DNA of 61,805 nt from a virus. A program made the position numbers and the translations under genes. The stretch is taken from the IMG/VR virus record IMGVR_UViG_3300030099_004395, positions 1 to 61,805 of that record, one strand, 5' to 3'. Under the pieces are notes generated by a model. The model ran no database searches and was not told the DNA's origin. It saw only the letters and a program-made list of their open reading frames with translations. Positions 1 through 61,805 of the stretch are shown here, piece by piece. The first letter of the stretch is position 1. The number at the start of each line of letters is the position of its first letter.

Positions 1-45
1 TGAATCACATATAAGATTAGACTCCATTTTATTAAATTTTTTCAT
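1..45 (-). CDS. Partial small gene, N-terminus only (unknown)
   Basis: An ATG at 45 on the minus strand opens a frame that runs off the left edge after 15 codons (MKKFNKMESNLICDS). It sits just downstream of the promoter-like element at 46-84 in the same arrangement as the other early genes, which is why I call it a real gene start. Nothing can be said about function. Confidence 0.5.
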   Translation of the reverse strand, partial: MKKFNKMESNLICDS

Positions 46-84
46 ATTGTTATTATCTAATAGTGTTCGTATTTAGTTTGTAAT
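46..84 (-). promoter_or_regulatory. Early promoter-like element, copy 1
   Basis: Read on the minus strand it contains ACAAACTAAATACGAAC, a short gap, then GATAATAACAAT directly before the ATG at 45. The same two blocks recur at 2880-2918 and 3964-3999, with a variant at 4270-4304 and 4439-4474. Its upstream block overlaps the last codons of the gene at 73-507. It does not match the usual Bacteroidota -7 TAnnTTTG in this orientation. Promoter function is inferred from repetition and position. Confidence 0.5.
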
Positions 85-507
85 ATTTTGTTTTACTTTA
101 AATAGTATGTCTCCATGGTGTTCATGGAAGAATTCAAACCATTCATCTTCAAATACATCATAACCTGCTTCAGTTAAGTAGTTTTCATGTTGAAAAACAT
201 ATCTTCTACCCATTTCATCACATATCATTTCAAATAATGTGTCGTCAAAGTGTTTTAGTATTTTTTCTGCTATAGCAGTTTTAGCGTGTTCTATATCGTC
301 TTTTGTATATTTACTTGGATTCATTTCTTTTTTTTTCATTTCTTCTGGCCAAAACTTTTTAGATCCTTCAGCTCCTGCTTTGTCAAGATCTTCTTGATGG
401 ATATCACCATCGTGTTCGTCGGCTTTGTGTATATTAGCTATACCTTCATAGCTTTCTGAAGGTTTCCAATGTGGATTTACTTGTCTTAGTTTGTTTAAAT
501 CTGCCAT
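73..507 (-). CDS. Hypothetical acidic protein, 144 aa
   Basis: Unrecognised. Complete frame with ATG at 507, two bases after the stop of the zinc-ribbon gene at 509. The product is hydrophilic and charged, rich in Glu, Asp, Lys and His, without a signal peptide or membrane segment. The C-terminal half is aromatic-rich (around YDVFEDEWFEFFHEHHGD). It is the largest of the left-arm early genes. The last codons (ITN stop) overlap promoter-like copy 1. Confidence 0.75.
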   Translation of the reverse strand: MADLNKLRQVNPHWKPSESYEGIANIHKADEHDGDIHQEDLDKAGAEGSKKFWPEEMKKKEMNPSKYTKDDIEHAKTAIAEKILKHFDDTLFEMICDEMGRRYVFQHENYLTEAGYDVFEDEWFEFFHEHHGDILFKVKQNITN

Positions 508-508
508 A

Positions 509-727
509 TTATCGTAGCATTGTGCCGTAGCCTTTACGGCGTGTTAGTTTAGCGATGCGCTCTGCATCTGCTCGAGACAATATTTGTATACTATTGCCTG
601 TTTTATGGTTAATAACTGGTGCACAACCATACTTTTCTATTGTAGAACATGCTACACAGTTGTTGTAACCATACTTAATTCTTACCGGGTGGATCTCATT
701 TCCACATTTACATATTTGATTTTTCAT
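509..727 (-). CDS. Small zinc-ribbon protein, 72 aa
   Basis: Start chosen at ATG 727 (MKNQICKCG), because the longer frame to 775 would run through the tRNA-like T-arm. Visible ligands are C6-x-C8 and C24-x-x-C27, a zinc-ribbon arrangement, followed by a basic C-terminus (SRADAERIAKLTRRKGYG). Small zinc ribbons are common in phage early regions, where they may bind nucleic acid or RNA polymerase. The specific role is unknown. Confidence 0.7.
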   Translation of the reverse strand: MKNQICKCGNEIHPVRIKYGYNNCVACSTIEKYGCAPVINHKTGNSIQILSRADAERIAKLTRRKGYGTMLR

Positions 728-729
728 AG

Positions 730-814
730 AGCGAGAGAGAGGAGTCGAACCTCTCATGTCTAGAACAGTCTGCATGTCAGTATTGTTTCAACTTTAGATG
801 CACCTGACCTCGCT
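730..814 (-). ncRNA. tRNA-like element with T-arm (not a canonical cloverleaf)
   Basis: On the minus strand the 3' part is a textbook T-arm: GAGAGG, loop TTCGACT, CCTCTC. It is followed by TCTCGCT, which can pair with AGCGAGG 85 nt upstream (seven pairs, one wobble). Between them I could not fold a normal D-arm with GG or a 5-bp anticodon stem; instead TGCAT/ATGCA and GTTG/CAAT pairs appear. No CCA is encoded. It could be a degenerate tRNA, a tRNA-like structured RNA, or chance plus selection on a regulatory hairpin. Confidence 0.35.
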
Positions 815-889
815 GTCCAAGCTGAGCCGTCACTCAGCCCCACGGTTTTTCTTCTTCACCGCTACGACACGGTGGGTTGAAGTTGTGGT
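815..889 (-). other. Noncoding gap with two hairpins
   Basis: No supportable gene. Two short hairpins are visible: GCTGAG/CTCAGC at 821-838 with a 6-nt loop, and CACCG/CGGTG at 857-874 with an 8-nt loop. They are immediately 5' (minus strand) of the T-arm element, so all may belong to one structured transcript of roughly 150 nt. The GC content is clearly above the neighbouring small genes. Confidence 0.4.
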
Positions 890-1060
890 TTAGTTAATTA
901 CAAAAGTTAAACCTTTGTAGTTGAACCATGAGTTACACTCGTCTGGTATATTGCTTATTGTATAGCCTTTTACTATTTGACTTACTTTCTTTTGTGTTAT
1001 AGTTTCCCAGCTGATCTTTACTTTAGATCTATCACTGGGATAAAATTTTATTGTTTTCAT
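890..1060 (-). CDS. Hypothetical protein, 56 aa
   Basis: Unrecognised short frame MKTIKFYPSDRSKVKIS..., ending in GLTFVIN. ATG at 1060 follows the stop of the lipoprotein gene by 14 nt with an A/T-rich leader, and the frame fills an otherwise empty gap. Basic, soluble, no membrane segment. Confidence 0.6.
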   Translation of the reverse strand: MKTIKFYPSDRSKVKISWETITQKKVSQIVKGYTISNIPDECNSWFNYKGLTFVIN

Positions 1061-1074
1061 ATATGTATAATCAA

Positions 1075-1308
1075 TTACTTATCGTTATTAGTTTGTAATA
1101 ATTTTCGTTGTTTTTCAATAAACATTGTGTAAAGCATTAGCTGTCTTACACTAATAAGACCAGTATTATAGTCAAATTCTACCATTTGTTCCATTGCATC
1201 TAAGTTTTTATACACTTTTTTAACATTTCCTTGTTCGTAAAGTGTTGTTTTCATAGATTTTGTGGTAGAACAACTAGTTAAAGCTATTAAAATTAATAAT
1301 TTTTTCAT
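1075..1308 (-). CDS. Small lipoprotein, 77 aa
   Basis: N-terminus MKKLLILIALTSC is a short type II signal peptide with lipobox L-T-S-C13, so the mature protein (about 65 aa) is predicted to be lipid-anchored in the envelope. Phage lipoproteins of this size can act in superinfection exclusion or lysis (established for other phages); which applies here is unknown. Its start overlaps the stop of the gene at 1305-1472. The last codons (TNNDK) contain the upstream block of the early promoter-like motif without the downstream block. Confidence 0.75.
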   Translation of the reverse strand: MKKLLILIALTSCSTTKSMKTTLYEQGNVKKVYKNLDAMEQMVEFDYNTGLISVRQLMLYTMFIEKQRKLLQTNNDK

Positions 1309-1472
1309 TTTGTATATGTAATTTTATTTACTAGTTTTCTAACTTCCGCGCCAAATTCTTGATCATTAGGAAACTTATTTGCTAGTTCATTTATCTGTAG
1401 CCATCTAATTTTAGCAAGCTTATCATATTCTGTATCTTTCCATGCTGTTCCTAGGAATACTTCGTTACTCAT
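1305..1472 (-). CDS. Hypothetical protein, 55 aa
   Basis: Unrecognised frame MSNEVFLGTAWKDTEYDK..., ATG at 1472 in an ATGA overlap with the stop of the upstream gene at 1469; its own stop overlaps the lipoprotein start at 1308. Such linked start-stop overlaps support translation coupling. Soluble, mixed charge. Confidence 0.65.
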   Translation of the reverse strand: MSNEVFLGTAWKDTEYDKLAKIRWLQINELANKFPNDQEFGAEVRKLVNKITYTK

Positions 1473-1672
1473 AGCTCTTCAAATTTTATAATACCACCAT
1501 CATCAAACCAAGTTAACTCTGGATCTATAATTAATTCACCTTCGTATATTTTTCTTGCTTGGTTGTAAGCATATTGCCATTTTTGAGTTTCAGTACCTGC
1601 TGTTTGCCTAGTACCATAGTATCCGGCTAAAATATCTTTTGTTATAGCCTCTATTGCTTGTATTTCAGTCAT
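1469..1672 (-). CDS. Hypothetical protein, 67 aa
   Basis: Unrecognised. MTEIQAIEAITKDILAGYYG..., acidic C-terminus (FDDGGIIKFEEL). Start at 1672 lies 8 nt inside the end of the gene at 1665-1853, and its stop overlaps the next start, consistent with the tightly coupled small-gene operon. Confidence 0.65.
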   Translation of the reverse strand: MTEIQAIEAITKDILAGYYGTRQTAGTETQKWQYAYNQARKIYEGELIIDPELTWFDDGGIIKFEEL

Positions 1673-1853
1673 TATTTATTATATCTTCTAATTTATATTG
1701 TAAGTTTATATATTCTTCGCAAGTTTCTATCATTTGCATTGCTGCTCTCATCTCTGATCCGCCGCTTTCTAACTCACCATCTTCTAGTGCCATTACACAG
1801 TCTTGTAAATCTCGCAGAGTGTTCTCAAATCTGCAGTAACTCATATTTGCCAT
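1665..1853 (-). CDS. Conserved small phage protein (MSYCRFENT type), 62 aa
   Basis: The N-terminus MANMSYCRFENTLRDLQDC matches by eye a small protein type I recall from many marine phages, starting MSYCRFENT and predicted helical; its function is not known. ATG at 1853 gives MAN before MSY; the ATG three codons later could equally be used. C7 and C19 are the only cysteines near the start, with another at residue 46. Confidence 0.7.
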   Translation of the reverse strand: MANMSYCRFENTLRDLQDCVMALEDGELESGGSEMRAAMQMIETCEEYINLQYKLEDIINND

Positions 1854-1855
1854 AT

Positions 1856-2026
1856 TTATTTTATTAGTGCGTTAATTACTTTAGTTATTAGTTTGTCAGC
1901 GTCTTCAACATACTTGTCATCTGTTTCAGTGTAACCTAGTTCTTCAAACATGTAGTAGTCTAGCTCGTTGTAAAGTACAGTGACTAACCTGTCACATACT
2001 CTATCTATTACTTCTTGCTCAGTCAT
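1856..2026 (-). CDS. Hypothetical acidic protein, 56 aa
   Basis: Frame MTEQEVIDRVCDRLVTVLYNELDYYMFEELGY..., ATG at 2026 with its first bases overlapping the stop of the gene at 2023-2310. Very acidic and probably helical. The wording resembles the C-terminal part of the 144-aa protein at 73-507 (both have a CD-x3-R/V and an aromatic-rich stretch with GY), so a distant relation is possible but unproven. Confidence 0.6.
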   Translation of the reverse strand: MTEQEVIDRVCDRLVTVLYNELDYYMFEELGYTETDDKYVEDADKLITKVINALIK

Positions 2027-2310
2027 ACTAGATCTAGTTTATTAATTAGTTCTTTAGATTTTTGTCTTAACATGGCATCACCGTGATTGTCTAGTATCAT
2101 TCTATGTAATACATTTTTTACTTTAGTAGTTCCACTTACCATAAAAGTTCTTGCATCACTTGCATTACTTTCTGTGAAGTCATAGAATGAAGATCCACCA
2201 TACTTATCTGATAGTTTGTTTAAGTCAGCGATGAAGTTTTCAACTATTACACTTACTTCTTCATTTATTTTACCTTGAAGTGCTTTTTCTATTGCGTTAG
2301 TAGTTTTCAC
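2023..2310 (-). CDS. Hypothetical protein, 95 aa (GTG start)
   Basis: Unrecognised. Starts at GTG 2310, in a GTGA overlap with the stop of the gene at 2307-2456, which decides the start. MKTTNAIEKALQGKINEEVS... is soluble and predicted mostly helical, with no motif I recognise. Confidence 0.65.
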   Translation of the reverse strand: MKTTNAIEKALQGKINEEVSVIVENFIADLNKLSDKYGGSSFYDFTESNASDARTFMVSGTTKVKNVLHRMILDNHGDAMLRQKSKELINKLDLV

Positions 2311-2456
2311 TTTTTCTTAGTTTTTAAGTCATTATACGCTTTTTTCAACTGAGCGATTTCAGTTTGACACTTTCTTATTTGTTCTTTGTTACCAGTTTTC
2401 TGATAGAATTGTGTCCAAGAGTACAGATTTTCTAGTTTTTTTGTTATATCTCTCAT
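2307..2456 (-). CDS. Hypothetical small helical protein, 49 aa
   Basis: Frame MRDITKKLENLYSWTQFYQK..., ATG at 2456. Lys/Gln-rich, likely one long helix or coiled coil, strongly basic C-terminus (KTKKK). Overlaps the membrane-protein gene stop at 2456-2458 and the GTG of the next gene. Confidence 0.55.
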   Translation of the reverse strand: MRDITKKLENLYSWTQFYQKTGNKEQIRKCQTEIAQLKKAYNDLKTKKK

Positions 2457-2620
2457 TAGAATAAGAAATTATACCAAAAAACAAATAGATTTTTAAGAGC
2501 TATTATCATTGTTGGCACCCATATTGCTAAGAATATAGTTGTCATGATCGTAGCATATATCTTTAGCATTTTTTCTTCAAATGCTTTGATACAAAAGTTG
2601 ATTATTGCTTTTTTAACCAT
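2456..2620 (-). CDS. Small membrane protein, 54 aa
   Basis: Frame MVKKAIINFCIKAFEEKMLKIY..., followed by a hydrophobic stretch of about 20 residues (ATIMTTIFLAIWVPTMIIAL) and a second aromatic-rich end (LFVFWYNFLF). Predicted inner-membrane protein with one or two segments. Its start lies 8 nt inside the end of the gene at 2613-2879. Function unknown. Confidence 0.6.
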   Translation of the reverse strand: MVKKAIINFCIKAFEEKMLKIYATIMTTIFLAIWVPTMIIALKNLFVFWYNFLF

Positions 2621-2879
2621 TGTTATATTTTTTGATTTTGTTGAATAACTCGTGTATTTCTTCGTTTGGAAAGGTAGAATACACCTCGTCTACCTTGTCT
2701 TTGACATAGTCAAATGTAAATTCGTTTGGTTTAACACCGTAATGACTTACAATTAAATCTCTTTTGTCATAACCATAAGGACTATGGTATGAATTGAAGA
2801 TCTGTAGCTTCATGTCTCTGCCATAATTGAGTATCATAGCGTCAAGATTTTTTGTAGATATGTATGTTACGTTGTTCAT
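2613..2879 (-). CDS. Hypothetical protein, 88 aa
   Basis: Unrecognised. ATG at 2879 sits directly after promoter-like copy 2 (2880-2918), so it probably heads a transcript covering the small genes below it. MNNVTYISTKNLDAMILNYG..., soluble, aromatic-rich, no motif seen. Confidence 0.7.
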   Translation of the reverse strand: MNNVTYISTKNLDAMILNYGRDMKLQIFNSYHSPYGYDKRDLIVSHYGVKPNEFTFDYVKDKVDEVYSTFPNEEIHELFNKIKKYNNG

Positions 2880-2918
2880 ATTGTTATTATCTTTACTTGT
2901 TCGTATTTATATTGTATA
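2880..2918 (-). promoter_or_regulatory. Early promoter-like element, copy 2
   Basis: Minus-strand blocks ATACAATATAAATACGAAC and AAGTAAAGATAATAACAAT immediately precede the ATG at 2879. The downstream block is nearly the same as in copies 1 and 3. The upstream block is the coding end (NINTNK stop) of the gene at 2893-3120, so the element overlaps coding sequence. Confidence 0.5.
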
Positions 2919-3120
2919 GTTCGATAAGTAGATCTTCAGTTCTATTTAAGTTATCTAAGTAGTATTTTGCTTCTTCTTCGCTTATTCTACCATTATTTAT
3001 ATCTTCTCTTATCCAAGTTTTCTGATCTTGTACATTATCTATTGCTTCACTCCAGTGAGATTTTTCAGGTAACTCATAAGGTTGAAGTAGTTGTGCTATA
3101 GTTATTAGTATTTTAATCAT
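2893..3120 (-). CDS. Hypothetical protein with hydrophobic N-terminus, 75 aa
   Basis: MIKILITIAQLLQPYELPEKS has a hydrophobic start that could be a weak signal peptide (cleavage or anchoring uncertain), followed by a soluble acidic helical part ending LYNINTNK. Start at 3120 overlaps the stop of the 30-aa frame. The gene end carries promoter-like copy 2. Confidence 0.65.
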   Translation of the reverse strand: MIKILITIAQLLQPYELPEKSHWSEAIDNVQDQKTWIREDINNGRISEEEAKYYLDNLNRTEDLLIELYNINTNK

Positions 3121-3205
3121 TGTCTAGTATTTCTTTTATACTTGTTACTAAAATTGTTAAAGTTACTATTGCGGCGAACGCAATTGGTGCTGCTAAAAAT
3201 ATCAT
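3113..3205 (-). CDS. Tiny membrane peptide, 30 aa
   Basis: Frame MIFLAAPIAFAAIVTLTILV then TSIKEILDND, i.e. one transmembrane segment and a short acidic tail. ATG at 3205 is 4 nt inside the end of the gene at 3202-3396 and the stop overlaps the next start. The overlaps and clear membrane segment support it, but at 30 aa chance cannot be excluded. Confidence 0.4.
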   Translation of the reverse strand: MIFLAAPIAFAAIVTLTILVTSIKEILDND

Positions 3206-3396
3206 AGTATTTGATTTAGTAGGTGATACAATTCATCTTGTTTAGTTTTAGGTAGATCTACATAGTTAGTTTCACCTGTGTAACCACCAAGATGATTAAT
3301 TACTTGCTGAGTCATTTCAGCTTGATGTACTGTTTTTGCCATTTCGTCAAATGCTTTTGACCATGACCAGTTTGAAGGATTGTTAGGATTATACAT
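3202..3396 (-). CDS. Hypothetical protein, 64 aa
   Basis: Unrecognised. MYNPNNPSNWSWSKAFDEMAK..., soluble, Gln/His-rich centre, C-terminus ELYHLLNQIL. Start at 3396 overlaps the end of the gene at 3389-3565 by 8 nt. Confidence 0.65.
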   Translation of the reverse strand: MYNPNNPSNWSWSKAFDEMAKTVHQAEMTQQVINHLGGYTGETNYVDLPKTKQDELYHLLNQIL

Positions 3397-3565
3397 AGTG
3401 TTCAGTTTTTAAATTATATACTTTGTAAATACATTTAGTTATATCTATATCTATTTCTTCAAGGAAGTCGATAAAGTCATCAGTTAGATTAGGTGAGTCA
3501 TTGTACTGATAAGTAGTTTCACCATCAGGAAGTATGATCTCGAACTCGTATTCAAAGTTGTTCAT
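3389..3565 (-). CDS. Hypothetical acidic protein, 58 aa
   Basis: Frame MNNFEYEFEIILPDGETTYQ..., ATG at 3565 downstream of the second T-arm element. Strongly acidic centre (DDFIDFLEEIDIDIT). Small acidic early proteins are often host-enzyme inhibitors or DNA mimics in other phages; that is only a possibility here. Confidence 0.6.
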   Translation of the reverse strand: MNNFEYEFEIILPDGETTYQYNDSPNLTDDFIDFLEEIDIDITKCIYKVYNLKTEHYV

Positions 3566-3580
3566 AGTTATTATTTAATT

Positions 3581-3681
3581 AGTTAGTAACCGAGCGAGGA
3601 ATCGAACCTCACTACCAACCATTTCGGCTATGTGGTGCACTCGTTCATATTTGATTTACCAGTAAACGAGTAGAACTAACT
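3581..3681 (-). ncRNA. Second tRNA-like T-arm element
   Basis: Minus strand holds a T-arm (GTGAGG, loop TTCGATT, CCTCGC at 3594-3612). The outer ends AGTTAGT (3681-3675) and ACTAACT (3587-3581) pair perfectly over 7 bp. A further 7-bp hairpin ACTCGTT/AACGAGT lies at 3639-3671. About six unpaired bases separate the T-arm from the closing helix, and no anticodon arm is evident, so it is not a standard tRNA. It lies in a gene-free gap, like the element at 730-814. Confidence 0.35.
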
Positions 3682-3697
3682 GGACTATTTAGTTTTA

Positions 3698-3934
3698 TTA
3701 AGATATTTCACTTAATTCTCTGCAAAACTTTGGTACAGTGTTTGAGTTAGTATAGCTACCATATTCTTGAAAGCATGGCATTGACTCAAACTTTTCTTGA
3801 AATGTAGTATATATTTCGTCGTGATCATAAGTGAATGTTTGATCTTTTTTGTTAGTGAAAGTGATTATTACATTTTCGCCAATTAGAGTTTTTCTGATTA
3901 CAAATCTTTTAGTTGTTAATTTAGAATTTTTCAT
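3698..3934 (-). CDS. Hypothetical protein, 78 aa
   Basis: Unrecognised. MKNSKLTTKRFVIRKTLIGENVIITFTNKK..., predicted beta-rich at the N-terminus. ATG at 3934 lies about 30 nt downstream of promoter-like copy 3. Soluble, basic start, acidic end. Confidence 0.7.
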   Translation of the reverse strand: MKNSKLTTKRFVIRKTLIGENVIITFTNKKDQTFTYDHDEIYTTFQEKFESMPCFQEYGSYTNSNTVPKFCRELSEIS

Positions 3935-3963
3935 AGTTTATATATTTATTTATTATTAGTTTA

Positions 3964-3999
3964 TATTATTATCTTTACTTGTTCGTTATTAGTTTGTAA
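3964..3999 (-). promoter_or_regulatory. Early promoter-like element, copy 3
   Basis: Minus strand reads TTTACAAACTAATAACGAAC then AAGTAAAGATAATAAT, nearly identical to copies 1 and 2 but entirely noncoding here. It lies about 30 nt upstream of the ATG at 3934. Confidence 0.55.
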
Positions 4000-4104
4000 A
4001 GGTGATTGTTTGTTTATTAGTTAAAAATTAGTTTATAGTCTTACACTTGTTTTCACAATAACTTACATAGTTATTAAATATATTTATATTTAAGTGTATA
4101 ATTA

Positions 4105-4245
4105 TTAGTTTTTATAGTCAGGTAAATCATTATGATGTTGCATAAACTTGTAATGCATTGGGTGGTTTGTATAATGCCAGCCGAGTGTAAGCATTTCATA
4201 AAGTGATTTAATTTCTTTAGTTTGTTTTTTAGTTAAGTTATTCAT
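4105..4245 (-). CDS. Hypothetical small protein, 46 aa
   Basis: Frame MNNLTKKQTKEIKSLYEMLT..., His/Tyr-rich (LGWHYTNHPMHYKFMQHHND). ATG at 4245 lies about 25 nt below promoter-like copy 4, the same layout as the other early genes, which supports it. Function unknown. Confidence 0.55.
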   Translation of the reverse strand: MNNLTKKQTKEIKSLYEMLTLGWHYTNHPMHYKFMQHHNDLPDYKN

Positions 4246-4269
4246 AATTAGTTTATTTAATTTTTATAT

Positions 4270-4304
4270 TTATATAATCTTATTTGAGTCGTATTTACTT
4301 TGCA
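4270..4304 (-). promoter_or_regulatory. Early promoter-like element, copy 4 (variant)
   Basis: Minus strand reads GCAAAGTAAATACGACTC, then AAATAAGATTATATAA. It matches copy 5 closely (shared CAAAGTAA, TACGACTC, GATTATATA) and copies 1-3 more loosely. Positioned upstream of the ATG at 4245. Confidence 0.5.
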
Positions 4305-4305
4305 A

Positions 4306-4404
4306 TTAAAATATTATATTTAGTAATTGATAGATGAAGTTAATAAACATAGTGAATAAGAATACGAGTGAAATGTTGAAAGTTATTAGTTTTAATTTAT
4401 ACAT
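4306..4404 (-). CDS. Tiny membrane peptide, 32 aa
   Basis: Frame MYKLKLITFNISLVFLFTMF then INFIYQLLNIIF: one or two hydrophobic segments, almost no charge after residue 5. ATG at 4404, about 35 nt downstream of promoter-like copy 5. First gene of the leftward arm. Support is its position and hydrophobicity; short AT-rich frames can also be fortuitous. Confidence 0.4.
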   Translation of the reverse strand: MYKLKLITFNISLVFLFTMFINFIYQLLNIIF

Positions 4405-4438
4405 GTTAATTTATTTTTAGTTTTTAATTTAATTACAT

Positions 4439-4474
4439 ATATATAATCATATGCGAGTCGTAATTACTTTGTAT
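4439..4474 (-). promoter_or_regulatory. Early promoter-like element, copy 5 (variant)
   Basis: Minus strand reads ATACAAAGTAATTACGACTC, then GCATATGATTATATATATG. Nearest element to the divergent region, facing the leftward small-gene arm. Read on the plus strand it contains TTACTTTG, one base off the Bacteroidota -7 consensus TAnnTTTG, so a rightward reading is the main alternative. Confidence 0.5.
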
Positions 4475-4811
4475 GATCGCACGTATAAAATATATAACAC
4501 AATATTATTACGATAAAAAATCAATATATATAATAAAATTTTAAAAATAACAAGGGGGCCCGCAATTATATATTTCAATTTCGTTTTATGACGCAATTAT
4601 ATTTTGGGGTGGGCTACGCTATAGCCCCAGGTATCTAATATTATTTTATTTTACTGTGACATTAGCCTATAAAGTATACCTAGTAGTAGGCTTGTGTCAC
4701 ACTTTACTAAATGTAAATTACTCAATTTACCTGTAAATACTATAATTATAACTCATATGTAGAAATGCATGCGAAATAGGATTAAAAAACAAACTACAAA
4801 AATTATCAATT
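4475..4811. other. Divergent intergenic region, candidate origin/control region
   Basis: No supportable gene. It holds a poly-G/C patch (GGGGGCCCGC near 4555), two copies of CGCAATTATAT (4561-4571 and 4592-4602), a GGGCTA/TAGCCC hairpin at 4611-4627, the inverted repeat at 4655-4701, and an AT-rich stretch before the first rightward gene. Divergent transcription, repeats and a repeat shared with the HTH-gene start make it the best candidate for an origin or master control region. This is inference. Confidence 0.4.
4655..4701. repeat. Inverted repeat A, shared with the HTH-gene start
   Basis: Left arm TGTGACATTAGCCTA (4655-4669) and right arm TAGGCTTGTGTCACA (4687-4701) are inverted with 13 of 15 positions matching. 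The same left arm (16 bases, TGTGACATTAGCCTAT) and the right-arm core CTTGTGTCACAC recur at 60338-60383. Likely a protein-binding site or origin element. Confidence 0.65.
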
Positions 4812-5513
4812 ATGCCAAGTATGGAAAAAATGGAGGATTCTCCAGCATTGCTTAAAAAAATGAGAGCTAAGAAGAAAGCTCGTAAAGCAAAGCGATTAGA
4901 AAAAAGAGCTAAGAAAGCTTCTTCTAGAGGTAACGAAGCTAAAGCAGCTAAACTTAGAGGTAAAGCTGAAGGTAAAAGAATAAAAGCTAAAGGTTTAAGA
5001 AAATCAGCAGCTGAGAAAAAAGCTAAAAGAAAAGTTCTTAAGAGTAAAGCTAAATCTGCAGTTAAAGCTGGTTTAGGTAAAGCTAAAACTGCTGCTAAAA
5101 AAGCTGCTGGTAGTAAAGTAGCTAGTAAAATTAAAAAGGCTGCTGGAAAAACACCAGTTGGAAAAGCGGTTAAAGCTGTTAAGAAAGCTGCACCTAAAGT
5201 AAAAGCTGGAGTTCAGAAAGCGGCTACTAAAGTAAAAGCGGCTGGAAAAGCATTTGCTGCTGCTAAGTACGATCAACCAGGTATGTATAACAAACCTGCA
5301 ATGTATGATGGACCAGGTGGACAAGAAACTCCTAAATTAGGAAGAATGTCTATGCAACCTCAACCAGGCATGTACGGTAAAGGATCTAAGATTTCTTACG
5401 GTGGTGGTGCTGTAACAAGCATGAAAATGGGTGGCATGAATAAACACGCTGGTAAATCTAACCAACCTGGCATGCATAAAATGCCTAGCTTTATTAAAGG
5501 TAGAAAAAAATAA
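4812..5513 (+). CDS. Histone-H1-like Lys/Ala-rich basic protein with PGMY repeats, 233 aa
   Basis: Residues 1 to about 150 are Lys/Ala/Gly-rich low complexity with AKKA, AGKT and VKAVKKAAPKVKAG units, like histone H1 tails. Residues from about 155 hold repeats of the type YDQPGMYNKPAMYDGPGG, QPGMYGKG and QPGMHKMP. Very high pI. It probably binds DNA nonspecifically, perhaps in condensation or packaging; this is inferred from composition. Related YDQPG/PAMYNQG units occur in the 602-aa protein at 9725-11533. First gene of the rightward block; ATG follows an A-rich leader. Confidence 0.7.
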   Translation: MPSMEKMEDSPALLKKMRAKKKARKAKRLEKRAKKASSRGNEAKAAKLRGKAEGKRIKAKGLRKSAAEKKAKRKVLKSKAKSAVKAGLGKAKTAAKKAAGSKVASKIKKAAGKTPVGKAVKAVKKAAPKVKAGVQKAATKVKAAGKAFAAAKYDQPGMYNKPAMYDGPGGQETPKLGRMSMQPQPGMYGKGSKISYGGGAVTSMKMGGMNKHAGKSNQPGMHKMPSFIKGRKK

Positions 5514-5519
5514 AATACA

Positions 5520-6500
5520 ATGGCGATAATATATACTTACCCGAAAAAGGCAAGTGTTGAAGCTACTGATACTTTTTTGATAACTGATAGCGCTGACAAT
5601 AACACTAAAACTGTTAGCGCTTCAGCTATTGCTTCTTACATCGATGATGAAGTAGATCTACAAGAGGTATTAAATAAAGGAAACACAGCCTCACAAGACA
5701 TAAATTTAACAGGTGATTATAACGGATCTGGTAATATAAACTTATCAGGTAAAATATCAATCAATGGAGCAGCGCAAGGAATATTTTTAGATGATCCAAA
5801 TATACAACAGATATCTAAAAATTCAGGTCCTATGCGAGTTATAACTTTGGGTGGAGATTTAGAGTTAGTATCAGTTACTGACGGTATATCTTTAAGAGCT
5901 GACAATGGTGGATTCTCAATAGACTCGAGTTCAGCAGACTTAGATTTAAGTGTTGTTAACTTTAATATGGTAGCTACTGAATCAAACATAGAAGCTGACA
6001 CTGTTATAGTAGGAAATACAACAGCTGGTGGTAAAGTTAGAATACGAGGTGGTAGTGGCGGTAGTGGTTATTATCCAAATTTAATAACTGATGAGTTTTC
6101 ATTTAATGGACATGTTAGATTTAATCAAGTAGTAAAAGATGTAAACGGAACAACAGGTGGTGCTGGTCAAGCATTGCTAGCTGTGGCAGGTGGTAAAGTA
6201 CAGTGGACTACTTTAAATTCACAAACACTAACACAAAATCAAATACTAGTAGGTAATGCATCAAATGTACCTACAGCAAGTGGATTGATCACAGCTGATA
6301 TAACAACAGACAATATTACAATAGGAGTTTCTACTTCTGAGGTTTCTGTTCTTGGTAGTTTAGATATACCTACAAATGGTGGAACTAAATTAGCTACATC
6401 GTCAGGTAAGCGTGGCGAACTAGCTTTTGATAGCAACTACATGTATATATGTACATCAACTAATCAATGGAGAAGAATACCATTAGAATTAATTCCTTAA
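5520..6500 (+). CDS. Tail-fibre-like protein, 326 aa
   Basis: N-terminal segment MAIIYTYPKKASVEATDTFLITDS and the LQEVLNKGNTASQDI motif are typical of fibre-like virion proteins of Bacteroidota phages. The middle is Gly/Ser/Thr/Asn-rich and beta-prone, and the end has GELAFDSNYMYICTSTNQWR, a short C-terminal module seen in such fibres. Probably an appendage for adsorption. It starts 7 nt after the H1-like gene. A second fibre-like gene lies at 15550-16953. Confidence 0.7.
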   Translation: MAIIYTYPKKASVEATDTFLITDSADNNTKTVSASAIASYIDDEVDLQEVLNKGNTASQDINLTGDYNGSGNINLSGKISINGAAQGIFLDDPNIQQISKNSGPMRVITLGGDLELVSVTDGISLRADNGGFSIDSSSADLDLSVVNFNMVATESNIEADTVIVGNTTAGGKVRIRGGSGGSGYYPNLITDEFSFNGHVRFNQVVKDVNGTTGGAGQALLAVAGGKVQWTTLNSQTLTQNQILVGNASNVPTASGLITADITTDNITIGVSTSEVSVLGSLDIPTNGGTKLATSSGKRGELAFDSNYMYICTSTNQWRRIPLELIP

Positions 6501-6511
6501 ATAACCGAACT

Positions 6512-6533
6512 ATCAAGTGATAGTATATAATAA
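6512..6533 (+). promoter_or_regulatory. Late promoter-like element, copy 1
   Basis: ATCAAGTGATAGTATATAAT in the gap before the gene at 6561. It matches three other intergenic copies (19018, 29522, 36054) with the common core AAGTGAT followed by an A/T-rich TATA-like block. Confidence 0.45.
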
Positions 6534-6560
6534 CCAACGTTTAACATAAAACCAAATACA

Positions 6561-6848
6561 ATGACGTTTTTATATACCCGCACTAATACGTGGAATAGTG
6601 CACCACAACCAACGGAAAAGACCATTAAACTATGGGAACATATCTCAGAAAAGAAAAACTGGAGAATAGTTCAATTACCTAATGGATACTTACAAACCGA
6701 ATACAAAGACACCGATGACAATTGGCACGATGTTACTAGAAGAGAAACAATACAAGGAGCTGAACAAGCAATAGATGCATCGATAGAGCATTACAATAAA
6801 AAGCTTGAGTTTCTAAAAGGGCCAAAAGTAGTCAAAACCTTTGAATAA
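6561..6848 (+). CDS. Conserved hypothetical phage protein, 95 aa
   Basis: MTFLYTRTNTWNSAPQPTEKT..., soluble, with an NGYLQTEYKDTDDNWHDVTRRETIQGAEQAIDA-type sequence that looks like a small conserved protein of marine phages; I cannot assign a function. It lies between a late promoter-like element and groEL, so it may share that transcript. Confidence 0.65.
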   Translation: MTFLYTRTNTWNSAPQPTEKTIKLWEHISEKKNWRIVQLPNGYLQTEYKDTDDNWHDVTRRETIQGAEQAIDASIEHYNKKLEFLKGPKVVKTFE

Positions 6849-6880
6849 TATTCGACACAAATATAATTTAATTAAATACA

Positions 6881-8440
6881 ATGGAAGAAATAAAGTTAGT
6901 TAAAGAACTGGCCTTTGGTGAACACGCTAGAGGCCAGATACTAACTGGCGTTGAAAAACTAACTAATGCAGTTAGTTCTACACTTGGCGCTAGTGGTAAA
7001 TGTGTTATACTAGAAGACCACAACGGTAAACCTATTATAACTAAAGATGGAGTCACGGTAGCAAACTCAGTTACACTTAGAGATCCATTAGAAAATATTG
7101 GTTCTACACTTATCAAAGAAGCAGCACAAAGAACTGTTAAAGATGCAGGTGATGGAACAACTACTGCTACAGTATTAGCAAAAGCAATACTTGATGAAGC
7201 AATAAAACATGATCAACTAGATACATTAAGAAATTTAAAAGATGGTATAATATTAGGTGTTGATAATGTTATAAAGTATTTAAACAAGAACAGCAAAAAA
7301 GTAAAAGGTAATAAAATAGATCAAGTTGCTACTATATCTGCAAACAATGATAGTGAGATAGGATCTGTAATAGCTAATGCTTTTAAAATGGTAGATCAAG
7401 ATGGTGTTGTAATCATGGAGGTTAACGAACAACCTGAAACAACTGTTGAACTTATAGAAGGAGTACAATACGATCAATCAATAACTAGTCCGCATTTTAT
7501 TACTGATAAAGATAAAGGCACTGCAGAGTTAGACAATCCTTATGTTTTAATAGTAGACTCTGTGATTGATAATGTTAGAAAAATACAAGGTGTACTTGAG
7601 TATATAATAAAATCAAACAAAAGTTTATTAATAATAGCAGATGTAGATCCTCAAGTAGCTAATGCTTTAGCAATGAATAAGATTAAAGGTAACATTAAAG
7701 TTAATATTGTAAATGCTCCAGTGTATGGTATTAATAGAAAGCAAACACTAAGCGACTTATGTGATGTTACTGGCGCAACGTTAATTGACGAAGACTTAGG
7801 AGATGATATGGATATAATAAGTGTTGATTTGCTAGGTAGATGTTTGAAATCTGTAACTAGTACAGATAATACTTTAATTCAAGTTGATTTATCAGACAAT
7901 GACATAGTCAAAGATAAAATAAAAAATTTAGAACAACAAAGAAAAGATACAAGAAATCCTAATACTAAAGTTAGATTAGAAAAAAGATTAGCAATGCTAA
8001 GAGCTAAGATGGCGGTAGTCAAAGTAGGAGCTAACTCAGAGGTTGAGCTAAAAGAAAAGAAAGATAGAGTTGAAGATGCTATATGTGCTACAAAAGCCGC
8101 GATTAAAGAAGGTATAGTCCCTGGTGGTGGGATTGCTTTGTTAAATGCTTCTCAAAATTTAAAACCTAAATCAATAGGTGAAGAAGTATTATATTGTGCT
8201 ATACGTAAACCTTATGAAATAATATTGCAAAACGCTGGTATTAAAGATATACCTGAAGAACAAGATAAGGGTAAAGGATTAGATGTGGTTACAGGAGATA
8301 CGGTGGATATGGTTAAAGCCGGAATAATAGATCCTTTGTTAGTTACCAAAAGCGCTTTACAAAACGCGGCTTCAGTAGCAACCACTATATTATCAACCGA
8401 TTGTGTTATTAATAATATTAGAAATGAAAGCAATAGGTAA
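6881..8440 (+). CDS. groEL: GroEL-type chaperonin, 519 aa
   Basis: Group I chaperonin, cytoplasmic. Visible motifs: ITKDGVTVAN (with the Asp equivalent to E. coli D52), GDGTTTATVLAKAI (ATP binding, D87 equivalent), an apical domain with LIEGVQYDQ and SPHFITDKDKG, and RVEDAICATKAAIKEGIVPGGG (D398 equivalent). These suggest an active ATPase. It is somewhat shorter than bacterial GroEL (about 545 aa) and lacks the GGM-rich tail. It is followed, overlapping, by a GroES gene, the reverse of the usual host order. Likely helps fold capsid or other virion proteins. Confidence 0.95.
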   Translation: MEEIKLVKELAFGEHARGQILTGVEKLTNAVSSTLGASGKCVILEDHNGKPIITKDGVTVANSVTLRDPLENIGSTLIKEAAQRTVKDAGDGTTTATVLAKAILDEAIKHDQLDTLRNLKDGIILGVDNVIKYLNKNSKKVKGNKIDQVATISANNDSEIGSVIANAFKMVDQDGVVIMEVNEQPETTVELIEGVQYDQSITSPHFITDKDKGTAELDNPYVLIVDSVIDNVRKIQGVLEYIIKSNKSLLIIADVDPQVANALAMNKIKGNIKVNIVNAPVYGINRKQTLSDLCDVTGATLIDEDLGDDMDIISVDLLGRCLKSVTSTDNTLIQVDLSDNDIVKDKIKNLEQQRKDTRNPNTKVRLEKRLAMLRAKMAVVKVGANSEVELKEKKDRVEDAICATKAAIKEGIVPGGGIALLNASQNLKPKSIGEEVLYCAIRKPYEIILQNAGIKDIPEEQDKGKGLDVVTGDTVDMVKAGIIDPLLVTKSALQNAASVATTILSTDCVINNIRNESNR

Positions 8441-8684
8441 GTATATAGTTATAGAACCACATAATGAATCAACTACTAAAACTAAAGGAGGTTTGTTATT
8501 AGCTGAATCACAAAGAGAAGATATAAGATACAGACGTGCTAAAGTTATAAAGCCTGGCACAGATGTAACAGTTATTAAAAAAGAAGATGAAATTTACTAT
8601 GATAAAGCCGCTGGCTTTAATATTGAAATAAATAAAGAGAGTTACAAAATAATAAAAGAAACAGATATAGTAATAGTATTATGA
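8424..8684 (+). CDS. groES: GroES-type co-chaperonin, 86 aa
   Basis: Start chosen at ATG 8424 (MKAIGKYIVIEP), which matches the GroES N-terminus; it overlaps the end of groEL by 17 nt. The mobile loop is ESTTKTKGGLLLAE, with LLL in place of the IVL that contacts GroEL in E. coli. YYDKAAG resembles the conserved dome region. The overlap and the divergent loop suggest it is matched to the phage GroEL. Confidence 0.9.
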   Translation: MKAIGKYIVIEPHNESTTKTKGGLLLAESQREDIRYRRAKVIKPGTDVTVIKKEDEIYYDKAAGFNIEINKESYKIIKETDIVIVL

Positions 8685-9292
8685 GTTTATTAACCGAGCG
8701 TAAAAAGAATAGTTTTAAACTAGCAGGTGGACCAGCATTTTTTGGTACAAATGCGATGACTAAGCTATTAGAAGAAGCTAAAAATAAAGTTAAAGAAGCC
8801 GCATTAAATTCGAGACCATCTGACGAAGTTGCTCCTAAAGTTGGTAGTGCTCATAGAAATAGCTCTAGAAACAATTGGCTTGAAAGATCTAAAGCACAAG
8901 GTGAAGAAATGGCTGAAGAAAAAGCAGCTGAAGAAAAAGCGAAAGCAGAAGAAGAAGCAGCTAAGAAAGCAGAAGTTGAAAGAGAAGCATTAAGTCAAGG
9001 TGAAAACATAGCAGATTCAGAAGGTAGAAAAGGTAGAAAAGCAGCTAAGAAGGATGCTAAAGCCGAAGCTAAAGCAGAGAAAGCAGCACTAAAACAACAG
9101 TGTGCTGGATTAAGAGGTAAAGCTAAAAGACAATGTAATTCTTCTGCTAGAAAAAATTTTAGAAAAGATAAGAAAGCTATACGTAAAGCAAATAGAGCTA
9201 AAAAGAAAGAAAACTTTGGTAAAACTAAAGTAGGTAAAACATTGAAAAAATGGACCTGCACTAAAAGAAGAAGAAGAAAAGGTAAATGTTAA
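8681..9292 (+). CDS. Basic Ala/Lys/Glu-rich protein, 203 aa
   Basis: Overlaps the groES stop (TTATGAG). Three parts: an N-terminus MSLLTERKKNSFKLAGGPAFFG; an Ala/Glu/Lys helix (about 70-135) likely to be coiled coil; and a very basic end with Cys pairs (QQCAGLRGKAKRQC and CTKRRRRKGKC). Composition suggests nucleic-acid binding. Function unknown; part of the H1-like group. Confidence 0.65.
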   Translation: MSLLTERKKNSFKLAGGPAFFGTNAMTKLLEEAKNKVKEAALNSRPSDEVAPKVGSAHRNSSRNNWLERSKAQGEEMAEEKAAEEKAKAEEEAAKKAEVEREALSQGENIADSEGRKGRKAAKKDAKAEAKAEKAALKQQCAGLRGKAKRQCNSSARKNFRKDKKAIRKANRAKKKENFGKTKVGKTLKKWTCTKRRRRKGKC

Positions 9293-9735
9293 TGAGATTA
9301 AATTCAAAAGATTTAAAAGAATTAAACTTACTTAAGCATTATAGAATAATACGTAAATGGGCTTGTAAAAGCTATGATCTAAACGACGCAGACTTAGAGC
9401 TGTTAATATACTTAGAAGCTTTAAACCTATTTACGAAAGATGATTTTAAAAAAGGTACGTATTCATATAGTTGGGATAATAGGCGCTGGAACAGACTATT
9501 GAAACAAGGGTGGATTACGGTGTGGAGGAAGAGAAACCGCACAACTCAAAAATATCATATATATAAAGTATCCGTAAAGTGTAAACAACTTATATCGCGT
9601 ATGTACCGTATAATGCTAGGTGAAGAAGACATGCCTACATTAAAGATTGAAGCGAAAAGCAATTACACTAATAAAGTTATATCTAAATCTATAACTTTTG
9701 TAAACAAAGATAAAACAAGATCAAATGGCTTATAA
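9292..9735 (+). CDS. Winged-helix-like DNA-binding protein, 147 aa
   Basis: Start taken at ATG 9292 (MRLNSKDLKEL), in a TAATG overlap with the previous stop; an ATG two codons earlier is possible. The pattern of short helices (DLELLIYLEALNLFTKDDF) followed by RRWNRLLKQGWITVWRKRNR and a KYHIYKVS strand fits a MarR-like winged helix. Possibly a regulator or a DNA-binding accessory of the basic proteins around it. Assignment is by pattern only. Confidence 0.5.
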   Translation: MRLNSKDLKELNLLKHYRIIRKWACKSYDLNDADLELLIYLEALNLFTKDDFKKGTYSYSWDNRRWNRLLKQGWITVWRKRNRTTQKYHIYKVSVKCKQLISRMYRIMLGEEDMPTLKIEAKSNYTNKVISKSITFVNKDKTRSNGL

Positions 9736-11533
9736 ACAAGATAGAAACCCTGGTAAGATAGAGTATGGACCTGCTGGTTATAGAGATCCTAGAAAAATTT
9801 CTAAAAACTATAACGCGTTAGAGTTTAGTATGCCTGACTTAGACAACATAATAGATAATAAAGCTGATGGTGAACAAACTACAGAAGATCTAAGTAATAA
9901 AACAGGAACTGAAAAGGAAGGTGTAGTAACTAAAGGTGAAACTGTAAAACCTGCTAATGCTGACTTAATGAAGAAAGTTGAAAACAGCGAGAAGGTTCAA
10001 TCTTTCATAGATGAAGGAAAAAGTTTAAAAGGTGAAAGGAAAAGAGGTAGACAACTTAAAAGAGGTATTAATACTGCTATTAGACAATTTGAAAGAGACA
10101 GTAGAAAAAGAGGTTTAAGCCCAGAAAGAGAAGAAAAGCTTCAAGCAGCTAAAGATGAAAGAGATAGATTAAGAGGATTAGAAACTGCTAAGAAGGAGGA
10201 AGATAAGATGATCAAAAAAGAAAACAAAGAAACAGAAAAAGAAATTAAGAAAGCTAACAAAAATAAAATTAAAAAAGCACAAGCTGAGTTTGATAAAATG
10301 CAAGCAGAAAAATACGGAATCGTTGATGGTGAATTTAAAGAAACTAAAGTCGATGATTATGAAGAACTTAAACATGATCTATATGAACAAGATCAAGACA
10401 GAAGGTGGGGAGTAGGAACAAAAATGTATAAAGATATGAGACCTAAAAACTTAATGAACAAAGGTAATAGAATGCCTGAAATAGATAGCGAAGAAACTAG
10501 ACCTGCTATGTACAATCAAGGTCGACCTATGAACTCTGGTATATTAGAGAATAATCCTAATATAATGCAACCAGATAATAAAGTGCCATTTTCACAGCAT
10601 CAGACTAATGAGAAGTTTAGCAATATAGCTAGTGCTTCACCTGATCCGTTTCAAGCTTCTAATACACCAAACAAGCCTATGGGTGGATTAGATCAAACAT
10701 TTAGCCAAGGTCAAATGGCGATGTACGGTATGGGTCCTGAGTTTAATCCTAAATTAAAAGCTGCATCAGAAGCGGGTGATTTAGATGACAATCCAAATTT
10801 TAAAGCAAAAGTAGACGCTGCACCAGCTAGTCACTACCATATTAGTAAAGGTAAATATGCTAATGATACTAGAGTAAATAAAGCGAACTATGATGCAACT
10901 GAAAGAGATGACGCTGCTCATATTGATTATTTAAAGAAAGATATCGATTACGATGCTAAGCATAACAAAAGCGATATAGACATGACAGCTGATGAGAAGC
11001 ATATATCTAAATTAGCTGGAGACATGAAGTATGATAAAGAACATCATTCACCTGCTTATGGTAAACACGGTGCTGCTTGGAAAAGAAAGACAAATGAAGG
11101 CACTAATAAAAGAGGTCAAAAGGTCACTATTGAACAAACTAAAAGAGAGAAAGCTGAAAAACCAACTGACTACTCAGATAACTTTACTATGAACTTTGGT
11201 GACAAAGAAGGTAAGGGTAAGCCAGCAAAAGATAATACAGTTACTTTTACTAGAGAAACTAAGAGAGGCACTAAAGTTAAGAGCGCTGAGGGCGGTACTC
11301 GTAAGTCAAAGAGATTATTGAGTAAGTTCAAAAGGCAAACAGCTAGAGGAACAAGAGAAAAAGCTCAATATGATCAACCAGGTAGCTTTAAAGGTTTAGT
11401 TAGTAAGCTACAGAAAAAAGGTAAATCAAAATCAGTTGCTACTAAAATTGCTGGTAAAATAGCTAATATAAAAAGAAAAGGTGGAGGTAAAGGACCTACA
11501 GCAAAACAGAAAGCAAGAATGCGTAAGAACTAA
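9725..11533 (+). CDS. Large charged low-complexity protein with PxMY repeats, 602 aa
   Basis: Highly charged. Roughly 90-190 is Lys/Glu/Arg helix, probable coiled coil (ERDSRKRGLSPEREEKLQAA). The middle has short units RPAMYNQGRPMNSG and QMAMYGMGPEF, and a His/Asp/Lys-rich part (about 370-450). The C-terminus is H1-like (KLQKKGKSKSVATKIAGKIA, KGGGKGPTAKQKARMRKN). YDQPGSF near the end matches YDQPGMY of the protein at 4812. Probably virion-associated or DNA-condensing; function inferred only from composition. Confidence 0.65.
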   Translation: MAYKQDRNPGKIEYGPAGYRDPRKISKNYNALEFSMPDLDNIIDNKADGEQTTEDLSNKTGTEKEGVVTKGETVKPANADLMKKVENSEKVQSFIDEGKSLKGERKRGRQLKRGINTAIRQFERDSRKRGLSPEREEKLQAAKDERDRLRGLETAKKEEDKMIKKENKETEKEIKKANKNKIKKAQAEFDKMQAEKYGIVDGEFKETKVDDYEELKHDLYEQDQDRRWGVGTKMYKDMRPKNLMNKGNRMPEIDSEETRPAMYNQGRPMNSGILENNPNIMQPDNKVPFSQHQTNEKFSNIASASPDPFQASNTPNKPMGGLDQTFSQGQMAMYGMGPEFNPKLKAASEAGDLDDNPNFKAKVDAAPASHYHISKGKYANDTRVNKANYDATERDDAAHIDYLKKDIDYDAKHNKSDIDMTADEKHISKLAGDMKYDKEHHSPAYGKHGAAWKRKTNEGTNKRGQKVTIEQTKREKAEKPTDYSDNFTMNFGDKEGKGKPAKDNTVTFTRETKRGTKVKSAEGGTRKSKRLLSKFKRQTARGTREKAQYDQPGSFKGLVSKLQKKGKSKSVATKIAGKIANIKRKGGGKGPTAKQKARMRKN

Positions 11534-11588
11534 TATAATTATGTAATTATATTAATACAAATATGTTAAACAAATTAAAAAAATAGTT

Positions 11589-11756
11589 ATGCCAAGTTAC
11601 GGAGAATACCAAGCACCAGCAGGTAAAAAATTAAAGTGTGGTTGCAAACCACTAGGAACACGTAAAATGATTTCAAGAAATCCATTTATTACTACTACGT
11701 TAAGATTTGATAATCCACCATACGGTGGCAATGGAGCGTTGAACGCTAATAAGTAA
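11589..11756 (+). CDS. Hypothetical small protein, 55 aa
   Basis: Frame MPSYGEYQAPAGKKLKCGCK..., with a CGC pair and Asn/Gly-rich end (YGGNGALNANK). The ATG follows an A-rich leader (AAAAAAATAGTTATG) and the stop overlaps the next start as TAATG. It shares the MPS opening with the 233-aa basic protein. Unknown function. Confidence 0.6.
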   Translation: MPSYGEYQAPAGKKLKCGCKPLGTRKMISRNPFITTTLRFDNPPYGGNGALNANK

Positions 11757-11920
11757 TGGGACTTGATGATCTAAAGTTATATTGTTTAAATATAACTTCT
11801 TTCACAATCGCTAGCTTCGATTGGTTAGAACCAGTATTAAAAATATTACTACTAATTGTAACTATAGGGTATACAGTACACAAATGGTGGGTAATGAAAA
11901 ATAAAAACAATGGCAATTAG
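11756..11920 (+). CDS. Small single-TM protein, 54 aa
   Basis: Frame MGLDDLKLYCLNITSFTIAS..., with a hydrophobic segment VLKILLLIVTIGYTV (about 27-41) and basic tail HKWWVMKNKNN. One membrane span. It lies just before the amidase, so it may be a lysis accessory (for example a second holin or pinholin); a structural membrane role is equally open. Confidence 0.55.
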   Translation: MGLDDLKLYCLNITSFTIASFDWLEPVLKILLLIVTIGYTVHKWWVMKNKNNGN

Positions 11921-12164
11921 AAAAGACTTACTAAGAATGCAGAACAATATTAAAAGGGTTAAAAATCCTTTTGGCCCTGCAGCTTTAGGCGAAGATGAAA
12001 AATTAAAGCCAGTTCCAGATAATAGAAACTTATTAGAAAAAGGATTGGATTATATTACCGGCGGTGATAGCAGAACTAAGATGGATATCGAAGGAAAAAC
12101 AGTAGAATATACTGACAGCAAGGGTAATGCTTATGATAAAGATAAAAATAGAATAATTAAGTGA
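11910..12164 (+). CDS. Hypothetical protein, 84 aa
   Basis: Unrecognised. MAIRKDLLRMQNNIKRVKNPFGPAALGEDEKLKP..., soluble, basic start, Asp/Lys-rich end (YTDSKGNAYDKDKNRIIK). Overlaps genes on both sides (11 nt with the TM protein, 4 nt with the amidase). Confidence 0.65.
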   Translation: MAIRKDLLRMQNNIKRVKNPFGPAALGEDEKLKPVPDNRNLLEKGLDYITGGDSRTKMDIEGKTVEYTDSKGNAYDKDKNRIIK

Positions 12165-12574
12165 GACAAATAAATAAAATTATTGTACATTGCTCTGCAA
12201 CAAGAGAAGGAGAAAATTTTGATGTAGCTGAGATACGCAAATGGCACGTAGAAGGTCGTGGCTGGAGCGATATTGGTTACCATTTTTATATCGACCTATA
12301 TGGAGAAATACACAAAGGTAGAGATATAGATAAAATCGGAGCTCACTGCAAAGGAAACAATCGTGGTTCAATAGGCATATGCTATTGTGGTGGCGTTGAG
12401 GCAGATGGTAAGACTCCGAAAGATACTAGAACATACGAGCAAAAGGTTGCTCTACTTGCGGTACTTAGAACTTTAAAAGCTATGTATCCTAACGCAGTAA
12501 TACACTCACATAAGGATTTTGCTAATAAAGCATGTCCATCATTTGATGCTACTAAAGAATATGAAAATCTCTGA
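12161..12574 (+). CDS. Endolysin: N-acetylmuramoyl-L-alanine amidase, 137 aa
   Basis: Amidase_2/T7-lysozyme-type zinc amidase that cleaves the bond between muramic acid and L-alanine in peptidoglycan. Zinc ligands are visible: H10 (IIVHCSATREG), H117 (HSHKDF) and C125 (KACPSFDA). Y40 (GYHFYI) and K123 sit where T7 lysozyme has catalytic Tyr and Lys. Starts at GTG 12161 in a GTGA overlap. No signal peptide, so it needs a holin; a three-TM holin lies at 14351. Confidence 0.92.
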   Translation: MRQINKIIVHCSATREGENFDVAEIRKWHVEGRGWSDIGYHFYIDLYGEIHKGRDIDKIGAHCKGNNRGSIGICYCGGVEADGKTPKDTRTYEQKVALLAVLRTLKAMYPNAVIHSHKDFANKACPSFDATKEYENL

Positions 12575-12833
12575 AGGAACAGAATTTAAAATAGACCTTA
12601 AAACTATTATAAGTATAGTAGTTGTAACGTCGATGTTTGTAGGTATGTATTATACTTTACAAGATGATATATCTGATGCTAAGAAAATGCCTAAAGCTGT
12701 TATAGATCGTATAGAGTATGATTTAAAACAAGACTGGCATACTAATCACATTAACAAGCTAGAAGAAGAAGTTAAAGAATTAAGACAATGGTGTAGAGAG
12801 CTTGATGAAGAACTTTATAAAAGAAAAAGATAA
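12561..12833 (+). CDS. Spanin-like membrane coiled-coil protein, 90 aa
   Basis: Start at ATG 12561 (MKISEGTEFKID), 14 nt inside the end of the amidase gene. One N-terminal membrane segment (TIISIVVVTSMFVGMYYTL, about 14-32) followed by a charged helix (HINKLEEEVKELRQWCRELDEELYKRKR). That is the architecture of an inner-membrane spanin (Rz-like), and its place after the endolysin fits. No outer-membrane partner is recognisable nearby except possibly the early lipoprotein. Confidence 0.6.
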   Translation: MKISEGTEFKIDLKTIISIVVVTSMFVGMYYTLQDDISDAKKMPKAVIDRIEYDLKQDWHTNHINKLEEEVKELRQWCRELDEELYKRKR

Positions 12834-12988
12834 TGGCTACTAAAAGACGCGCTAAAAGAAAAAGTAAAAGTAAAGGAAAAAAAGATGCTTGCTATTACAA
12901 AGTTAAAGCAAGAGTAAAAGTGTGGCCTAGTGCCTACGCGTCTGGTCAATTAGTACAATGTCGTAATAAAAGAAAGGGTAAGAAGTAA
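12833..12988 (+). CDS. Conserved small basic phage protein, 51 aa
   Basis: Frame MATKRRAKRKSKSKGKKDAC..., with VKARVKVWPSAYASGQLVQC, a sequence type (K-x-WPSAYASG) I recognise from many marine phages, often as a domain of basic proteins of unknown function. ATG in a TAATG overlap with the previous stop. Very basic with two Cys flanking the motif. Confidence 0.7.
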   Translation: MATKRRAKRKSKSKGKKDACYYKVKARVKVWPSAYASGQLVQCRNKRKGKK

Positions 12989-13152
12989 TGGCTAAAAAAA
13001 CTGTAAAAGCACCCGCTGGATATCATTGGATGAAAAAGGGAAACAACAACTACAAGTTGATGAAGAATCCTAAAGGAGGATATAAGCCTCATAGTAGAGC
13101 TACTTTGTCTGCTAGTTTTGATATACAAAAAGTACATAGAACAAAAAAGTAA
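12988..13152 (+). CDS. Small basic protein, 54 aa
   Basis: Frame MAKKTVKAPAGYHWMKKGNN..., Lys/Asn/Gly-rich, single domain, no Cys. TAATG overlap with the previous gene, and the next gene starts at the base after its stop. Belongs by composition to the basic-protein set. Function unknown. Confidence 0.65.
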   Translation: MAKKTVKAPAGYHWMKKGNNNYKLMKNPKGGYKPHSRATLSASFDIQKVHRTKK

Positions 13153-13674
13153 ATGGCAACTAGAAAAGTTTGTTTACCAAAAGCTAAAATAGCCAGCATG
13201 AGCAAAGCTGAGAAAGACAAAGTTGTAAATGCTAAAAAGGCCGCTGCTAATCAAGGTAAGAAAAAAAGATCTAGGAAATCAAATGTAAAAGGCGCTAGAC
13301 CTAAAAACGCTACATTAAGAGATTGGTTTAAAAAAGAAAACTGGACAAACGTAGAAACAGGCGAAGAATGTGGAGCTCCAACAATGTATGGCCCTGCAAA
13401 AAGATTAAAATTTGGTAGAAAGAAAAAAAGAAAGAAACAAGTTAAGTTATCTGTAGGTAGAGGAGAGAAGTTATCTGTAAAAAGAGGTAGCGGTCTAACT
13501 GCTAAAGGTAGAAGAAAATACAACAAAGCAACTGGTGGTAATTTAAAAGCACCAGTAACTGGTAAAGTAAAGCCTGGTAGTAAGGCTGCAAAACGTAGAA
13601 AGTCGTTTTGTGCTAGATCAAGAAGTTGGACAGGTCCTAGAGGTAAAGCTGCTAGGAAAAGATGGAAATGTTAA
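13153..13674 (+). CDS. Conserved basic phage protein, 173 aa
   Basis: Lys/Arg-rich throughout. The middle NATLRDWFKKENWTNVETGEECG and the C-terminal segment from SGLTAKGRRKYNKATGGNLK to FCARSRSWTGPRGKAARKRW are patterns I recognise from marine phage proteins of unknown function. Likely nucleic-acid binding and possibly packaged in the virion. The overlap-free but abutting arrangement suggests one operon with the two genes before it. Confidence 0.7.
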   Translation: MATRKVCLPKAKIASMSKAEKDKVVNAKKAAANQGKKKRSRKSNVKGARPKNATLRDWFKKENWTNVETGEECGAPTMYGPAKRLKFGRKKKRKKQVKLSVGRGEKLSVKRGSGLTAKGRRKYNKATGGNLKAPVTGKVKPGSKAAKRRKSFCARSRSWTGPRGKAARKRWKC

Positions 13675-13684
13675 AACAATAATT

Positions 13685-13843
13685 ATGGAAAAAGTAAAAA
13701 TAATAGTTAATCACCCTCTTTCAAAAGCTGTAGCTTGTGGAATTGTCGGTGCGTTTATGTTAGTTGAAAGTCATGCTTTTTATTCAGGTATAGCTTTTGG
13801 TATTGCTATAAGAGAAATGTTGTTAGCGTTTAAATCTGAATAA
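13685..13843 (+). CDS. Small membrane protein, 52 aa
   Basis: Start at ATG 13685 (MEKVKIIVNHPLSKAVACG) after an A/T leader. Two hydrophobic stretches (AVACGIVGAFMLVES and FYSGIAFGIAIREMLLAF) predict two membrane segments or a hairpin. Overlaps the next ATG (TAATGG). In a lysis cassette, so a holin-like accessory is possible. Confidence 0.55.
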   Translation: MEKVKIIVNHPLSKAVACGIVGAFMLVESHAFYSGIAFGIAIREMLLAFKSE

Positions 13844-14361
13844 TGGCATTTAAACTACAAGCACCATTTAAAATAGATAATGTACCGCAATACGAGGTGG
13901 CGTTTCAATACGATAATCAAAAGGACGGATCACCTCAACCTGTAGCTAGAGCAAATAAAAACTTTAGTATAATATATAATAAAGATGAACACGATGCTGA
14001 AACTAGAGAAGAAGCTAGACATCATGAAGGTGAGCATTTAAAATCTATGTTAACTAAAGATAAAAAAGGTAATCCAGAACTAGACTACAGTCCGGCCGGC
14101 GTTACATATAAAGGAAAGTTCTATGATAGAAACGATCCATCATTTAATGAAGCTGATCCTAATCTCCCATATGAAAAGCCCGCTTACGAAGCCGGAGAAA
14201 AAAAAGATCCTAAAACTTTAGAGATAAAACCAAAACATTATCAGTCACCTGGTTTCAATGAGCTAGGAACTAAAAGCGGTGTAGATTCAGACGAAGTGAA
14301 TATGAACGAAAACTTTGGTCCTTCATTAAAAAAATGGGCAAGTAATAGATATGAAAGATAA
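13843..14361 (+). CDS. Putative zincin-like protein with HExxH, 172 aa
   Basis: Contains HEGEH at residues 61-65 (ARHHEGEHLKSML), the zinc-binding HExxH signature. It is followed by an LDYSPAGVTYKGKFYDR and LPYEKPAYE arrangement, as in small phage proteins with a similar HHE-x-x-H and LPWE-type pattern. A third ligand is not obvious. No signal peptide. It lies between two membrane-protein genes of the lysis region, so a peptidase acting on peptidoglycan or virion proteins is possible; activity is unproven. Confidence 0.5.
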   Translation: MAFKLQAPFKIDNVPQYEVAFQYDNQKDGSPQPVARANKNFSIIYNKDEHDAETREEARHHEGEHLKSMLTKDKKGNPELDYSPAGVTYKGKFYDRNDPSFNEADPNLPYEKPAYEAGEKKDPKTLEIKPKHYQSPGFNELGTKSGVDSDEVNMNENFGPSLKKWASNRYER

Positions 14362-14800
14362 GAAAAAGTTTAAAGAGACTAAAGTAGGAATTTTTTTAAA
14401 AGAAAAAGCTCCTAAGATTTTAGACACTGTAGGTGAGTTTTTACCAGATCAAGGTGGTTTAGGTATAGTAAAAAACTTAATAACAAGTGATAAAAGTATT
14501 AAGGCCGCAGATAAAGAAATGGCACTTAAACTTTTAGATCAAGATATAGCAGAAATGAATAACATCTCGCAGAGATGGAGTAGCGATATGAAAAGCGATT
14601 CATGGTTAAGTAAAAACACTAGACCTATGACGCTAATATTTCTTACTTTAGCTATGACAATATTTATAGTATTAGATTCAACTGTACTATTAGAAATAAA
14701 AACAGGTTGGGTTTCGCTATTAGAAGCTTTACTTATTACGGTATATGTAGCGTACTTTGGATCTAGAGGCGCTGAAAAAATAACAAAAATTAAAAATTAA
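14351..14800 (+). CDS. Holin of the three-TM (GTA-holin) type, 149 aa
   Basis: A helical N-terminal half is followed by RWSSDMKSDSWLSKNTRPMT, the conserved lead-in of the three-TM holin family. Then come hydrophobic segments LIFLTLAMTIFIVLDSTVLL and WVSLLEALLITVYVAYFG, and the tail GSRGAEKITKIKN. Holins form inner-membrane lesions that let the endolysin reach peptidoglycan. Position about 1.8 kb after the amidase supports the call. Confidence 0.75.
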   Translation: MKDKKKFKETKVGIFLKEKAPKILDTVGEFLPDQGGLGIVKNLITSDKSIKAADKEMALKLLDQDIAEMNNISQRWSSDMKSDSWLSKNTRPMTLIFLTLAMTIFIVLDSTVLLEIKTGWVSLLEALLITVYVAYFGSRGAEKITKIKN

Positions 14801-14805
14801 AAACA

Positions 14806-15375
14806 ATGGCAAGTACAAGTGTACAAGGTAATTGGGCTGCACAAGCTAGGGTATTTGGGCATGATGCTATACCTGTAGCTTTAAATTCAATTAGTAAAGT
14901 AGAAATAAACGCAGGTGGAACAGGTCACGAGTTAAATGATGTTATTACATTAACAACAGTAGCTTGCAACTTAAAAGTAACTGAAGTTGAAGCAGGTGTT
15001 GTTACTGGTGTTATGTTAGTACCTAACTCTACGGCTTCAGGTTCTCAACCATACGGCAAAGGTGGTACTATCGGAACAACATATAATCAATCTGCTACAA
15101 CAGGTTCAGGTACTGGTTTTTCTGCTACTGTTACAGAAACTAATCTTCCCCATACAGACGTTAGAGGAGCTAGTTTATACGTAACAACTGATTTAGAAGA
15201 ATTATCAGTTGTAATGGAATCAGGTAACTTATACGCCTCTTCAGGACCTGCACATACAGCAAACTTTAAAGGAGTACAAGCAGGAACATTCTTACCTATA
15301 TTAGTTAAGAAAGTTGTAGCTTGGACAAGTTCTGCTGGTGCTGATCAAGATCTTGAAGTAATAGCTCTTTACTAA
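14806..15375 (+). CDS. Putative virion protein, 189 aa
   Basis: Gly/Thr/Ser-rich, beta-prone, no Cys except one. Contains INAGGTGHELNDVITL and GSGTGFSATVT, the glycine-rich GY/GD-x-L type repeats seen in phage appendage proteins, and a compact C-terminal half. Likely a structural or decoration protein. It heads the block of fibre-like and paralogous virion genes. Confidence 0.6.
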   Translation: MASTSVQGNWAAQARVFGHDAIPVALNSISKVEINAGGTGHELNDVITLTTVACNLKVTEVEAGVVTGVMLVPNSTASGSQPYGKGGTIGTTYNQSATTGSGTGFSATVTETNLPHTDVRGASLYVTTDLEELSVVMESGNLYASSGPAHTANFKGVQAGTFLPILVKKVVAWTSSAGADQDLEVIALY

Positions 15376-15548
15376 TGCCTACTACTCAAGGTAACGTAAA
15401 TGCAATTCCATGGTGGAAAAAAGTAGACGGAGGCGGTGTAACACCTCCAGAAACTTTTTTTATAATACCTGAAAATAATAGCGTATATCCTTTTATAGCT
15501 CAAGAATCAGGTTTAACAAATTTAATGAAACAAGAAATAGCACCTTAA
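15375..15548 (+). CDS. Hypothetical small protein, 57 aa
   Basis: Frame MPTTQGNVNAIPWWKKVDGG..., ATG at 15375 in a TAATG overlap with the previous stop and ending one base before the next gene. Soluble, Pro-rich. Unknown; may be a small structural accessory of its neighbours. Confidence 0.6.
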   Translation: MPTTQGNVNAIPWWKKVDGGGVTPPETFFIIPENNSVYPFIAQESGLTNLMKQEIAP

Positions 15549-15549
15549 G

Positions 15550-16953
15550 ATGGCAAATATAAAGTTTTCAGGTTTTACAGCACCGGGTGGTTCGTTTACT
15601 CCAGCTAGAGTAAGTACCTACTTTGTAGGTTATGATAATTCTGGAGGTCCAGATAATGTTCAATTTTTAGTATCTGATGTTGAAGGTATACTTAATTGGC
15701 CAGAATATAATATGAGGTTGCAATCAACCACACTTAACCCTACTCTGGAATATGTACAAACAACAGGTTACTCCTATGGTACTGCTTCAGGTACGTTACA
15801 ATTTCAAGGTGGAACAAATGTAACAATAACAAGGCAAAGTGATTCAAAGTTAAAGATTGACGCTACAGATACTAATGATACGTCTTTACCAATTAAAAAC
15901 GGTGCTGGAACAGTAGAGTTTACAGCAACAGACACTACCGGTCTTAGAATAGTAGGTGGTGGTTCTGTAACAGCTACATATATAGCAGGTAGTCAACAAG
16001 TAGCTTTAACAGGTACAGATACTAATTTTAGTTATGCTCTATCAACAGCTGACAATAATCCTAATATAGATATAGAATTAACTGGCAGTGGTGGTGGATC
16101 AGATAGTGGTTACGAGGTTATAGCTGGATCAAACATAACTCTTACAGAAAACGGGTCAAACACTGGTTATACTATTGCTGCTGCTAATGATAATACTACC
16201 TATCAATTAGTTAATAATACAGGTGGTGGTAACCAATGTGTGATAGAATTACAAACATCAACATCAACACCCTCAGGCAACGTTACTCTTTCACCGGGTA
16301 GTAATATAACTATAACTAATCCCGCTGCTAATTTTTATACTATTTCCGCAGCCGCGTCTACATCATGGACTCAACAAGCTGATTTCGGGTCTAACAATAC
16401 TATAAACAATGGAGATACTTTAGATATAGCAGGAGGAGTGTACATAAAAACAACGTCAAACGCAACTTCTGGTAAAGAAGTAGAAATTGATCATAGTTTA
16501 ACAACTAGAAGTGATACTACTTCTACTGCTTCACCAGGTTCTGGTGGTACATTTACAGTTGTAGATTCCGTAACTTCAAATAACACAGGTCACGTAACGG
16601 CAGTAAATGTTAAAACAGTAACAATGCCAACTGTTACACCAGGTGGCGGTGGTTTAAATCCAACTGTTAAAACAACAAGTTATACTGCGTCAGCTGACGA
16701 TTTTATAATATGCAATGTAAATGGAACATTAGATATAACTTTGCCAGCTGCTGGAAGTTCTTCTGTAGGTGATATTATTGGAGTTAAATACGCTTCTCAA
16801 AATGCACAAACAGATAAACTTAGAGTATTTACAAATGCGTCGGGTGATAAAATAGATGGCACTGATAGAAGTTCATCTCCATTACCTATACCTTCTGTTA
16901 ATACTTACTACGAATTTATATACGGATCAGCTAATAACTGGTATATTAAATAA
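15550..16953 (+). CDS. Tail-fibre-like protein, 467 aa
   Basis: Repeated short beta units of the form GSNITLTENGSNTGYTIAA and SPGSNITITNPAANFYTISA run through the middle, typical of triple-helical or beta-prism fibres. The C-terminal 100 residues (TSYTASADDFIICNVNGTLDIT to the end) form a distinct knob-like domain often found at the end of phage fibres. Likely host recognition. Confidence 0.7.
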   Translation: MANIKFSGFTAPGGSFTPARVSTYFVGYDNSGGPDNVQFLVSDVEGILNWPEYNMRLQSTTLNPTLEYVQTTGYSYGTASGTLQFQGGTNVTITRQSDSKLKIDATDTNDTSLPIKNGAGTVEFTATDTTGLRIVGGGSVTATYIAGSQQVALTGTDTNFSYALSTADNNPNIDIELTGSGGGSDSGYEVIAGSNITLTENGSNTGYTIAAANDNTTYQLVNNTGGGNQCVIELQTSTSTPSGNVTLSPGSNITITNPAANFYTISAAASTSWTQQADFGSNNTINNGDTLDIAGGVYIKTTSNATSGKEVEIDHSLTTRSDTTSTASPGSGGTFTVVDSVTSNNTGHVTAVNVKTVTMPTVTPGGGGLNPTVKTTSYTASADDFIICNVNGTLDITLPAAGSSSVGDIIGVKYASQNAQTDKLRVFTNASGDKIDGTDRSSSPLPIPSVNTYYEFIYGSANNWYIK

Positions 16954-16954
16954 G

Positions 16955-17653
16955 ATGAGTTATACATTTGGAAAAGAAGGCGGAACAACGTTTGGTATGT
17001 TAGATTGGAACGATATTTTTTCACCAAATACAACTATACCTTGGGACGATATTTTAAAAGATTTAGATACTGTTATATGTAGAATACCTTACACTATAAC
17101 AAATAATCTTGGTACTGTAAATATGGTTGCACACAGGCTTTTAACTAATTTTAAAATATATGGATATAATCATTGGCTAGGAGATGGTATTACTTTAGGT
17201 TTAAATGTTAGTACTCATGATTTTATACCAGGTGAACCAGCTAGAATATCATCAACAGCTGCACCTGGTGGAACATTCGCTAATGTTAGAGCTTGTTTTG
17301 AAAGACCATCAGGCACGCCATCAGCAAATGATGTTACTTTAGGAATATGTTTAGAAACTGTACCAGCTTTTAATTCGTCTGATTTTACAGGTAATTATGC
17401 TTCTGTATTAGTAACAGGTGTTTGTCCAGGTTTAAGAGACAATGGCTCTACAGCAATGGACTTTGGAGAAGCATTATTTGTAGATACAGATTTTATAGGT
17501 GGAAAAACTAGAGGTTGCTTTAAAACTGCTGCAAATGCTGGTGGACAAGTTGGAAGACCACTATCTTTAGATACAGATATAATTATAAATTCTAGTGGCG
17601 ATGCTGTAGATGGTTGTACAGTATTGTTATTAAACAAATCAGAAGTTTGGTAA
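16955..17653 (+). CDS. Putative virion protein, paralogue 1 of 3, 232 aa
   Basis: Start at ATG 16955 (MSYTFGKEGGTTFGMLDWND), one base after the previous stop. Gly/Thr-rich beta protein with an ASVLVTGVCPGLRD-type turn and a GRPLSLDTD segment near the end. Its layout resembles the next two genes, so the three look like a tandem family. Function not recognised; decoration or adhesion are possible. Confidence 0.6.
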   Translation: MSYTFGKEGGTTFGMLDWNDIFSPNTTIPWDDILKDLDTVICRIPYTITNNLGTVNMVAHRLLTNFKIYGYNHWLGDGITLGLNVSTHDFIPGEPARISSTAAPGGTFANVRACFERPSGTPSANDVTLGICLETVPAFNSSDFTGNYASVLVTGVCPGLRDNGSTAMDFGEALFVDTDFIGGKTRGCFKTAANAGGQVGRPLSLDTDIIINSSGDAVDGCTVLLLNKSEVW

Positions 17654-17662
17654 AATTTTAAT

Positions 17663-18403
17663 ATGAGCTATCAAGAACTACCTTATACTTACGGCAAAAA
17701 AACACTTAAGCAGATAAATGATATGACTGGAATGGTTGAAGGTGATACTGTTTTTAATACTACATGGGGTTTGATAGAAATATATAGTGGCACAATGTGG
17801 ACTAATTCTCAAATGATTGAAACTATTTTTATTCAAAGAAGTACAACAGGAAGTACCAATGGTCGACTAACAGCAATGCCACCTATACCACAATACGCCA
17901 GTACTTATCCAAGAGTTCAACTACAACCAATACAAGGAACTAACAATGATGAACAAAATGGATATGTAGTTATGCAAGCAGCTGATAGTTCATTTGTTAC
18001 TCCAACTAGCACTGAGATTAGAAACGCTGCTGGATATCAAATTTTAGCGGTAGCAAGTACTGATCAAGATAGAATTTTTGGTGTAACTGTTAGAGGAGTT
18101 GATGACAATGAAGAGTCTGTAGCTAGAATAGGTGTTGCTTTTATGGGTAACTGGAATGGTTATGTTACACCTAACACAAACTCAGGTGATTCTAATTTAG
18201 AAGCTGTACAAGGTTGTTTTTGTAAAATATCAAGCTCAACTACTCAAGCTGGTATGTTAGATGATAGTTTTCCTGATGCTATAAACTCTGGTAACTTTGG
18301 TCCACTTGTAAATGGTAGAAGATTACCTTTGTTTCCATCTTCAGCTTCTACAGCTCCTGATAGAAATATAGAGTTTCAAATACATCATATGGAGGTTGCT
18401 TAA
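17663..18403 (+). CDS. Putative virion protein, paralogue 2 of 3, 246 aa
   Basis: MSYQELPYTYGKKTLKQINDM..., with a TVFNTTWGLIEIYSGTMW stretch and an LEAVQGCFCKISSSTTQAGM segment matching the position of VLVTGVCPGL in paralogue 1 and VQFSGVCELR in paralogue 3. Beta-rich, no signal peptide. Starts 9 nt after the previous gene. Confidence 0.6.
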   Translation: MSYQELPYTYGKKTLKQINDMTGMVEGDTVFNTTWGLIEIYSGTMWTNSQMIETIFIQRSTTGSTNGRLTAMPPIPQYASTYPRVQLQPIQGTNNDEQNGYVVMQAADSSFVTPTSTEIRNAAGYQILAVASTDQDRIFGVTVRGVDDNEESVARIGVAFMGNWNGYVTPNTNSGDSNLEAVQGCFCKISSSTTQAGMLDDSFPDAINSGNFGPLVNGRRLPLFPSSASTAPDRNIEFQIHHMEVA

Positions 18404-18413
18404 AAATTAACAA

Positions 18414-19016
18414 ATGGCTTTTCAAAATTTTTTTACATACGGCGCTATAAATAGAGATACTATTACTACCTTTGTAAATGACGTTTCATTTGAACCGTTG
18501 TTTACTGGAGGTCAAACCGTTTTTGATAGAACACAAGAAAATAATATGGCTTGGATAGATAATTCAAGTGGTAAAGGTATTATGAAATCAGGTGATATGT
18601 TTACAACTAACTATGCTGGTTTTTCTGCTCCGTTTCAATTTTCTTGGGTATCACCTAGAACAGGTACTAATGATAATAGAGTTAAAGCTGGTTTAGACGA
18701 TATGGAAATAGGTGATGGTGAAGAAGTAAATAAAAGTGGAGATAGTTGTGTTGGTTTTACTTACAACTATTCTACAAGTTCTTCAGATTTACTAGCAGTG
18801 CAATTTTCTGGTGTATGTGAATTAAGAGCTACTGGCACTTTTAATCAAGGAGATTTAATTAAAGCAGATGATGCGGGAGTAGGAGCTTCAGCTGGTCAAG
18901 GTGTTTTAACTTCAACTCAAGATGATGACAACACTTTTGGAATACAATTAAATGATTATAACTATGGATCAGGTGGATATGTTTTAGCAAAAGTAAATTG
19001 CTCAGAAAAGTTCTAA
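18414..19016 (+). CDS. Putative virion protein, paralogue 3 of 3, 200 aa
   Basis: MAFQNFFTYGAINRDTITTF..., with LAVQFSGVCELRATGTFNQGDLIKADD. This V-x-x-SGV then G-x-F-x-x-GD-x-I/L-x-AD pattern resembles small capsid decoration proteins. Ends the gene block; followed by the late promoter-like copy 2 and the terminase operon. Confidence 0.6.
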   Translation: MAFQNFFTYGAINRDTITTFVNDVSFEPLFTGGQTVFDRTQENNMAWIDNSSGKGIMKSGDMFTTNYAGFSAPFQFSWVSPRTGTNDNRVKAGLDDMEIGDGEEVNKSGDSCVGFTYNYSTSSSDLLAVQFSGVCELRATGTFNQGDLIKADDAGVGASAGQGVLTSTQDDDNTFGIQLNDYNYGSGGYVLAKVNCSEKF

Positions 19017-19017
19017 A

Positions 19018-19038
19018 AAACAAGTGATTATATAAAAA
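19018..19038 (+). promoter_or_regulatory. Late promoter-like element, copy 2
   Basis: AAACAAGTGATTATATAAAA in the 46-nt gap before the terminase-region operon. It shares AAGTGAT plus a TATA-like block with 6512, 29522 and 36054. Its position ahead of the packaging and head genes fits a promoter. Confidence 0.5.
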
Positions 19039-19062
19039 ACAATAATAATTAAATTTAATAAA

Positions 19063-19302
19063 ATGAATAAAATAAAAAAAGAAGAGCTAGAAAAAATTAA
19101 AAGTCAAGCTACTAAAACAAACCAACTACTAAATGAAGTAGGTTATTTAGAATCTAGAAAACATCAACTACTACATGATTTAGCTGGTTTGAATGAAGAG
19201 ATAGATATCTACAAGCAAGAACTAGAAAAAACATATGGTCAAGTTACTATAAATCTAGAAGACGGCAGTTTTGAAGAAATTGAAAAAGTAGAAAATGTCT
19301 AA
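19063..19302 (+). CDS. Small coiled-coil protein, 79 aa
   Basis: MNKIKKEELEKIKSQATKTN... is almost entirely helical with heptad spacing of Leu/Ile (LLNEVGYLESRKHQLLHDLAGLNEEIDIYKQEL), so a coiled coil. First gene after late promoter-like copy 2. Unknown role near the terminase genes. Confidence 0.65.
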   Translation: MNKIKKEELEKIKSQATKTNQLLNEVGYLESRKHQLLHDLAGLNEEIDIYKQELEKTYGQVTINLEDGSFEEIEKVENV

Positions 19303-19525
19303 TGTAATTAGAAAAATAAGTATAGGCTCGGATTATAAAAATGATGCTATGCATTATTCAGTTGGTCAAGAAGTTTATGGTGGTCATACTATATGTGATA
19401 TTATAGGAGATAGTAGCGATGGTGAGTATTTAATTTATATTAAAAAAAATAACGAAATATTACCATGGAAAAAATTTAATCGCAATATGGCTATAGCGGT
19501 TGAGTTTGATCTTAAATACGAATGA
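19295..19525 (+). CDS. Hypothetical protein, 76 aa
   Basis: MSNVIRKISIGSDYKNDAMH..., beta-rich, with GQEVYGGHTICDIIGDSSDGEYLIYIKKN suggesting a small beta barrel. Overlaps genes on both sides. Not recognised. Confidence 0.65.
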   Translation: MSNVIRKISIGSDYKNDAMHYSVGQEVYGGHTICDIIGDSSDGEYLIYIKKNNEILPWKKFNRNMAIAVEFDLKYE

Positions 19526-20115
19526 AAAGTTTATATAACTTTCTAGTAAAACCATATGATACTAGATATAACAATGTAAAAAAAATAGATGATAAAAATC
19601 TTATTATTAATACTAGCATTGAAAATCATAGGTTTGTTAGTAAAAAAGCGGTAGTTGTTTCTACACCTACTGCTTTTGATACAGATATTAAACCAGGTGA
19701 TATAGTATACGTACATCATAATATATTTAGAAGATGGTATGATCAAAAAGGTAAAGAAAGAAATAGCTCACTTTATTTTAAAGATGACTTATACTTTTGC
19801 AGTCTTGATCAAATATATATGTATAATCAAAAGTGCCATTTAAATTATTGCTTTGTAAAACCTATAAAAGATAAATCATTTCTAAGCATAGGTAAAGAAA
19901 GAAACCATTTTGGTATATTAAAATATTCTAATAAGTCGTTAGAACGCGTAGGATTAAAACCTGGAGCACTTGTTATATTTACACCAAACTCAGAGTTTGA
20001 ATTCATTATAGAAGATGAACGACTTTATTGTATGAAATCTAATGATATAGCTTTAACTCATGAATACGAAGGAAACGAAGAAGAAAATAATCCAAGCTGG
20101 GCAAAAAGCAGTTGA
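19522..20115 (+). CDS. Hypothetical protein, 197 aa
   Basis: Residues from about 60 contain GDIVYVHHNIFRRWYDQKGKERNS and LKPGALVIFTPNSEFEFIIEDERLYCM, resembling small beta-barrel chaperonin-10-like or capping proteins, but I cannot name a family. It overlaps the small-terminase gene by 56 nt. Confidence 0.6.
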   Translation: MKSLYNFLVKPYDTRYNNVKKIDDKNLIINTSIENHRFVSKKAVVVSTPTAFDTDIKPGDIVYVHHNIFRRWYDQKGKERNSSLYFKDDLYFCSLDQIYMYNQKCHLNYCFVKPIKDKSFLSIGKERNHFGILKYSNKSLERVGLKPGALVIFTPNSEFEFIIEDERLYCMKSNDIALTHEYEGNEEENNPSWAKSS

Positions 20116-20335
20116 GGAACTAATCAAAGTAGCTAAAGAGGCTATTGTTGATTCTGGAGATGATGTGTCAGCTGATAGATTAAAAAATGCAGCTGCTACT
20201 AAAAAGTTAGCTATATTTGATGCTTTTGAAATACTAACTAGAATTCAAGAAGAAGAAGAGTTATTAAAAGAAAAACCTAAGGATAAAAAAGAAGAAAGAG
20301 TATTTAAAGGTTTTGCTGAAGGGAGGAGTAAGTGA
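20060..20335 (+). CDS. terS: Terminase small subunit (putative), 91 aa
   Basis: MNTKETKKKIIQAGQKAVEE..., helical, with VSADRLKNAAATKKLAIFDAFEILTRIQEEEELL and KEERVFKGFAEGRSK. By eye it resembles small-subunit proteins of similar phages, and it lies directly before the large subunit (GTGA overlap). Role: DNA recognition for packaging. It begins 56 nt inside the previous gene in another frame. Confidence 0.65.
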   Translation: MNTKETKKKIIQAGQKAVEELIKVAKEAIVDSGDDVSADRLKNAAATKKLAIFDAFEILTRIQEEEELLKEKPKDKKEERVFKGFAEGRSK

Positions 20336-22554
20336 GTTACGAACAAACGCTTTGGAAAGAAGTTAAAGATGTTGTAAATCCTAAAATTATGTCTAAAAAC
20401 AATAGATATAATAAATGGGAATATGGTTATAATGCTGATTATGATTTTATAGTAATTAGTAAAAGTGGAAAAATTGGAAAGATCATTGAAATTCAAAATC
20501 TCCGTATTGCATTACCAGCAGAGCGTCAACCGTTTAAACGAAGCGAAAGCAAAGCGGAACAGTTCTGGCAAAAGCAAGAATATCCCAAAGAGTTAAGTAG
20601 GATAAAAAGTAGATTTGATTGGGACGAGTACCCAATAGATTTTAAAGAAAAATGGTTTGATTATATAGATGAAGAATTTAAACGAAGAGAGCTGGGCTAT
20701 TGGTTTTACAACGCTGGTGTTGCCACTTATATTACTGGTACTCATTACATGTATCTGCAATGGTCAAAGATCGACGTTGGAGCTCCCGATTATAGAGAGT
20801 CAAACAGACTCTTCTTCATATTTTGGGAAGCATGCAAAGCAGATAATAGATGTTATGGAATGTGCTATCTTAAAAACAGACGGAGTGGATTTTCTTTTAT
20901 GTCCTCAGCTGAACTTGTTAACCAAGCCACAATATCTAGTGATGCAAGATTCGGAATCTTATCTAAAACTGGAGCAGATGCTAAAAAAATGTTCACAGAT
21001 AAAGTTGTACCAATATCCGTTAACTATCCGTTTTTCTTCAAACCAATCCAAGATGGTATGGACCGTCCAAAAACCGAACTCGCTTATAGAGTGCCAGCTT
21101 CAAAGCTTACTAGACGAAAACTAGATGATAACGTAAAGTTAAAAGAATTACAAGGTCTTGACACAACTATAGACTGGAAAAACACGGGGGACAACTCTTA
21201 CGATGGTGAGAAATTAAAATTATTAGCACACGACGAATCAGGAAAATGGGAACGACCAGACAATATATTAAACAACTGGCGAGTTACAAAAACTACACTA
21301 AGATTAGGCCGAAGAATAGTAGGCAAGTGTATGATGGGCTCAACTTCAAACGCGTTAGATAAAGGTGGAGACAACTTTAAAAAATTATACAACGATTCAG
21401 ACGTTACAAAAAGAAATAGAAACGGACAAACAACTAGTGGACTCTATTCTCTTTTCATACCTATGGAGTGGAACTACGAAGGATTCATGGATACTTTTGG
21501 ATTACCTGTATTCACTACGCCAAAAAATCCAGTCAAAGGAATTGATAATGCATACATTGACATCGGAGTAATAGAGCATTGGCAAAATGAAGTAGATGGA
21601 TTAAAACAAGACAGTGACGGATTAAACGAATATTATAGACAGTTTCCAAGAACTGAGCAACACGCTTTTAGAGATGAAAATAAAAATACTTTATTTAATC
21701 TTACAAAGATATATGAACAGATTGATTATAATGAAGAAATGATAAATGAAAAATCTGTTACAAGAGGTAATTTTGGTTGGAACAATGGTATTGTTGATAC
21801 TAATGTTACTTTTTATCCAAACAAAGATGGTAGGTTTTTAATATCGTGGGTACCACCTGTTAATTTACAAAATAGTGTAATAGTTAAAAATGGTATTAAA
21901 TATCCTGGTAATGAACATATAGGTGCGTTTGGTTGTGATAGTTACGATATATCAGGAACTGTTGATGGTAAAGGATCTAAAGGTGCTCTTCACGGATTAA
22001 CTAAATTTTCTATGGAAGATGCACCACCAAACCACTTTTTTTTAGAATATATATCTAGACCACAAACAGCAGAAATATTTTTTGAAGACGTTTTAATGGC
22101 TTGTCATTTTTATGGTATGCCTATACTAGCTGAAAATAATAAACCTAGGTTACTTTATTATTTTAAAAGAAGAGGATATAGAGGTTTTAGTATGAATCGA
22201 CCTGATAAAGTTTGGAATAAATTATCAACAGCAGAAAAAGAAATAGGTGGTATACCTAATTCAAGTGAAGATATTAAACAAGCTCACGCAGCCGCTATAG
22301 AACATTATATAGAAAATTATATAGGTAAGTTAGAAGAAGGATATGGTGATATGTATTTTCAAGAAACTTTATCTGATTGGGCAAAATTTAATATAAACAA
22401 CAGAACAAAGCATGATGCTTCTATTAGTTCCGGTTTATGTATAATGGCTTGTAACAAAAATAGATATAGACCTACTATGGAAATTAATAAAAAACCAGTG
22501 TCTATAAATATAAAAAAATATAACAACACAGGATCTATTTCACAAATAATATAA
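20332..22554 (+). CDS. terL: Terminase large subunit, 740 aa
   Basis: ATP-driven packaging motor with nuclease. GTG start at 20332 overlaps the previous stop. A Walker-A-like motif K-N-R-R-S-G-F-S lies at about 181-188 (CYLKNRRSGFSFM). The C-terminal RNase-H-like nuclease begins with the Asp of GCDSYDISG (about 536) and continues past HGLTKFSMEDAPP to LAENNKPRLL. Longer than many large subunits (about 500-600 aa), with an extended N-terminus. Confidence 0.9.
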   Translation: MSYEQTLWKEVKDVVNPKIMSKNNRYNKWEYGYNADYDFIVISKSGKIGKIIEIQNLRIALPAERQPFKRSESKAEQFWQKQEYPKELSRIKSRFDWDEYPIDFKEKWFDYIDEEFKRRELGYWFYNAGVATYITGTHYMYLQWSKIDVGAPDYRESNRLFFIFWEACKADNRCYGMCYLKNRRSGFSFMSSAELVNQATISSDARFGILSKTGADAKKMFTDKVVPISVNYPFFFKPIQDGMDRPKTELAYRVPASKLTRRKLDDNVKLKELQGLDTTIDWKNTGDNSYDGEKLKLLAHDESGKWERPDNILNNWRVTKTTLRLGRRIVGKCMMGSTSNALDKGGDNFKKLYNDSDVTKRNRNGQTTSGLYSLFIPMEWNYEGFMDTFGLPVFTTPKNPVKGIDNAYIDIGVIEHWQNEVDGLKQDSDGLNEYYRQFPRTEQHAFRDENKNTLFNLTKIYEQIDYNEEMINEKSVTRGNFGWNNGIVDTNVTFYPNKDGRFLISWVPPVNLQNSVIVKNGIKYPGNEHIGAFGCDSYDISGTVDGKGSKGALHGLTKFSMEDAPPNHFFLEYISRPQTAEIFFEDVLMACHFYGMPILAENNKPRLLYYFKRRGYRGFSMNRPDKVWNKLSTAEKEIGGIPNSSEDIKQAHAAAIEHYIENYIGKLEEGYGDMYFQETLSDWAKFNINNRTKHDASISSGLCIMACNKNRYRPTMEINKKPVSINIKKYNNTGSISQII

Positions 22555-22557
22555 TAA

Positions 22558-24975
22558 ATGCAGATTTACACAAATAATAATAGTTCATTTCCAGATCAGG
22601 TAGTACCTGATTCAGTTAAAGAGTCTTGGGAATACGGTAAAAAAGTAGCATGGGCTATAGAAGGTGATTGGTTTAGTGGAACTAGATCTGGAGTTGAAAA
22701 CAGATTTAACACTAACTACAATAACTTTAGAATGCGAAGATTGTATTCTAGAGCTGAACAGCCAGTGCAAAAGTACAAAGATGAGTTAGCTATAAATGGT
22801 GATTTAAGTTACTTAAACTTAGATTGGAAACCTGTACCTATTATACCTAAGTTTGTTGATATTGTAGTAAATGGAATGGATGATAAGCTGTATGATGTAA
22901 AAGCATTTGCACAAGATCCAGAGTCAAGAAAATTAAGATCTAAATATGCTGAAGATATATTAAGAGATGTACAAGCTCAACAGTTTTTAAATATGCTTAA
23001 AAATGATGTTGGTTTAGATCTATACAATACAAGTAATCCTGAAGAGCTTCCTGAAAACCAAGAAGAGTTAGATTTACACATGCAGCTAAGTTATAAGCAA
23101 GCTAGTGAAATAGCTGCTGAAGAAGCAATAAATAACACTTTAGAATATAACAAGTATTATTTAACAAAACGTAGAGTTATAGAAGACTTAGTTGTATTAG
23201 GTATAGGTGCTGTAAAAACAAACTGGAATAAAGCTGAAGGCGTTACAGTTGACTATGTTGATCCAGCTAGAATGGTTTATTCATACACAGAAGATCCAAA
23301 CTTTGAAGACATGTGGTATGTTGGTGAAGTTAAAAATATTACTTTAGCTGAAATAAAAAAAGAATTTCCTAACTTAACGGATGCAGATCTTGAAAGAATA
23401 CAACAATATCAAGGCAATAGTAATTTTTTATATAACTGGAATGGTAGAAGAGATGGTAATGCTATATATGTTTTGTATTTTGAATATAAAACTTATTCTA
23501 ACCAAACTTTTAAAATTAAAAAGACTGCTACAGGTTTAGAAAAATCTTTACAAAAACCAGATACTTTTAATCCTGAAGCTAATGACAATTTTGATAGGAT
23601 TAGTAGATCAATAGAAGTATTATACAGTGGAGCTAAAATACTAGGTTATGACGAAATGCTTAGATGGGAGATGTGTAAAAACATGACTAGGCCTAAGTCA
23701 AATTTAGTTAAAGTTAATATGAATTATACTATATGTGCGCCTAAATTATATATGGGTAGAATAGAAAGTCTTGTTAGTAGAATGATGGGCTTTGCAGATA
23801 TGATTCAATTAACTCATTTAAAAATACAACAAGTAATTTCTAAACTAATACCTGATGGTGTTTATTTAGATGTTGATGGTTTAGCAGAGGTTGATTTAGG
23901 CAATGGCACCAGATATAATCCTCAAGAAGCACTTAATATGTATTTTCAAACTGGTAGTATATTAGGTAGATCAATGACTACAGAGGGAGATCCAAATCCT
24001 GGTAAAGTTCCTATACAAGAGCTACAGTCGAGTTCAGGTGGTCAAAAAGTACAATCATTAATATCTACTTATCAGTATTACTTGCAAATGATAAGAGATG
24101 TAACCGGACTAAATGAAGCTAGAGACGGTAGTATGCCTAATGCAGATTCATTGGTAGGTTTACAAAAGCTTGCAGCTGCTAATTCAAATACAGCAACAAA
24201 ACATATTTTAAATTCTTATTTATATTTAACTGTTAGAACGTGTGAAAATATAGTTAATAGAACTTCTGATTCTGTAGAGTTTGCATTAACTAATGAAGCG
24301 TTAAAAAATAGCATATCAACATGGAACGTAGGGCAACTAGATGATATGCAAGATATGCATTTATATGACTTTGGCTTATATTTGAGTTTAGTCCCTGATG
24401 AATTAGAAAAAGAACAATTAGAATCTAACATACAAGCAGCGTTACAAAGTGGTAGTATTAATTTAGAAGATGCTATAGATATTAGACAAATAAACAACTT
24501 GAAGCTAGCTAATCAAATGATTAAGCTTAAACGTAAAAAAGCTGCTGAAGCTGCTCAAGCTGCAGCACAAGCTAATATTCAAGCACAAGCTCAAGCAAAT
24601 ACAGAATCTCAACAAGCTGCTGCATTAGCTGAAGCTCAAAAACGTGAAGCAATAGCAGATACTGAAGTTAAAATTGAAAAAGCAAAAAATCAATTTGCTA
24701 TAGAAAAATTAGAAGCTGAAGCGCAAATAAAACGACAGCTGATGGAATTAGAGTTTAATTATAACATGCAGTTAGGTGAACAAAAAGTACAAAGAGAAGC
24801 TGCAAGAGAAAAAGAAATTGAAGAACGTAAAGATAAAAGAGCAAGAATTATAGGCACACAGCAAAGTGCAATTGCTAATCAAAAACAAAAAGAAGGTGAT
24901 GCAATAGATTTTGAAAATCCTGCTATTCAACAAAGTTTAGAGGATCCATTACAAAGTATATTAGATCAATCTTAA
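22558..24975 (+). CDS. Portal protein, 805 aa
   Basis: Dodecameric DNA gateway at one capsid vertex. Placed right after terL, it has a DMIQLTHLKIQQVISKLIPDGV stem-like helix and an RDVTGLNEARDG segment typical of podoviral head-tail connectors. The C-terminus is a long Ala/Gln/Glu-rich coiled coil (KRKKAAEAAQAAAQANIQAQ and onward). The size agrees with large podovirus portals (700-800 aa). Confidence 0.85.
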   Translation: MQIYTNNNSSFPDQVVPDSVKESWEYGKKVAWAIEGDWFSGTRSGVENRFNTNYNNFRMRRLYSRAEQPVQKYKDELAINGDLSYLNLDWKPVPIIPKFVDIVVNGMDDKLYDVKAFAQDPESRKLRSKYAEDILRDVQAQQFLNMLKNDVGLDLYNTSNPEELPENQEELDLHMQLSYKQASEIAAEEAINNTLEYNKYYLTKRRVIEDLVVLGIGAVKTNWNKAEGVTVDYVDPARMVYSYTEDPNFEDMWYVGEVKNITLAEIKKEFPNLTDADLERIQQYQGNSNFLYNWNGRRDGNAIYVLYFEYKTYSNQTFKIKKTATGLEKSLQKPDTFNPEANDNFDRISRSIEVLYSGAKILGYDEMLRWEMCKNMTRPKSNLVKVNMNYTICAPKLYMGRIESLVSRMMGFADMIQLTHLKIQQVISKLIPDGVYLDVDGLAEVDLGNGTRYNPQEALNMYFQTGSILGRSMTTEGDPNPGKVPIQELQSSSGGQKVQSLISTYQYYLQMIRDVTGLNEARDGSMPNADSLVGLQKLAAANSNTATKHILNSYLYLTVRTCENIVNRTSDSVEFALTNEALKNSISTWNVGQLDDMQDMHLYDFGLYLSLVPDELEKEQLESNIQAALQSGSINLEDAIDIRQINNLKLANQMIKLKRKKAAEAAQAAAQANIQAQAQANTESQQAAALAEAQKREAIADTEVKIEKAKNQFAIEKLEAEAQIKRQLMELEFNYNMQLGEQKVQREAAREKEIEERKDKRARIIGTQQSAIANQKQKEGDAIDFENPAIQQSLEDPLQSILDQS

Positions 24976-25000
24976 TTATTAATTTATATTATATTATATT

Positions 25001-26182
25001 ATGGCAAAGAAAGAAACAGTTACTGAAGAAGGATCATTTAAAATGCCTTCTAAAAGAAACAAACCTAAACCAAAAAATTTAGGTAAAATAGATAACATAA
25101 GCAAAGTAGATTTAAAACCTAAAGAAGATGCCGTTCAAGAGCAAGAAACAAAGGAACCTGTGCTACAGTCTGATGCACAAGACGAACAGAAAAGGGAAGA
25201 GAGCAAAGTGGAACTGCAAGAAGTGGGATCAACACACGAAGAATCTAAAAGCTCTACCGAAGAGGTTAAAGAAGAAGTAACAGTAATAAATGAAAAACCT
25301 AAAGAAGTCTTAAAAAAAGAACAAGAAGTTAAAGACGCGGTTAGAGATGAACAAGTATTAGGAAGACAACTACCAGAGAATATTGAAAAACTTGTTAAGT
25401 TTATGGAAGATACTGGTGGAACTGTAGAAGATTACGTTACACTAAATAAAGATTATACACAATTTGATGACAAATTACTTGTCAGAGAATATTACAAAAA
25501 AACTAAACCACATTTGTCAGATGATGAAATATCTTTTGTAATGGAAGATAGTTTTACATATGATGAAGAAGTGGACGAAGAAAGATTTATAAAGAAGCAA
25601 AAGCTGAAATATAAAGAAGAAGTTGCAAAAGCCAAAACTTTTCTCGAAAAAATGAAAAGTAATTACTATGATGAAATCAAGTTGAGGCCATCAGTTACTA
25701 ATGAGCAGAAAAAAGCTATGGACTTTTTCAATAGATACAACAAGGAGCAGTCGCACATACAGACTAGGAGAGATGAATTTATACAAAGAACTAATAATTA
25801 TTTTCAAGACGAATTTGAAGGTTTCAATTTTGAAGTTGGAGATAAAAAGTTTAGATATAAAGTATCAAATCCTACGGAAATGGCTGATAGACAAAGTGAT
25901 GTTAGTAAGTTTATATCTAAATTCATGGATAAAGACGGTAAAGTAACAGATCTAAATGGATATCATAAAGCTATTTATGCAGCTAGAAATGCAGATAGAT
26001 TAGCGCAACATTTTTATGAGCAAGGCAAAGCCGATGCTACAAGAGAAATTGTTTCTCAATCTAAAAACATTAATAGTGAACCAAGATCATCTGAAACAGG
26101 TGAAACATTACCTAACGGTTGGAAGGTTCGAGCGATTACTGGTGCAGACTCTACTAAGTTGAAAATTAAAAAAAGAACATAA
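25001..26182 (+). CDS. Putative scaffolding protein, 393 aa
   Basis: Highly charged and acidic. The N-terminal third is low-complexity Glu/Lys/Gln; the remainder is helical (FIKKQKLKYKEEVAKAKTF) and the end is basic (DSTKLKIKKRT). It lies between portal and major capsid genes, the usual scaffold position, and the composition fits. A head-maturation or minor capsid role cannot be excluded. Confidence 0.6.
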   Translation: MAKKETVTEEGSFKMPSKRNKPKPKNLGKIDNISKVDLKPKEDAVQEQETKEPVLQSDAQDEQKREESKVELQEVGSTHEESKSSTEEVKEEVTVINEKPKEVLKKEQEVKDAVRDEQVLGRQLPENIEKLVKFMEDTGGTVEDYVTLNKDYTQFDDKLLVREYYKKTKPHLSDDEISFVMEDSFTYDEEVDEERFIKKQKLKYKEEVAKAKTFLEKMKSNYYDEIKLRPSVTNEQKKAMDFFNRYNKEQSHIQTRRDEFIQRTNNYFQDEFEGFNFEVGDKKFRYKVSNPTEMADRQSDVSKFISKFMDKDGKVTDLNGYHKAIYAARNADRLAQHFYEQGKADATREIVSQSKNINSEPRSSETGETLPNGWKVRAITGADSTKLKIKKRT

Positions 26183-26198
26183 ATAAAAATTAAACAAA

Positions 26199-27665
26199 AT
26201 GGCGTTAGTACCAGGCGGGTCGTTTCCCGCAAAAATCGTTCCTGCACAGAATAGAGTTGTAGTGCAGGATAATTACATTGATTTCAACAGCCTTGCTGGT
26301 GGACAATGGGCTCAACAATATCTACCTGAGCTTTACGAACAAGAGGTAGAAAGATACGGAAACAGAACATTATCTGGTTTCTTGAGAATGGTAGGAGCAG
26401 AAATGCCAATGACTTCTGATCAAGTTGTTTGGTCTGAGCAAAACAGATTACACATTGCTTATAACGAGGTAACTGTTACTGTTTCAGGAGCTGCACCTTC
26501 ATACACTATTGATATTACTTTACCAGCTGGAGCTACACAAGGAGCTGTTAGAACTGGAGCTACAATTTTAGTTTCTGATAATGCTACAGGTTTAAGTACT
26601 GCTAAATTTTTAGTAACTAATGTTACTGGTGGTGGATTAAATCAATTAGCTGCTAAGTGCTACGAAACTGTACCTGCTGCTTTAACTGCTGCTGGTGCTA
26701 AATGTAGTTTATTCGTATACGGTTCTGAATTTCCAAAAGGAAGTGAAGGAATGAAAGGCGCAATCGAGCCAGCTGTATCTACTTTCACTAACTCTCCAAT
26801 TATCATTAAAGATAACTACGAGTTAAGTGGATCTGATGCTGCTCAAATTGGTTGGATTGAAGTTGCTACTGAAGACGGAACTTCTGGATACCTATGGTAT
26901 TTAAAAGCTGAGTCTGAAACTAGACTAAGATACGAAGATTACTTAGAAATGGCAATGGTTGAAGGTGAGCTTTGGTCTCATGCTGCTACAGCTTTTGGTA
27001 GTGAATTTGGTCCTGCTGGTGGAACACAAGATATCAAAGGAACTGAAGGTTTATTCTCAGCTATAGAAAACAGAGGTAATGTATTCTCTGGATTTGCTGG
27101 AGCTGCTGGACCTGGTTCAGGTGCAATTGCAGACTTTGATGAGATTCTTAAAAATCTTGACAAGCAAGGTGCTATTGAAGAAAACATGCTTTTCTTATCT
27201 AGACAAACTGCTTTAGATTTTGATGATATGATTGCTGCTATGAATGGATCTTATGCGTCAGCCGCTGCTGCTTCATACGGTTTATTTGACAACGAGCAAG
27301 AAATGGCATTAAACTTTGGATTTACAGGATTTAGAAGAGGTTCTTATGACTTCTATAAAACTGACTGGAAATACTTAAACGATGCATCTACTCGTGGTTT
27401 ATCTAAGCAAATTGATGGTGTTATGATTCCTGCTGGAACATCTACAGTATACGATCAAATGTTAGGATCTAACATCAGAAGACCTTTCTTACACGTAAGA
27501 TATAGAGCGTCTGAAACTGAAGATAGAAGATTCAAAGCTTGGATCACTGGATCTGTTGGTGGTGCTTACACTTCTGACTTAGATACAATGAAAGTTAACT
27601 TCTTATCTGAAAGATGTTTAGTTACTCAAGCTGCTAACAATTTTGTATTGTTTACAGGAGCATAA
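26199..27665 (+). CDS. Major capsid protein, 488 aa
   Basis: HK97-fold capsid subunit predicted by position and sequence: MALVPGGSFPAKIVPAQNRV, then an N-terminal helix GQWAQQYLPELYEQEVERYG, and an ALDFDDMIAAMNGSYASAAA region. The codon choice is noticeably less A/T-extreme than the neighbours (more TCT, GCT, AAC, TTC), as often seen for highly expressed capsid genes. A strong terminator-like hairpin follows. Confidence 0.88.
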   Translation: MALVPGGSFPAKIVPAQNRVVVQDNYIDFNSLAGGQWAQQYLPELYEQEVERYGNRTLSGFLRMVGAEMPMTSDQVVWSEQNRLHIAYNEVTVTVSGAAPSYTIDITLPAGATQGAVRTGATILVSDNATGLSTAKFLVTNVTGGGLNQLAAKCYETVPAALTAAGAKCSLFVYGSEFPKGSEGMKGAIEPAVSTFTNSPIIIKDNYELSGSDAAQIGWIEVATEDGTSGYLWYLKAESETRLRYEDYLEMAMVEGELWSHAATAFGSEFGPAGGTQDIKGTEGLFSAIENRGNVFSGFAGAAGPGSGAIADFDEILKNLDKQGAIEENMLFLSRQTALDFDDMIAAMNGSYASAAAASYGLFDNEQEMALNFGFTGFRRGSYDFYKTDWKYLNDASTRGLSKQIDGVMIPAGTSTVYDQMLGSNIRRPFLHVRYRASETEDRRFKAWITGSVGGAYTSDLDTMKVNFLSERCLVTQAANNFVLFTGA

Positions 27666-27672
27666 AAATAAT

Positions 27673-27695
27673 GGAGGGTGAAAGCCCTCCTTTTA
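27673..27695 (+). terminator. Hairpin terminator after the capsid gene
   Basis: GGAGGG / CCCTCC stem with a 6-nt loop (TGAAAG) followed by TTTTAT. Located in the 52-nt gap after the capsid gene; likely a partial intrinsic terminator that raises capsid transcript level relative to downstream genes. Confidence 0.8.
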
Positions 27696-27717
27696 TAAAT
27701 CTTAAATAATACTTAAC

Positions 27718-28098
27718 ATGGCAAACTTAATAAGAATCCCAATCAAAGGAGCTTCTGTTGGAAACAGCAATGAGCCACGATATGGTATTGTAAATGTTGA
27801 TGGTGCGTACGATGTAGGCGTAAGCGGATCAGACGAACACATAGACATTTATTCTACAATACCTGCAGGTGGTACACAGGTTTTAATTACAACAATAAGC
27901 TACTATGCAAACGGTGGTGGAACAGCTGTCGTTACAGCGCAAGATATAGAGAACTTCAAAGATCTAATCCTTGAGTCTAATCAAAATCCTGCGTCTAATC
28001 CAATTTTTGAACTAGAGGGTGCTGCTACTGCAGCTGCTGCTGACTTAGAAGATTATCAAGCTGATAACTTCTCTATCTCAGCTGGTACTCCGAAATAA
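27718..28098 (+). CDS. Putative minor capsid or decoration protein, 126 aa
   Basis: MANLIRIPIKGASVGNSNEP..., opening like the next gene (MANYIKIPL), suggesting two related virion proteins. Gly/Ala/Asp-rich, soluble, acidic C-terminus (ADLEDYQADNFSISAG). Direct successor of the capsid gene. Exact role not recognised. Confidence 0.6.
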   Translation: MANLIRIPIKGASVGNSNEPRYGIVNVDGAYDVGVSGSDEHIDIYSTIPAGGTQVLITTISYYANGGGTAVVTAQDIENFKDLILESNQNPASNPIFELEGAATAAAADLEDYQADNFSISAGTPK

Positions 28099-28106
28099 TT
28101 AACATT

Positions 28107-28709
28107 ATGGCAAATTATATAAAAATACCTTTATCATTGAATCCAGGTAGACCAATGTTAACAGGTACGGGGTCTTTAACTACTTCAATAACAACTAACA
28201 GTACAGACGCAACTAACCAAGTTGCTACTGCAACTACTTTTACAACTGATGGCTTAGGTACATCAGGTGTAGTAGATTTAACAATCGCTGGTAATACAGT
28301 TACTGTTGCATCTGTTGTTACAGCAGGTGATGGTTATAAAGCTGGTGACACTTTAACTTTTAGTAAAAGTGATATCGGTGGATCAACTGATGTTGTTATA
28401 ACTTTAGTCGCTGCTGATTTAGCAACTTTTGAAGGAAGTGAAACAAACCCTTATCAAATGATACCAGTAGATGATATCATGCTTGTTGAACCTGTTTCAG
28501 CTACTCAATGTAAATTAGTTACTAACCTTTGGGATGGTACTGATACAAAAGAGTGGACAGTTACAGTTTCAAATGCACCTGCATCTACTAAAGAACAGCT
28601 ATGCGCTGATCTAGCAGAAGCTATTAATGAAGCTTCACAAAATGAAAACGAACAACCTGAAGTTGAGTTCTTTAACTTAGCTACAGTAGAAGACGTTGAT
28701 TTAAGCTAA
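28107..28709 (+). CDS. Putative structural protein, 200 aa
   Basis: MANYIKIPLSLNPGRPMLTG..., followed by a VVDLTIAGNTVTVASVVTAG beta unit and a GDGYKAGDTLTF repeat also hinted at in the 189-aa protein at 14806. N-terminus matches the preceding gene. Likely a head or tail decoration protein. A UUCG hairpin terminator follows. Confidence 0.6.
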   Translation: MANYIKIPLSLNPGRPMLTGTGSLTTSITTNSTDATNQVATATTFTTDGLGTSGVVDLTIAGNTVTVASVVTAGDGYKAGDTLTFSKSDIGGSTDVVITLVAADLATFEGSETNPYQMIPVDDIMLVEPVSATQCKLVTNLWDGTDTKEWTVTVSNAPASTKEQLCADLAEAINEASQNENEQPEVEFFNLATVEDVDLS

Positions 28710-28721
28710 TACAAAAAGTTA

Positions 28722-28745
28722 TCCCCACTTCGGTGGGGACTTTTT
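28722..28745 (+). terminator. Hairpin terminator with TTCG loop
   Basis: TCCCCAC, loop TTCG, GTGGGGA, followed by CTTTTT. A seven-base-pair, GC-rich stem with a stable UUCG tetraloop and T-tract: a strong intrinsic terminator, preceded by an A-tract as well. Confidence 0.9.
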
Positions 28746-28761
28746 AATTTTATTATATATT

Positions 28762-29523
28762 ATGGAAACAAATGAAAAAAAGACTCCAAGTAAATGGGAG
28801 TATAAAGATAGAAATTACTATTTAATTAATGGAAAAAATCCATTAACGTTTACTATACCTAGTAGACATTCACGTAGATATCCACTTCTACATTTTGATG
28901 AAGAATTAGGTTATCAAAGAGAAATAAGATATGCAAGTAATCAACAATCACCTTTTGTAGATGAACAAAAAGGTGAAGTTACTTTAGCACACGTAGTTTT
29001 CAAAAACGGTCATTTAATCGTTCCTAAAGAAAAAAGAAACTTACAAGAGTTTTTAGCTATACACCCTCACAAAGGTATATTATTTAATGAGTTTGATGCT
29101 GAAGAAGAAGCTGAAGATCAATTTGATTATTTAGAAATGGAAATAGAAGCTATGAATTTAGCTTATGATATGGACGTTGATGAAGCTGAGGCTATATTAA
29201 GAGTGGAAGTTGGAACTAGTGTTAATAAGTTGTCATCTAAAGAAATTAGAAGAGACTTATTAGTATTTGCAAAAAGAAATCCTCAACTATTTTTAGACTT
29301 AGCTGAAGATGAAAATGTACATCTTAGAAACTTTGGTATAAAAGCAACTGAGCAAAGAATAATAAAACTAGCAGACGATCAAAGAACATTTGCTTGGGCT
29401 AGTAATGGCAAGAAATTATTAACAGTGCCATTTGAAGAAAATCCCTACTCAGCACTTGCTGCTTGGTTTAAAACTGATGAAGGACTTGAGGTTTATAAAT
29501 CAATAGAGAAAAAAATAAAATAA
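28762..29523 (+). CDS. Hypothetical head-region protein, 253 aa
   Basis: METNEKKTPSKWEYKDRNYY..., with LTFTIPSRHSRRYPLLHFDE at the front and an acidic helical middle (DAEEEAEDQFDYLEMEIEAM). No known motif. Its place between capsid and connector genes suggests a head-completion or internal role. Confidence 0.65.
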   Translation: METNEKKTPSKWEYKDRNYYLINGKNPLTFTIPSRHSRRYPLLHFDEELGYQREIRYASNQQSPFVDEQKGEVTLAHVVFKNGHLIVPKEKRNLQEFLAIHPHKGILFNEFDAEEEAEDQFDYLEMEIEAMNLAYDMDVDEAEAILRVEVGTSVNKLSSKEIRRDLLVFAKRNPQLFLDLAEDENVHLRNFGIKATEQRIIKLADDQRTFAWASNGKKLLTVPFEENPYSALAAWFKTDEGLEVYKSIEKKIK

Positions 29524-29540
29524 CAAGTGATACTAAATAA
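29522..29540 (+). promoter_or_regulatory. Late promoter-like element, copy 3
   Basis: AACAAGTGATACTAAATAA overlaps the previous stop codon and directly abuts a terminator stem. It shares AAGTGAT with the other late copies; the A/T block is weaker. Lying before a terminator is unusual for a promoter, so it may be a processing or dual element. Confidence 0.35.
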
Positions 29541-29564
29541 GGCGGCTATGCGGCCGCCTTTTTA
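29539..29564 (+). terminator. GC-rich hairpin terminator
   Basis: AAGGCGGC, loop TATGCG, GCCGCCTT then TTT. The stem is GC-rich in otherwise AT-rich DNA and is followed by a T-tract: strong intrinsic terminator. Confidence 0.88.
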
Positions 29565-29574
29565 AATAAAAACT

Positions 29575-30315
29575 ATGCCAGGATTTAACAAAATAAATGT
29601 TAATACTGTATACCAAACGGTATTAAGTATATTAAACAAAGAACAAAGAGGTTATATTACACCTTACGAGTTTAACAACTTAGCTAATCAAGTTCAACTG
29701 GAGATTTTTGAAAGTTACTTTGAAGATCTAAATAGTTTTTTAAAAACACCTATGAATAGTAGTGAATATGCTGATAGAGTTAAATTAACTAGAGAAAAAA
29801 TAGCAGTATTTGAAACAAGCTCCGGGATTCAAATTACAGGTGGAGTAGGTGATTTATCAACACTTACACCTAAGTTACACAGATTCGGATATATTAGTTA
29901 TGTAAATGGAAGTAAACTACCTGTTAGATTACAAGAGTTAACACCTAATGAGTTCAATATGGCTAGAAGGTCTACTATAGCTCAACCTACTAGTGATTAC
30001 CCTGTGTTCTATCAAAACGGTGTAAATATATATGTGTTCCCACAAATAAATAGTACACTAACTGTACCAATACAAAGATATGAATTATTTTATGTGAGAG
30101 TACCTAATATAGTTAATTGGGGATATACTGTTAATAGTGTAGGTGCTTATATATATTCTCCTACTGCTTCTACAGATTTTGAAATATCTAATATAGATCA
30201 AACCGAAGTAATATTAAAAATACTTGCTTATGCTGGAGTTGTAATTAGAGATAATGAAATTACACAAATGGCTTCTCAAGCAGTTGCAGTACAAGATCAA
30301 AAAGAAAAAATGTAA
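29575..30315 (+). CDS. Putative head-tail connector / tail tubular A-like protein, 246 aa
   Basis: MPGFNKINVNTVYQTVLSIL..., then QRGYITPYEFNNLANQVQLEIFESYF, a helical N-terminal segment typical of a connector. A beta-rich half follows, with SDYPVFYQNGVNIYVFPQINS. Comes straight after the head region and before the tail proteins, so a head-to-tail joining ring is likely. By position and pattern only. Confidence 0.6.
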   Translation: MPGFNKINVNTVYQTVLSILNKEQRGYITPYEFNNLANQVQLEIFESYFEDLNSFLKTPMNSSEYADRVKLTREKIAVFETSSGIQITGGVGDLSTLTPKLHRFGYISYVNGSKLPVRLQELTPNEFNMARRSTIAQPTSDYPVFYQNGVNIYVFPQINSTLTVPIQRYELFYVRVPNIVNWGYTVNSVGAYIYSPTASTDFEISNIDQTEVILKILAYAGVVIRDNEITQMASQAVAVQDQKEKM

Positions 30316-30318
30316 AAC

Positions 30319-31530
30319 ATGGGACTAGTAAAAGAAAGTAATTCACAATATTATTCAGGACAAAAAATATTAGATAATACTCTAGGGCTAGGGGTAAAAG
30401 AATTTACATTTCCAAATTACAATACTGAGTTAGTTAGCGCTTTTGGATTACCTGAAGTAACACCAGGTGTTCAAACTTACACTAGAATAGGATCTACAAG
30501 TAATTTTGAAATATACCATGGTACCGGATCTCCTTTAATTTTTAATAAAATAGATGAAGATAGAATTAGAGTTAAAGATTCAACTAATAATACTATTGAA
30601 ATAGCTAGTGGTAATGTTGGTTTAACAGATGGTTTTGTTATGTGTCAATTAACACAACCAGCTATAAACTCTAATTATGGTGGCTATAGCTGGATACCAT
30701 TAAATAGTATTATTGATAACTTTTTATTTGCTTATGTAGGTGAAGATAAAATATTACCAAAGGTAAGACGTAACGATGTTATATTTCATGCCAAACGAAC
30801 TTTGCAAGAACTTAGTTATGACGTATTAAAAGTAATTAAGTCTCAAGAACTTACTATACCACCAAGCCTTTCTGTTCCTATACCTCAAGACTTTGTGAAT
30901 CAAGTGGCGTTGTCGTGGGCTGATAGCTCCGGCGTTATGCACCCTATATATCCCTTAACTGGATTGAGTGGCAACCCATATGATTTACCAATACAAGACA
31001 ATAAAGGTATACCAACTCAAGATTCGTTTGAAAACAATATAGACGCAGATCAATCTATAATAGAAAATAGATGGAAACAAGCAACTAGTCAAGAAATAAC
31101 TGGAGATTATGATGCTTACAATCAGTCAGGTGTTTTTGATTATGTTTGGTGGAAACAAGCATATGGACAAAGATATGGCTTAAATCCTAGTACGTCTCAA
31201 GAAAACGGCTGGTATAGTCTAAACGAAAGAACTGGTAGGTTTTCTTTTAGTAGTACATTAGCTAATAGATGTATAATTTTAGAATATGTATCTGACGGTT
31301 TAGCTTATGATGACGATATGAGAATACCTAAAGTTGTTGAAGACGCTATGTACGCTTCTATAATGTACAGTTTACTTTCTGTAAGAAAATTTTCTGACCC
31401 AGGTATGTTGCAGTTTTACAAGAGAGAAAAATATGCTAAAACAAGAAACGCTAAAATAAGGTTACAAGATTTTAATTTAGAAACATTAACACAGGCTTTT
31501 AGAAACCAGTCTAAGTGGATTAAACACTAA
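30319..31530 (+). CDS. Putative tail connector protein, 403 aa
   Basis: Residues from about 150 hold VRRNDVIFHAKRTLQELSYD, and later DDMRIPKVVEDAMYASIMYS, patterns of head-tail adaptor proteins in related podovirus-like phages. Soluble, beta-rich. Starts 3 nt after the previous stop and is followed immediately by the large tail protein. Confidence 0.6.
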   Translation: MGLVKESNSQYYSGQKILDNTLGLGVKEFTFPNYNTELVSAFGLPEVTPGVQTYTRIGSTSNFEIYHGTGSPLIFNKIDEDRIRVKDSTNNTIEIASGNVGLTDGFVMCQLTQPAINSNYGGYSWIPLNSIIDNFLFAYVGEDKILPKVRRNDVIFHAKRTLQELSYDVLKVIKSQELTIPPSLSVPIPQDFVNQVALSWADSSGVMHPIYPLTGLSGNPYDLPIQDNKGIPTQDSFENNIDADQSIIENRWKQATSQEITGDYDAYNQSGVFDYVWWKQAYGQRYGLNPSTSQENGWYSLNERTGRFSFSSTLANRCIILEYVSDGLAYDDDMRIPKVVEDAMYASIMYSLLSVRKFSDPGMLQFYKREKYAKTRNAKIRLQDFNLETLTQAFRNQSKWIKH

Positions 31531-31534
31531 TTAA

Positions 31535-34500
31535 ATGCAACAAACTTACAAACATTCTTTCACAGATTCTAAAATGCAAAAGGATCTTGATGCTAGACTT
31601 GTGTCTCCACGTGAGTATAGAGACGCGGTTAATGTAGCTGTTTCAAGATCTGAAGGTGCAGATGTAGGAGCATTAGAAAATATTTTAGGTAATAAATTTC
31701 TTTCTAGTTTACAATATCCAAATGCTACTGCAGAAACTAGATTTTATATAATAGGTTGGTATATAGACGAAGATCAAGATAAAATATATACATTTGTAAC
31801 TAATTATAAAGATAATTCTCCTACTAAATTAGAAAGCACGGCAGGTCCTTTGTCGTATCACTCAATCGTAGAAACTGACGTTTTAACTGGAAACTCAAAT
31901 ATCTTAGTTTCTGGTTCTTTCCTAAACTTTTCGGCTAATAGCCCTATAAATCATGTAGATCAAATAGAAACTTTACTATTTTGGACTGATAATAGAAATC
32001 AACCAAGACAAATAAATGTTACTACAGCTCGAGCTAATCCTATAGCTTATAATAAAGAGTCAGATGTATCTGTGGCTAAATACTATCCTTATAAGCCAAT
32101 AAAAATTAAAAGAGAATTTAGTCTTACAAATTGCGTTTTTACAAGTAGAACAGAAGCAGCTAGTATCACTACCCCGGGTTATGACGCTTGGTACGATTAC
32201 TTTATACTAGAAGACACTCCTAGTCAAGATGTTATAGATAATTTTATAGACAATATAGGTGCTAAAGGTTATGCTGAAGATTCTAATGGTAATAAATATG
32301 AGTTTAGAGTAGCATTTTTTCAACAAGCAGGTTTTGATCCAGAAACTGCAGGTGTTGCTTTAAATAACGCTATATTGCCAGCACCTTTTGATAGTTCTAA
32401 TAATGTACCTGGTAATCCTAATAGGCCTTATTTATTGTTTATAGATAGAGCTTTAAGTACTTCTGTTTTTCCTAGATGGGATGGAGTCAATAACCCTATT
32501 CCTGCAAACAATAAGTATAATATAACTTTATTTCAAGAAAATAATAAAGATATAAGCAGCGCGTGGAAACAAGAAGATCAGTTTAAATTAACTTGTTATA
32601 ACGAAGATTTTTCAGGACCAGGTATAGGTGTACAACTGCTTCCAGATGGAGCTACATACGCTAGTTTAATACCTAGCATGTTTTATTTTGGAACTAGAAG
32701 TTGTCCTAATACTAATATTAATGGTGTTTCAGCTTCAGGATATAGCGCATGGGCTTCACCTCCAAGTTCTACTTTTTCTACTTTTGAGGTATTTAGAGTG
32801 TTAAACGCTTTTCCAAACAATACTACACAATCTGGTACATTTCCAGCTGGTGTAGAGGGTAAAAATTCATATCTTAGAGTTACTCATCCAAAAATACCTA
32901 AACAAAGATATGTTGTCTGTACTTTTCTTCTAACAGCTCCAGTAATACCTTCTGCAACACCAGATAAACTAATAGCCTACTTTGGTGAATATACTAAATT
33001 AAGAAACGGTGAATTACAATTTGTACGCTTATACACTGAATTTGGCATTACAGATAATGATGTATTAAGCTTTCATTTACCTAATAAATTTTATAATCAA
33101 GATTTTCCAGGTGATCCTGCTTTTTTAGAAGATAAGTTTGTACGTTTTGCTTATAGATATAAATTTAATGATGGTGAATATTCTCTTTTATCACCGTTTA
33201 CTCAGTCTATTTTTATACCAAAACAAGGTGGTTATTTCCAGAAATATGTAGGTACAAATAAACAATCAGCTTCAAATAACGATGTATTAAATCAAGAACA
33301 AGAAGCTGGTGAAAATACTATAGTAAACTTTTTAACAAATGAAGTAACTGAGGTTGCATTAGATATTCCACTACCTACCCAAGTAAACAAACTAAAGTCT
33401 ATATTAAAAGTTGATGAAATAGAAATTGTATACAAAGAGTCAACGGCTTTAGCTTTAAAAGTCGTGGAAAAATTATCATTAAACGATTTTTCGTCAAACA
33501 CTAATAAATTTTTAACATACGTATATCAAAGTAGAAGACCTATAAAAACTTTACCTGACAGTGTAATTACTAGAGTTTATGATAAAGTGCCTATTAGAGC
33601 AGCTACACAAGCTTCTGCTGGTAATAGAATAATATATGGTAACTTTCTAGACGCACATACTTCACCATTAACTTTAGATTATTTAGTAGGTGTTAGTGCT
33701 AAATTCACGCCAGCATTTAACGAATACAATGGTAGTGATATAGCTTATCCTAACCACACTTTAAAACAAAATAGAACTTATCAAGTTGGTATAGTTCTAC
33801 AAGATAAGTATGGTAGATCTAGTGATGTAATATTATCCTCAATAAGAGATACAAGCTATGAGGAAAATTCAGGTCCATTTGCAAATAACCCTTGTGTATT
33901 TGGTGGATCTACTATTTACTCTCCGTATTTTGATAATGTAACTGAACCAGATGCTAACGGTACAAACATGCAAAATCCTAGAACAGGTTTAGTAGATTGG
34001 CCAGGTGATTCATTAAAAGTATTATTTGCTAATACTATACCTAATGTAATTTCAACTAATGAAGGTTATCCTGGTTTGTATGATAACTTAATAACAATAT
34101 TAGAATATTCAGGCGCAGGAGCTTCAGATCCGGGTATGACTGGATTATTTTCTATGGGCTTTAGTTCTTCAGTAGGATTTATAGAAGATGTTAAGGTGGG
34201 TAACTTTATACAATGGTTAGACACTTCTGTTGATACAGAGTATGAGTTTGAAATAGCAGCTATTAGTGTAGCAAACAACACTCTATATGTTAAAGACAAT
34301 GTAGATGTTAGTTTTCCAGGTGTAATAAGTCCTAATACTAGAATGAATATTATGGAAAGAAACGAAAATGGTTTCTATTCATATAAGATGGTTGTAAAAC
34401 AAACCGAGCAAGAGTTTTATAATGTTTATTTACCTAGTTTATTAAATGGTAAACCTATAATAAAACCTTTCAAACTAGAAGTAAGTGGTACATTTGGTAC

Positions 34501-36052
34501 GGGTACAGTTAATAATACTGTAACAAATCCTGCTGCTGATCCTAGAACTTTCTTGCTGTTGGAAGGTATGAACTTTACCGTAGGTGGAACAGAGTTTACT
34601 ATTACTAATATTTTAAATGATGAAAATTTTGTGTATACTCCAGCGACAAGCTTTACATCTACACCTAATGTTGAGTTCTTTACTAAGTCTTCTAAAAATA
34701 TAATTAATGTAACTACTTTATTGACTGATAATGCAAATAAAGTTCCACCAGGTTTAATTGAGACAACGCCTGTTCAGCAACAATACTCACCAAGTAACAC
34801 AACTTTATATCCTAGAGTTGCGATTCAAGAAGGTTATACAGCTACTAATCCTTTCTATACAGGTGTTACTAGTCAAAATATACCTATATTTCCTGGTAGA
34901 AGCGATATGAAGGTAAGAGCTGTAGGTAATTTCTTTGCTTTAAACACAGACGCAAATACAGCTGGTCTATACGAAGCTAAATCAGATCCGCCATCTGCTA
35001 ATATAGAAAATACATTTAGACTTGGTAGAGATGCAGAAACAGTTAAACCTGATAGTATAGAACCTTTAGTATTCACTGCTTATGAAACTAATCCAGTTAA
35101 ATCTGCAATAGAGATATATTGGGAAACTGGAACTAGTGGATTGATAAGAGATTTAAATAATTCTATATTAGACGATACAACTGTTCCGTTTGCTTTAAGT
35201 CAAAATTTAGAAGAATTAGCTTACTCTGAAAGTATGGATAGAACAGGTGCTATTAATACTAGAAGAATAGGTGCTCCATTTCAAATATTAAATATTAATA
35301 GTGTTGTTGTTCCTATTACTTCTGCTAAGTCTATTAGTTTAGTAGACATAACTAATCAAGATGGTTCGTTAGCATATAATGTATCTAACAGTGTATTAAC
35401 TCTAGTAAATCCTACTTTAGATCCTACATTACCCGCAAATACTCTATCTATATGCCAATCTTTTAACAATAATTTGTATTTTGGTGAAGTAGCTGTTAAC
35501 AACTTTTTAAAAGGTATTCTTAGAGTGGAAGTAGAAAATCCATTATTAAATATATATGACTTTCCTTTTGAGATAAAATTAAGAAATGTAACTCCACAAA
35601 CAGGTTATTGTGAAAACGCTGCGGGAGCTCGTATAGTTTTAAATAATAACAGTGGTACTAGTGAAACAGAGATAGGTGTTTCTAATGTTGCTGGTTGGAA
35701 TAGAGCTGACACTATGGGTACTTTTGGTGCTACTAATGGAACTAGTTTAAACAATGGTACTAATGCTTATAAAGAAATGGATATTGATGTTTATTATGAT
35801 AGAGGTGGTGGAGAAGTAGTTAGAATTTCTGAAGATTGGTTTGGTATTGAAGTACTACCTTATATTAATCCTAACTATCCTATTTATGGCTCAAACAATG
35901 CTGGGTTTATATTAAACATTAGTGATGTAAATAAGAAAAGTGATAGTAGCACTTGGCCAGCTGAAACTCAAGTTCAGGTTATTGCTAAAGACGCAAACGG
36001 ATCAGGTGATAGATTTAGAATTGGCTTGTATCTTTTAAGTATAAGTTATTAA
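31535..36052 (+). CDS. Tail tube/nozzle (stabilization) protein, 1505 aa
   Basis: N-terminus MQQTYKHSFTDSKMQKDLDA, then LVSPREYRDAVNVAVSRSEG and GALENILGNKFL, closely matches the tail stabilization/tubular B-type proteins of podoviruses and crAss-like phages. These form a beta-propeller nozzle. The very long remainder is beta-rich with many Asn/Thr. It joins connector to tail tip and carries receptor or tube functions. Much longer than T7 gp12 (about 800 aa), so it has added domains. Confidence 0.75.
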   Translation: MQQTYKHSFTDSKMQKDLDARLVSPREYRDAVNVAVSRSEGADVGALENILGNKFLSSLQYPNATAETRFYIIGWYIDEDQDKIYTFVTNYKDNSPTKLESTAGPLSYHSIVETDVLTGNSNILVSGSFLNFSANSPINHVDQIETLLFWTDNRNQPRQINVTTARANPIAYNKESDVSVAKYYPYKPIKIKREFSLTNCVFTSRTEAASITTPGYDAWYDYFILEDTPSQDVIDNFIDNIGAKGYAEDSNGNKYEFRVAFFQQAGFDPETAGVALNNAILPAPFDSSNNVPGNPNRPYLLFIDRALSTSVFPRWDGVNNPIPANNKYNITLFQENNKDISSAWKQEDQFKLTCYNEDFSGPGIGVQLLPDGATYASLIPSMFYFGTRSCPNTNINGVSASGYSAWASPPSSTFSTFEVFRVLNAFPNNTTQSGTFPAGVEGKNSYLRVTHPKIPKQRYVVCTFLLTAPVIPSATPDKLIAYFGEYTKLRNGELQFVRLYTEFGITDNDVLSFHLPNKFYNQDFPGDPAFLEDKFVRFAYRYKFNDGEYSLLSPFTQSIFIPKQGGYFQKYVGTNKQSASNNDVLNQEQEAGENTIVNFLTNEVTEVALDIPLPTQVNKLKSILKVDEIEIVYKESTALALKVVEKLSLNDFSSNTNKFLTYVYQSRRPIKTLPDSVITRVYDKVPIRAATQASAGNRIIYGNFLDAHTSPLTLDYLVGVSAKFTPAFNEYNGSDIAYPNHTLKQNRTYQVGIVLQDKYGRSSDVILSSIRDTSYEENSGPFANNPCVFGGSTIYSPYFDNVTEPDANGTNMQNPRTGLVDWPGDSLKVLFANTIPNVISTNEGYPGLYDNLITILEYSGAGASDPGMTGLFSMGFSSSVGFIEDVKVGNFIQWLDTSVDTEYEFEIAAISVANNTLYVKDNVDVSFPGVISPNTRMNIMERNENGFYSYKMVVKQTEQEFYNVYLPSLLNGKPIIKPFKLEVSGTFGTGTVNNTVTNPAADPRTFLLLEGMNFTVGGTEFTITNILNDENFVYTPATSFTSTPNVEFFTKSSKNIINVTTLLTDNANKVPPGLIETTPVQQQYSPSNTTLYPRVAIQEGYTATNPFYTGVTSQNIPIFPGRSDMKVRAVGNFFALNTDANTAGLYEAKSDPPSANIENTFRLGRDAETVKPDSIEPLVFTAYETNPVKSAIEIYWETGTSGLIRDLNNSILDDTTVPFALSQNLEELAYSESMDRTGAINTRRIGAPFQILNINSVVVPITSAKSISLVDITNQDGSLAYNVSNSVLTLVNPTLDPTLPANTLSICQSFNNNLYFGEVAVNNFLKGILRVEVENPLLNIYDFPFEIKLRNVTPQTGYCENAAGARIVLNNNSGTSETEIGVSNVAGWNRADTMGTFGATNGTSLNNGTNAYKEMDIDVYYDRGGGEVVRISEDWFGIEVLPYINPNYPIYGSNNAGFILNISDVNKKSDSSTWPAETQVQVIAKDANGSGDRFRIGLYLLSISY

Positions 36053-36053
36053 A

Positions 36054-36074
36054 AATAAGTGATAATATATTATG
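36054..36074 (+). promoter_or_regulatory. Late promoter-like element, copy 4
   Basis: AAATAAGTGATAATATATTA directly before the ATG at 36072. It shares AAGTGAT and an A/T block with copies at 6512, 19018 and 29522. It is so close to the start that the transcript would be almost leaderless, or it is a translation-related element. Confidence 0.4.
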
Positions 36075-37973
36075 GCAACTATTATAGAAGTAGAATATTA
36101 TAATTCGGTTTGGTTAAAAAGAATACTAACACCAGAAACTAAATATCAAATAACACCAGACACTGTTACAGGTCCTACTTTTACTCCTAGTAACATACTT
36201 AAAGGTGGTGCAGGCACATCTCCAAGGCGTGGTGTTTTTCCATTGTCAAATGTATATGCTAATCCACAAACTCAAAATATGACTGTTGCTGTTCCAGGTA
36301 ATACTGATACTGTAATATCAAATGGCACTTCTAATACTAAAGAAAATTTTTACTTAGAAGACATGTATATTAAAGGAGGCTTTAACAATACTTCTATGGA
36401 TTTTGGTGCTAGAGCTTTCTTAGATAGAGAAGAGCCAATACAACAAGATAGATTTGCTGCTTTAATATATTCAGGAGTGTTTAATTCTAGAACAGGCGTA
36501 AATAGAACTAATGAGTTTCCTGTAGGTGAACAAATAACTAAATCAGCTAATCCAGATAATGGTAGTATTCAAAAGCTTTATGCTGAAGAAAACAACCTAC
36601 TGGTATTACAAGAAAATAAATGTAATAGAGCTTTAATAGATAAAGACGCTATATTCTCTGCAGAAGGTGGAGGTACGGTAACTACTTCAAAAGCTGTAAT
36701 AGGTCAGATAGTTCCTTACGCAGGAGAATATGGAATTAGTAGAAATCCAGAGAGCTTTGCTATATATGGTTTTAGAAAATATTTTAGCGATAGAAATAGG
36801 TCAGCTATATTAAGATTATCTCATGATGGTATTACTGAAATATCTGAGTACGGTATGCGTGATTGGTTTAGAGACAACTTAGATCCTTTAAATGATAACA
36901 TAACAAATACTTTTAAATTTACTTTAGGCAAATCAAAATGGAATAAAGATGAAAGTTGGATATGTGTAAGTAATGAAACAGACAGATTGACAATGGAATT
37001 ACCTTTAGGATCTGCACTATACTTACAGGATGCTACTCTTGGTGAGGTGTTTGTTGGTTATGTACAAGAAATAATAGATCTTAACGATGGTAGTTCTTAT
37101 CCGATACAAATTAAAATAGATAGAATTATAACTTTAAATAGTGCTATAGGAATAGAGAAATCTTATGTTTTAAACTATAATAGAAGTTATGTTAAAGGTG
37201 GTTATGATATTTACAACAAGCAGTATGTAGTATCACTACAGTATAATGGTAATGCTGGTAATGTAAGTGAAGATAACACTTTTTATACTTTAGGTTTTGA
37301 TGAAACAACTAAAGGTTGGACTAGCTTTTATACTTATAGATATGAAGAGCTAGGTAGCTTGAAAGGTAATGTGTACACTACATTTAGAAAACCTATTGAT
37401 GCTCCTAATTCTACTTCTACTAGTAACAGTGGCTTATGGTCGCAATACAGCGATCAAGTAAATAGAGGTAATTTTTACGGTGAAGATAATCCTTCAACTG
37501 TCACGTTTGTAGCTAATCCTAATCCATCTATACAAAAGAACTTTTTAGCTATAGACTATGAAGGTAATAGCGGTTGGAAGGTTGTTAGCATGACTTCTGA
37601 TGAAACAGGCTTTGATAAAGAATGGTCAGGTGGTGTACCGTTGAGTACTTGGAAACTATATTTTGATACTACAAATTTAATAAGAAGTTATTATGAAGGA
37701 CAGTACGATGGACTTGGCAATACAGGATCAGCCGCTAGTCCTCTTAATCCACCGTTATTACACGCTGGGTTTGATAGAAAAGAAAACAGATATGTAGCTA
37801 ACTTAATTAATAATAGTTCAGCAATGCCTGGTGAAGTGCAATTTGGAGATCAAATGAGTGGTATAAAAGGTTTTTATTCAGAAGTAAAAATGAGTACAGA
37901 TACTACTACAGATCCAGGTGGTTTTAAAGAACTATACACAGTAGGTTTAAGATACAGTGTATCATCAATGTAA
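36072..37973 (+). CDS. Putative tail protein, 633 aa
   Basis: MATIIEVEYYNSVWLKRILT..., beta-rich throughout, with RRGVFPLSNVYANPQTQNMT near the start and FAIYGFRKYFSDRNRSAILR in the middle, the latter resembling propeller or tail-hub proteins in related phages. Follows the nozzle gene. A structural role is likely; the exact part is not recognised. Confidence 0.65.
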   Translation: MATIIEVEYYNSVWLKRILTPETKYQITPDTVTGPTFTPSNILKGGAGTSPRRGVFPLSNVYANPQTQNMTVAVPGNTDTVISNGTSNTKENFYLEDMYIKGGFNNTSMDFGARAFLDREEPIQQDRFAALIYSGVFNSRTGVNRTNEFPVGEQITKSANPDNGSIQKLYAEENNLLVLQENKCNRALIDKDAIFSAEGGGTVTTSKAVIGQIVPYAGEYGISRNPESFAIYGFRKYFSDRNRSAILRLSHDGITEISEYGMRDWFRDNLDPLNDNITNTFKFTLGKSKWNKDESWICVSNETDRLTMELPLGSALYLQDATLGEVFVGYVQEIIDLNDGSSYPIQIKIDRIITLNSAIGIEKSYVLNYNRSYVKGGYDIYNKQYVVSLQYNGNAGNVSEDNTFYTLGFDETTKGWTSFYTYRYEELGSLKGNVYTTFRKPIDAPNSTSTSNSGLWSQYSDQVNRGNFYGEDNPSTVTFVANPNPSIQKNFLAIDYEGNSGWKVVSMTSDETGFDKEWSGGVPLSTWKLYFDTTNLIRSYYEGQYDGLGNTGSAASPLNPPLLHAGFDRKENRYVANLINNSSAMPGEVQFGDQMSGIKGFYSEVKMSTDTTTDPGGFKELYTVGLRYSVSSM

Positions 37974-37979
37974 TTAAAT

Positions 37980-38381
37980 ATGAATATAAGAAAATTAACA
38001 GAATCTGATTATGAGGTTCTAGAAGCATGGTGGAAAGCATGGAAGTGGCCACCAATTGAAAAAGACTTTTTACCAGACAATGGAACTGGTGGATTTGTTA
38101 TAGAAAAACAAGGCACTATGATAGTTGCTGGATTTGTTTATATAACAAACTCTAAGGCAGTTTTACTCGAATGGATTATATCTAATCCTGAATATAGAGA
38201 AGATGACAGAGACATGGCTATAACATGTCTTATAAGCACGATTGAAAAGATAATTAAAGAATGGGGATATAAATATATATTTAGTATAGGTAGAACAAAA
38301 GCATTAATAGATAAACACAAAGATTTAGGGTATCATGTAGATGATACGCCATCACATGAAATAACAAAAATTTTAAATTAA
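37980..38381 (+). CDS. GNAT-like N-acetyltransferase domain protein, 133 aa
   Basis: MNIRKLTESDYEVLEAWWKA is a typical GNAT start, then GFVIEKQGTMIVAGFVYITNS and SIGRTKALIDKHKDLGYHVDD, the last resembling the C-terminal acyl-CoA-side helix. The Q/RxxGxG/A motif is poorly kept, so activity is uncertain. It is one of the smaller genes between tail proteins; such proteins are common in marine podovirus tail regions, where their role is not settled. Confidence 0.6.
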   Translation: MNIRKLTESDYEVLEAWWKAWKWPPIEKDFLPDNGTGGFVIEKQGTMIVAGFVYITNSKAVLLEWIISNPEYREDDRDMAITCLISTIEKIIKEWGYKYIFSIGRTKALIDKHKDLGYHVDDTPSHEITKILN

Positions 38382-38386
38382 TAATT

Positions 38387-39097
38387 ATGGCAGTAGCAAC
38401 AGGAGTATTAATAGCAGGAGGTGTCGCAGCGGCAGCAGGTGCGACAAGTAGTATCATTGCTGCAAACAAAGCTAAGAATGCTAGAGACGCTCAGTTAAAT
38501 CAAGCAAACATATTACAACAACAGCTAGATGATCTTGAAGCATCAAGACCTAAGTTTAAAAATCCTTATGAGAATCTAACTAACTCGTTTGAAAACTTAA
38601 ATAATCCCTACGCTAATTTAACTGTATCTACTGAAGCTGCCAGGATACAGGCTGAGGAAGCAGATATAGCTTTAGCTAATAGCTTAGATCTAATGCAGGA
38701 ACAAGGTATGGGTGCTGCTGGTGCTACAGCTTTAGCTCAAATGGCTTTGAAAAGTAAAAGAGGTATTGCTTCTACAATTAATGCTCAAGAAACTCAAAAT
38801 AAAAAGATGGCTGCTCAAGGTCAAGCAAACGTAGATAAACTAAAAGCAGAAGGCCAACAAAAGTTAGACTTTATGAAAGCTAAAGGTGACGCTATGGAAC
38901 AGCAAGACGCTATTAGTTGGCATCAACAAAAATTAGATAGAACAGCTGGTTTAATGGATAACGCTAGACAACAAGCAGCAGATAATGACGCAGCTAGAAA
39001 CGCAGCTATAGTTGGTATAGGAACTTCAATAGCTCAAGGAGCAGGTATAATAGCTGGAGGATTTGGTCCTAAATCAAATTCAACACCAAATACATAG
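38387..39097 (+). CDS. Internal virion protein-like (gp14-like), 236 aa
   Basis: Starts with a hydrophobic Ala/Gly segment (LIAGGVAAAAGATSSIIAA) typical of internal virion proteins that insert in the host membrane at DNA entry. There follow short repeats (NPYENLTNSFENLNNPYANL) and a long Ala/Gln/Lys helix, with a Gly/Ala hydrophobic stretch near the end. Position before two more internal proteins supports a T7 gp14-like role. Confidence 0.6.
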   Translation: MAVATGVLIAGGVAAAAGATSSIIAANKAKNARDAQLNQANILQQQLDDLEASRPKFKNPYENLTNSFENLNNPYANLTVSTEAARIQAEEADIALANSLDLMQEQGMGAAGATALAQMALKSKRGIASTINAQETQNKKMAAQGQANVDKLKAEGQQKLDFMKAKGDAMEQQDAISWHQQKLDRTAGLMDNARQQAADNDAARNAAIVGIGTSIAQGAGIIAGGFGPKSNSTPNT

Positions 39098-39099
39098 AT

Positions 39100-40749
39100 A
39101 TGGCATATAACAGACCCCAAAGAATTATAGATAAAAGTTTTGACACTTTTGTAAGAGCTACTAAGGAGTTTAATTCTAAAGTAACTAATAGCATGCAAGG
39201 TATAGCTAATAGTGTTATGAAACAGAAGAGAGATCAAGATGCTTTGACAGAAAAACAAGATGATCTAGAAAGCGAAATGCTAGACAAAGCTAACTCGTTT
39301 GGTAGTACTGGTGATGCTATGCTTGATGAAAATATTGTAGGTTTTTGGAATGATAAGGTAGAAGAATACTTTAGAATAAAAAACGCAATGCAAAGAGGTG
39401 ATATAAGTAGGAGAGAAGGTAACTTAGCATTAAAAAGAATAGAAGGTTTACCAGCTCAATTTAAATCTCAAGCAAATTATTTAGCAAATCAAGTATCATT
39501 ATATAACGATGTTTCTGGTTTAAAAACAGGAGCACCGGGATCTATAAGTTCTGTTAGCTCACAAGAAAGTCAACAAGTTCTTAGAACAATGTCTGAAGGC
39601 GGTAATGTTCAAATAGTAGAACGTGGTGGTGTATTATACTATTATACTCCAGATACTGTAGATGAGAATGGAAACGTCATTAAAAAAGGAGCAATGTTAA
39701 ATGGTTCTGAACTAGTTGCTAATCAAGCTATAAATAAAAATCTATTTGAAACAATACAAGATATATCACCAATGGAAGAACAGTTGTTTAATAAAAGTTT
39801 AAACACTGACGATATAGTAGATGAGACTTTTATACAAATGAAAGTAGAAGAGAAAGATGGTAAAATATACAAAAGTAGAGTGATTAAAGATCCTGAAGCA
39901 GCGCAAACGGCAATACTAGAAAGTCCAATGATGAATGCTATTATCAACGATAAAAGCATGATGACAACTTATTTTCAAGATGTTATTCCTGACGCAGGAG
40001 AAGATGGTTATTCTCTATCTGAGTTTTATAACAGCGATGAAGGTAAAGCTATGCGTGATGCTGGTATTACAGAAGAAGAATTTGTAAATAGTCGATGGGG
40101 TGAAATGGTAGGCGAACCTGATGATCCTAAAAACGAAGCGCTTGCATCTGGTCAAGAACAAGCTGCTAGAAAATGGATTGCTAATGATACATTAAATAAG
40201 TTTACTCCAGGTTTAAATAGTATAAAAGGTAATTACTTTAGTATAGAAAACAAACCTAAAAAAGAAAAATCTAGTGGTGATGATAAAAATAAACCATATG
40301 AATATGGTAAAGGAGTTGGAGATCAAGTACAAACAATGGGTGGTGCTTATGAAGATACTATTGAAATTGCTGATGAGCTATACGCTGATCCAAATACTCC
40401 ACCAACTACTCAACAAATATACGAGTCATTAATAAATAATCCAGCTATAGACGAAACAGATAACGATTTTTATATGGGTGATGGTACTCCAGATGGTGGT
40501 AAATTAGGTGTATTATATCACGATAACGTTCCTGTATCTATGGGTAAGTTTAAAACTAAAAAGGCTTATGAAGATTATGTTTTTAGACAAATAGGTATGA
40601 AGCCAGAAACTATAGGACATTTTAGAAAAGAAAATCCACCACCAAAATATCAACTTACTGAGGAAGATAAAAAGAAAATAGAAGCTGCTAAACCAGGAGA
40701 GTCAATAACTTTAGGTAACGGAAAAACAATTAGAAAAACCAAAAAATAA
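39100..40749 (+). CDS. Putative internal virion protein, 549 aa
   Basis: MAYNRPQRIIDKSFDTFVRA..., helical and charged (FNSKVTNSMQGIANSVMKQK), acidic middle, then GKLGVLYHDNVPVSMGKFKT and a Lys-rich end. Lies between the gp14-like gene and the giant protein. Probably an ejected core protein; no enzyme motif seen. Confidence 0.6.
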   Translation: MAYNRPQRIIDKSFDTFVRATKEFNSKVTNSMQGIANSVMKQKRDQDALTEKQDDLESEMLDKANSFGSTGDAMLDENIVGFWNDKVEEYFRIKNAMQRGDISRREGNLALKRIEGLPAQFKSQANYLANQVSLYNDVSGLKTGAPGSISSVSSQESQQVLRTMSEGGNVQIVERGGVLYYYTPDTVDENGNVIKKGAMLNGSELVANQAINKNLFETIQDISPMEEQLFNKSLNTDDIVDETFIQMKVEEKDGKIYKSRVIKDPEAAQTAILESPMMNAIINDKSMMTTYFQDVIPDAGEDGYSLSEFYNSDEGKAMRDAGITEEEFVNSRWGEMVGEPDDPKNEALASGQEQAARKWIANDTLNKFTPGLNSIKGNYFSIENKPKKEKSSGDDKNKPYEYGKGVGDQVQTMGGAYEDTIEIADELYADPNTPPTTQQIYESLINNPAIDETDNDFYMGDGTPDGGKLGVLYHDNVPVSMGKFKTKKAYEDYVFRQIGMKPETIGHFRKENPPPKYQLTEEDKKKIEAAKPGESITLGNGKTIRKTKK

Positions 40750-40753
40750 TATT

Positions 40754-43700
40754 ATGGGTAACGGAAACGATTGGGTGCCAGAAGGATTTGAATTAGTAGA
40801 AGATGAACCTACTAATGCCTCTTTTGAAATACCTGAAGGCTTTGAACTAGTAGAAGAAGAAGAAAAAGAAAAACCTATTACCGAAGGGGTAGCTCCAGCA
40901 GCTACTCAAGGCGAGCCAGAAGTGTCAGCAGAAGATATGGTGGCCAATGATATTAAAAATTTAGAAACAACCTTGTATGATGAGAAAGTAGTTGCCGCTG
41001 CCAATGCTGATGCAGCTGAGTTAGAAGCTGCTCAAAAAGCAGAGGAAGAATATGAAGGAAGTGCTAGAACAAAAAGAGTAAGAGATGAAAAACTACAAGA
41101 TTCTAAACAATACCAAAAAGCTTTAAAAGATGGAGGGTATGTAGACAAATCATTTGACTATAAGCATGTTGAAATAACTCAACCTGATGGAAGTATTAGA
41201 ACATACCCTTATTCTGAGGTAGCTGCTAACTATGGAGACGTAGATGAATATGTTAAAAGATGGCAAGGTAAAGCTAGAGTAGTAGATAACACACCTCAAG
41301 AAGTACAAGAAGAACAAGGCTTTGTTGATGGCAAAGATCAAGTAAGTAAAGAAACTCAAGCTAGAATAGAAAAAGAATCTGCTGATAGAAAAAAGAGAAT
41401 AGAAGAATTACAAAAGAAAAAAACATCAAGAGAAAATCAACTAAACAGTTTAGAAGCTAAGAAAAAATACAACGAAGAATATTTAGCCTCTAAAATACTA
41501 GATAAAGAAATTTCTAGAATAGACGAAACCTCTGACTATTTTAAAGAACACTTAGGTAAAAATATATATGAAAACTTAAGTGAAGCTATAGACGCAGAGA
41601 GCATGTTTGGTTTTGATGAAGACGAATTAATAGATATAATAGATAACAATAAAGATGAAGCTAAAAAATATTTAGATAAGTTTTTTAAAGGCGATAAAGA
41701 GTTTTACGAAAAATGGAAAAACTATTATAATAGTGATGGAGAAGATTATGATTTTAATTGGACTAAAAATTATTTAGGTGATAAGCTAGTAAAACAAAAT
41801 TTAAGAGACGCAAAAGGTAAGTATAATGAAATGTTTCATTATGAAAGAGAACACACTCCTGAACAGCGAAGAAGAATTAATGAGTTTCAATATGAGAATT
41901 TACTAGGTGTAGATGAAGTAGCAGAAGCTAGAAAAGCCCACAATGAAGAGTCACAAAGATTACAAGAGATAGGACAAGACTGGGTTGTTGATGAAAACAG
42001 AGGGCAAAAAATATACAGTAGAAAAGTAAATAAAGTTAGAGATAATTTTGGTTTATTACAGCGAGAAGATATAGCTGTAATGCATGATCTTTATGGTAAT
42101 GATACAGAAGGTAAGTACGCGGAAGGACAGTATGGTGTAGATACTCCCCTGTCAAGAGATGAGTTAAAAGCTTTGTCATTAAAAGCAGAAGAAAAAATTC
42201 AACAAACAAATACTCGTTTAGCTGAGGATTTTGCAACATACCAAAGGCAAGCTGACGAGTTAGAAGCAGACTTCGCACCTTATAGAGATAATATAAATGC
42301 GTCATTAGAAGTTATAAAAGAACTTGAAGCTAAAGGTATAAGTTCTACTTCTTCTAAAGAAGATATTGAAGCGTATAACGCTGCTATACAAAACGTGAAA
42401 GATCAACAAGCAGAAATGCTAACTTCAGGTCTTTATCAAAGAGAAGAAGATTTAGTTCAAACATATTCAGATCTAAAAGTTGCTAATGATAGATTAATGG
42501 CTCAAGCAGATTTAACTGGTGATTTAAGTTTAGCTGTAGATGCTTCGTTAAAAGATTATAGTAACATACACCGTATGGGATTACAACTTGAAATAGGATT
42601 TTTAGGTAGTGGCGCTATGATGCTAGGTAGTATTACAAAAGGTGTTGGTGATGCTATAGCTTGGGGTACTGATGTATTTACTGATGCAAGCGACGAAGAA
42701 GTTCAAGATCTTTACGATCAAGCTGACAAAATAAAAGGTGTAGCTACAAACTACAATGCTAGATTACAAAATGCTCTAAACAACGAGTATACTAGAAACA
42801 TTACAGTAGATGACGCTAGTTGGAGTACGTTAGATACTTATATGGGTCAAATGTTTGCTAACAACTCTCCTTCTATATTGACAACTTTAATGACTTTACC
42901 AATGGGTGGTCTTGGTGGTTTAAGTTCTGGAGCTGCTCGAGGTACATTAGCTTATAGAGCAGCAGCAATGAGAGCACAAATGCAGGCTGCAAGACTTTCA
43001 CAAGGTTTATTTTTTATGCAAGGCTACGGTGGTAAAATGGCGGACTTAGAAATTACTACATTAAACGCAGAGCAAAAAATAGCTGACTTAAATAAAATGA
43101 TTGCAGATTCTACTACAGAATACGAAAAGAAAGGTTATCAGCAACAACTAAATGAATTAAACAGACAAGTTAGTATACCACAGTGGCAAAGAACCACGTC
43201 AGCTATGATAGGTGGTTTATCTGATATGTACATGGAAAAGCTTGGATCTTTAAGCTATGTTAATAAGTTTACTAGAATAGCACCAATATCAGGAAGTAGT
43301 ACGTTTAAAAAAATGATGTATAGTGGTTTAAACACAGGTTTAAACTTAAGCAAGGAGATTGGTGAAGAAGTTGGTGTACAAATAATTAATAACGCTTCTG
43401 ACAATATATTTTTAGGTGAAGACAAAAGTTTATTAGACGGTATAAATGAAGACTTCTTAGTTAATACTGCTTTTACGTCATTAGCTATACAAGGCCCGGG
43501 TATGGGTGGTAATGCTTATAATATTATTAGAGATGAGGTTACTAACCAAGTTGATAGAAAAAAGACAATACAAAGACGTAACGAGTTATTTAGAATAGAA
43601 AATGAACTAGCTAATAATAGAACTAAATTAACTAAAAAAGAACAAAGAAAATTAGTTGATAGAAAAAGAGCTATTATAAGAGCAGAAGCGATGCAAGACG

Positions 43701-46700
43701 TTATGACAACTCAAAAGCTAGCTCGTATGAGTACGTCAGATAAAAAAGCTTTATTTGAGTTAAATAGAAAACGTAGAAAAGCTTACAACAATATAAGAGC
43801 AGAAGCAGCTAAAGGTTCTAGTAAAACTTCAAGAGATAGAAAAGATAGATTAGTATCTGAATATAAAAAGATAGATGAGCAAAGAAATAATTTGTTAAGT
43901 CAGGAAGCTAGAGCAAGAGAAGAAGCTTCAAAAGATAATTTTGATCCAGCACAACATGCATACAACTTAGGTTTAAATGATTTTTATACTGATGTTGTAG
44001 CTATGAATCAAGAGATGAAAGGTAATAAGTTAATACGTTTTAACTCTGAAAACAAACCTAACATAGAAAGTTTAACAAACCAATACGGTAAGGAAACTGC
44101 TGAAGCTATAATGAAATCTTACGAAGGTGGTAACAACGCTGCTAACGTTCCAGGTACCAATGATATTATTTTATTTCAAGATAATATAGATGTCAACATG
44201 CAGAATACTAAAATGCAAACTGAATCTGAAATAGCAGCTGTAGCACCTATGCATGAGTTATTACATATTCAAAATAGAAATGCTGGTGTTGTTAAAGATG
44301 GTGTTGTTGTTGAGCAAGCTAAAGTAGCTATTGAGCAACTTGATGCTTCGATGAAAACTAACTTAGACATTGGAAAAATTACTCAAGAACAATACGATAA
44401 CTTTGTTAAAAGAAAAGAAGGATATACTACTAAAGATGGTGTCAATGTTGAGGAGTTATTAAATTTATATGGAGACTTTGTAAACATTGGAGTGTTAACA
44501 CCTAGCAGTTTAAATGGTATGTATGGTATTAAAAATACTTTATCTGCGTTAGTTAATAAGTTTAATCCTACAAATCAAGCTTGGTTGTTTCCTATGCAGA
44601 CAGGTAAAGATGTATTTGGTTACTTACAAAGTTTTAGAAAGCAAGCTGAAAAAGGTAAAGTTGCTATAGATCAAGAGGAAGAAAAGAAAGAAGATGGTAT
44701 AGTAGAATCTTCTAACCTACAAGAAATGGCAAAAGATTTTGATATGTCTAAGCCATCTGGTAGAACTAGATTTTTAAATGAAAACTTAGCTAAAGATAAA
44801 GATGGTAATTTTGTAACTGATATTACCAAATCTAAACTAGGTCAAGATATAGGTGGTATAGTAGAAACTACTACTAGAAGACTTTATGATAAAGTACCTG
44901 CTGATCTCAGACAAGGCGTAACAAGAGATGACTTTAAAAATGATTTAACTACTTTAGCTAGTACACTAATTCAACAAGAGTTTGATCCTAGTAAACAAGA
45001 CTTAGATAAGTTCTTAAGTAATAGGTTAAATTTAAGAGCAAACAAGCTAGCAACAGATACATTTGGTCAAGAGTTTACAGATGATATTACAGAAGCAAGA
45101 GATATAGCTGCAGAAGAAACAGCTGATATAGTTAAAGATGATAATAAAAAAGTAAATCAATCTCAAAGAGGTATTAGACTAAAGAACAGATTACAGACAA
45201 ATGAAGAACAAGCTGAAACATTAAAGCAAGCTGTAGATCAAATAAAATCTGAAATAAATAATTTACCTATAGATCAATTAAATTTTAAAACACTAAAAGA
45301 TTTAGCTACAGATAAAGTTCAAGAACTTTTTGGTATAGTACCTAAACCAGGTAACCTAACTAAAGGTGATGTTGCTAACGCTCAAAACTTTATTAATAAA
45401 AATGTAGAAGCATTAATGACTATGCTACCTGAAGGAGCAACTCCAAGTGGTACTTCTACAGGTGTTCAAAAAGTTTTATTAGACAAGCTATATAGAAAAA
45501 CAGATAGAGCTGCAATGGCTAAAACAGGTAGTAAAGCTGGTTTACCTGTGCAACAAAAACGTAATGATATAACTCAAGCTGAGTTTAAAGAGATATTTGG
45601 TATAACACCAGCAGGAACACCTAATGTTAGTGATCGTAATACTAGTGCAAGGATAAAAGCTTTAGTTGCTCAGACAGAACGTATGTTAACTAATCAAGAG
45701 GTTAGAGCAGCGTTAGAAAAAGAAGGTCGAGATATTCCACAAGCTTTAGCAGAAGGAAAAGCTGAAGTAATGTTTTCTATAAGTTTAAATAATATAACAC
45801 CAGAGCAAAGAGAACTATATGATAAACTCTCTAATGCTAGATCTATAAACGATGTAGCTAAGATATTAAACTTAGGAGATGTTACGGTAAATGAAAAAAA
45901 CAGAGTAGCTAAGCAAATGGAAATATTAAAAGCTATAGTAGATCACAAGCTAAGTGTTAATGTTTTTAAAGCTGCTATGCCTGCTTCATCAGGTGCTGTT
46001 AGAATGAGAGTTGGTAAAGTACCAACATTAGATAAGTACTTAGCTGACAATAATATTAAAGGTGTACCCGGTGATGTTTGGTATAAGTTAACTAATGGTA
46101 AATTTGCTAAAGGTGTTTATAAGGGAAAAAATGCTAAAGGAGTAAAACAATTTGGACCTCCCGTAGATAGCGATGGTAATCCATTAACTAATTTAGTTGC
46201 TCAAAGAGGGAGGTTGTATTATGGTGTTACAGATCCAGCTTATATAGAAGCACTTGAAAAAACTAGAAATGATACTCAAAAACCAAAAAGAATAAGGGTT
46301 AAAGGTGTTATAACTCAAAAAGAGTTTAATGCTAATAGAGCTCAAAGCGATATGAACATGGATATACTAGAAGATGTAGCATTACAACTAGGTAATGCTG
46401 TTAAAGCTGGTATGAATCCTGCTATTGCCGCTTTGATTATAGCTCAAGGATATCAAGCTACAGCTGGTCTTATTAAGATAGCTGCTAGATTTGATAATGT
46501 TTCTGATGTTATGGAGTACGGTAAATCTAAGAAACAAAGAACAGGTGAGAAGTATAGAGAAGAACACAACCCACCCGCTTCTGTAATAGGTGCTACATTG
46601 ATAGGAGCTATTGTAAACAAAAACGTAGAAGAGATATTTCCATTTATTAGAAAGAATTATTCTCAAACACAATTGTCTAAAGCTGCTGATGAGATGTTAG

Positions 46701-49678
46701 ACATGGCTAAGCTAGATGCTACTATACCTACTGGTTATAGTATATTTAATAATCCTATAATAAGGTTAGCTGCCGCAGGGATAAACACTAATGTTATAAC
46801 AAATTTAATTAGTGGTAAGTCAATGATGGCTGATTATGGTTTAGATGTACCTAATAATTTAAAGAATAATACAGCTGTTGTAGAGTTACAAAACAAATTA
46901 GTAGCAGAAGTAGAAAATGGTAAGTCAATAGAAGATGCTAAAGCTGAGCTAGATGCTTTCTTACCTTTAGCCCCTGACATGCAAGAGTCTGCTAATGAAA
47001 ATGTTCCTTTACTTAATGAATCTAAAGTGTTAAATGTTAATGACAACATGACACCTGATGAATTACTTAGTAAAGCAGCTACTATAGATGAAGCACTACG
47101 TTTAGCTAGAAAAGATAAAAAGAAAATTAAAAAGATCCGAGTGTTTGATTTTGACGACACGTTAGCTAGAACTAATAGTATAGTTTATTATACTAAAAAA
47201 GATGGATCTCAAGGTGAATTAACAGCTGAACAATTTGCTAGTGATGGAGCTAGGCTTGTACAAGAAGGAGCTGTAATGGATTTTTCAGATTTTAATATAG
47301 TAAGAGATGGGTCTCGTGGCCCATTGTTTAAGGTAGCTCAAACAATAAGAGATGCTAGAGGTAATGAAGATCTTTATGTATTAACAGCTAGAGCACCACA
47401 AGCTCAACAAGCTATATACGAGTTTTTAAAAGCTGAAGGTTTAGAGTTTAAAATAGAAAACATAGTTGGCTTAGGTAATTCATCTGGTGAGGCAAAAGCT
47501 AATTGGATAATAGATAAAGCAGCAGAAGGTTTTAATGATTTTTATTTTGCAGACGACGCTTATCAAAACGTTAAAGCTGTTCAAGATGCTTTAAGTGTTA
47601 TTGATGTTAAGTCAAAAGTTCAACAAGCTATTTTAAATGAAAGTAAAAATCTAAACAATGACTTTAATAAAATACTAGAAGAAAGATCTGGTATAGGTAG
47701 AGAAAAAACATATTCTAGATCTAAGGCTCAAGTTGTAGGTAAAAGAGTTGGTGGTTTTAAATTTTTTATACCTTACTCAGCAGAAGACTTTCAAGGTCTT
47801 ATTTATAAAACATTGTCTAAAGGTAAGCTTGGTGAAGAACAAATGGCTTGGTATAAAAAGAACTTGTTAGATCCATATGCTAGAGCTATGGAAAACTTGT
47901 CTAAAGCTAGACTACAATTAATGCAAGACTTTAATACTTTAAAAAAGAAACTAAATGTACCTGCTAACTTAAAAAAGATTAATGAGTCTGGTTTTACAAA
48001 CGAACAAGCTGTAAGAGTTTACTTATGGAATGAGACTGGTAAAGATGTACCTGGTTTATCTCAAAAAGATTTAAAAGAATTATTAGATATAGTAAATAAT
48101 AATCCTACTTTAAAAACTTTTGCAGATCAAATACTTAAAATAACTAAAGGTGATGGTTATTCTAACCCTGGTGAAAGCTGGTTAGCAGGTACTATAACAA
48201 CAGATCTTATAGATGTTATAAACGATGTTAAGAGACCTAAGTATCTAGCTGAATGGCAACAAAATTCTGATATAATATTTAGTGAACAGAACTTAAATAA
48301 GTTAGAAGCTATATATGGACCTAAGTATAGAGAAGCAATGGAGAACATGCTTAGTAGAATGAGGTCGGGTAAAAATAGATCTTTCACTGGTAGTAGACTA
48401 AGCAATAGAGTATTAGATTATATTAATGCTTCAAATGGAGCTATAATGTTTTTTAATATGAGATCTGCTATACTTCAAACTATATCTAGTGTAAACTTTA
48501 TGAATTGGAGTTTTAATAATCCTTTAAAAGCAGGCCAAGCTTTTGCTAATCAACCTCAGTACTGGAAAGACTTTATGGAGTTAATGAACTCTGACTTTCT
48601 TAAAGACAGACGTAATGGACTACGTATAAATATATCTGAGAGTGAAATAGCTGATGCTGCTAAAACTTCAGGTAATAAAGCCAAAGCTGTTTTAAATTAT
48701 ATACTTGAAAAAGGTTTCTTACCTACACAGTTTGCTGATAGCTTTGCAATAGCTACAGGTGGTGCTACATTTTATCGTAACAGAATAAATGATTTAATGA
48801 AGAACGAAGGCATGTCTGAATCTGAAGCTAAGGTAATAGCAATGAGAGAGTTTAGAGAGATATCAGAAGAGTCTCAACAGTCTAGTAGACCTGATAAAAT
48901 TTCACAACAACAATCAAGTGATTTAGGTAGATTAATATTAATGTTTGCTAACACGCCAATGCAATATGCTCGTATACAAAAAAGAGCATTTCAAGATTTA
49001 ATAAACGGTAGAGGAGATGCTAAGTCTAATGTAAGTAAAATAATATACTACAGTGTTGTTCAAAACTTAATATTTAATGCGTTGCAACAAGCTTTATTTG
49101 CTATAGGTTTTGGCGATGATGATGAAGAGGATAAAGAAAAAGAAAAGTATTTTGACACTGCAAATGGTATGGCTGATTCGTTCTTAAGAGGTTTAGGTAT
49201 AGCTGGAGCATCTGTATCTGTTGTTAAAAACTTCTTGTTAGATATATACGAAAGATCTGGTAGATCAAGACCAGAATATGTAGATAGTGTTTGGAAGTTA
49301 ATGCAGTTCTCTCCACCTATAAGCTCAAAGATATCTAAAATTAGACAAGCGTTATGGCAGTTTAATAGCAAGAAAAGAAGAGAACAGATATCAGAGATGG
49401 GACCTTTTAATATAGACAACCCAGCTTATGAAGCTAGCGCTAAAGTTATATCAGCTACAACAAACGTACCTTTAGATAGAGTTTTACAAAAGTATGATAA
49501 TATTAGTCAAGCTATGGCAGAAGAAACAGAGTGGTGGCAAACTGTAGCGATGTTAGCTGGTTGGCCATCTTGGCAGTTAGGAGTTGAAGATCAAGACACT
49601 GTTAAGACTACTGGAAAGTCAAAGTCAAAAGTTAAAACTAGAAAAAGAAAAATAAGAAAACGTAAACCAAAACGTTAG
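40754..49678 (+). CDS. Giant polyvalent-type internal virion protein with HExxH and HAD motifs, 2974 aa
   Basis: Modular. The first 600 or so residues are charged helix. Hydrophobic/Gly-rich stretches follow (about 620-760). HELLH at 1167-1171 is a zincin-type HExxH (followed by an NRNAGV turn). VFDFDDTL at 2130-2137 is the HAD motif I, with YVLTARA and FYFADD further on. From about 2550 a long helical C-terminal domain resembles the C-terminal region of large polyvalent proteins (type LPD38). Such proteins are packaged and injected with DNA and carry several effector domains. Here the peptidase and phosphatase activities are inferred from motifs only. It ends the rightward block. Confidence 0.75.
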   Translation: MGNGNDWVPEGFELVEDEPTNASFEIPEGFELVEEEEKEKPITEGVAPAATQGEPEVSAEDMVANDIKNLETTLYDEKVVAAANADAAELEAAQKAEEEYEGSARTKRVRDEKLQDSKQYQKALKDGGYVDKSFDYKHVEITQPDGSIRTYPYSEVAANYGDVDEYVKRWQGKARVVDNTPQEVQEEQGFVDGKDQVSKETQARIEKESADRKKRIEELQKKKTSRENQLNSLEAKKKYNEEYLASKILDKEISRIDETSDYFKEHLGKNIYENLSEAIDAESMFGFDEDELIDIIDNNKDEAKKYLDKFFKGDKEFYEKWKNYYNSDGEDYDFNWTKNYLGDKLVKQNLRDAKGKYNEMFHYEREHTPEQRRRINEFQYENLLGVDEVAEARKAHNEESQRLQEIGQDWVVDENRGQKIYSRKVNKVRDNFGLLQREDIAVMHDLYGNDTEGKYAEGQYGVDTPLSRDELKALSLKAEEKIQQTNTRLAEDFATYQRQADELEADFAPYRDNINASLEVIKELEAKGISSTSSKEDIEAYNAAIQNVKDQQAEMLTSGLYQREEDLVQTYSDLKVANDRLMAQADLTGDLSLAVDASLKDYSNIHRMGLQLEIGFLGSGAMMLGSITKGVGDAIAWGTDVFTDASDEEVQDLYDQADKIKGVATNYNARLQNALNNEYTRNITVDDASWSTLDTYMGQMFANNSPSILTTLMTLPMGGLGGLSSGAARGTLAYRAAAMRAQMQAARLSQGLFFMQGYGGKMADLEITTLNAEQKIADLNKMIADSTTEYEKKGYQQQLNELNRQVSIPQWQRTTSAMIGGLSDMYMEKLGSLSYVNKFTRIAPISGSSTFKKMMYSGLNTGLNLSKEIGEEVGVQIINNASDNIFLGEDKSLLDGINEDFLVNTAFTSLAIQGPGMGGNAYNIIRDEVTNQVDRKKTIQRRNELFRIENELANNRTKLTKKEQRKLVDRKRAIIRAEAMQDVMTTQKLARMSTSDKKALFELNRKRRKAYNNIRAEAAKGSSKTSRDRKDRLVSEYKKIDEQRNNLLSQEARAREEASKDNFDPAQHAYNLGLNDFYTDVVAMNQEMKGNKLIRFNSENKPNIESLTNQYGKETAEAIMKSYEGGNNAANVPGTNDIILFQDNIDVNMQNTKMQTESEIAAVAPMHELLHIQNRNAGVVKDGVVVEQAKVAIEQLDASMKTNLDIGKITQEQYDNFVKRKEGYTTKDGVNVEELLNLYGDFVNIGVLTPSSLNGMYGIKNTLSALVNKFNPTNQAWLFPMQTGKDVFGYLQSFRKQAEKGKVAIDQEEEKKEDGIVESSNLQEMAKDFDMSKPSGRTRFLNENLAKDKDGNFVTDITKSKLGQDIGGIVETTTRRLYDKVPADLRQGVTRDDFKNDLTTLASTLIQQEFDPSKQDLDKFLSNRLNLRANKLATDTFGQEFTDDITEARDIAAEETADIVKDDNKKVNQSQRGIRLKNRLQTNEEQAETLKQAVDQIKSEINNLPIDQLNFKTLKDLATDKVQELFGIVPKPGNLTKGDVANAQNFINKNVEALMTMLPEGATPSGTSTGVQKVLLDKLYRKTDRAAMAKTGSKAGLPVQQKRNDITQAEFKEIFGITPAGTPNVSDRNTSARIKALVAQTERMLTNQEVRAALEKEGRDIPQALAEGKAEVMFSISLNNITPEQRELYDKLSNARSINDVAKILNLGDVTVNEKNRVAKQMEILKAIVDHKLSVNVFKAAMPASSGAVRMRVGKVPTLDKYLADNNIKGVPGDVWYKLTNGKFAKGVYKGKNAKGVKQFGPPVDSDGNPLTNLVAQRGRLYYGVTDPAYIEALEKTRNDTQKPKRIRVKGVITQKEFNANRAQSDMNMDILEDVALQLGNAVKAGMNPAIAALIIAQGYQATAGLIKIAARFDNVSDVMEYGKSKKQRTGEKYREEHNPPASVIGATLIGAIVNKNVEEIFPFIRKNYSQTQLSKAADEMLDMAKLDATIPTGYSIFNNPIIRLAAAGINTNVITNLISGKSMMADYGLDVPNNLKNNTAVVELQNKLVAEVENGKSIEDAKAELDAFLPLAPDMQESANENVPLLNESKVLNVNDNMTPDELLSKAATIDEALRLARKDKKKIKKIRVFDFDDTLARTNSIVYYTKKDGSQGELTAEQFASDGARLVQEGAVMDFSDFNIVRDGSRGPLFKVAQTIRDARGNEDLYVLTARAPQAQQAIYEFLKAEGLEFKIENIVGLGNSSGEAKANWIIDKAAEGFNDFYFADDAYQNVKAVQDALSVIDVKSKVQQAILNESKNLNNDFNKILEERSGIGREKTYSRSKAQVVGKRVGGFKFFIPYSAEDFQGLIYKTLSKGKLGEEQMAWYKKNLLDPYARAMENLSKARLQLMQDFNTLKKKLNVPANLKKINESGFTNEQAVRVYLWNETGKDVPGLSQKDLKELLDIVNNNPTLKTFADQILKITKGDGYSNPGESWLAGTITTDLIDVINDVKRPKYLAEWQQNSDIIFSEQNLNKLEAIYGPKYREAMENMLSRMRSGKNRSFTGSRLSNRVLDYINASNGAIMFFNMRSAILQTISSVNFMNWSFNNPLKAGQAFANQPQYWKDFMELMNSDFLKDRRNGLRINISESEIADAAKTSGNKAKAVLNYILEKGFLPTQFADSFAIATGGATFYRNRINDLMKNEGMSESEAKVIAMREFREISEESQQSSRPDKISQQQSSDLGRLILMFANTPMQYARIQKRAFQDLINGRGDAKSNVSKIIYYSVVQNLIFNALQQALFAIGFGDDDEEDKEKEKYFDTANGMADSFLRGLGIAGASVSVVKNFLLDIYERSGRSRPEYVDSVWKLMQFSPPISSKISKIRQALWQFNSKKRREQISEMGPFNIDNPAYEASAKVISATTNVPLDRVLQKYDNISQAMAEETEWWQTVAMLAGWPSWQLGVEDQDTVKTTGKSKSKVKTRKRKIRKRKPKR

Positions 49679-49720
49679 GAACAAAAAAAATGGGCACCAT
49701 ACCCAAAGTTCCTGTAACCA

Positions 49721-49748
49721 AAAAGGGAGGCCGCAAGACCTCCCTTTT
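49721..49748. terminator. Bidirectional terminator between convergent arms
   Basis: AAAAGGGAGG, 8-nt loop, CCTCCCTTTT: a 10-bp stem with A-tract on one side and T-tract on the other, so it can stop both strands. It lies between the end of the rightward block (49678) and the leftward genes (49823). Confidence 0.9.
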
Positions 49749-49822
49749 ATTATTTAGCAGCTACAATAGCCGTTACAAAATGGACACATAATTTTAAGTT
49801 TTAAGTTATTATAATTATAGAT

Positions 49823-50182
49823 TTAACTAACAATTGCCTCTACATTCCATATAAAAATTATTTGAGGAATAGATAAATCTACTGTAGGTCTATATGACAC
49901 TCCTGGTGCTTGAAGGTTTCTAATAGTATCATCTAATCTTTGTCTTTCTATACTTAACTCTGCTGAAGGTAGTGGATTTGTAGAAGGAGCAAATATATTG
50001 TCTGAAAGATAAATATTTATCTCTAGCTTTCTATCTTCAGGTAAAATATATCTTACTGAAAGTGCACCTAAAGTGGTATCTGCTATAACTGATCCTACTC
50101 TATTAGTGTTGATAACAAATGATTTACCAAGCAGAAACGAGTCACTCCAAACAGTATTTGGTTCTAATTTTATAAATCCCAT
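49823..50182 (-). CDS. Hypothetical beta-rich protein, 119 aa
   Basis: MGFIKLEPNTVWSDSFLLGK..., beta-prone, Pro/Ser-rich, no Cys, no motif. Last gene of the leftward operon, overlapping its neighbour by one base, with the terminator just beyond. It could be a structural accessory, but nothing proves it. Confidence 0.65.
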   Translation of the reverse strand: MGFIKLEPNTVWSDSFLLGKSFVINTNRVGSVIADTTLGALSVRYILPEDRKLEINIYLSDNIFAPSTNPLPSAELSIERQRLDDTIRNLQAPGVSYRPTVDLSIPQIIFIWNVEAIVS

Positions 50183-50487
50183 TAGCTTAAGTTATAAGTT
50201 GTTAATATATAAATAGGTACTGAAGGATCAAATAAATTACTACCTTCTGTTATGTTACTTAAAAAATCCCAAAGCTCTTTTGCAATTGTTACGTTATCTG
50301 CAAGTGTTTGGTTTTGAGTTATTATCTCTGAATACTTTTCAATAGTTCCTCCAGTGCGATAATAAATACGCACTCTGTAAGCAGCAGGTGGTCCAACAGC
50401 TTGCTGGAAAACTTCAACTGAATATACTTCAGTTGTGTTTATCATTCCGACCCCAAAATCAGTTTTTATTCCTATTATTTCGCTCAT
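50182..50487 (-). CDS. Hypothetical protein, 101 aa
   Basis: MSEIIGIKTDFGVGMINTTE..., beta-rich N-terminus with a YRVRIYYRTGGTIEKYSEII segment and a helical end. Ends one base into the next gene. Unrecognised; starts 3 nt after the ribonucleotide reductase stop. Confidence 0.65.
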   Translation of the reverse strand: MSEIIGIKTDFGVGMINTTEVYSVEVFQQAVGPPAAYRVRIYYRTGGTIEKYSEIITQNQTLADNVTIAKELWDFLSNITEGSNLFDPSVPIYILTTYNLS

Positions 50488-50489
50488 AA

Positions 50490-52352
50490 TTAATTAATTT
50501 CACAAGCACCACCAGCGCAAGCAAGTTCACCACTTAGATCAGTGTTATCTTCTGTTTCGACAACCTTTTCTAAATTTATATCTTTTAAATGTTGTAACTT
50601 ATTTATATAAGTTCCTTCGTCAATATCCTCAAAAGGCGCTTGAGTATATGTTCCGCCATCAAATGGTAATACAGATAAACCGTTGTAACTATCTCTATTA
50701 ACCCACATCCATTCTCCTGCATCTTCCCACTCTTCAGGTTTTAAACTAACAGTAGCAGATACGTTATGAGTATTAGATCCTTTTCTGTGACCAGGTACAA
50801 CCCATTCTGTAGCTACCTTTTTTATACGTTCAAGTAATTGAAAAGGTGATTCAGTTCTAAGTATAGATCCAGCCGGAGCTTTTTGTGGTATGCTAATTAC
50901 AGCCGTATCATGAGGTCTAAAAAACTCATCTTCAACTAGTAGTGGATGGTTTTCAAGTAAGTATTTATATATACTTTCGTTTTTACCAACTCTGATCCTA
51001 CGCAGATAATAATCATTATGCCATGCATGAATACCCGAAGACGTTCCCAGTGCCAGAGATGTCGTCCCTGCAGGCTTTACGGTTGTACATCGTGCTGCAG
51101 AATTAATTCCAATCAGCTTCGCGACTCTTGCGTTTTCTCTTTTTACTACGCTTGCGGCTTTCTTCATGTCGTATCCTAACACCGCACCCGATCCTATCCC
51201 AGTCATCGAGACGCCTATTAAAGCGTCTTTCTCTGTTGTTTGTTGCCATACTTCTCTTAAGTAATGAAAGTCTGTATATCCTGCTTGTAGTGTACCTATA
51301 AAAGCAGCAGCTTTCACTCGTTCGTTTAATTCTTCTTGTGATTCAATATCACTAGCGTTTACTTCACATAAGTTGCAAAACTGATATGGTCGTAAAGCTA
51401 TTTCACAACAAGGGTTTGTACCCCAGTCTTTATCATTGTTAAAGTATATCCCAGGTTCACCTGCTCCTGATAATTCTACACGCTTCCATAGATCCATAAA
51501 GAATGATTTAGTTACCTTATGTCTCATTAAAACAGCTGAATTATTTGCTCTTCCTCTTTGTGGATTTGTTTCCCACCAATTTCCAGACTTCGCTGAGATC
51601 ATCTCTTCGTCTCCTGCTGAGAACAGACTTATTAAAGCTGCTCGACGTATTCCACCAGCTAAGACGGCGTCTGCAATATGGCAAACTATATCGTGTACTT
51701 CTATAGTGGAGAGCATATCTCCATCTTCCTTTGAGTCTAAAACTCCTGTTATCTTTACTATACATTCTTTAAGTGGTTGAGGTCCAGGTGCTTTACCACC
51801 AGACGTTACTAACAGTGCACCCTTGGGGCGTATATCAGAGTAATCAAACTCTATTCGTGAACTTCTCTTGTCACCTAAATATGATTTCATTAACACTTTA
51901 ATAGCATCAGCCCAACCTTCAATTGAGTCACCTATTAAAAATCTTCTTGTTCTTTTGGTGTATGGTTTATTTACTGGATCTAATTTTTCTACATGGTGTT
52001 GTTGTACAGAATAACCTACACCAGTACCACCAAGTAATAAAAACATTATCTCATTAAACGATTCAATATGATCAATAGGTAAATAAGCACAATTGTAAAC
52101 ACGATTAGGTGATATTTCAATTGGCTTACCACCGAACTGAAGAGATCGCATAGATGGTAAAATTTTCTTTTCATAAACTAATTTATAAACTTTTTCTATA
52201 TTTTCTTTTAAATCAGGATACTTTTTAATATGCATGTTCTTGTTTCTTGTAACAAGTTCTTCCCATGTTTCTCTTCGATTTAATTCTGGCATGTATTTCG
52301 CGTACTTCATGTAAACGGTAATATCACTTAGTATCTGATTTGATAGCTCCAT
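50490..52352 (-). CDS. nrdJ: Class II (B12-dependent) ribonucleoside-triphosphate reductase, 620 aa
   Basis: Reduces ribonucleotides to deoxyribonucleotides for DNA synthesis, using adenosylcobalamin. Motifs visible: VYNCAYLPID (N-terminal redox Cys), GGTGVGYS, NPCCEIALRPYQFC (active-site Cys with conserved Glu), PAGTTSLALGTSSG, and the C-terminal shuttle pair CAGGAC. Shorter than bacterial RTPR (about 740 aa) but normal for phage versions. Working without oxygen or a small subunit, it fits marine phages, but needs host B12. Confidence 0.92.
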   Translation of the reverse strand: MELSNQILSDITVYMKYAKYMPELNRRETWEELVTRNKNMHIKKYPDLKENIEKVYKLVYEKKILPSMRSLQFGGKPIEISPNRVYNCAYLPIDHIESFNEIMFLLLGGTGVGYSVQQHHVEKLDPVNKPYTKRTRRFLIGDSIEGWADAIKVLMKSYLGDKRSSRIEFDYSDIRPKGALLVTSGGKAPGPQPLKECIVKITGVLDSKEDGDMLSTIEVHDIVCHIADAVLAGGIRRAALISLFSAGDEEMISAKSGNWWETNPQRGRANNSAVLMRHKVTKSFFMDLWKRVELSGAGEPGIYFNNDKDWGTNPCCEIALRPYQFCNLCEVNASDIESQEELNERVKAAAFIGTLQAGYTDFHYLREVWQQTTEKDALIGVSMTGIGSGAVLGYDMKKAASVVKRENARVAKLIGINSAARCTTVKPAGTTSLALGTSSGIHAWHNDYYLRRIRVGKNESIYKYLLENHPLLVEDEFFRPHDTAVISIPQKAPAGSILRTESPFQLLERIKKVATEWVVPGHRKGSNTHNVSATVSLKPEEWEDAGEWMWVNRDSYNGLSVLPFDGGTYTQAPFEDIDEGTYINKLQHLKDINLEKVVETEDNTDLSGELACAGGACEIN

Positions 52353-52542
52353 CTTCTTTTTCTTCTTTAACTTTTTCTTTTATTTTACCTAAAGCATCTT
52401 CATAATCTGGCATATGCTTTATCGTTTCTAATGTACCCATTGATACAGTTCTCAAGTAATCCAGCTCTTGCATCATGTGTTGTATAACACTTGTCAAAGA
52501 CTGGATTTTATTTTTCATTTCAATTAAAGTTTGTTCTTTCAT
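52324..52542 (-). CDS. Hypothetical coiled-coil protein, 72 aa
   Basis: MKEQTLIEMKNKIQSLTSVI..., helical with heptad-like spacing, acidic/Lys-rich end (KEKVKEEKEDGAIKSD). Overlaps the reductase start by 29 nt and the previous gene's stop by 4 nt, implying translational coupling with nrdJ. No known motif. Confidence 0.6.
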   Translation of the reverse strand: MKEQTLIEMKNKIQSLTSVIQHMMQELDYLRTVSMGTLETIKHMPDYEDALGKIKEKVKEEKEDGAIKSDTK

Positions 52543-53102
52543 TTATAAAACATTACAAATACTTTTCTTCCTTTTTCCCAACATTTATTAGGATATTTAC
52601 TGTGAAAATAATTAGATGGATATGATAGTAATCTATTTTGTTTATATCCTATTACTGTATTTAATTTCCAGTTTTCTAACTTGTTAGACTCATTTAAAAT
52701 TAGATCATCGTATTTACTAGATGTTAATTGAGACATAGGTAAACTATGCCCTAGCTCTTTGTGTTCCCACAATGCCGTACCATTTAATTCATCTAAACCT
52801 GGTTCTGATAAGTATAACACTATAGCTCTAGTAGGTAATTCACCCGCTATAATAGAGTCACAATGTATTCTCCAGTCTGTATCTAATTCATCTGTAGCTA
52901 TTCTAAAAAAAGAAAGTATATTATTTATTTTCTTATTTTCAATATCAGATAATCTATTACACATGTACGATGTAAAATCTTCTGGTGAATCCATTATCCA
53001 AAATTTTTTATCACCTGTATCTACTTCTCTAAAATCTACTAAGTATTTATTTAAAGTTCTTAAAATATTATTTCTTAAAAAATCGTCAATTACGTATATC
53101 AT
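52539..53102 (-). CDS. 2OG-Fe(II) oxygenase-like protein, 187 aa
   Basis: Predicted double-stranded beta-helix dioxygenase. Iron ligands by pattern: H80-x-D82 (RIHCDS) and H167 (YFHSKYP); R179 (KGRKVFV) sits where 2-oxoglutarate binds. The GTALWEH and LLSYPSNYFH segments match prolyl-4-hydroxylase-like viral proteins. The substrate is unknown; protein hydroxylation is one possibility. Overlaps the next gene by 17 nt. Confidence 0.65.
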   Translation of the reverse strand: MIYVIDDFLRNNILRTLNKYLVDFREVDTGDKKFWIMDSPEDFTSYMCNRLSDIENKKINNILSFFRIATDELDTDWRIHCDSIIAGELPTRAIVLYLSEPGLDELNGTALWEHKELGHSLPMSQLTSSKYDDLILNESNKLENWKLNTVIGYKQNRLLSYPSNYFHSKYPNKCWEKGRKVFVMFYK

Positions 53103-53253
53103 ACTTATTACTATATTCTATTAACTCTTTATATTTTAAATAACCTTTGCTTTCAATACTCCATTTAATAAACTGATCTAACTTACGCTCAGCATATTTT
53201 CTTCTAGCTAAGTCTTTTTTTTCCCAAGTATTAAGTTCACGGTTTCGTCGCAT
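53086..53253 (-). CDS. Small basic protein, 55 aa
   Basis: Frame MRRNRELNTWEKKDLARRKY..., ATG at 53253, overlapping the endonuclease gene end by 46 nt and the oxygenase start by 17 nt. Highly basic, helical. It is the only good frame filling that interval. Unknown. Confidence 0.6.
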   Translation of the reverse strand: MRRNRELNTWEKKDLARRKYAERKLDQFIKWSIESKGYLKYKELIEYSNKYDIRN

Positions 53254-53651
53254 TCTTTTTGATTTTGAGGTTTATAGATCTTAACTTTAGGAAGTTTTTT
53301 CGCGGCATACATCTTAAAAAGTTTCCAACGTATAGGAAAAGACTCATTAGGCCGTCCTTTGCATTCGATGACGAAGTTATTTCCTGTAAAATCAGGTGTA
53401 TAAGTGACTTTACGTATCTTTTTGCCTCCTCTATCTCTATATTCTCCTTTAGAGTTTGCTTGTCTTTCATAACATTTATTTTTAAAGTCAAACGAAGGGA
53501 TCAACTCATAGCTAACCCCTTCATATTTAGCTTTTATTTTTGCGGCTTTTAATGCTTTATACATATAAGCTTCAAGGCCTGACTTAAACTCTATGTTATC
53601 AACGATAACTTTTTTAGATCGTACAGGACCTCTTTTCTTACGTCGAAACAT
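53208..53651 (-). CDS. PD-(D/E)XK endonuclease (T7 gp3 / DUF1064-like), 147 aa
   Basis: Motifs: E27 (SGLEAYMYKAL), D87 (YTPDFTG) and E96-C-K98 (FVIECKG), the arrangement of small endonucleases that cut branched or junction DNA, such as T7 endonuclease I. Basic start (RRKKRGPVRSKKV). Likely resolves recombination or packaging intermediates. Placed among replication/recombination genes. Confidence 0.7.
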   Translation of the reverse strand: MFRRKKRGPVRSKKVIVDNIEFKSGLEAYMYKALKAAKIKAKYEGVSYELIPSFDFKNKCYERQANSKGEYRDRGGKKIRKVTYTPDFTGNNFVIECKGRPNESFPIRWKLFKMYAAKKLPKVKIYKPQNQKECDETVNLILGKKKT

Positions 53652-53910
53652 CTGTTACGTAATAAGGTAAACCTGGATTACCTATCTCAAGTTCGCTGAG
53701 TTCTTCTCGGGCGGCTTGAATATAAAGTATCGCATCCATTAATTCTTCTTGTACGTCGTTTAAATATGCAGCAAGATCTTTAACACCAGTCTTACGTTCA
53801 TTATCTAGTGTTTGTCCGTATTTTTTGTAACCCACATCAGAACGTGTTACAAATTTGTCACACACTCTTTCTACAACAGGATCTCTGAATTTCATTTCTT
53901 TAGTCTTCAT
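53638..53910 (-). CDS. MazG-like/dNTP pyrophosphohydrolase-like protein, 90 aa
   Basis: Sequence RSDVGYKKYGQTLDNERKTG then DVQEELMDAILYIQAAREEL matches the all-alpha nucleotide pyrophosphohydrolase pattern in its short phage form (KYG then E-E-x-x-D-A-x-x-Y). Likely hydrolyses certain nucleoside triphosphates. Another MazG-type domain is in the gene immediately upstream (53900-54727). Confidence 0.6.
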   Translation of the reverse strand: MKTKEMKFRDPVVERVCDKFVTRSDVGYKKYGQTLDNERKTGVKDLAAYLNDVQEELMDAILYIQAAREELSELEIGNPGLPYYVTDVST

Positions 53911-54727
53911 CTTTTACAAATGTTCCGTTAATCATTTTACCAGTACGTTTTGATATTACTTTGTATGCACTGTCTATACAATGTTCTATAGACACTCCGC
54001 CTAAATGAGCCATGTTGGTTAACACAACTACCATATCACCTATAGCATCTACAAATTCTGCCTCATCATTTTTTAACACTGCCCTACCAAGCTCACCTGC
54101 TTCTTCCATTAACTTACAGAACTGAGTTTTAGTATCACCTTTTTTGTATAAGCCTCTTTCCATAGCCCAATCTCTTATTAACTGAAACCTATCTGTTTCA
54201 ACCCAAGCATGACCCTCTTGTTTTACGTGTCTATCTGCTACTTGACTAACATATTTAGAAAAGTTATCTGCTATAATAGGCTTTACATTAGCTTCATAAA
54301 AAGCTTTATTATATATATAAGATCTTTTCTTATTAAACATAGATGTTGAAGCGTTGTTCATGATCCATTGTATACTTTCTTTTGTTAGCTCAAATGTGCC
54401 ATGTACTGTTTGCCATTTCTTACCTATCTCATCCATTAACCTACCTTTTAATTTGTTTAATGGAACTGGAAATGTTGAGGTTTGTTCGGTTGCGTTTATC
54501 TTCATTTTAAATAATTTATTATATGGTTTAAGGTCTACTTTATAGCCGTAAGACTTTTGAAGTTCTAACTCGCGGCTCGATATATAATCGATGTCTGTGC
54601 TTTGATCTAGAACTTCGTACTCGTCTGGGCTATAACCTTGTTGTTCGGTAACCCTGCTATTAAGATTACGTGTAACACCTATTTTTTTACCCGGTATGTG
54701 GTATAAATAATATGTTGTTTTATCCAT
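53900..54727 (-). CDS. GIY-YIG-like plus MazG-type fusion protein, 275 aa
   Basis: Residues 6-62 (YYLYHIPGKKIGVTRNLNSR and RELELQKSYGYKVD) resemble a degenerate GIY-YIG nuclease fold. Residues 176-270 have LMEEAGELGRAVLKNDEAEF then VDAIGDMVVVLTNMA, a MazG-type pyrophosphohydrolase with E208, E209, E212, D227 and D231 positioned for metal binding. Two different functions in one chain is unusual. The GIY-YIG assignment is tentative. Confidence 0.55.
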   Translation of the reverse strand: MDKTTYYLYHIPGKKIGVTRNLNSRVTEQQGYSPDEYEVLDQSTDIDYISSRELELQKSYGYKVDLKPYNKLFKMKINATEQTSTFPVPLNKLKGRLMDEIGKKWQTVHGTFELTKESIQWIMNNASTSMFNKKRSYIYNKAFYEANVKPIIADNFSKYVSQVADRHVKQEGHAWVETDRFQLIRDWAMERGLYKKGDTKTQFCKLMEEAGELGRAVLKNDEAEFVDAIGDMVVVLTNMAHLGGVSIEHCIDSAYKVISKRTGKMINGTFVKDED

Positions 54728-55427
54728 AGTGATCAGCTTTGCGTTGTGCGATATTGGTAGGTTTTAAATATTTACCTAAATCTCTTTCATATAAATGTAA
54801 GTTGTGTGCAAAGTGATAATATGTACCAATTTCATAATCTGTCTCCTCTGCAATTATTTTATGCAGTTCTGAAAAACAATACTGATCATTACAGAAACCG
54901 AACCAGAGATCATTAGATCGCATCGTAACGCACATATTCAAATGATTATTTACAACTGTAAATTGTATTGCGTACGTACATGGTGTATCATGTTCATACT
55001 TGTATATTTCTTTACCATCGTATATGGATATAGCAGCTTGCCTAGTATCAGGATTTTCACGTAGCATTTTAATTACTTCATCAATCTGATTTAACCTTCC
55101 CCACTGCCAACCATAATTAGAATTAACATTACCATGTGCATCAGCCATGCGTTTCCATATAGCAGGTATTTTACCGTATAGTTCACCTAGCTTTTCAATG
55201 TTGCGATCACCTGACCAATACCAACGCCATTCAGCTTCAGCATATTTATACTTCCATTTACGCCAAGGTGCTCTAATTATATTGTTTATAGGATTTTCCA
55301 TTTCAAATCCTATATTAAACAAAGCTTTAGTTCCAGCAAAGTCTGTACCATAATGTTCTATACATTGATACCAATACTCAAAAGCTTCGTTCGCATCTCT
55401 AAATTTATTTGCGAATGTTTTTATCAT
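54720..55427 (-). CDS. Thymidylate synthase / dCMP hydroxymethylase-family enzyme, 235 aa
   Basis: Start at ATG 55427 (MIKTFANKFRDANEAFEYW). Family residues: catalytic C150 (DTPCTY), R170-S171-N172-D173, G177, and H211-L-Y213 (HNLHLY). At the position equivalent to E. coli ThyA Asn177 this protein has D181; Asn there selects dUMP, while T4 dCMP hydroxymethylase (gp42) has Asp. The Pro before it is also replaced (C179). So it may make 5-hydroxymethyl-dCMP rather than dTMP. Biochemistry is not known. Confidence 0.75.
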   Translation of the reverse strand: MIKTFANKFRDANEAFEYWYQCIEHYGTDFAGTKALFNIGFEMENPINNIIRAPWRKWKYKYAEAEWRWYWSGDRNIEKLGELYGKIPAIWKRMADAHGNVNSNYGWQWGRLNQIDEVIKMLRENPDTRQAAISIYDGKEIYKYEHDTPCTYAIQFTVVNNHLNMCVTMRSNDLWFGFCNDQYCFSELHKIIAEETDYEIGTYYHFAHNLHLYERDLGKYLKPTNIAQRKADHYG

Positions 55428-55668
55428 AATAAAATCTATATAATTCAAATATTTTACTATATAAGTCATCAGGCCCATATGTTTTAGGACTTATGACTTT
55501 CTTGCCTTTAACTTCAACTTGGATAGTCCACGCTTTATTGTAATTACCCTTGCCTACAGCTAAGGCAGATATGTATATTCCATGTTTTATACACCAACTG
55601 TATGCTATTTTATCTTCATTACTCCATAATGGAGGTTTGCATTCAGTGTACTTAGGTTTTATTCCCAT
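55405..55668 (-). CDS. Conserved hypothetical protein, 87 aa
   Basis: MGIKPKYTECKPPLWSNEDK..., with HGIYISALAVGKGNYNKAWT and a Lys/Tyr-rich end; it resembles conserved proteins of marine phages with no function. Its stop lies 23 nt inside the start of the ThyA-family gene, and its start overlaps the primase-helicase stop. Confidence 0.65.
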   Translation of the reverse strand: MGIKPKYTECKPPLWSNEDKIAYSWCIKHGIYISALAVGKGNYNKAWTIQVEVKGKKVISPKTYGPDDLYSKIFELYRFYYDKNIRK

Positions 55669-57371
55669 GGCATTGCCTCTTCCATTTCAGGCATTACATG
55701 TGGTACAAAGCAGCCAGACTTTGGTTCCCATGTAAAAAAGGCTTCGGCTCCATTTTCACCGAGGTTTTGAAACTTGCATTTAAGTATTTTAACTTTAGTT
55801 GTTTTAGCTTCATAATCACGATGTACAAGTAAACCGTGATAACTAGCATCGTACCACTCACCACCGCCTTTAATGTTGTACATAGTTGGTTCTTCAATTT
55901 TACCATCTTGTGTTTTATACATTTTAGTAGGATGAGCTACTATAAATACTAGCACATCATATTTTTTAGCAAACGTTTCAATCTTAGTTAAATATTCCAT
56001 TGTATAACGGTTAACGTCCTCTGTGTTACAATCAACGTCTCTAACTTTATTAAATGGATCTATAACAAGACATTTGATACCCTTACGTTTTACAAGCTCA
56101 GCTCCTTTACGTAGTACAGACTCAAGAGTATAACGTTCCATATCTATAAAAAAGAAGTTATCATTAACGTGATCTGCTACTTTATTCCATTTGTCTCTAC
56201 CAATGTCACCTTTTTGAGGCATGTCACCCCATACTTTCCGCATTAACTTGTGAGCATGTAGATATGTAGGAGCATTTTCTGGTGAAGCAAAAGCTGTTTT
56301 CCAACCATACTCTTTATTATAACCTACACACATTTGATCTACAAAATCTGATTTACCTGAACTAGGTATACCAGTTACAGTAATAAACTGCTTAGTATAT
56401 GTACTAAAAATTGAATCAAAATTATTAAGGCCAACAGTATAGCCACGTTTAAAACCGTTTCTAACAAAGTCTGTAATTTCATCTTCTATATCTCTAAACG
56501 TAGTAACGTTTTCTAACGGTACTGGTTTTGCATTTTTAACACGTGACAATAGCTCTTTAGCTGAGTACTTTAATAAGTATTCGTTAGCATCTTTGCAATC
56601 ATCAAATGTAACTAGATAACAAGTTTCAGCGCCTAATCTACGTATAAGCTCAGCTTGTAACGCTAAACCAGGTGGATCGTTGTCAACTGCAATTATTATT
56701 TTCTTTTTATCTTCAAAATAATCTATACAGTTGTCTAAGTAATCTAAGTTGTTGCTATTTAATGTAGCACCATTAGGAACTGATATTGCATTTGGTATAC
56801 CAGCCTCATGTAATGCTAACACATCCATTTCACCTTCAACTATAATACATTCATCGTGTCCTACAGTATTATCTATATTATAAAATACTTTTTCAGCTCC
56901 TTTGTATAACTTAAAGTTTTTACGAGCATCTCTGTATTTAACATTAGTAAGTTGTCCACCTACATAATAATTAAATTGGATAGTATTCTCGGTCTTGCCG
57001 GTTTGAGGCATATATTCAGATGCGGTAGATACTTTTAATTCATCTAACGTATCTTTAGATATACCACGTGTTTTAAACCATTCCAACGTTTTATCTTTTA
57101 CGGGTAGTTTATAACCGTAATCAGGTATAACATAATCACGTTCAGCTTTACCTTTACGTTTATATGTGTGCATTTGAAAAGTGCTATCACAGTTATGACA
57201 AGTACCAAGACCACGCTCCCAATCATAGCTAGCACATTTTGCTTTTCTATTCTCAGGTTTCCTAGAAGACGAACACAGGGGACAAGTCCCCTGCGATTTA
57301 CCTACGTCTAAGCCGTGCTGATTAAATTGGTCTATTTGAAAACCATTTATTTCTATTTCTTCGACTTGCAT
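55659..57371 (-). CDS. Bifunctional primase-helicase (T7 gp4-like), 570 aa
   Basis: N-terminal zinc ribbon with C30-x-x-C33 and C58-x-x-C61; Toprim primase domain with EGEMDVLALHEAG and IAVDNDPPGLA; linker; then RecA-like helicase with Walker A GIPSSGKSD (about 337-345), Walker B IKCLVIDPFN and FIVAHPTK. Same order as T7 gp4/Twinkle. It primes lagging strands and unwinds the fork. Overlaps the downstream gene by 10 nt. Confidence 0.92.
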   Translation of the reverse strand: MQVEEIEINGFQIDQFNQHGLDVGKSQGTCPLCSSSRKPENRKAKCASYDWERGLGTCHNCDSTFQMHTYKRKGKAERDYVIPDYGYKLPVKDKTLEWFKTRGISKDTLDELKVSTASEYMPQTGKTENTIQFNYYVGGQLTNVKYRDARKNFKLYKGAEKVFYNIDNTVGHDECIIVEGEMDVLALHEAGIPNAISVPNGATLNSNNLDYLDNCIDYFEDKKKIIIAVDNDPPGLALQAELIRRLGAETCYLVTFDDCKDANEYLLKYSAKELLSRVKNAKPVPLENVTTFRDIEDEITDFVRNGFKRGYTVGLNNFDSIFSTYTKQFITVTGIPSSGKSDFVDQMCVGYNKEYGWKTAFASPENAPTYLHAHKLMRKVWGDMPQKGDIGRDKWNKVADHVNDNFFFIDMERYTLESVLRKGAELVKRKGIKCLVIDPFNKVRDVDCNTEDVNRYTMEYLTKIETFAKKYDVLVFIVAHPTKMYKTQDGKIEEPTMYNIKGGGEWYDASYHGLLVHRDYEAKTTKVKILKCKFQNLGENGAEAFFTWEPKSGCFVPHVMPEMEEAMPWE

Positions 57372-57381
57372 TTACATTTAA

Positions 57382-57687
57382 TTAAAATGGTAGATCAGCT
57401 TCTTCTACCTTTGGTTGTGTTTGATTTTGCGGTTGACTTTCTGTTACTCTATCTGGAAACACACCGTTTGTCCATACTACTTTAACATTACCTAAGTAAG
57501 TCTTTTCACTTTTAGCTTCTCTTTCTTCTTTAGTCTGATCAACTATAACTGGACCTTGATTTCCAAATTGGTCTGGTTCATCATTAATAGTTATGGAAAT
57601 AGGAAGATACCTACCCTTTTTTCCTTTGTATATTTTATCCTTTGGTATCGCGTCTAAATTAATATTAGCTTTTACTATTCCTGCCAT
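57382..57687 (-). CDS. SSB-like protein, 101 aa
   Basis: MAGIVKANINLDAIPKDKIY then YLPISITINDEPDQFGNQGP: a small beta-barrel-type N-terminal part. Disordered Gln/Pro tail ending in acidic EEADLPF, the SSB-like interaction tip. Lies between the exonuclease and primase-helicase genes, where a single-strand binding protein is expected. Confidence 0.65.
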   Translation of the reverse strand: MAGIVKANINLDAIPKDKIYKGKKGRYLPISITINDEPDQFGNQGPVIVDQTKEEREAKSEKTYLGNVKVVWTNGVFPDRVTESQPQNQTQPKVEEADLPF

Positions 57688-57689
57688 TG

Positions 57690-58421
57690 TTATAATGTTT
57701 GGTTTATAAAATATTGCTGAGGATCAAAACCCTCTGTGTTATAAAATAGATCATAAGCTTCTGATGCTTTTTCAACTTTTTCTTCTCCTGATTTATAAAA
57801 TTTATCAGAGCAATCAAACAAACCTATTTGACCTGTCTTTTTATCTATTGCTATAAATATAAATTCATAACCAAATAGCTTTTCATAAATATAAGCTTGA
57901 GAATCATAATTATATTTCTTAGCATTCCATTTAAAGTTGTCAAGATCAGAAGTAGTTTTAAGATCTATTATTAGCTTTTCGCTGTGATTAACAACGTCAG
58001 CTTTTCCTTTCCACATTTGTCCAAATAATTCTGTTATTTGAGGTACTTCGTATTCAGAATTTTCTTCTGAGATTAAGTCTCTGCAAACTTTATTGTTTAG
58101 CATTGTAGAAATAAGGTTGTCTATAAGATCAACCTCATGTTGTAGTAAACACATTTCACCTCCTGACATTTCTTTGTAAACTTTAGTATTTCTAGTACTA
58201 GTATCTATTATCTTGTACTTTTTTAGTTTATCTGGTTCAAGTATTGCAGTGTGAAAATAGCCTCCTACTAAGAAGTGAGCATTTGTCTTACTTGGTTCCT
58301 TAAATGATAATGGGTTAGTAAGTAATGTTTTAATATCTGAATTACTTAAATACTGCTTACCAAAATCACCGTAATAATGCTCATCTATTCTAAGCTTTTC
58401 TATTATTTCTTCACGTTTCAT
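57690..58421 (-). CDS. PD-(D/E)XK exonuclease, Cas4/RecB-like, 243 aa
   Basis: H58 (GGYFHTAILEP), D at MWKGKADVV, D-x-K in LIIDLKTTSD and Q in DSQAYIYEKLFG fit RecB-like nuclease motifs. Paired with an ERF annealing protein (4-nt overlap), like lambda exo/bet: this nuclease would resect ends for single-strand annealing. Confidence 0.8.
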   Translation of the reverse strand: MKREEIIEKLRIDEHYYGDFGKQYLSNSDIKTLLTNPLSFKEPSKTNAHFLVGGYFHTAILEPDKLKKYKIIDTSTRNTKVYKEMSGGEMCLLQHEVDLIDNLISTMLNNKVCRDLISEENSEYEVPQITELFGQMWKGKADVVNHSEKLIIDLKTTSDLDNFKWNAKKYNYDSQAYIYEKLFGYEFIFIAIDKKTGQIGLFDCSDKFYKSGEEKVEKASEAYDLFYNTEGFDPQQYFINQTL

Positions 58422-58945
58422 AGTGTGCTCAATAACTCAGCTTGCTTAGGTGTTACTTCGTATTTAGCTTTAATAGCGTTTAGACTACCACCTTTTGCAA
58501 TGTATTCCTTAGCTTTAGCTAATGATTCGTTTGTCATCTTTTGCTTGGCAGATGATTTACCATGTGTATTAGTTGCATCTGAGTCTTGAGTGTCATCAAT
58601 CAAAAACAGATTACCAAGTGCATACTTTTTACCATATGAACTTGCAGCACCATATTTCTGTGGCATTTGCATACCTTTTTGTTCAAGATCAATACCTACT
58701 ATAGCTTTAGATTCTATATTATCTTTACCATCAGATACTTTAGCAGTAACCTGCATAACCGGTGGATCAAATGATACTAACTCTTCATTTACAGTAACTG
58801 TTACATTGAGCTCTTTTAAAAAGGGTTTTGTTGCTTCGAGAATGTCTTCGGCAGATCTGAAATAATACTTACCGAATGAGTTAAACCTTGATTTTTTTGA
58901 TTTAAACTCTACTTGGATTTTTGATAATTTTTCGTTAATTGTCAT
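58418..58945 (-). CDS. erf: ERF-family single-strand annealing protein, 175 aa
   Basis: N-terminal FNSFGKYYFRSAEDILEATK and the ERF signature QKYGAASSYGKKYALGNLFL are present, then a linker and small C-terminal helical domain. Anneals complementary strands in phage recombination. Coupled to the nuclease gene by overlap. Confidence 0.85.
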   Translation of the reverse strand: MTINEKLSKIQVEFKSKKSRFNSFGKYYFRSAEDILEATKPFLKELNVTVTVNEELVSFDPPVMQVTAKVSDGKDNIESKAIVGIDLEQKGMQMPQKYGAASSYGKKYALGNLFLIDDTQDSDATNTHGKSSAKQKMTNESLAKAKEYIAKGGSLNAIKAKYEVTPKQAELLSTL

Positions 58946-58988
58946 ACTATTATAATTACATATTTATTATACAATTTACATAGGTAAC

Positions 58989-59738
58989 TCACAGATAATC
59001 AAGTACTTGCGAGTGATCTACGTTTGCTATTAATTTTTCTACAGCTTGCTTTTTTAACTCTGAAATACGCACATAAGCTGAAACACCTTTAATTTCTAAA
59101 GCTGTTGCTATTTCATTAGCAGACCATTTAGGACCGTCAAGACCATAGCTTTTGCTTAATACAAACATTTCGTTCCATTCAAGGTGTTTGTTAAGTAAAC
59201 TTAATATATAAGCATTAAGTAACGTTTCATTGTAAGGATCTGATTTATCAGGTATTTGATAAACCATATCTTCATCATCTTGCTTAGCATCATATGATAA
59301 AAATATAGAATTAAAAAACATTCTAACCATTTTTTCATCTTTAGTACTACGCATTTCATTTAACCTATGCTCAGGTATTCGCATTGTGCCTCTATTTATA
59401 TCAATAGCTCTACGTATTCCACCTCTTATTCTTTTAGCTAAAAATGACTTTAAAGTTTTTTCTACGTCTTCAGATACAAATAATTTTTCTCTATCTATTT
59501 TATCTACAGCTTTACACAATTGTAAACTACCTTCTTGTATTATATCCATAATAGACATAACACCTGAAGCTTCTTGACTAGTAGCAAACTTTCTACCTAT
59601 ATTTTCTACTAATGGTAAAAATATAACTTTAAGTTCTTCAGGTTTGTAATCGATAAAGTTTTTAACTGGTATTTTAGCAATAGATAACTTTACATCTTCT
59701 TTATATCTAATATAGTTTTTTACATTATATTTTTTCAT
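58989..59738 (-). CDS. Sigma-70-family sigma factor, 249 aa
   Basis: Region 2-like: MDIIQEGSLQLCKAVDKIDR, then FLAKRIRGGIRRAIDINRGT (helix pattern like the -10 reading helices). Region 4-like: WSANEIATALEIKGVSAYVRISEL with helix-turn-helix. Short for a sigma factor, without region 1.1. It would redirect host RNA polymerase to phage promoters, plausibly the AAGTGAT or ACAAA/GATAATA families. Overlaps the HTH gene start side by 14 nt. Confidence 0.8.
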   Translation of the reverse strand: MKKYNVKNYIRYKEDVKLSIAKIPVKNFIDYKPEELKVIFLPLVENIGRKFATSQEASGVMSIMDIIQEGSLQLCKAVDKIDREKLFVSEDVEKTLKSFLAKRIRGGIRRAIDINRGTMRIPEHRLNEMRSTKDEKMVRMFFNSIFLSYDAKQDDEDMVYQIPDKSDPYNETLLNAYILSLLNKHLEWNEMFVLSKSYGLDGPKWSANEIATALEIKGVSAYVRISELKKQAVEKLIANVDHSQVLDYL

Positions 59739-60345
59739 TTTCTATATTTAAAAGATCCTTTTCTTTTTTTAGTTCTATGCTCATATTTCTATGTATTGTT
59801 CTACTTGAACACTTTAACAATTTAGCTAATTTGCTTATTGTTATTTTCTCATTCATGTCGTTTATATCTAACATACATTGATAAATGTTTTTTTCGTCAA
59901 TACTTTTTCTGCCTATTAACTTACCTACAATACTAAGTTTTTTTGATTTATCTAAACCGCTATTATCTTTAAATACTATTTTACGTAATTTATTTTTAGG
60001 TGGACGATCTAAATCTGATAAAAACACATCTGATACTAAAAAATCAAACTGCTTTTCTGACACATCAAACGTTATAAAGCCGTTTGGTTTATAGCAAATG
60101 TGTATAGCAAGTTGCTTAAACTTTTCAAAATCCATATTAGGATTTAACCACCATAAAGTAATTAAATGCCAAGTTAAAGATCTCATTGTATTTATCTTAG
60201 CATCGCTATTAAATAGACTATAATACCCATGAGTACCGTCAGCATAGTACCATCCCCACTCAAACTCTTGAGTTGGTTGATCTTCTGAATACTTTCGGTA
60301 TATGATGCGGTTATCATTTAAGTATTTCATAGCGCGTTGTGACAT
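59725..60345 (-). CDS. HTH DNA-binding protein (possible initiator or regulator), 206 aa
   Basis: Start preferred at ATG 60345 (MSQRAMKYLNDNR), with an upstream ATG at 60411 possible but running through the 48-aa gene. C-terminal helix-turn-helix: KITISKLAKLLKCSSRTIHR. The ATG is inside inverted repeat B (60338-60382), a near-copy of the repeat at 4655-4701, suggesting this protein binds its own start and the divergent region. Could be a repressor, activator or replication initiator. Confidence 0.6.
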   Translation of the reverse strand: MSQRAMKYLNDNRIIYRKYSEDQPTQEFEWGWYYADGTHGYYSLFNSDAKINTMRSLTWHLITLWWLNPNMDFEKFKQLAIHICYKPNGFITFDVSEKQFDFLVSDVFLSDLDRPPKNKLRKIVFKDNSGLDKSKKLSIVGKLIGRKSIDEKNIYQCMLDINDMNEKITISKLAKLLKCSSRTIHRNMSIELKKEKDLLNIENEKI

Positions 60346-60382
60346 TAGCCTATTACTATTTATCTTTAGACCTTGTGTCACA
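60338..60382. repeat. Inverted repeat B, overlapping the HTH-gene start
   Basis: Left arm TGTGACATTAGCCTA (60338-60352) identical to that at 4655-4669; right arm ends CTTGTGTCACAC as at 4691-4702. Here the right arm is less regular (TAGACC instead of TAGGC). It contains the ATG of the HTH gene and the stop of the 48-aa gene. Confidence 0.65.
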
Positions 60383-60502
60383 CAGAGTTGTAATGTACAA
60401 CTCATGTTCATTAGCTACATTATTTTGTTGTATACACTCTTCTAACCATAAATTAGAATAATACATTACAAAATCTGAATAATCTCTTTTTGATTGTCCC
60501 AT
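60356..60502 (-). CDS. Hypothetical protein, 48 aa
   Basis: Frame MGQSKRDYSDFVMYYSNLWL..., ATG at 60502 one base below the stop of the gene at 60504; the stop (TAG) lies in the loop of inverted repeat B. Acidic, aromatic. Unknown. It precedes the HTH gene and probably shares its transcript. Confidence 0.6.
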   Translation of the reverse strand: MGQSKRDYSDFVMYYSNLWLEECIQQNNVANEHELYITTLCDTRSKDK

Positions 60503-60503
60503 A

Positions 60504-60731
60504 TTATTGTTTTAATAATTGTAAGTATCTATTATATTTTAAATATAATTTTCTAGTATGTTGATCAACGTTACCATACATACATGCTTGTTTACAAATT
60601 TTACTTCTTAGTTCTAAAGTTCTATTTTGTACATAATCAATATGTTTTCTATATCTTAAATATTCTTTTAATATATGTTTTCTTTTTCTCATATAATTAA
60701 ACTTAATATTAACATCATCCATGTTATACAT
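60504..60731 (-). CDS. Basic small protein, 75 aa (or 72 from the second ATG)
   Basis: MYNMDDVNIKFNYMRKRKHI..., Arg/Lys/Tyr-rich helix (RYRKHIDYVQNRTLELRSKI) with two Cys (KICKQACMYG). Possible RNA/DNA-binding protein. The ATG at 60722 is an equally good start. Overlaps the membrane-protein gene end by about 40 nt. Confidence 0.6.
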   Translation of the reverse strand: MYNMDDVNIKFNYMRKRKHILKEYLRYRKHIDYVQNRTLELRSKICKQACMYGNVDQHTRKLYLKYNRYLQLLKQ

Positions 60732-60892
60732 ATAGTAACTACTAAAGCTGTTATAAAGTAATCTTTTTCTTCATCTTTATTTTTAGGTACTCTACCCTGG
60801 TTACCCATACCATCATAGTCTATGTCATCTCTTTCGTAAGCTGCTGGCGATGGTAAGCCAGAGTAGTGACAATGTTTATCTTTTTCTTTCAT
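60689..60892 (-). CDS. Small membrane-anchored protein, 67 aa
   Basis: MKEKDKHCHYSGLPSPAAYE..., soluble N-terminus (Pro/Gly/Asp, Cys-His), then a C-terminal membrane segment (FITALVVTICITWMMLILSL, about 46-66). C-tail anchored. Overlaps its upstream neighbour's stop by 4 nt. Function unknown. Confidence 0.6.
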   Translation of the reverse strand: MKEKDKHCHYSGLPSPAAYERDDIDYDGMGNQGRVPKNKDEEKDYFITALVVTICITWMMLILSLII

Positions 60893-61032
60893 TTATTTTT
60901 ATTTGCAAGTGAAACAATTAGTATTAACATCATTATACCAGCTCCAAATATAATTAGATCAGGTACCTCTATTATTCTACCATTAATAGTTTCACCTAGT
61001 TTTATCATAAAATCTTGTTGATAATAATTCAT
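60889..61032 (-). CDS. Small membrane protein, 47 aa
   Basis: Frame MNYYQQDFMIKLGETINGRI..., with a C-terminal hydrophobic segment (DLIIFGAGIMMLILIVSL) and basic end. ATG at 61032 overlaps the previous stop. A second C-terminal membrane protein next to the 67-aa one; function unknown. Confidence 0.55.
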   Translation of the reverse strand: MNYYQQDFMIKLGETINGRIIEVPDLIIFGAGIMMLILIVSLANKNK

Positions 61033-61199
61033 GATATTATTCCTTGTTTTAATAATCTTTGTGCGTTTCTACCAAACCATCCTTGCAGCTTATACGCAAG
61101 ACCAGTATCGTGTAAGTGTTGCCAAGCATCTATTACTTGTTCTTCTGATTCAGCTTCTATAAAACCTTCAGCTAAACCTACTGCTTTGTAATCATTCAT
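61029..61199 (-). CDS. Conserved hypothetical protein, 56 aa
   Basis: Start at ATG 61199 (MNDYKAVGLAEGFIEAESEE), just inside the ligase end. EEQVIDAWQHLHDTGLAYKL then GWFGRNAQRLLKQGII: a small conserved protein type of marine phages by eye. No function known. Confidence 0.65.
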   Translation of the reverse strand: MNDYKAVGLAEGFIEAESEEQVIDAWQHLHDTGLAYKLQGWFGRNAQRLLKQGIIS

Positions 61200-61805
61200 A
61201 ATTTCTAATACATTTATAATGTGGATGTCTATAAGAACCTGCTTGAGTTCGTTGAAAGTAAGTAAAGGTAGCACGCTGACCTATATAGTCATGAATGTTA
61301 TCGATCATAGCGGCTAGATCCTTGTAGGTGTAACCTTTGCCCGGTGGGCAACCGAACTGTATACCTTCGTCATCTTGCATGATGAACTTACCAAGCGTGC
61401 CCTGCCTCTTACCTTTACCTGCTTCATAGCCAACAATTGTGGCTTCTGAATCTTCAAAGTCTTTGAACTTCATTAAGTCCCATGACCTAGTATTTTTGTA
61501 TTTACCATCGGTAGATCTGTATATACTACCTTCGTAACCTTGTTTTAAGTATTTATTGTGTTGTTTAACGGCTTCATCATAGTCTAATACAATTTTAGTT
61601 TCTACAGGTTGTATAATATGGTTGTATTTAACCATATTTGCAAGCATAGATAACCTGTTAGTGTATGTAGCGTGAGCAAAATTAGCTACGTCATATACGT
61701 GATATTGTATAAGCTCTGCTGCTTGTTTTCTATGTTCTTCAGTTGGTTTAGTTTTTCTAACTAATGATATAATCTTTTCAAAGTCATCTTTTAGTCCATG
61801 GTTGT
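61192..61805 (-). CDS. ATP-dependent DNA ligase, C-terminal part (cut by window edge)
   Basis: Open frame from the right edge (about 204 codons). Nucleotidyltransferase motifs are visible: YEGSIYR (motif IV EG), LMKFKDF (motif V, K-x-K), then an OB-fold part GYEAGKGKRQGTLGKFIMQD with an FQRTQAGSYRHP end. The adenylation Lys (motif I) must lie outside. Seals nicks in replication. Partial gene. Confidence 0.82.
   Translation of the reverse strand, partial: NHGLKDDFEKIISLVRKTKPTEEHRKQAAELIQYHVYDVANFAHATYTNRLSMLANMVKYNHIIQPVETKIVLDYDEAVKQHNKYLKQGYEGSIYRSTDGKYKNTRSWDLMKFKDFEDSEATIVGYEAGKGKRQGTLGKFIMQDDEGIQFGCPPGKGYTYKDLAAMIDNIHDYIGQRATFTYFQRTQAGSYRHPHYKCIRNYE

Follow-up and report, generated by a model that had tools for sequence, protein, structure and literature searches.

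A paired inverted-repeat element at a helix-turn-helix gene and at the early/late region of a phage group: candidate operators of a phage gene switch

The window analysed here, the whole stretch of 61,805 bp, is a virus record. Its leftward genes start at ~4 kb, with a second block of them at the far end (61.6 to 49.8 kb), and its rightward genes extend from 4.8 to 49.7 kb. Two copies of a quasi-palindromic element lie in it, site A on the start codon of a helix-turn-helix (HTH) gene and site B in the divergent region between the early and late genes (Table 1). The two would be ~6.1 kb apart if the record is circular, which is an assumption. The portal protein of the window shows 40–48% identity to those among the matches listed, which come from Flavobacterium phages and one environmental podovirus, and further portal matches belong to Cellulophaga, Tenacibaculum and Maribacter phages. 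Because of these matches a Bacteroidota host is likely for the window phage, and the hundreds of relatives that bear the site are probably Bacteroidota-infecting phages. The first early gene is of a type (KRFVIRKSLIG) that is widespread among the relatives and duplicated in some, and family-library searches gave no family match for it. Megablast, blastn and tblastn searches against sequenced phages returned no usable match for the site or for the HTH protein, and no close homologue of the latter was found by tblastn in 50,697 phage records.

Table 1 Features of the window that bear on the paired element
Feature	Position	Strand	Remarks
First early gene, KRFVIRKSLIG type	3698–3934		
Early-promoter-like motif, six copies	5' ends 80, 1095, 2914, 3996, 4302, 4471	-	
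Two leftward early-promoter-like motifs	4302–4471 (5' ends 4471 and 4302)	-	nearest 184 bp (~190) from site B
Site B, 47-bp quasi-palindrome in the early/late divergent region	4655–4701	+	sequence; model R1 match 1.5e-10 (copy belonged to R1 training set)
Promoter-like motif TGTAAAT-N13-TGTAAATACTATA	4709–4744	+	PWM 27.3, training member; 7 bp after site B, faces late genes
Second copy of late-type promoter-like motif	58948–58983	-	PWM 19.7, not in training; before erf, no element beside it
Sigma-like gene, directly behind HTH gene	58989–59738	-	PHROG_351 sigma factor 6.7e-14
HTH protein gene, 206 aa, ATG within site A	59725–60345	-	candidate binder of both sites
Site A, 45-bp quasi-palindrome on the HTH start codon	60338–60382	-	sequence; model R1 match 3.7e-11 (copy belonged to R1 training set)
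Small ORF, 48 aa, before HTH gene	60356–60502	-	last codons inside site A (left arm)

The arms of the element are present at both places as the sequence-only reading had described them: TGTGACATTAGCCTAT occurs exactly at 4655–4670 and 60338–60353, and the right arm, CTTGTGTCACAC, at 4691–4702 and 60372–60383. Its further observations also hold, in that the ATG of the HTH gene (60345, minus strand) falls inside the second copy and the first copy, read leftward, encodes M-S-Q-stop. The 16-base repeat alone is weak evidence, as the average for simulated windows is 0.8 repeated 16-mers containing 6 or more G/C. The heptamer TGTGACA, however, occurs just twice in the window, each time within TGTGACA-N(29–36)-TGTCACA, and 30 simulated windows contained no such arrangement. 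The in-register arm pair is not chance. The two copies differ in length (47 versus 45 bp) because the centre varies.

Across the group the element consists of two inverted 20-bp half-sites, each with a near-invariant outer 7-mer and a looser inner part, around a variable centre, with the consensus TGTGACA NN AGCCTRTTACT N5-8 AGTAAYAGGCT NN TGTCACA and a length of 45–48 bp. All 115 copies from the first site-bearing loci are of this length, which the step that collected them itself fixed; the 89 stretches returned by an open-gap (10–40 bases) pattern search of viral contigs have the same lengths. A covariance model matched each of 50 related records, the majority of them picked by presence of the site. 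When two matches on opposite strands are counted as one site, 28 of these records carry two sites, ten carry three and nine a single one, while three gave odd counts. Paired copies in related genomes, a search for which had been proposed as a check, are thus the rule (at least two sites in 41 of the 50), and a gene start kept with no second copy is generally not seen among these records: in the nine with a single site the HTH gene is missing, or less than 8 kb of sequence lies upstream of it. Two relatives of the same portal lineage that have no close HTH homologue contained no element at E ≤ 10. Neither the element nor the HTH protein was found described in the family libraries or in the literature covered, which included a minority of subscription papers; the words of the site matched only three papers, seemingly unrelated by title, and a search on flavophage late promoters returned nothing.

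The HTH protein matched no Pfam, PHROG or NCBIfam family above cut-off. Its C-terminal 24 residues match HTH_11 (E = 8.5e-4; 19.4–19.6 bits for the window member versus a cut-off of 25), a domain that was matched in 26 of 26 aligned members, and the N-terminal two thirds gave no curated-family match. An AlphaFold2 model (mean pLDDT 88.6, pTM 0.66) contains three helices at residues 54–108 and a C-terminal helical HTH part at 133–205, and two helical DNA-binding-like parts of this kind would fit the two-part half-site. Matches to the fold among solved structures in the PDB were to generic HTH proteins only. The sole other hit was an unnamed viral model (A0A516MIB4, E = 1.5e-10), and assignment to a named family by fold search was rejected. 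The elemo phage protein gp54 was likewise discarded as a homologue, its profile match (E = 8e-4, against reading frames from part of one genome) being too weak, and the part of that genome searched held no site.

Comparison with relatives places the start of the HTH gene at the ATG at 60345 and not at the start of the longer ORF from 60411. Nearly every relative uses the right-arm ATG (ATGTCACA, M-S-H/Q) as its HTH start codon; four relatives have an HTH ORF that begins ~20 nt past the element, which is still kept. We confirmed 517 HTH relatives and fetched the best 80 of the 517 loci by protein alignment alone, since a choice based on the site would bias the sample. The element lies at the HTH start in 78 of these 80 protein-chosen loci, a few of them as weak matches. 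Of the two exceptions, one locus begins inside the HTH gene; in the other, L341, an HNH-endonuclease-like insert of ~1.1 kb (positions 8854–10001) separates the HTH gene from an intact site A. Conversely, the HTH protein is encoded in 48 of the 50 records that bear the site; the remaining two are probably incomplete. Where a record has two HTH genes, as two records do, there is a site at each. Loci L319 and L334 are one contig (IMGVR 3300047157_000162; 129,537 bp, ~2x the usual length) that carries two different HTH genes and is perhaps a chimeric assembly.

Site A also covers the end of the small ORF that precedes the HTH gene, and relatives have similar small ORFs at this position. In many of them a 'KPEGTV' motif, which resembled the active site of ribonucleotide reductase, stands next to the element; a split reductase gene was rejected as its source, because the motif is the tail of the small ORF.

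In the same best 80 of 517 loci we located 70 further sites (among them the one displaced site A of L341), all of them outside ORFs of 60 aa or longer; their median distance upstream of the HTH gene is 7.3 kb. Most of these distal sites are either in the divergent early/late region, here called site B, or behind the first early gene, called site C. Site B, which has counterparts in ~20 relatives, is typically found 36–120 bp before the first late gene. Coding constraint alone was rejected as an explanation of the element, as the distal copies are noncoding and four relatives keep it although their ORF starts after it. The idea that the first copy is a copied start region that lost its gene likewise finds no support: beyond the operator edges the copies are no longer alike, conserved flanks of their own border the distal sites, and the four displaced HTH starts also speak against it.

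In the window and in most relatives the distal site lies between divergent early and late promoter motifs, both of which are computed and not mapped. On the late side, relatives share the motif TGTAAAT-N13-TGTAATnATA facing the late genes. A PWM built from 13 such motifs beside site B gave two strong matches in the window, compared with 0–1 above 15 bits in shuffled windows, and its matches over 1.07 Mb of related loci fall mainly beside site B or before erf. In most relatives the motif lies −1 to +7 bp past the edge of site B, and the distance is loose, mostly −1 to +17 bp, with values of 31, 34, ~80, 137 and ~180 bp in some. On the early side, the six minus-strand copies of CAAAnTAAnnACGA-N~10-GATnAT are mostly placed before early genes, and in relatives the nearest early motif is often found 177–203 bp away on the other side of site B. 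In two relatives (G021 and G027) the only distal site found is the one behind the first early gene. The gene that follows the HTH gene also matches sigma70-ECF TIGR02937 (3.8e-8, under cut-off), and the motif before erf and the late operons is possibly read by this phage sigma-like factor.

If a single protein binds both classes of site, start-codon and distal sites would be expected to vary together. Half-sites of the two classes, compared in 26 representatives under 80% HTH identity, are indeed more alike within than between genomes (12.26 versus 11.77 of 18 positions, permutation p = 2e-4), and the HTH tree has four places at which a TGCGAC variant is seen in both classes at once (Fisher p = 0.010). 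This concerted variation argues for one binder and is good but not conclusive evidence, because the HTH tree is weakly supported and the related genomes are not independent, so that shared ancestry inflates concerted change. The proposal of the sequence-only reading, that the HTH protein binds both sites as a candidate auto-regulator and as a controller or initiator at the divergent region, is supported indirectly by this variation, by the co-occurrence of site and HTH gene and by the placing of the distal site in early/late control DNA.

Our preferred reading, which we regard as reasonably probable, is that the sites are operators of the phage's own autoregulated HTH protein, acting at the early/late control region. 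As one copy lies at the HTH start and another between early and late genes, the protein very likely controls both itself and the phage gene programme. We infer that a dimer or higher oligomer would bind the two inverted 20-bp half-sites, TGTGACA-NN-AGCCTRTTACT, possibly with one sub-site for each helical domain. At site A it would limit transcription of its own gene and of the downstream sigma-like gene in a negative feedback; at site B, which borders the late promoter motif on its upstream side, and at site C if present, it would act on the early/late control region. Its most likely role would be that of an early-versus-late transcription switch worked jointly with the phage sigma-like factor. 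As no site stands beside the promoter motif that precedes erf, it would be the HTH protein that sets late genes apart from middle genes. The loose spacing between site B and the late motif leans against a rigid activator, a role that also does not suit the placement of the distal site in G021 and G027.

A rather unlikely alternative is that the HTH protein is a replication initiator, with site B as the origin, the AT-rich tract as an unwinding element and site A as an autoregulatory operator, after the manner of iteron-plasmid initiators. At ~4590–4654 of the window a G-rich hairpin-like stretch is followed by an A+T tract that abuts the left of site B, an arrangement conserved in most relatives and compatible with an origin, and the HTH gene is placed shortly before the erf, exonuclease and primase-helicase genes. 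Site C, however, has neither AT tract nor hairpin, the gene next to the HTH gene is sigma-like and the sites adjoin promoter motifs. The GC skew, proposed earlier as a check for an origin, does turn at the divergent region, but it also follows gene direction and hence does not separate an origin from a switch.

It is less probable still that the HTH gene is merely a target, and that the element is bound by another phage protein kept along with it, such as the first early gene product or the sigma-like factor, or by a host factor. The case for the HTH protein is one of co-occurrence, and these genomes often have the KRFVIRKSLIG-type first early gene and the sigma-like gene as well; nevertheless, some genomes with a different first early gene (MSNQELITNAIAKMSN type) still keep the site. 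As for the host, a scan of genomes from 84,980 bacterial and archaeal species gave 18 matches to the element, and the convincing ones, those with proper inner arms, occur only on phage-like contigs, most of which have the HTH gene (it lies beside five sites). A host regulon is therefore unlikely, and a host-derived site was rejected on the same ground. The phage-like site-bearing contigs (L170, L173, L175, L176/L179, L178 and L182; five with an HTH match) come from MAGs labelled Aliivibrio, Halieaceae, Saprospiraceae, Sphingobacteriales and Salibacteraceae, in which they are probably misbinned.

We consider very unlikely a translational control in which a hairpin of the mRNA conceals the HTH start codon. 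Single strands of both copies do form more stable folds than shuffled versions (z ~ −3.7 to −4.4) and place the AUG in the stem, but three of the inner pairs are broken in 7 to 19 of 43 copies, compensatory change in the inner arms does not exceed that in shuffles, and the outer stem is invariant and hence uninformative. In addition, the start codon is outside the element in four relatives, there was no Rfam match, and site B, being between the computed late and early promoters, is probably outside both transcripts. The lack of inner-arm covariation and the probable position of site B outside the transcripts make a DNA operator likelier than an RNA hairpin. Least plausible is that the two copies serve recombination or resolution, as cores for a tyrosine recombinase (spacer 5–8 bp) or as telomere sites: inverted arms around a short, variable centre do resemble the layout of recombinase core sites, but the centres of the two window copies differ in sequence and length, and, as differing central spacers prevent strand exchange by tyrosine recombinases, exchange would be prevented here, one site covers a start codon, and no integrase-type gene was found among the part of the window's proteins that was scanned.

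An operator-based switch under the HTH protein leads to a broader proposal, which we put forward tentatively and with some doubt. The HTH protein may represent a previously undescribed two-domain phage regulator family (viral contigs encode at least 517 relatives) that through one long bipartite operator of variable centre, on its own start codon and on early/late promoters, runs the whole early-to-late programme of a large podovirus group, possibly coupled to replication at the same locus. One protein and one 45–48-bp site, usually in two or three copies per genome, together with early and middle/late promoter motifs, give a testable hold on gene timing in a large, poorly studied phage group. 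The site can also be used to find members of the group, to orient contigs and to predict, with no need of experiments, the early/late junction of metagenomic phages.

Several known systems share single features with the one described here. CRP-type sites have the form TGTGA-N6-TCACA, and the words TGTGA and TCACA are common to both, but here they are ~35–38 bases apart instead of 6. The likeness to HTH_11 or resolvase-type HTH domains of Pfam consists of the weak C-terminal match, which for the window member is below cut-off. Iteron plasmid initiators of the RepE/RepA type bind an inverted repeat at their own gene and a second region elsewhere. The window resembles them in having a candidate regulator site at the regulator's own gene and at a second region; it differs in that both sites are the same inverted repeat and the neighbouring gene is sigma-like, and no direct iterons were noticed.

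The closest parallel is offered by protein p4 of the Bacillus phage phi29, which binds imperfect inverted repeats in the region from the early A2c/A2b promoters to the late A3 promoter, where it represses early and activates late transcription (PMC3100819). Its site is CTTTTT-15 bp-AAAATG, and its fold is described as a new DNA-binding type. The two systems are alike in having inverted-repeat sites between early and late promoters, which here are putative ones, given by computed motifs in the window and most relatives. They differ in the sequence and size of the site, and the window has in addition a site on the regulator's own start codon with a sigma-like gene behind it. The HTH system of the window is best read as working like the p4 switch of phi29, a likeness that lies in the placing of the sites.
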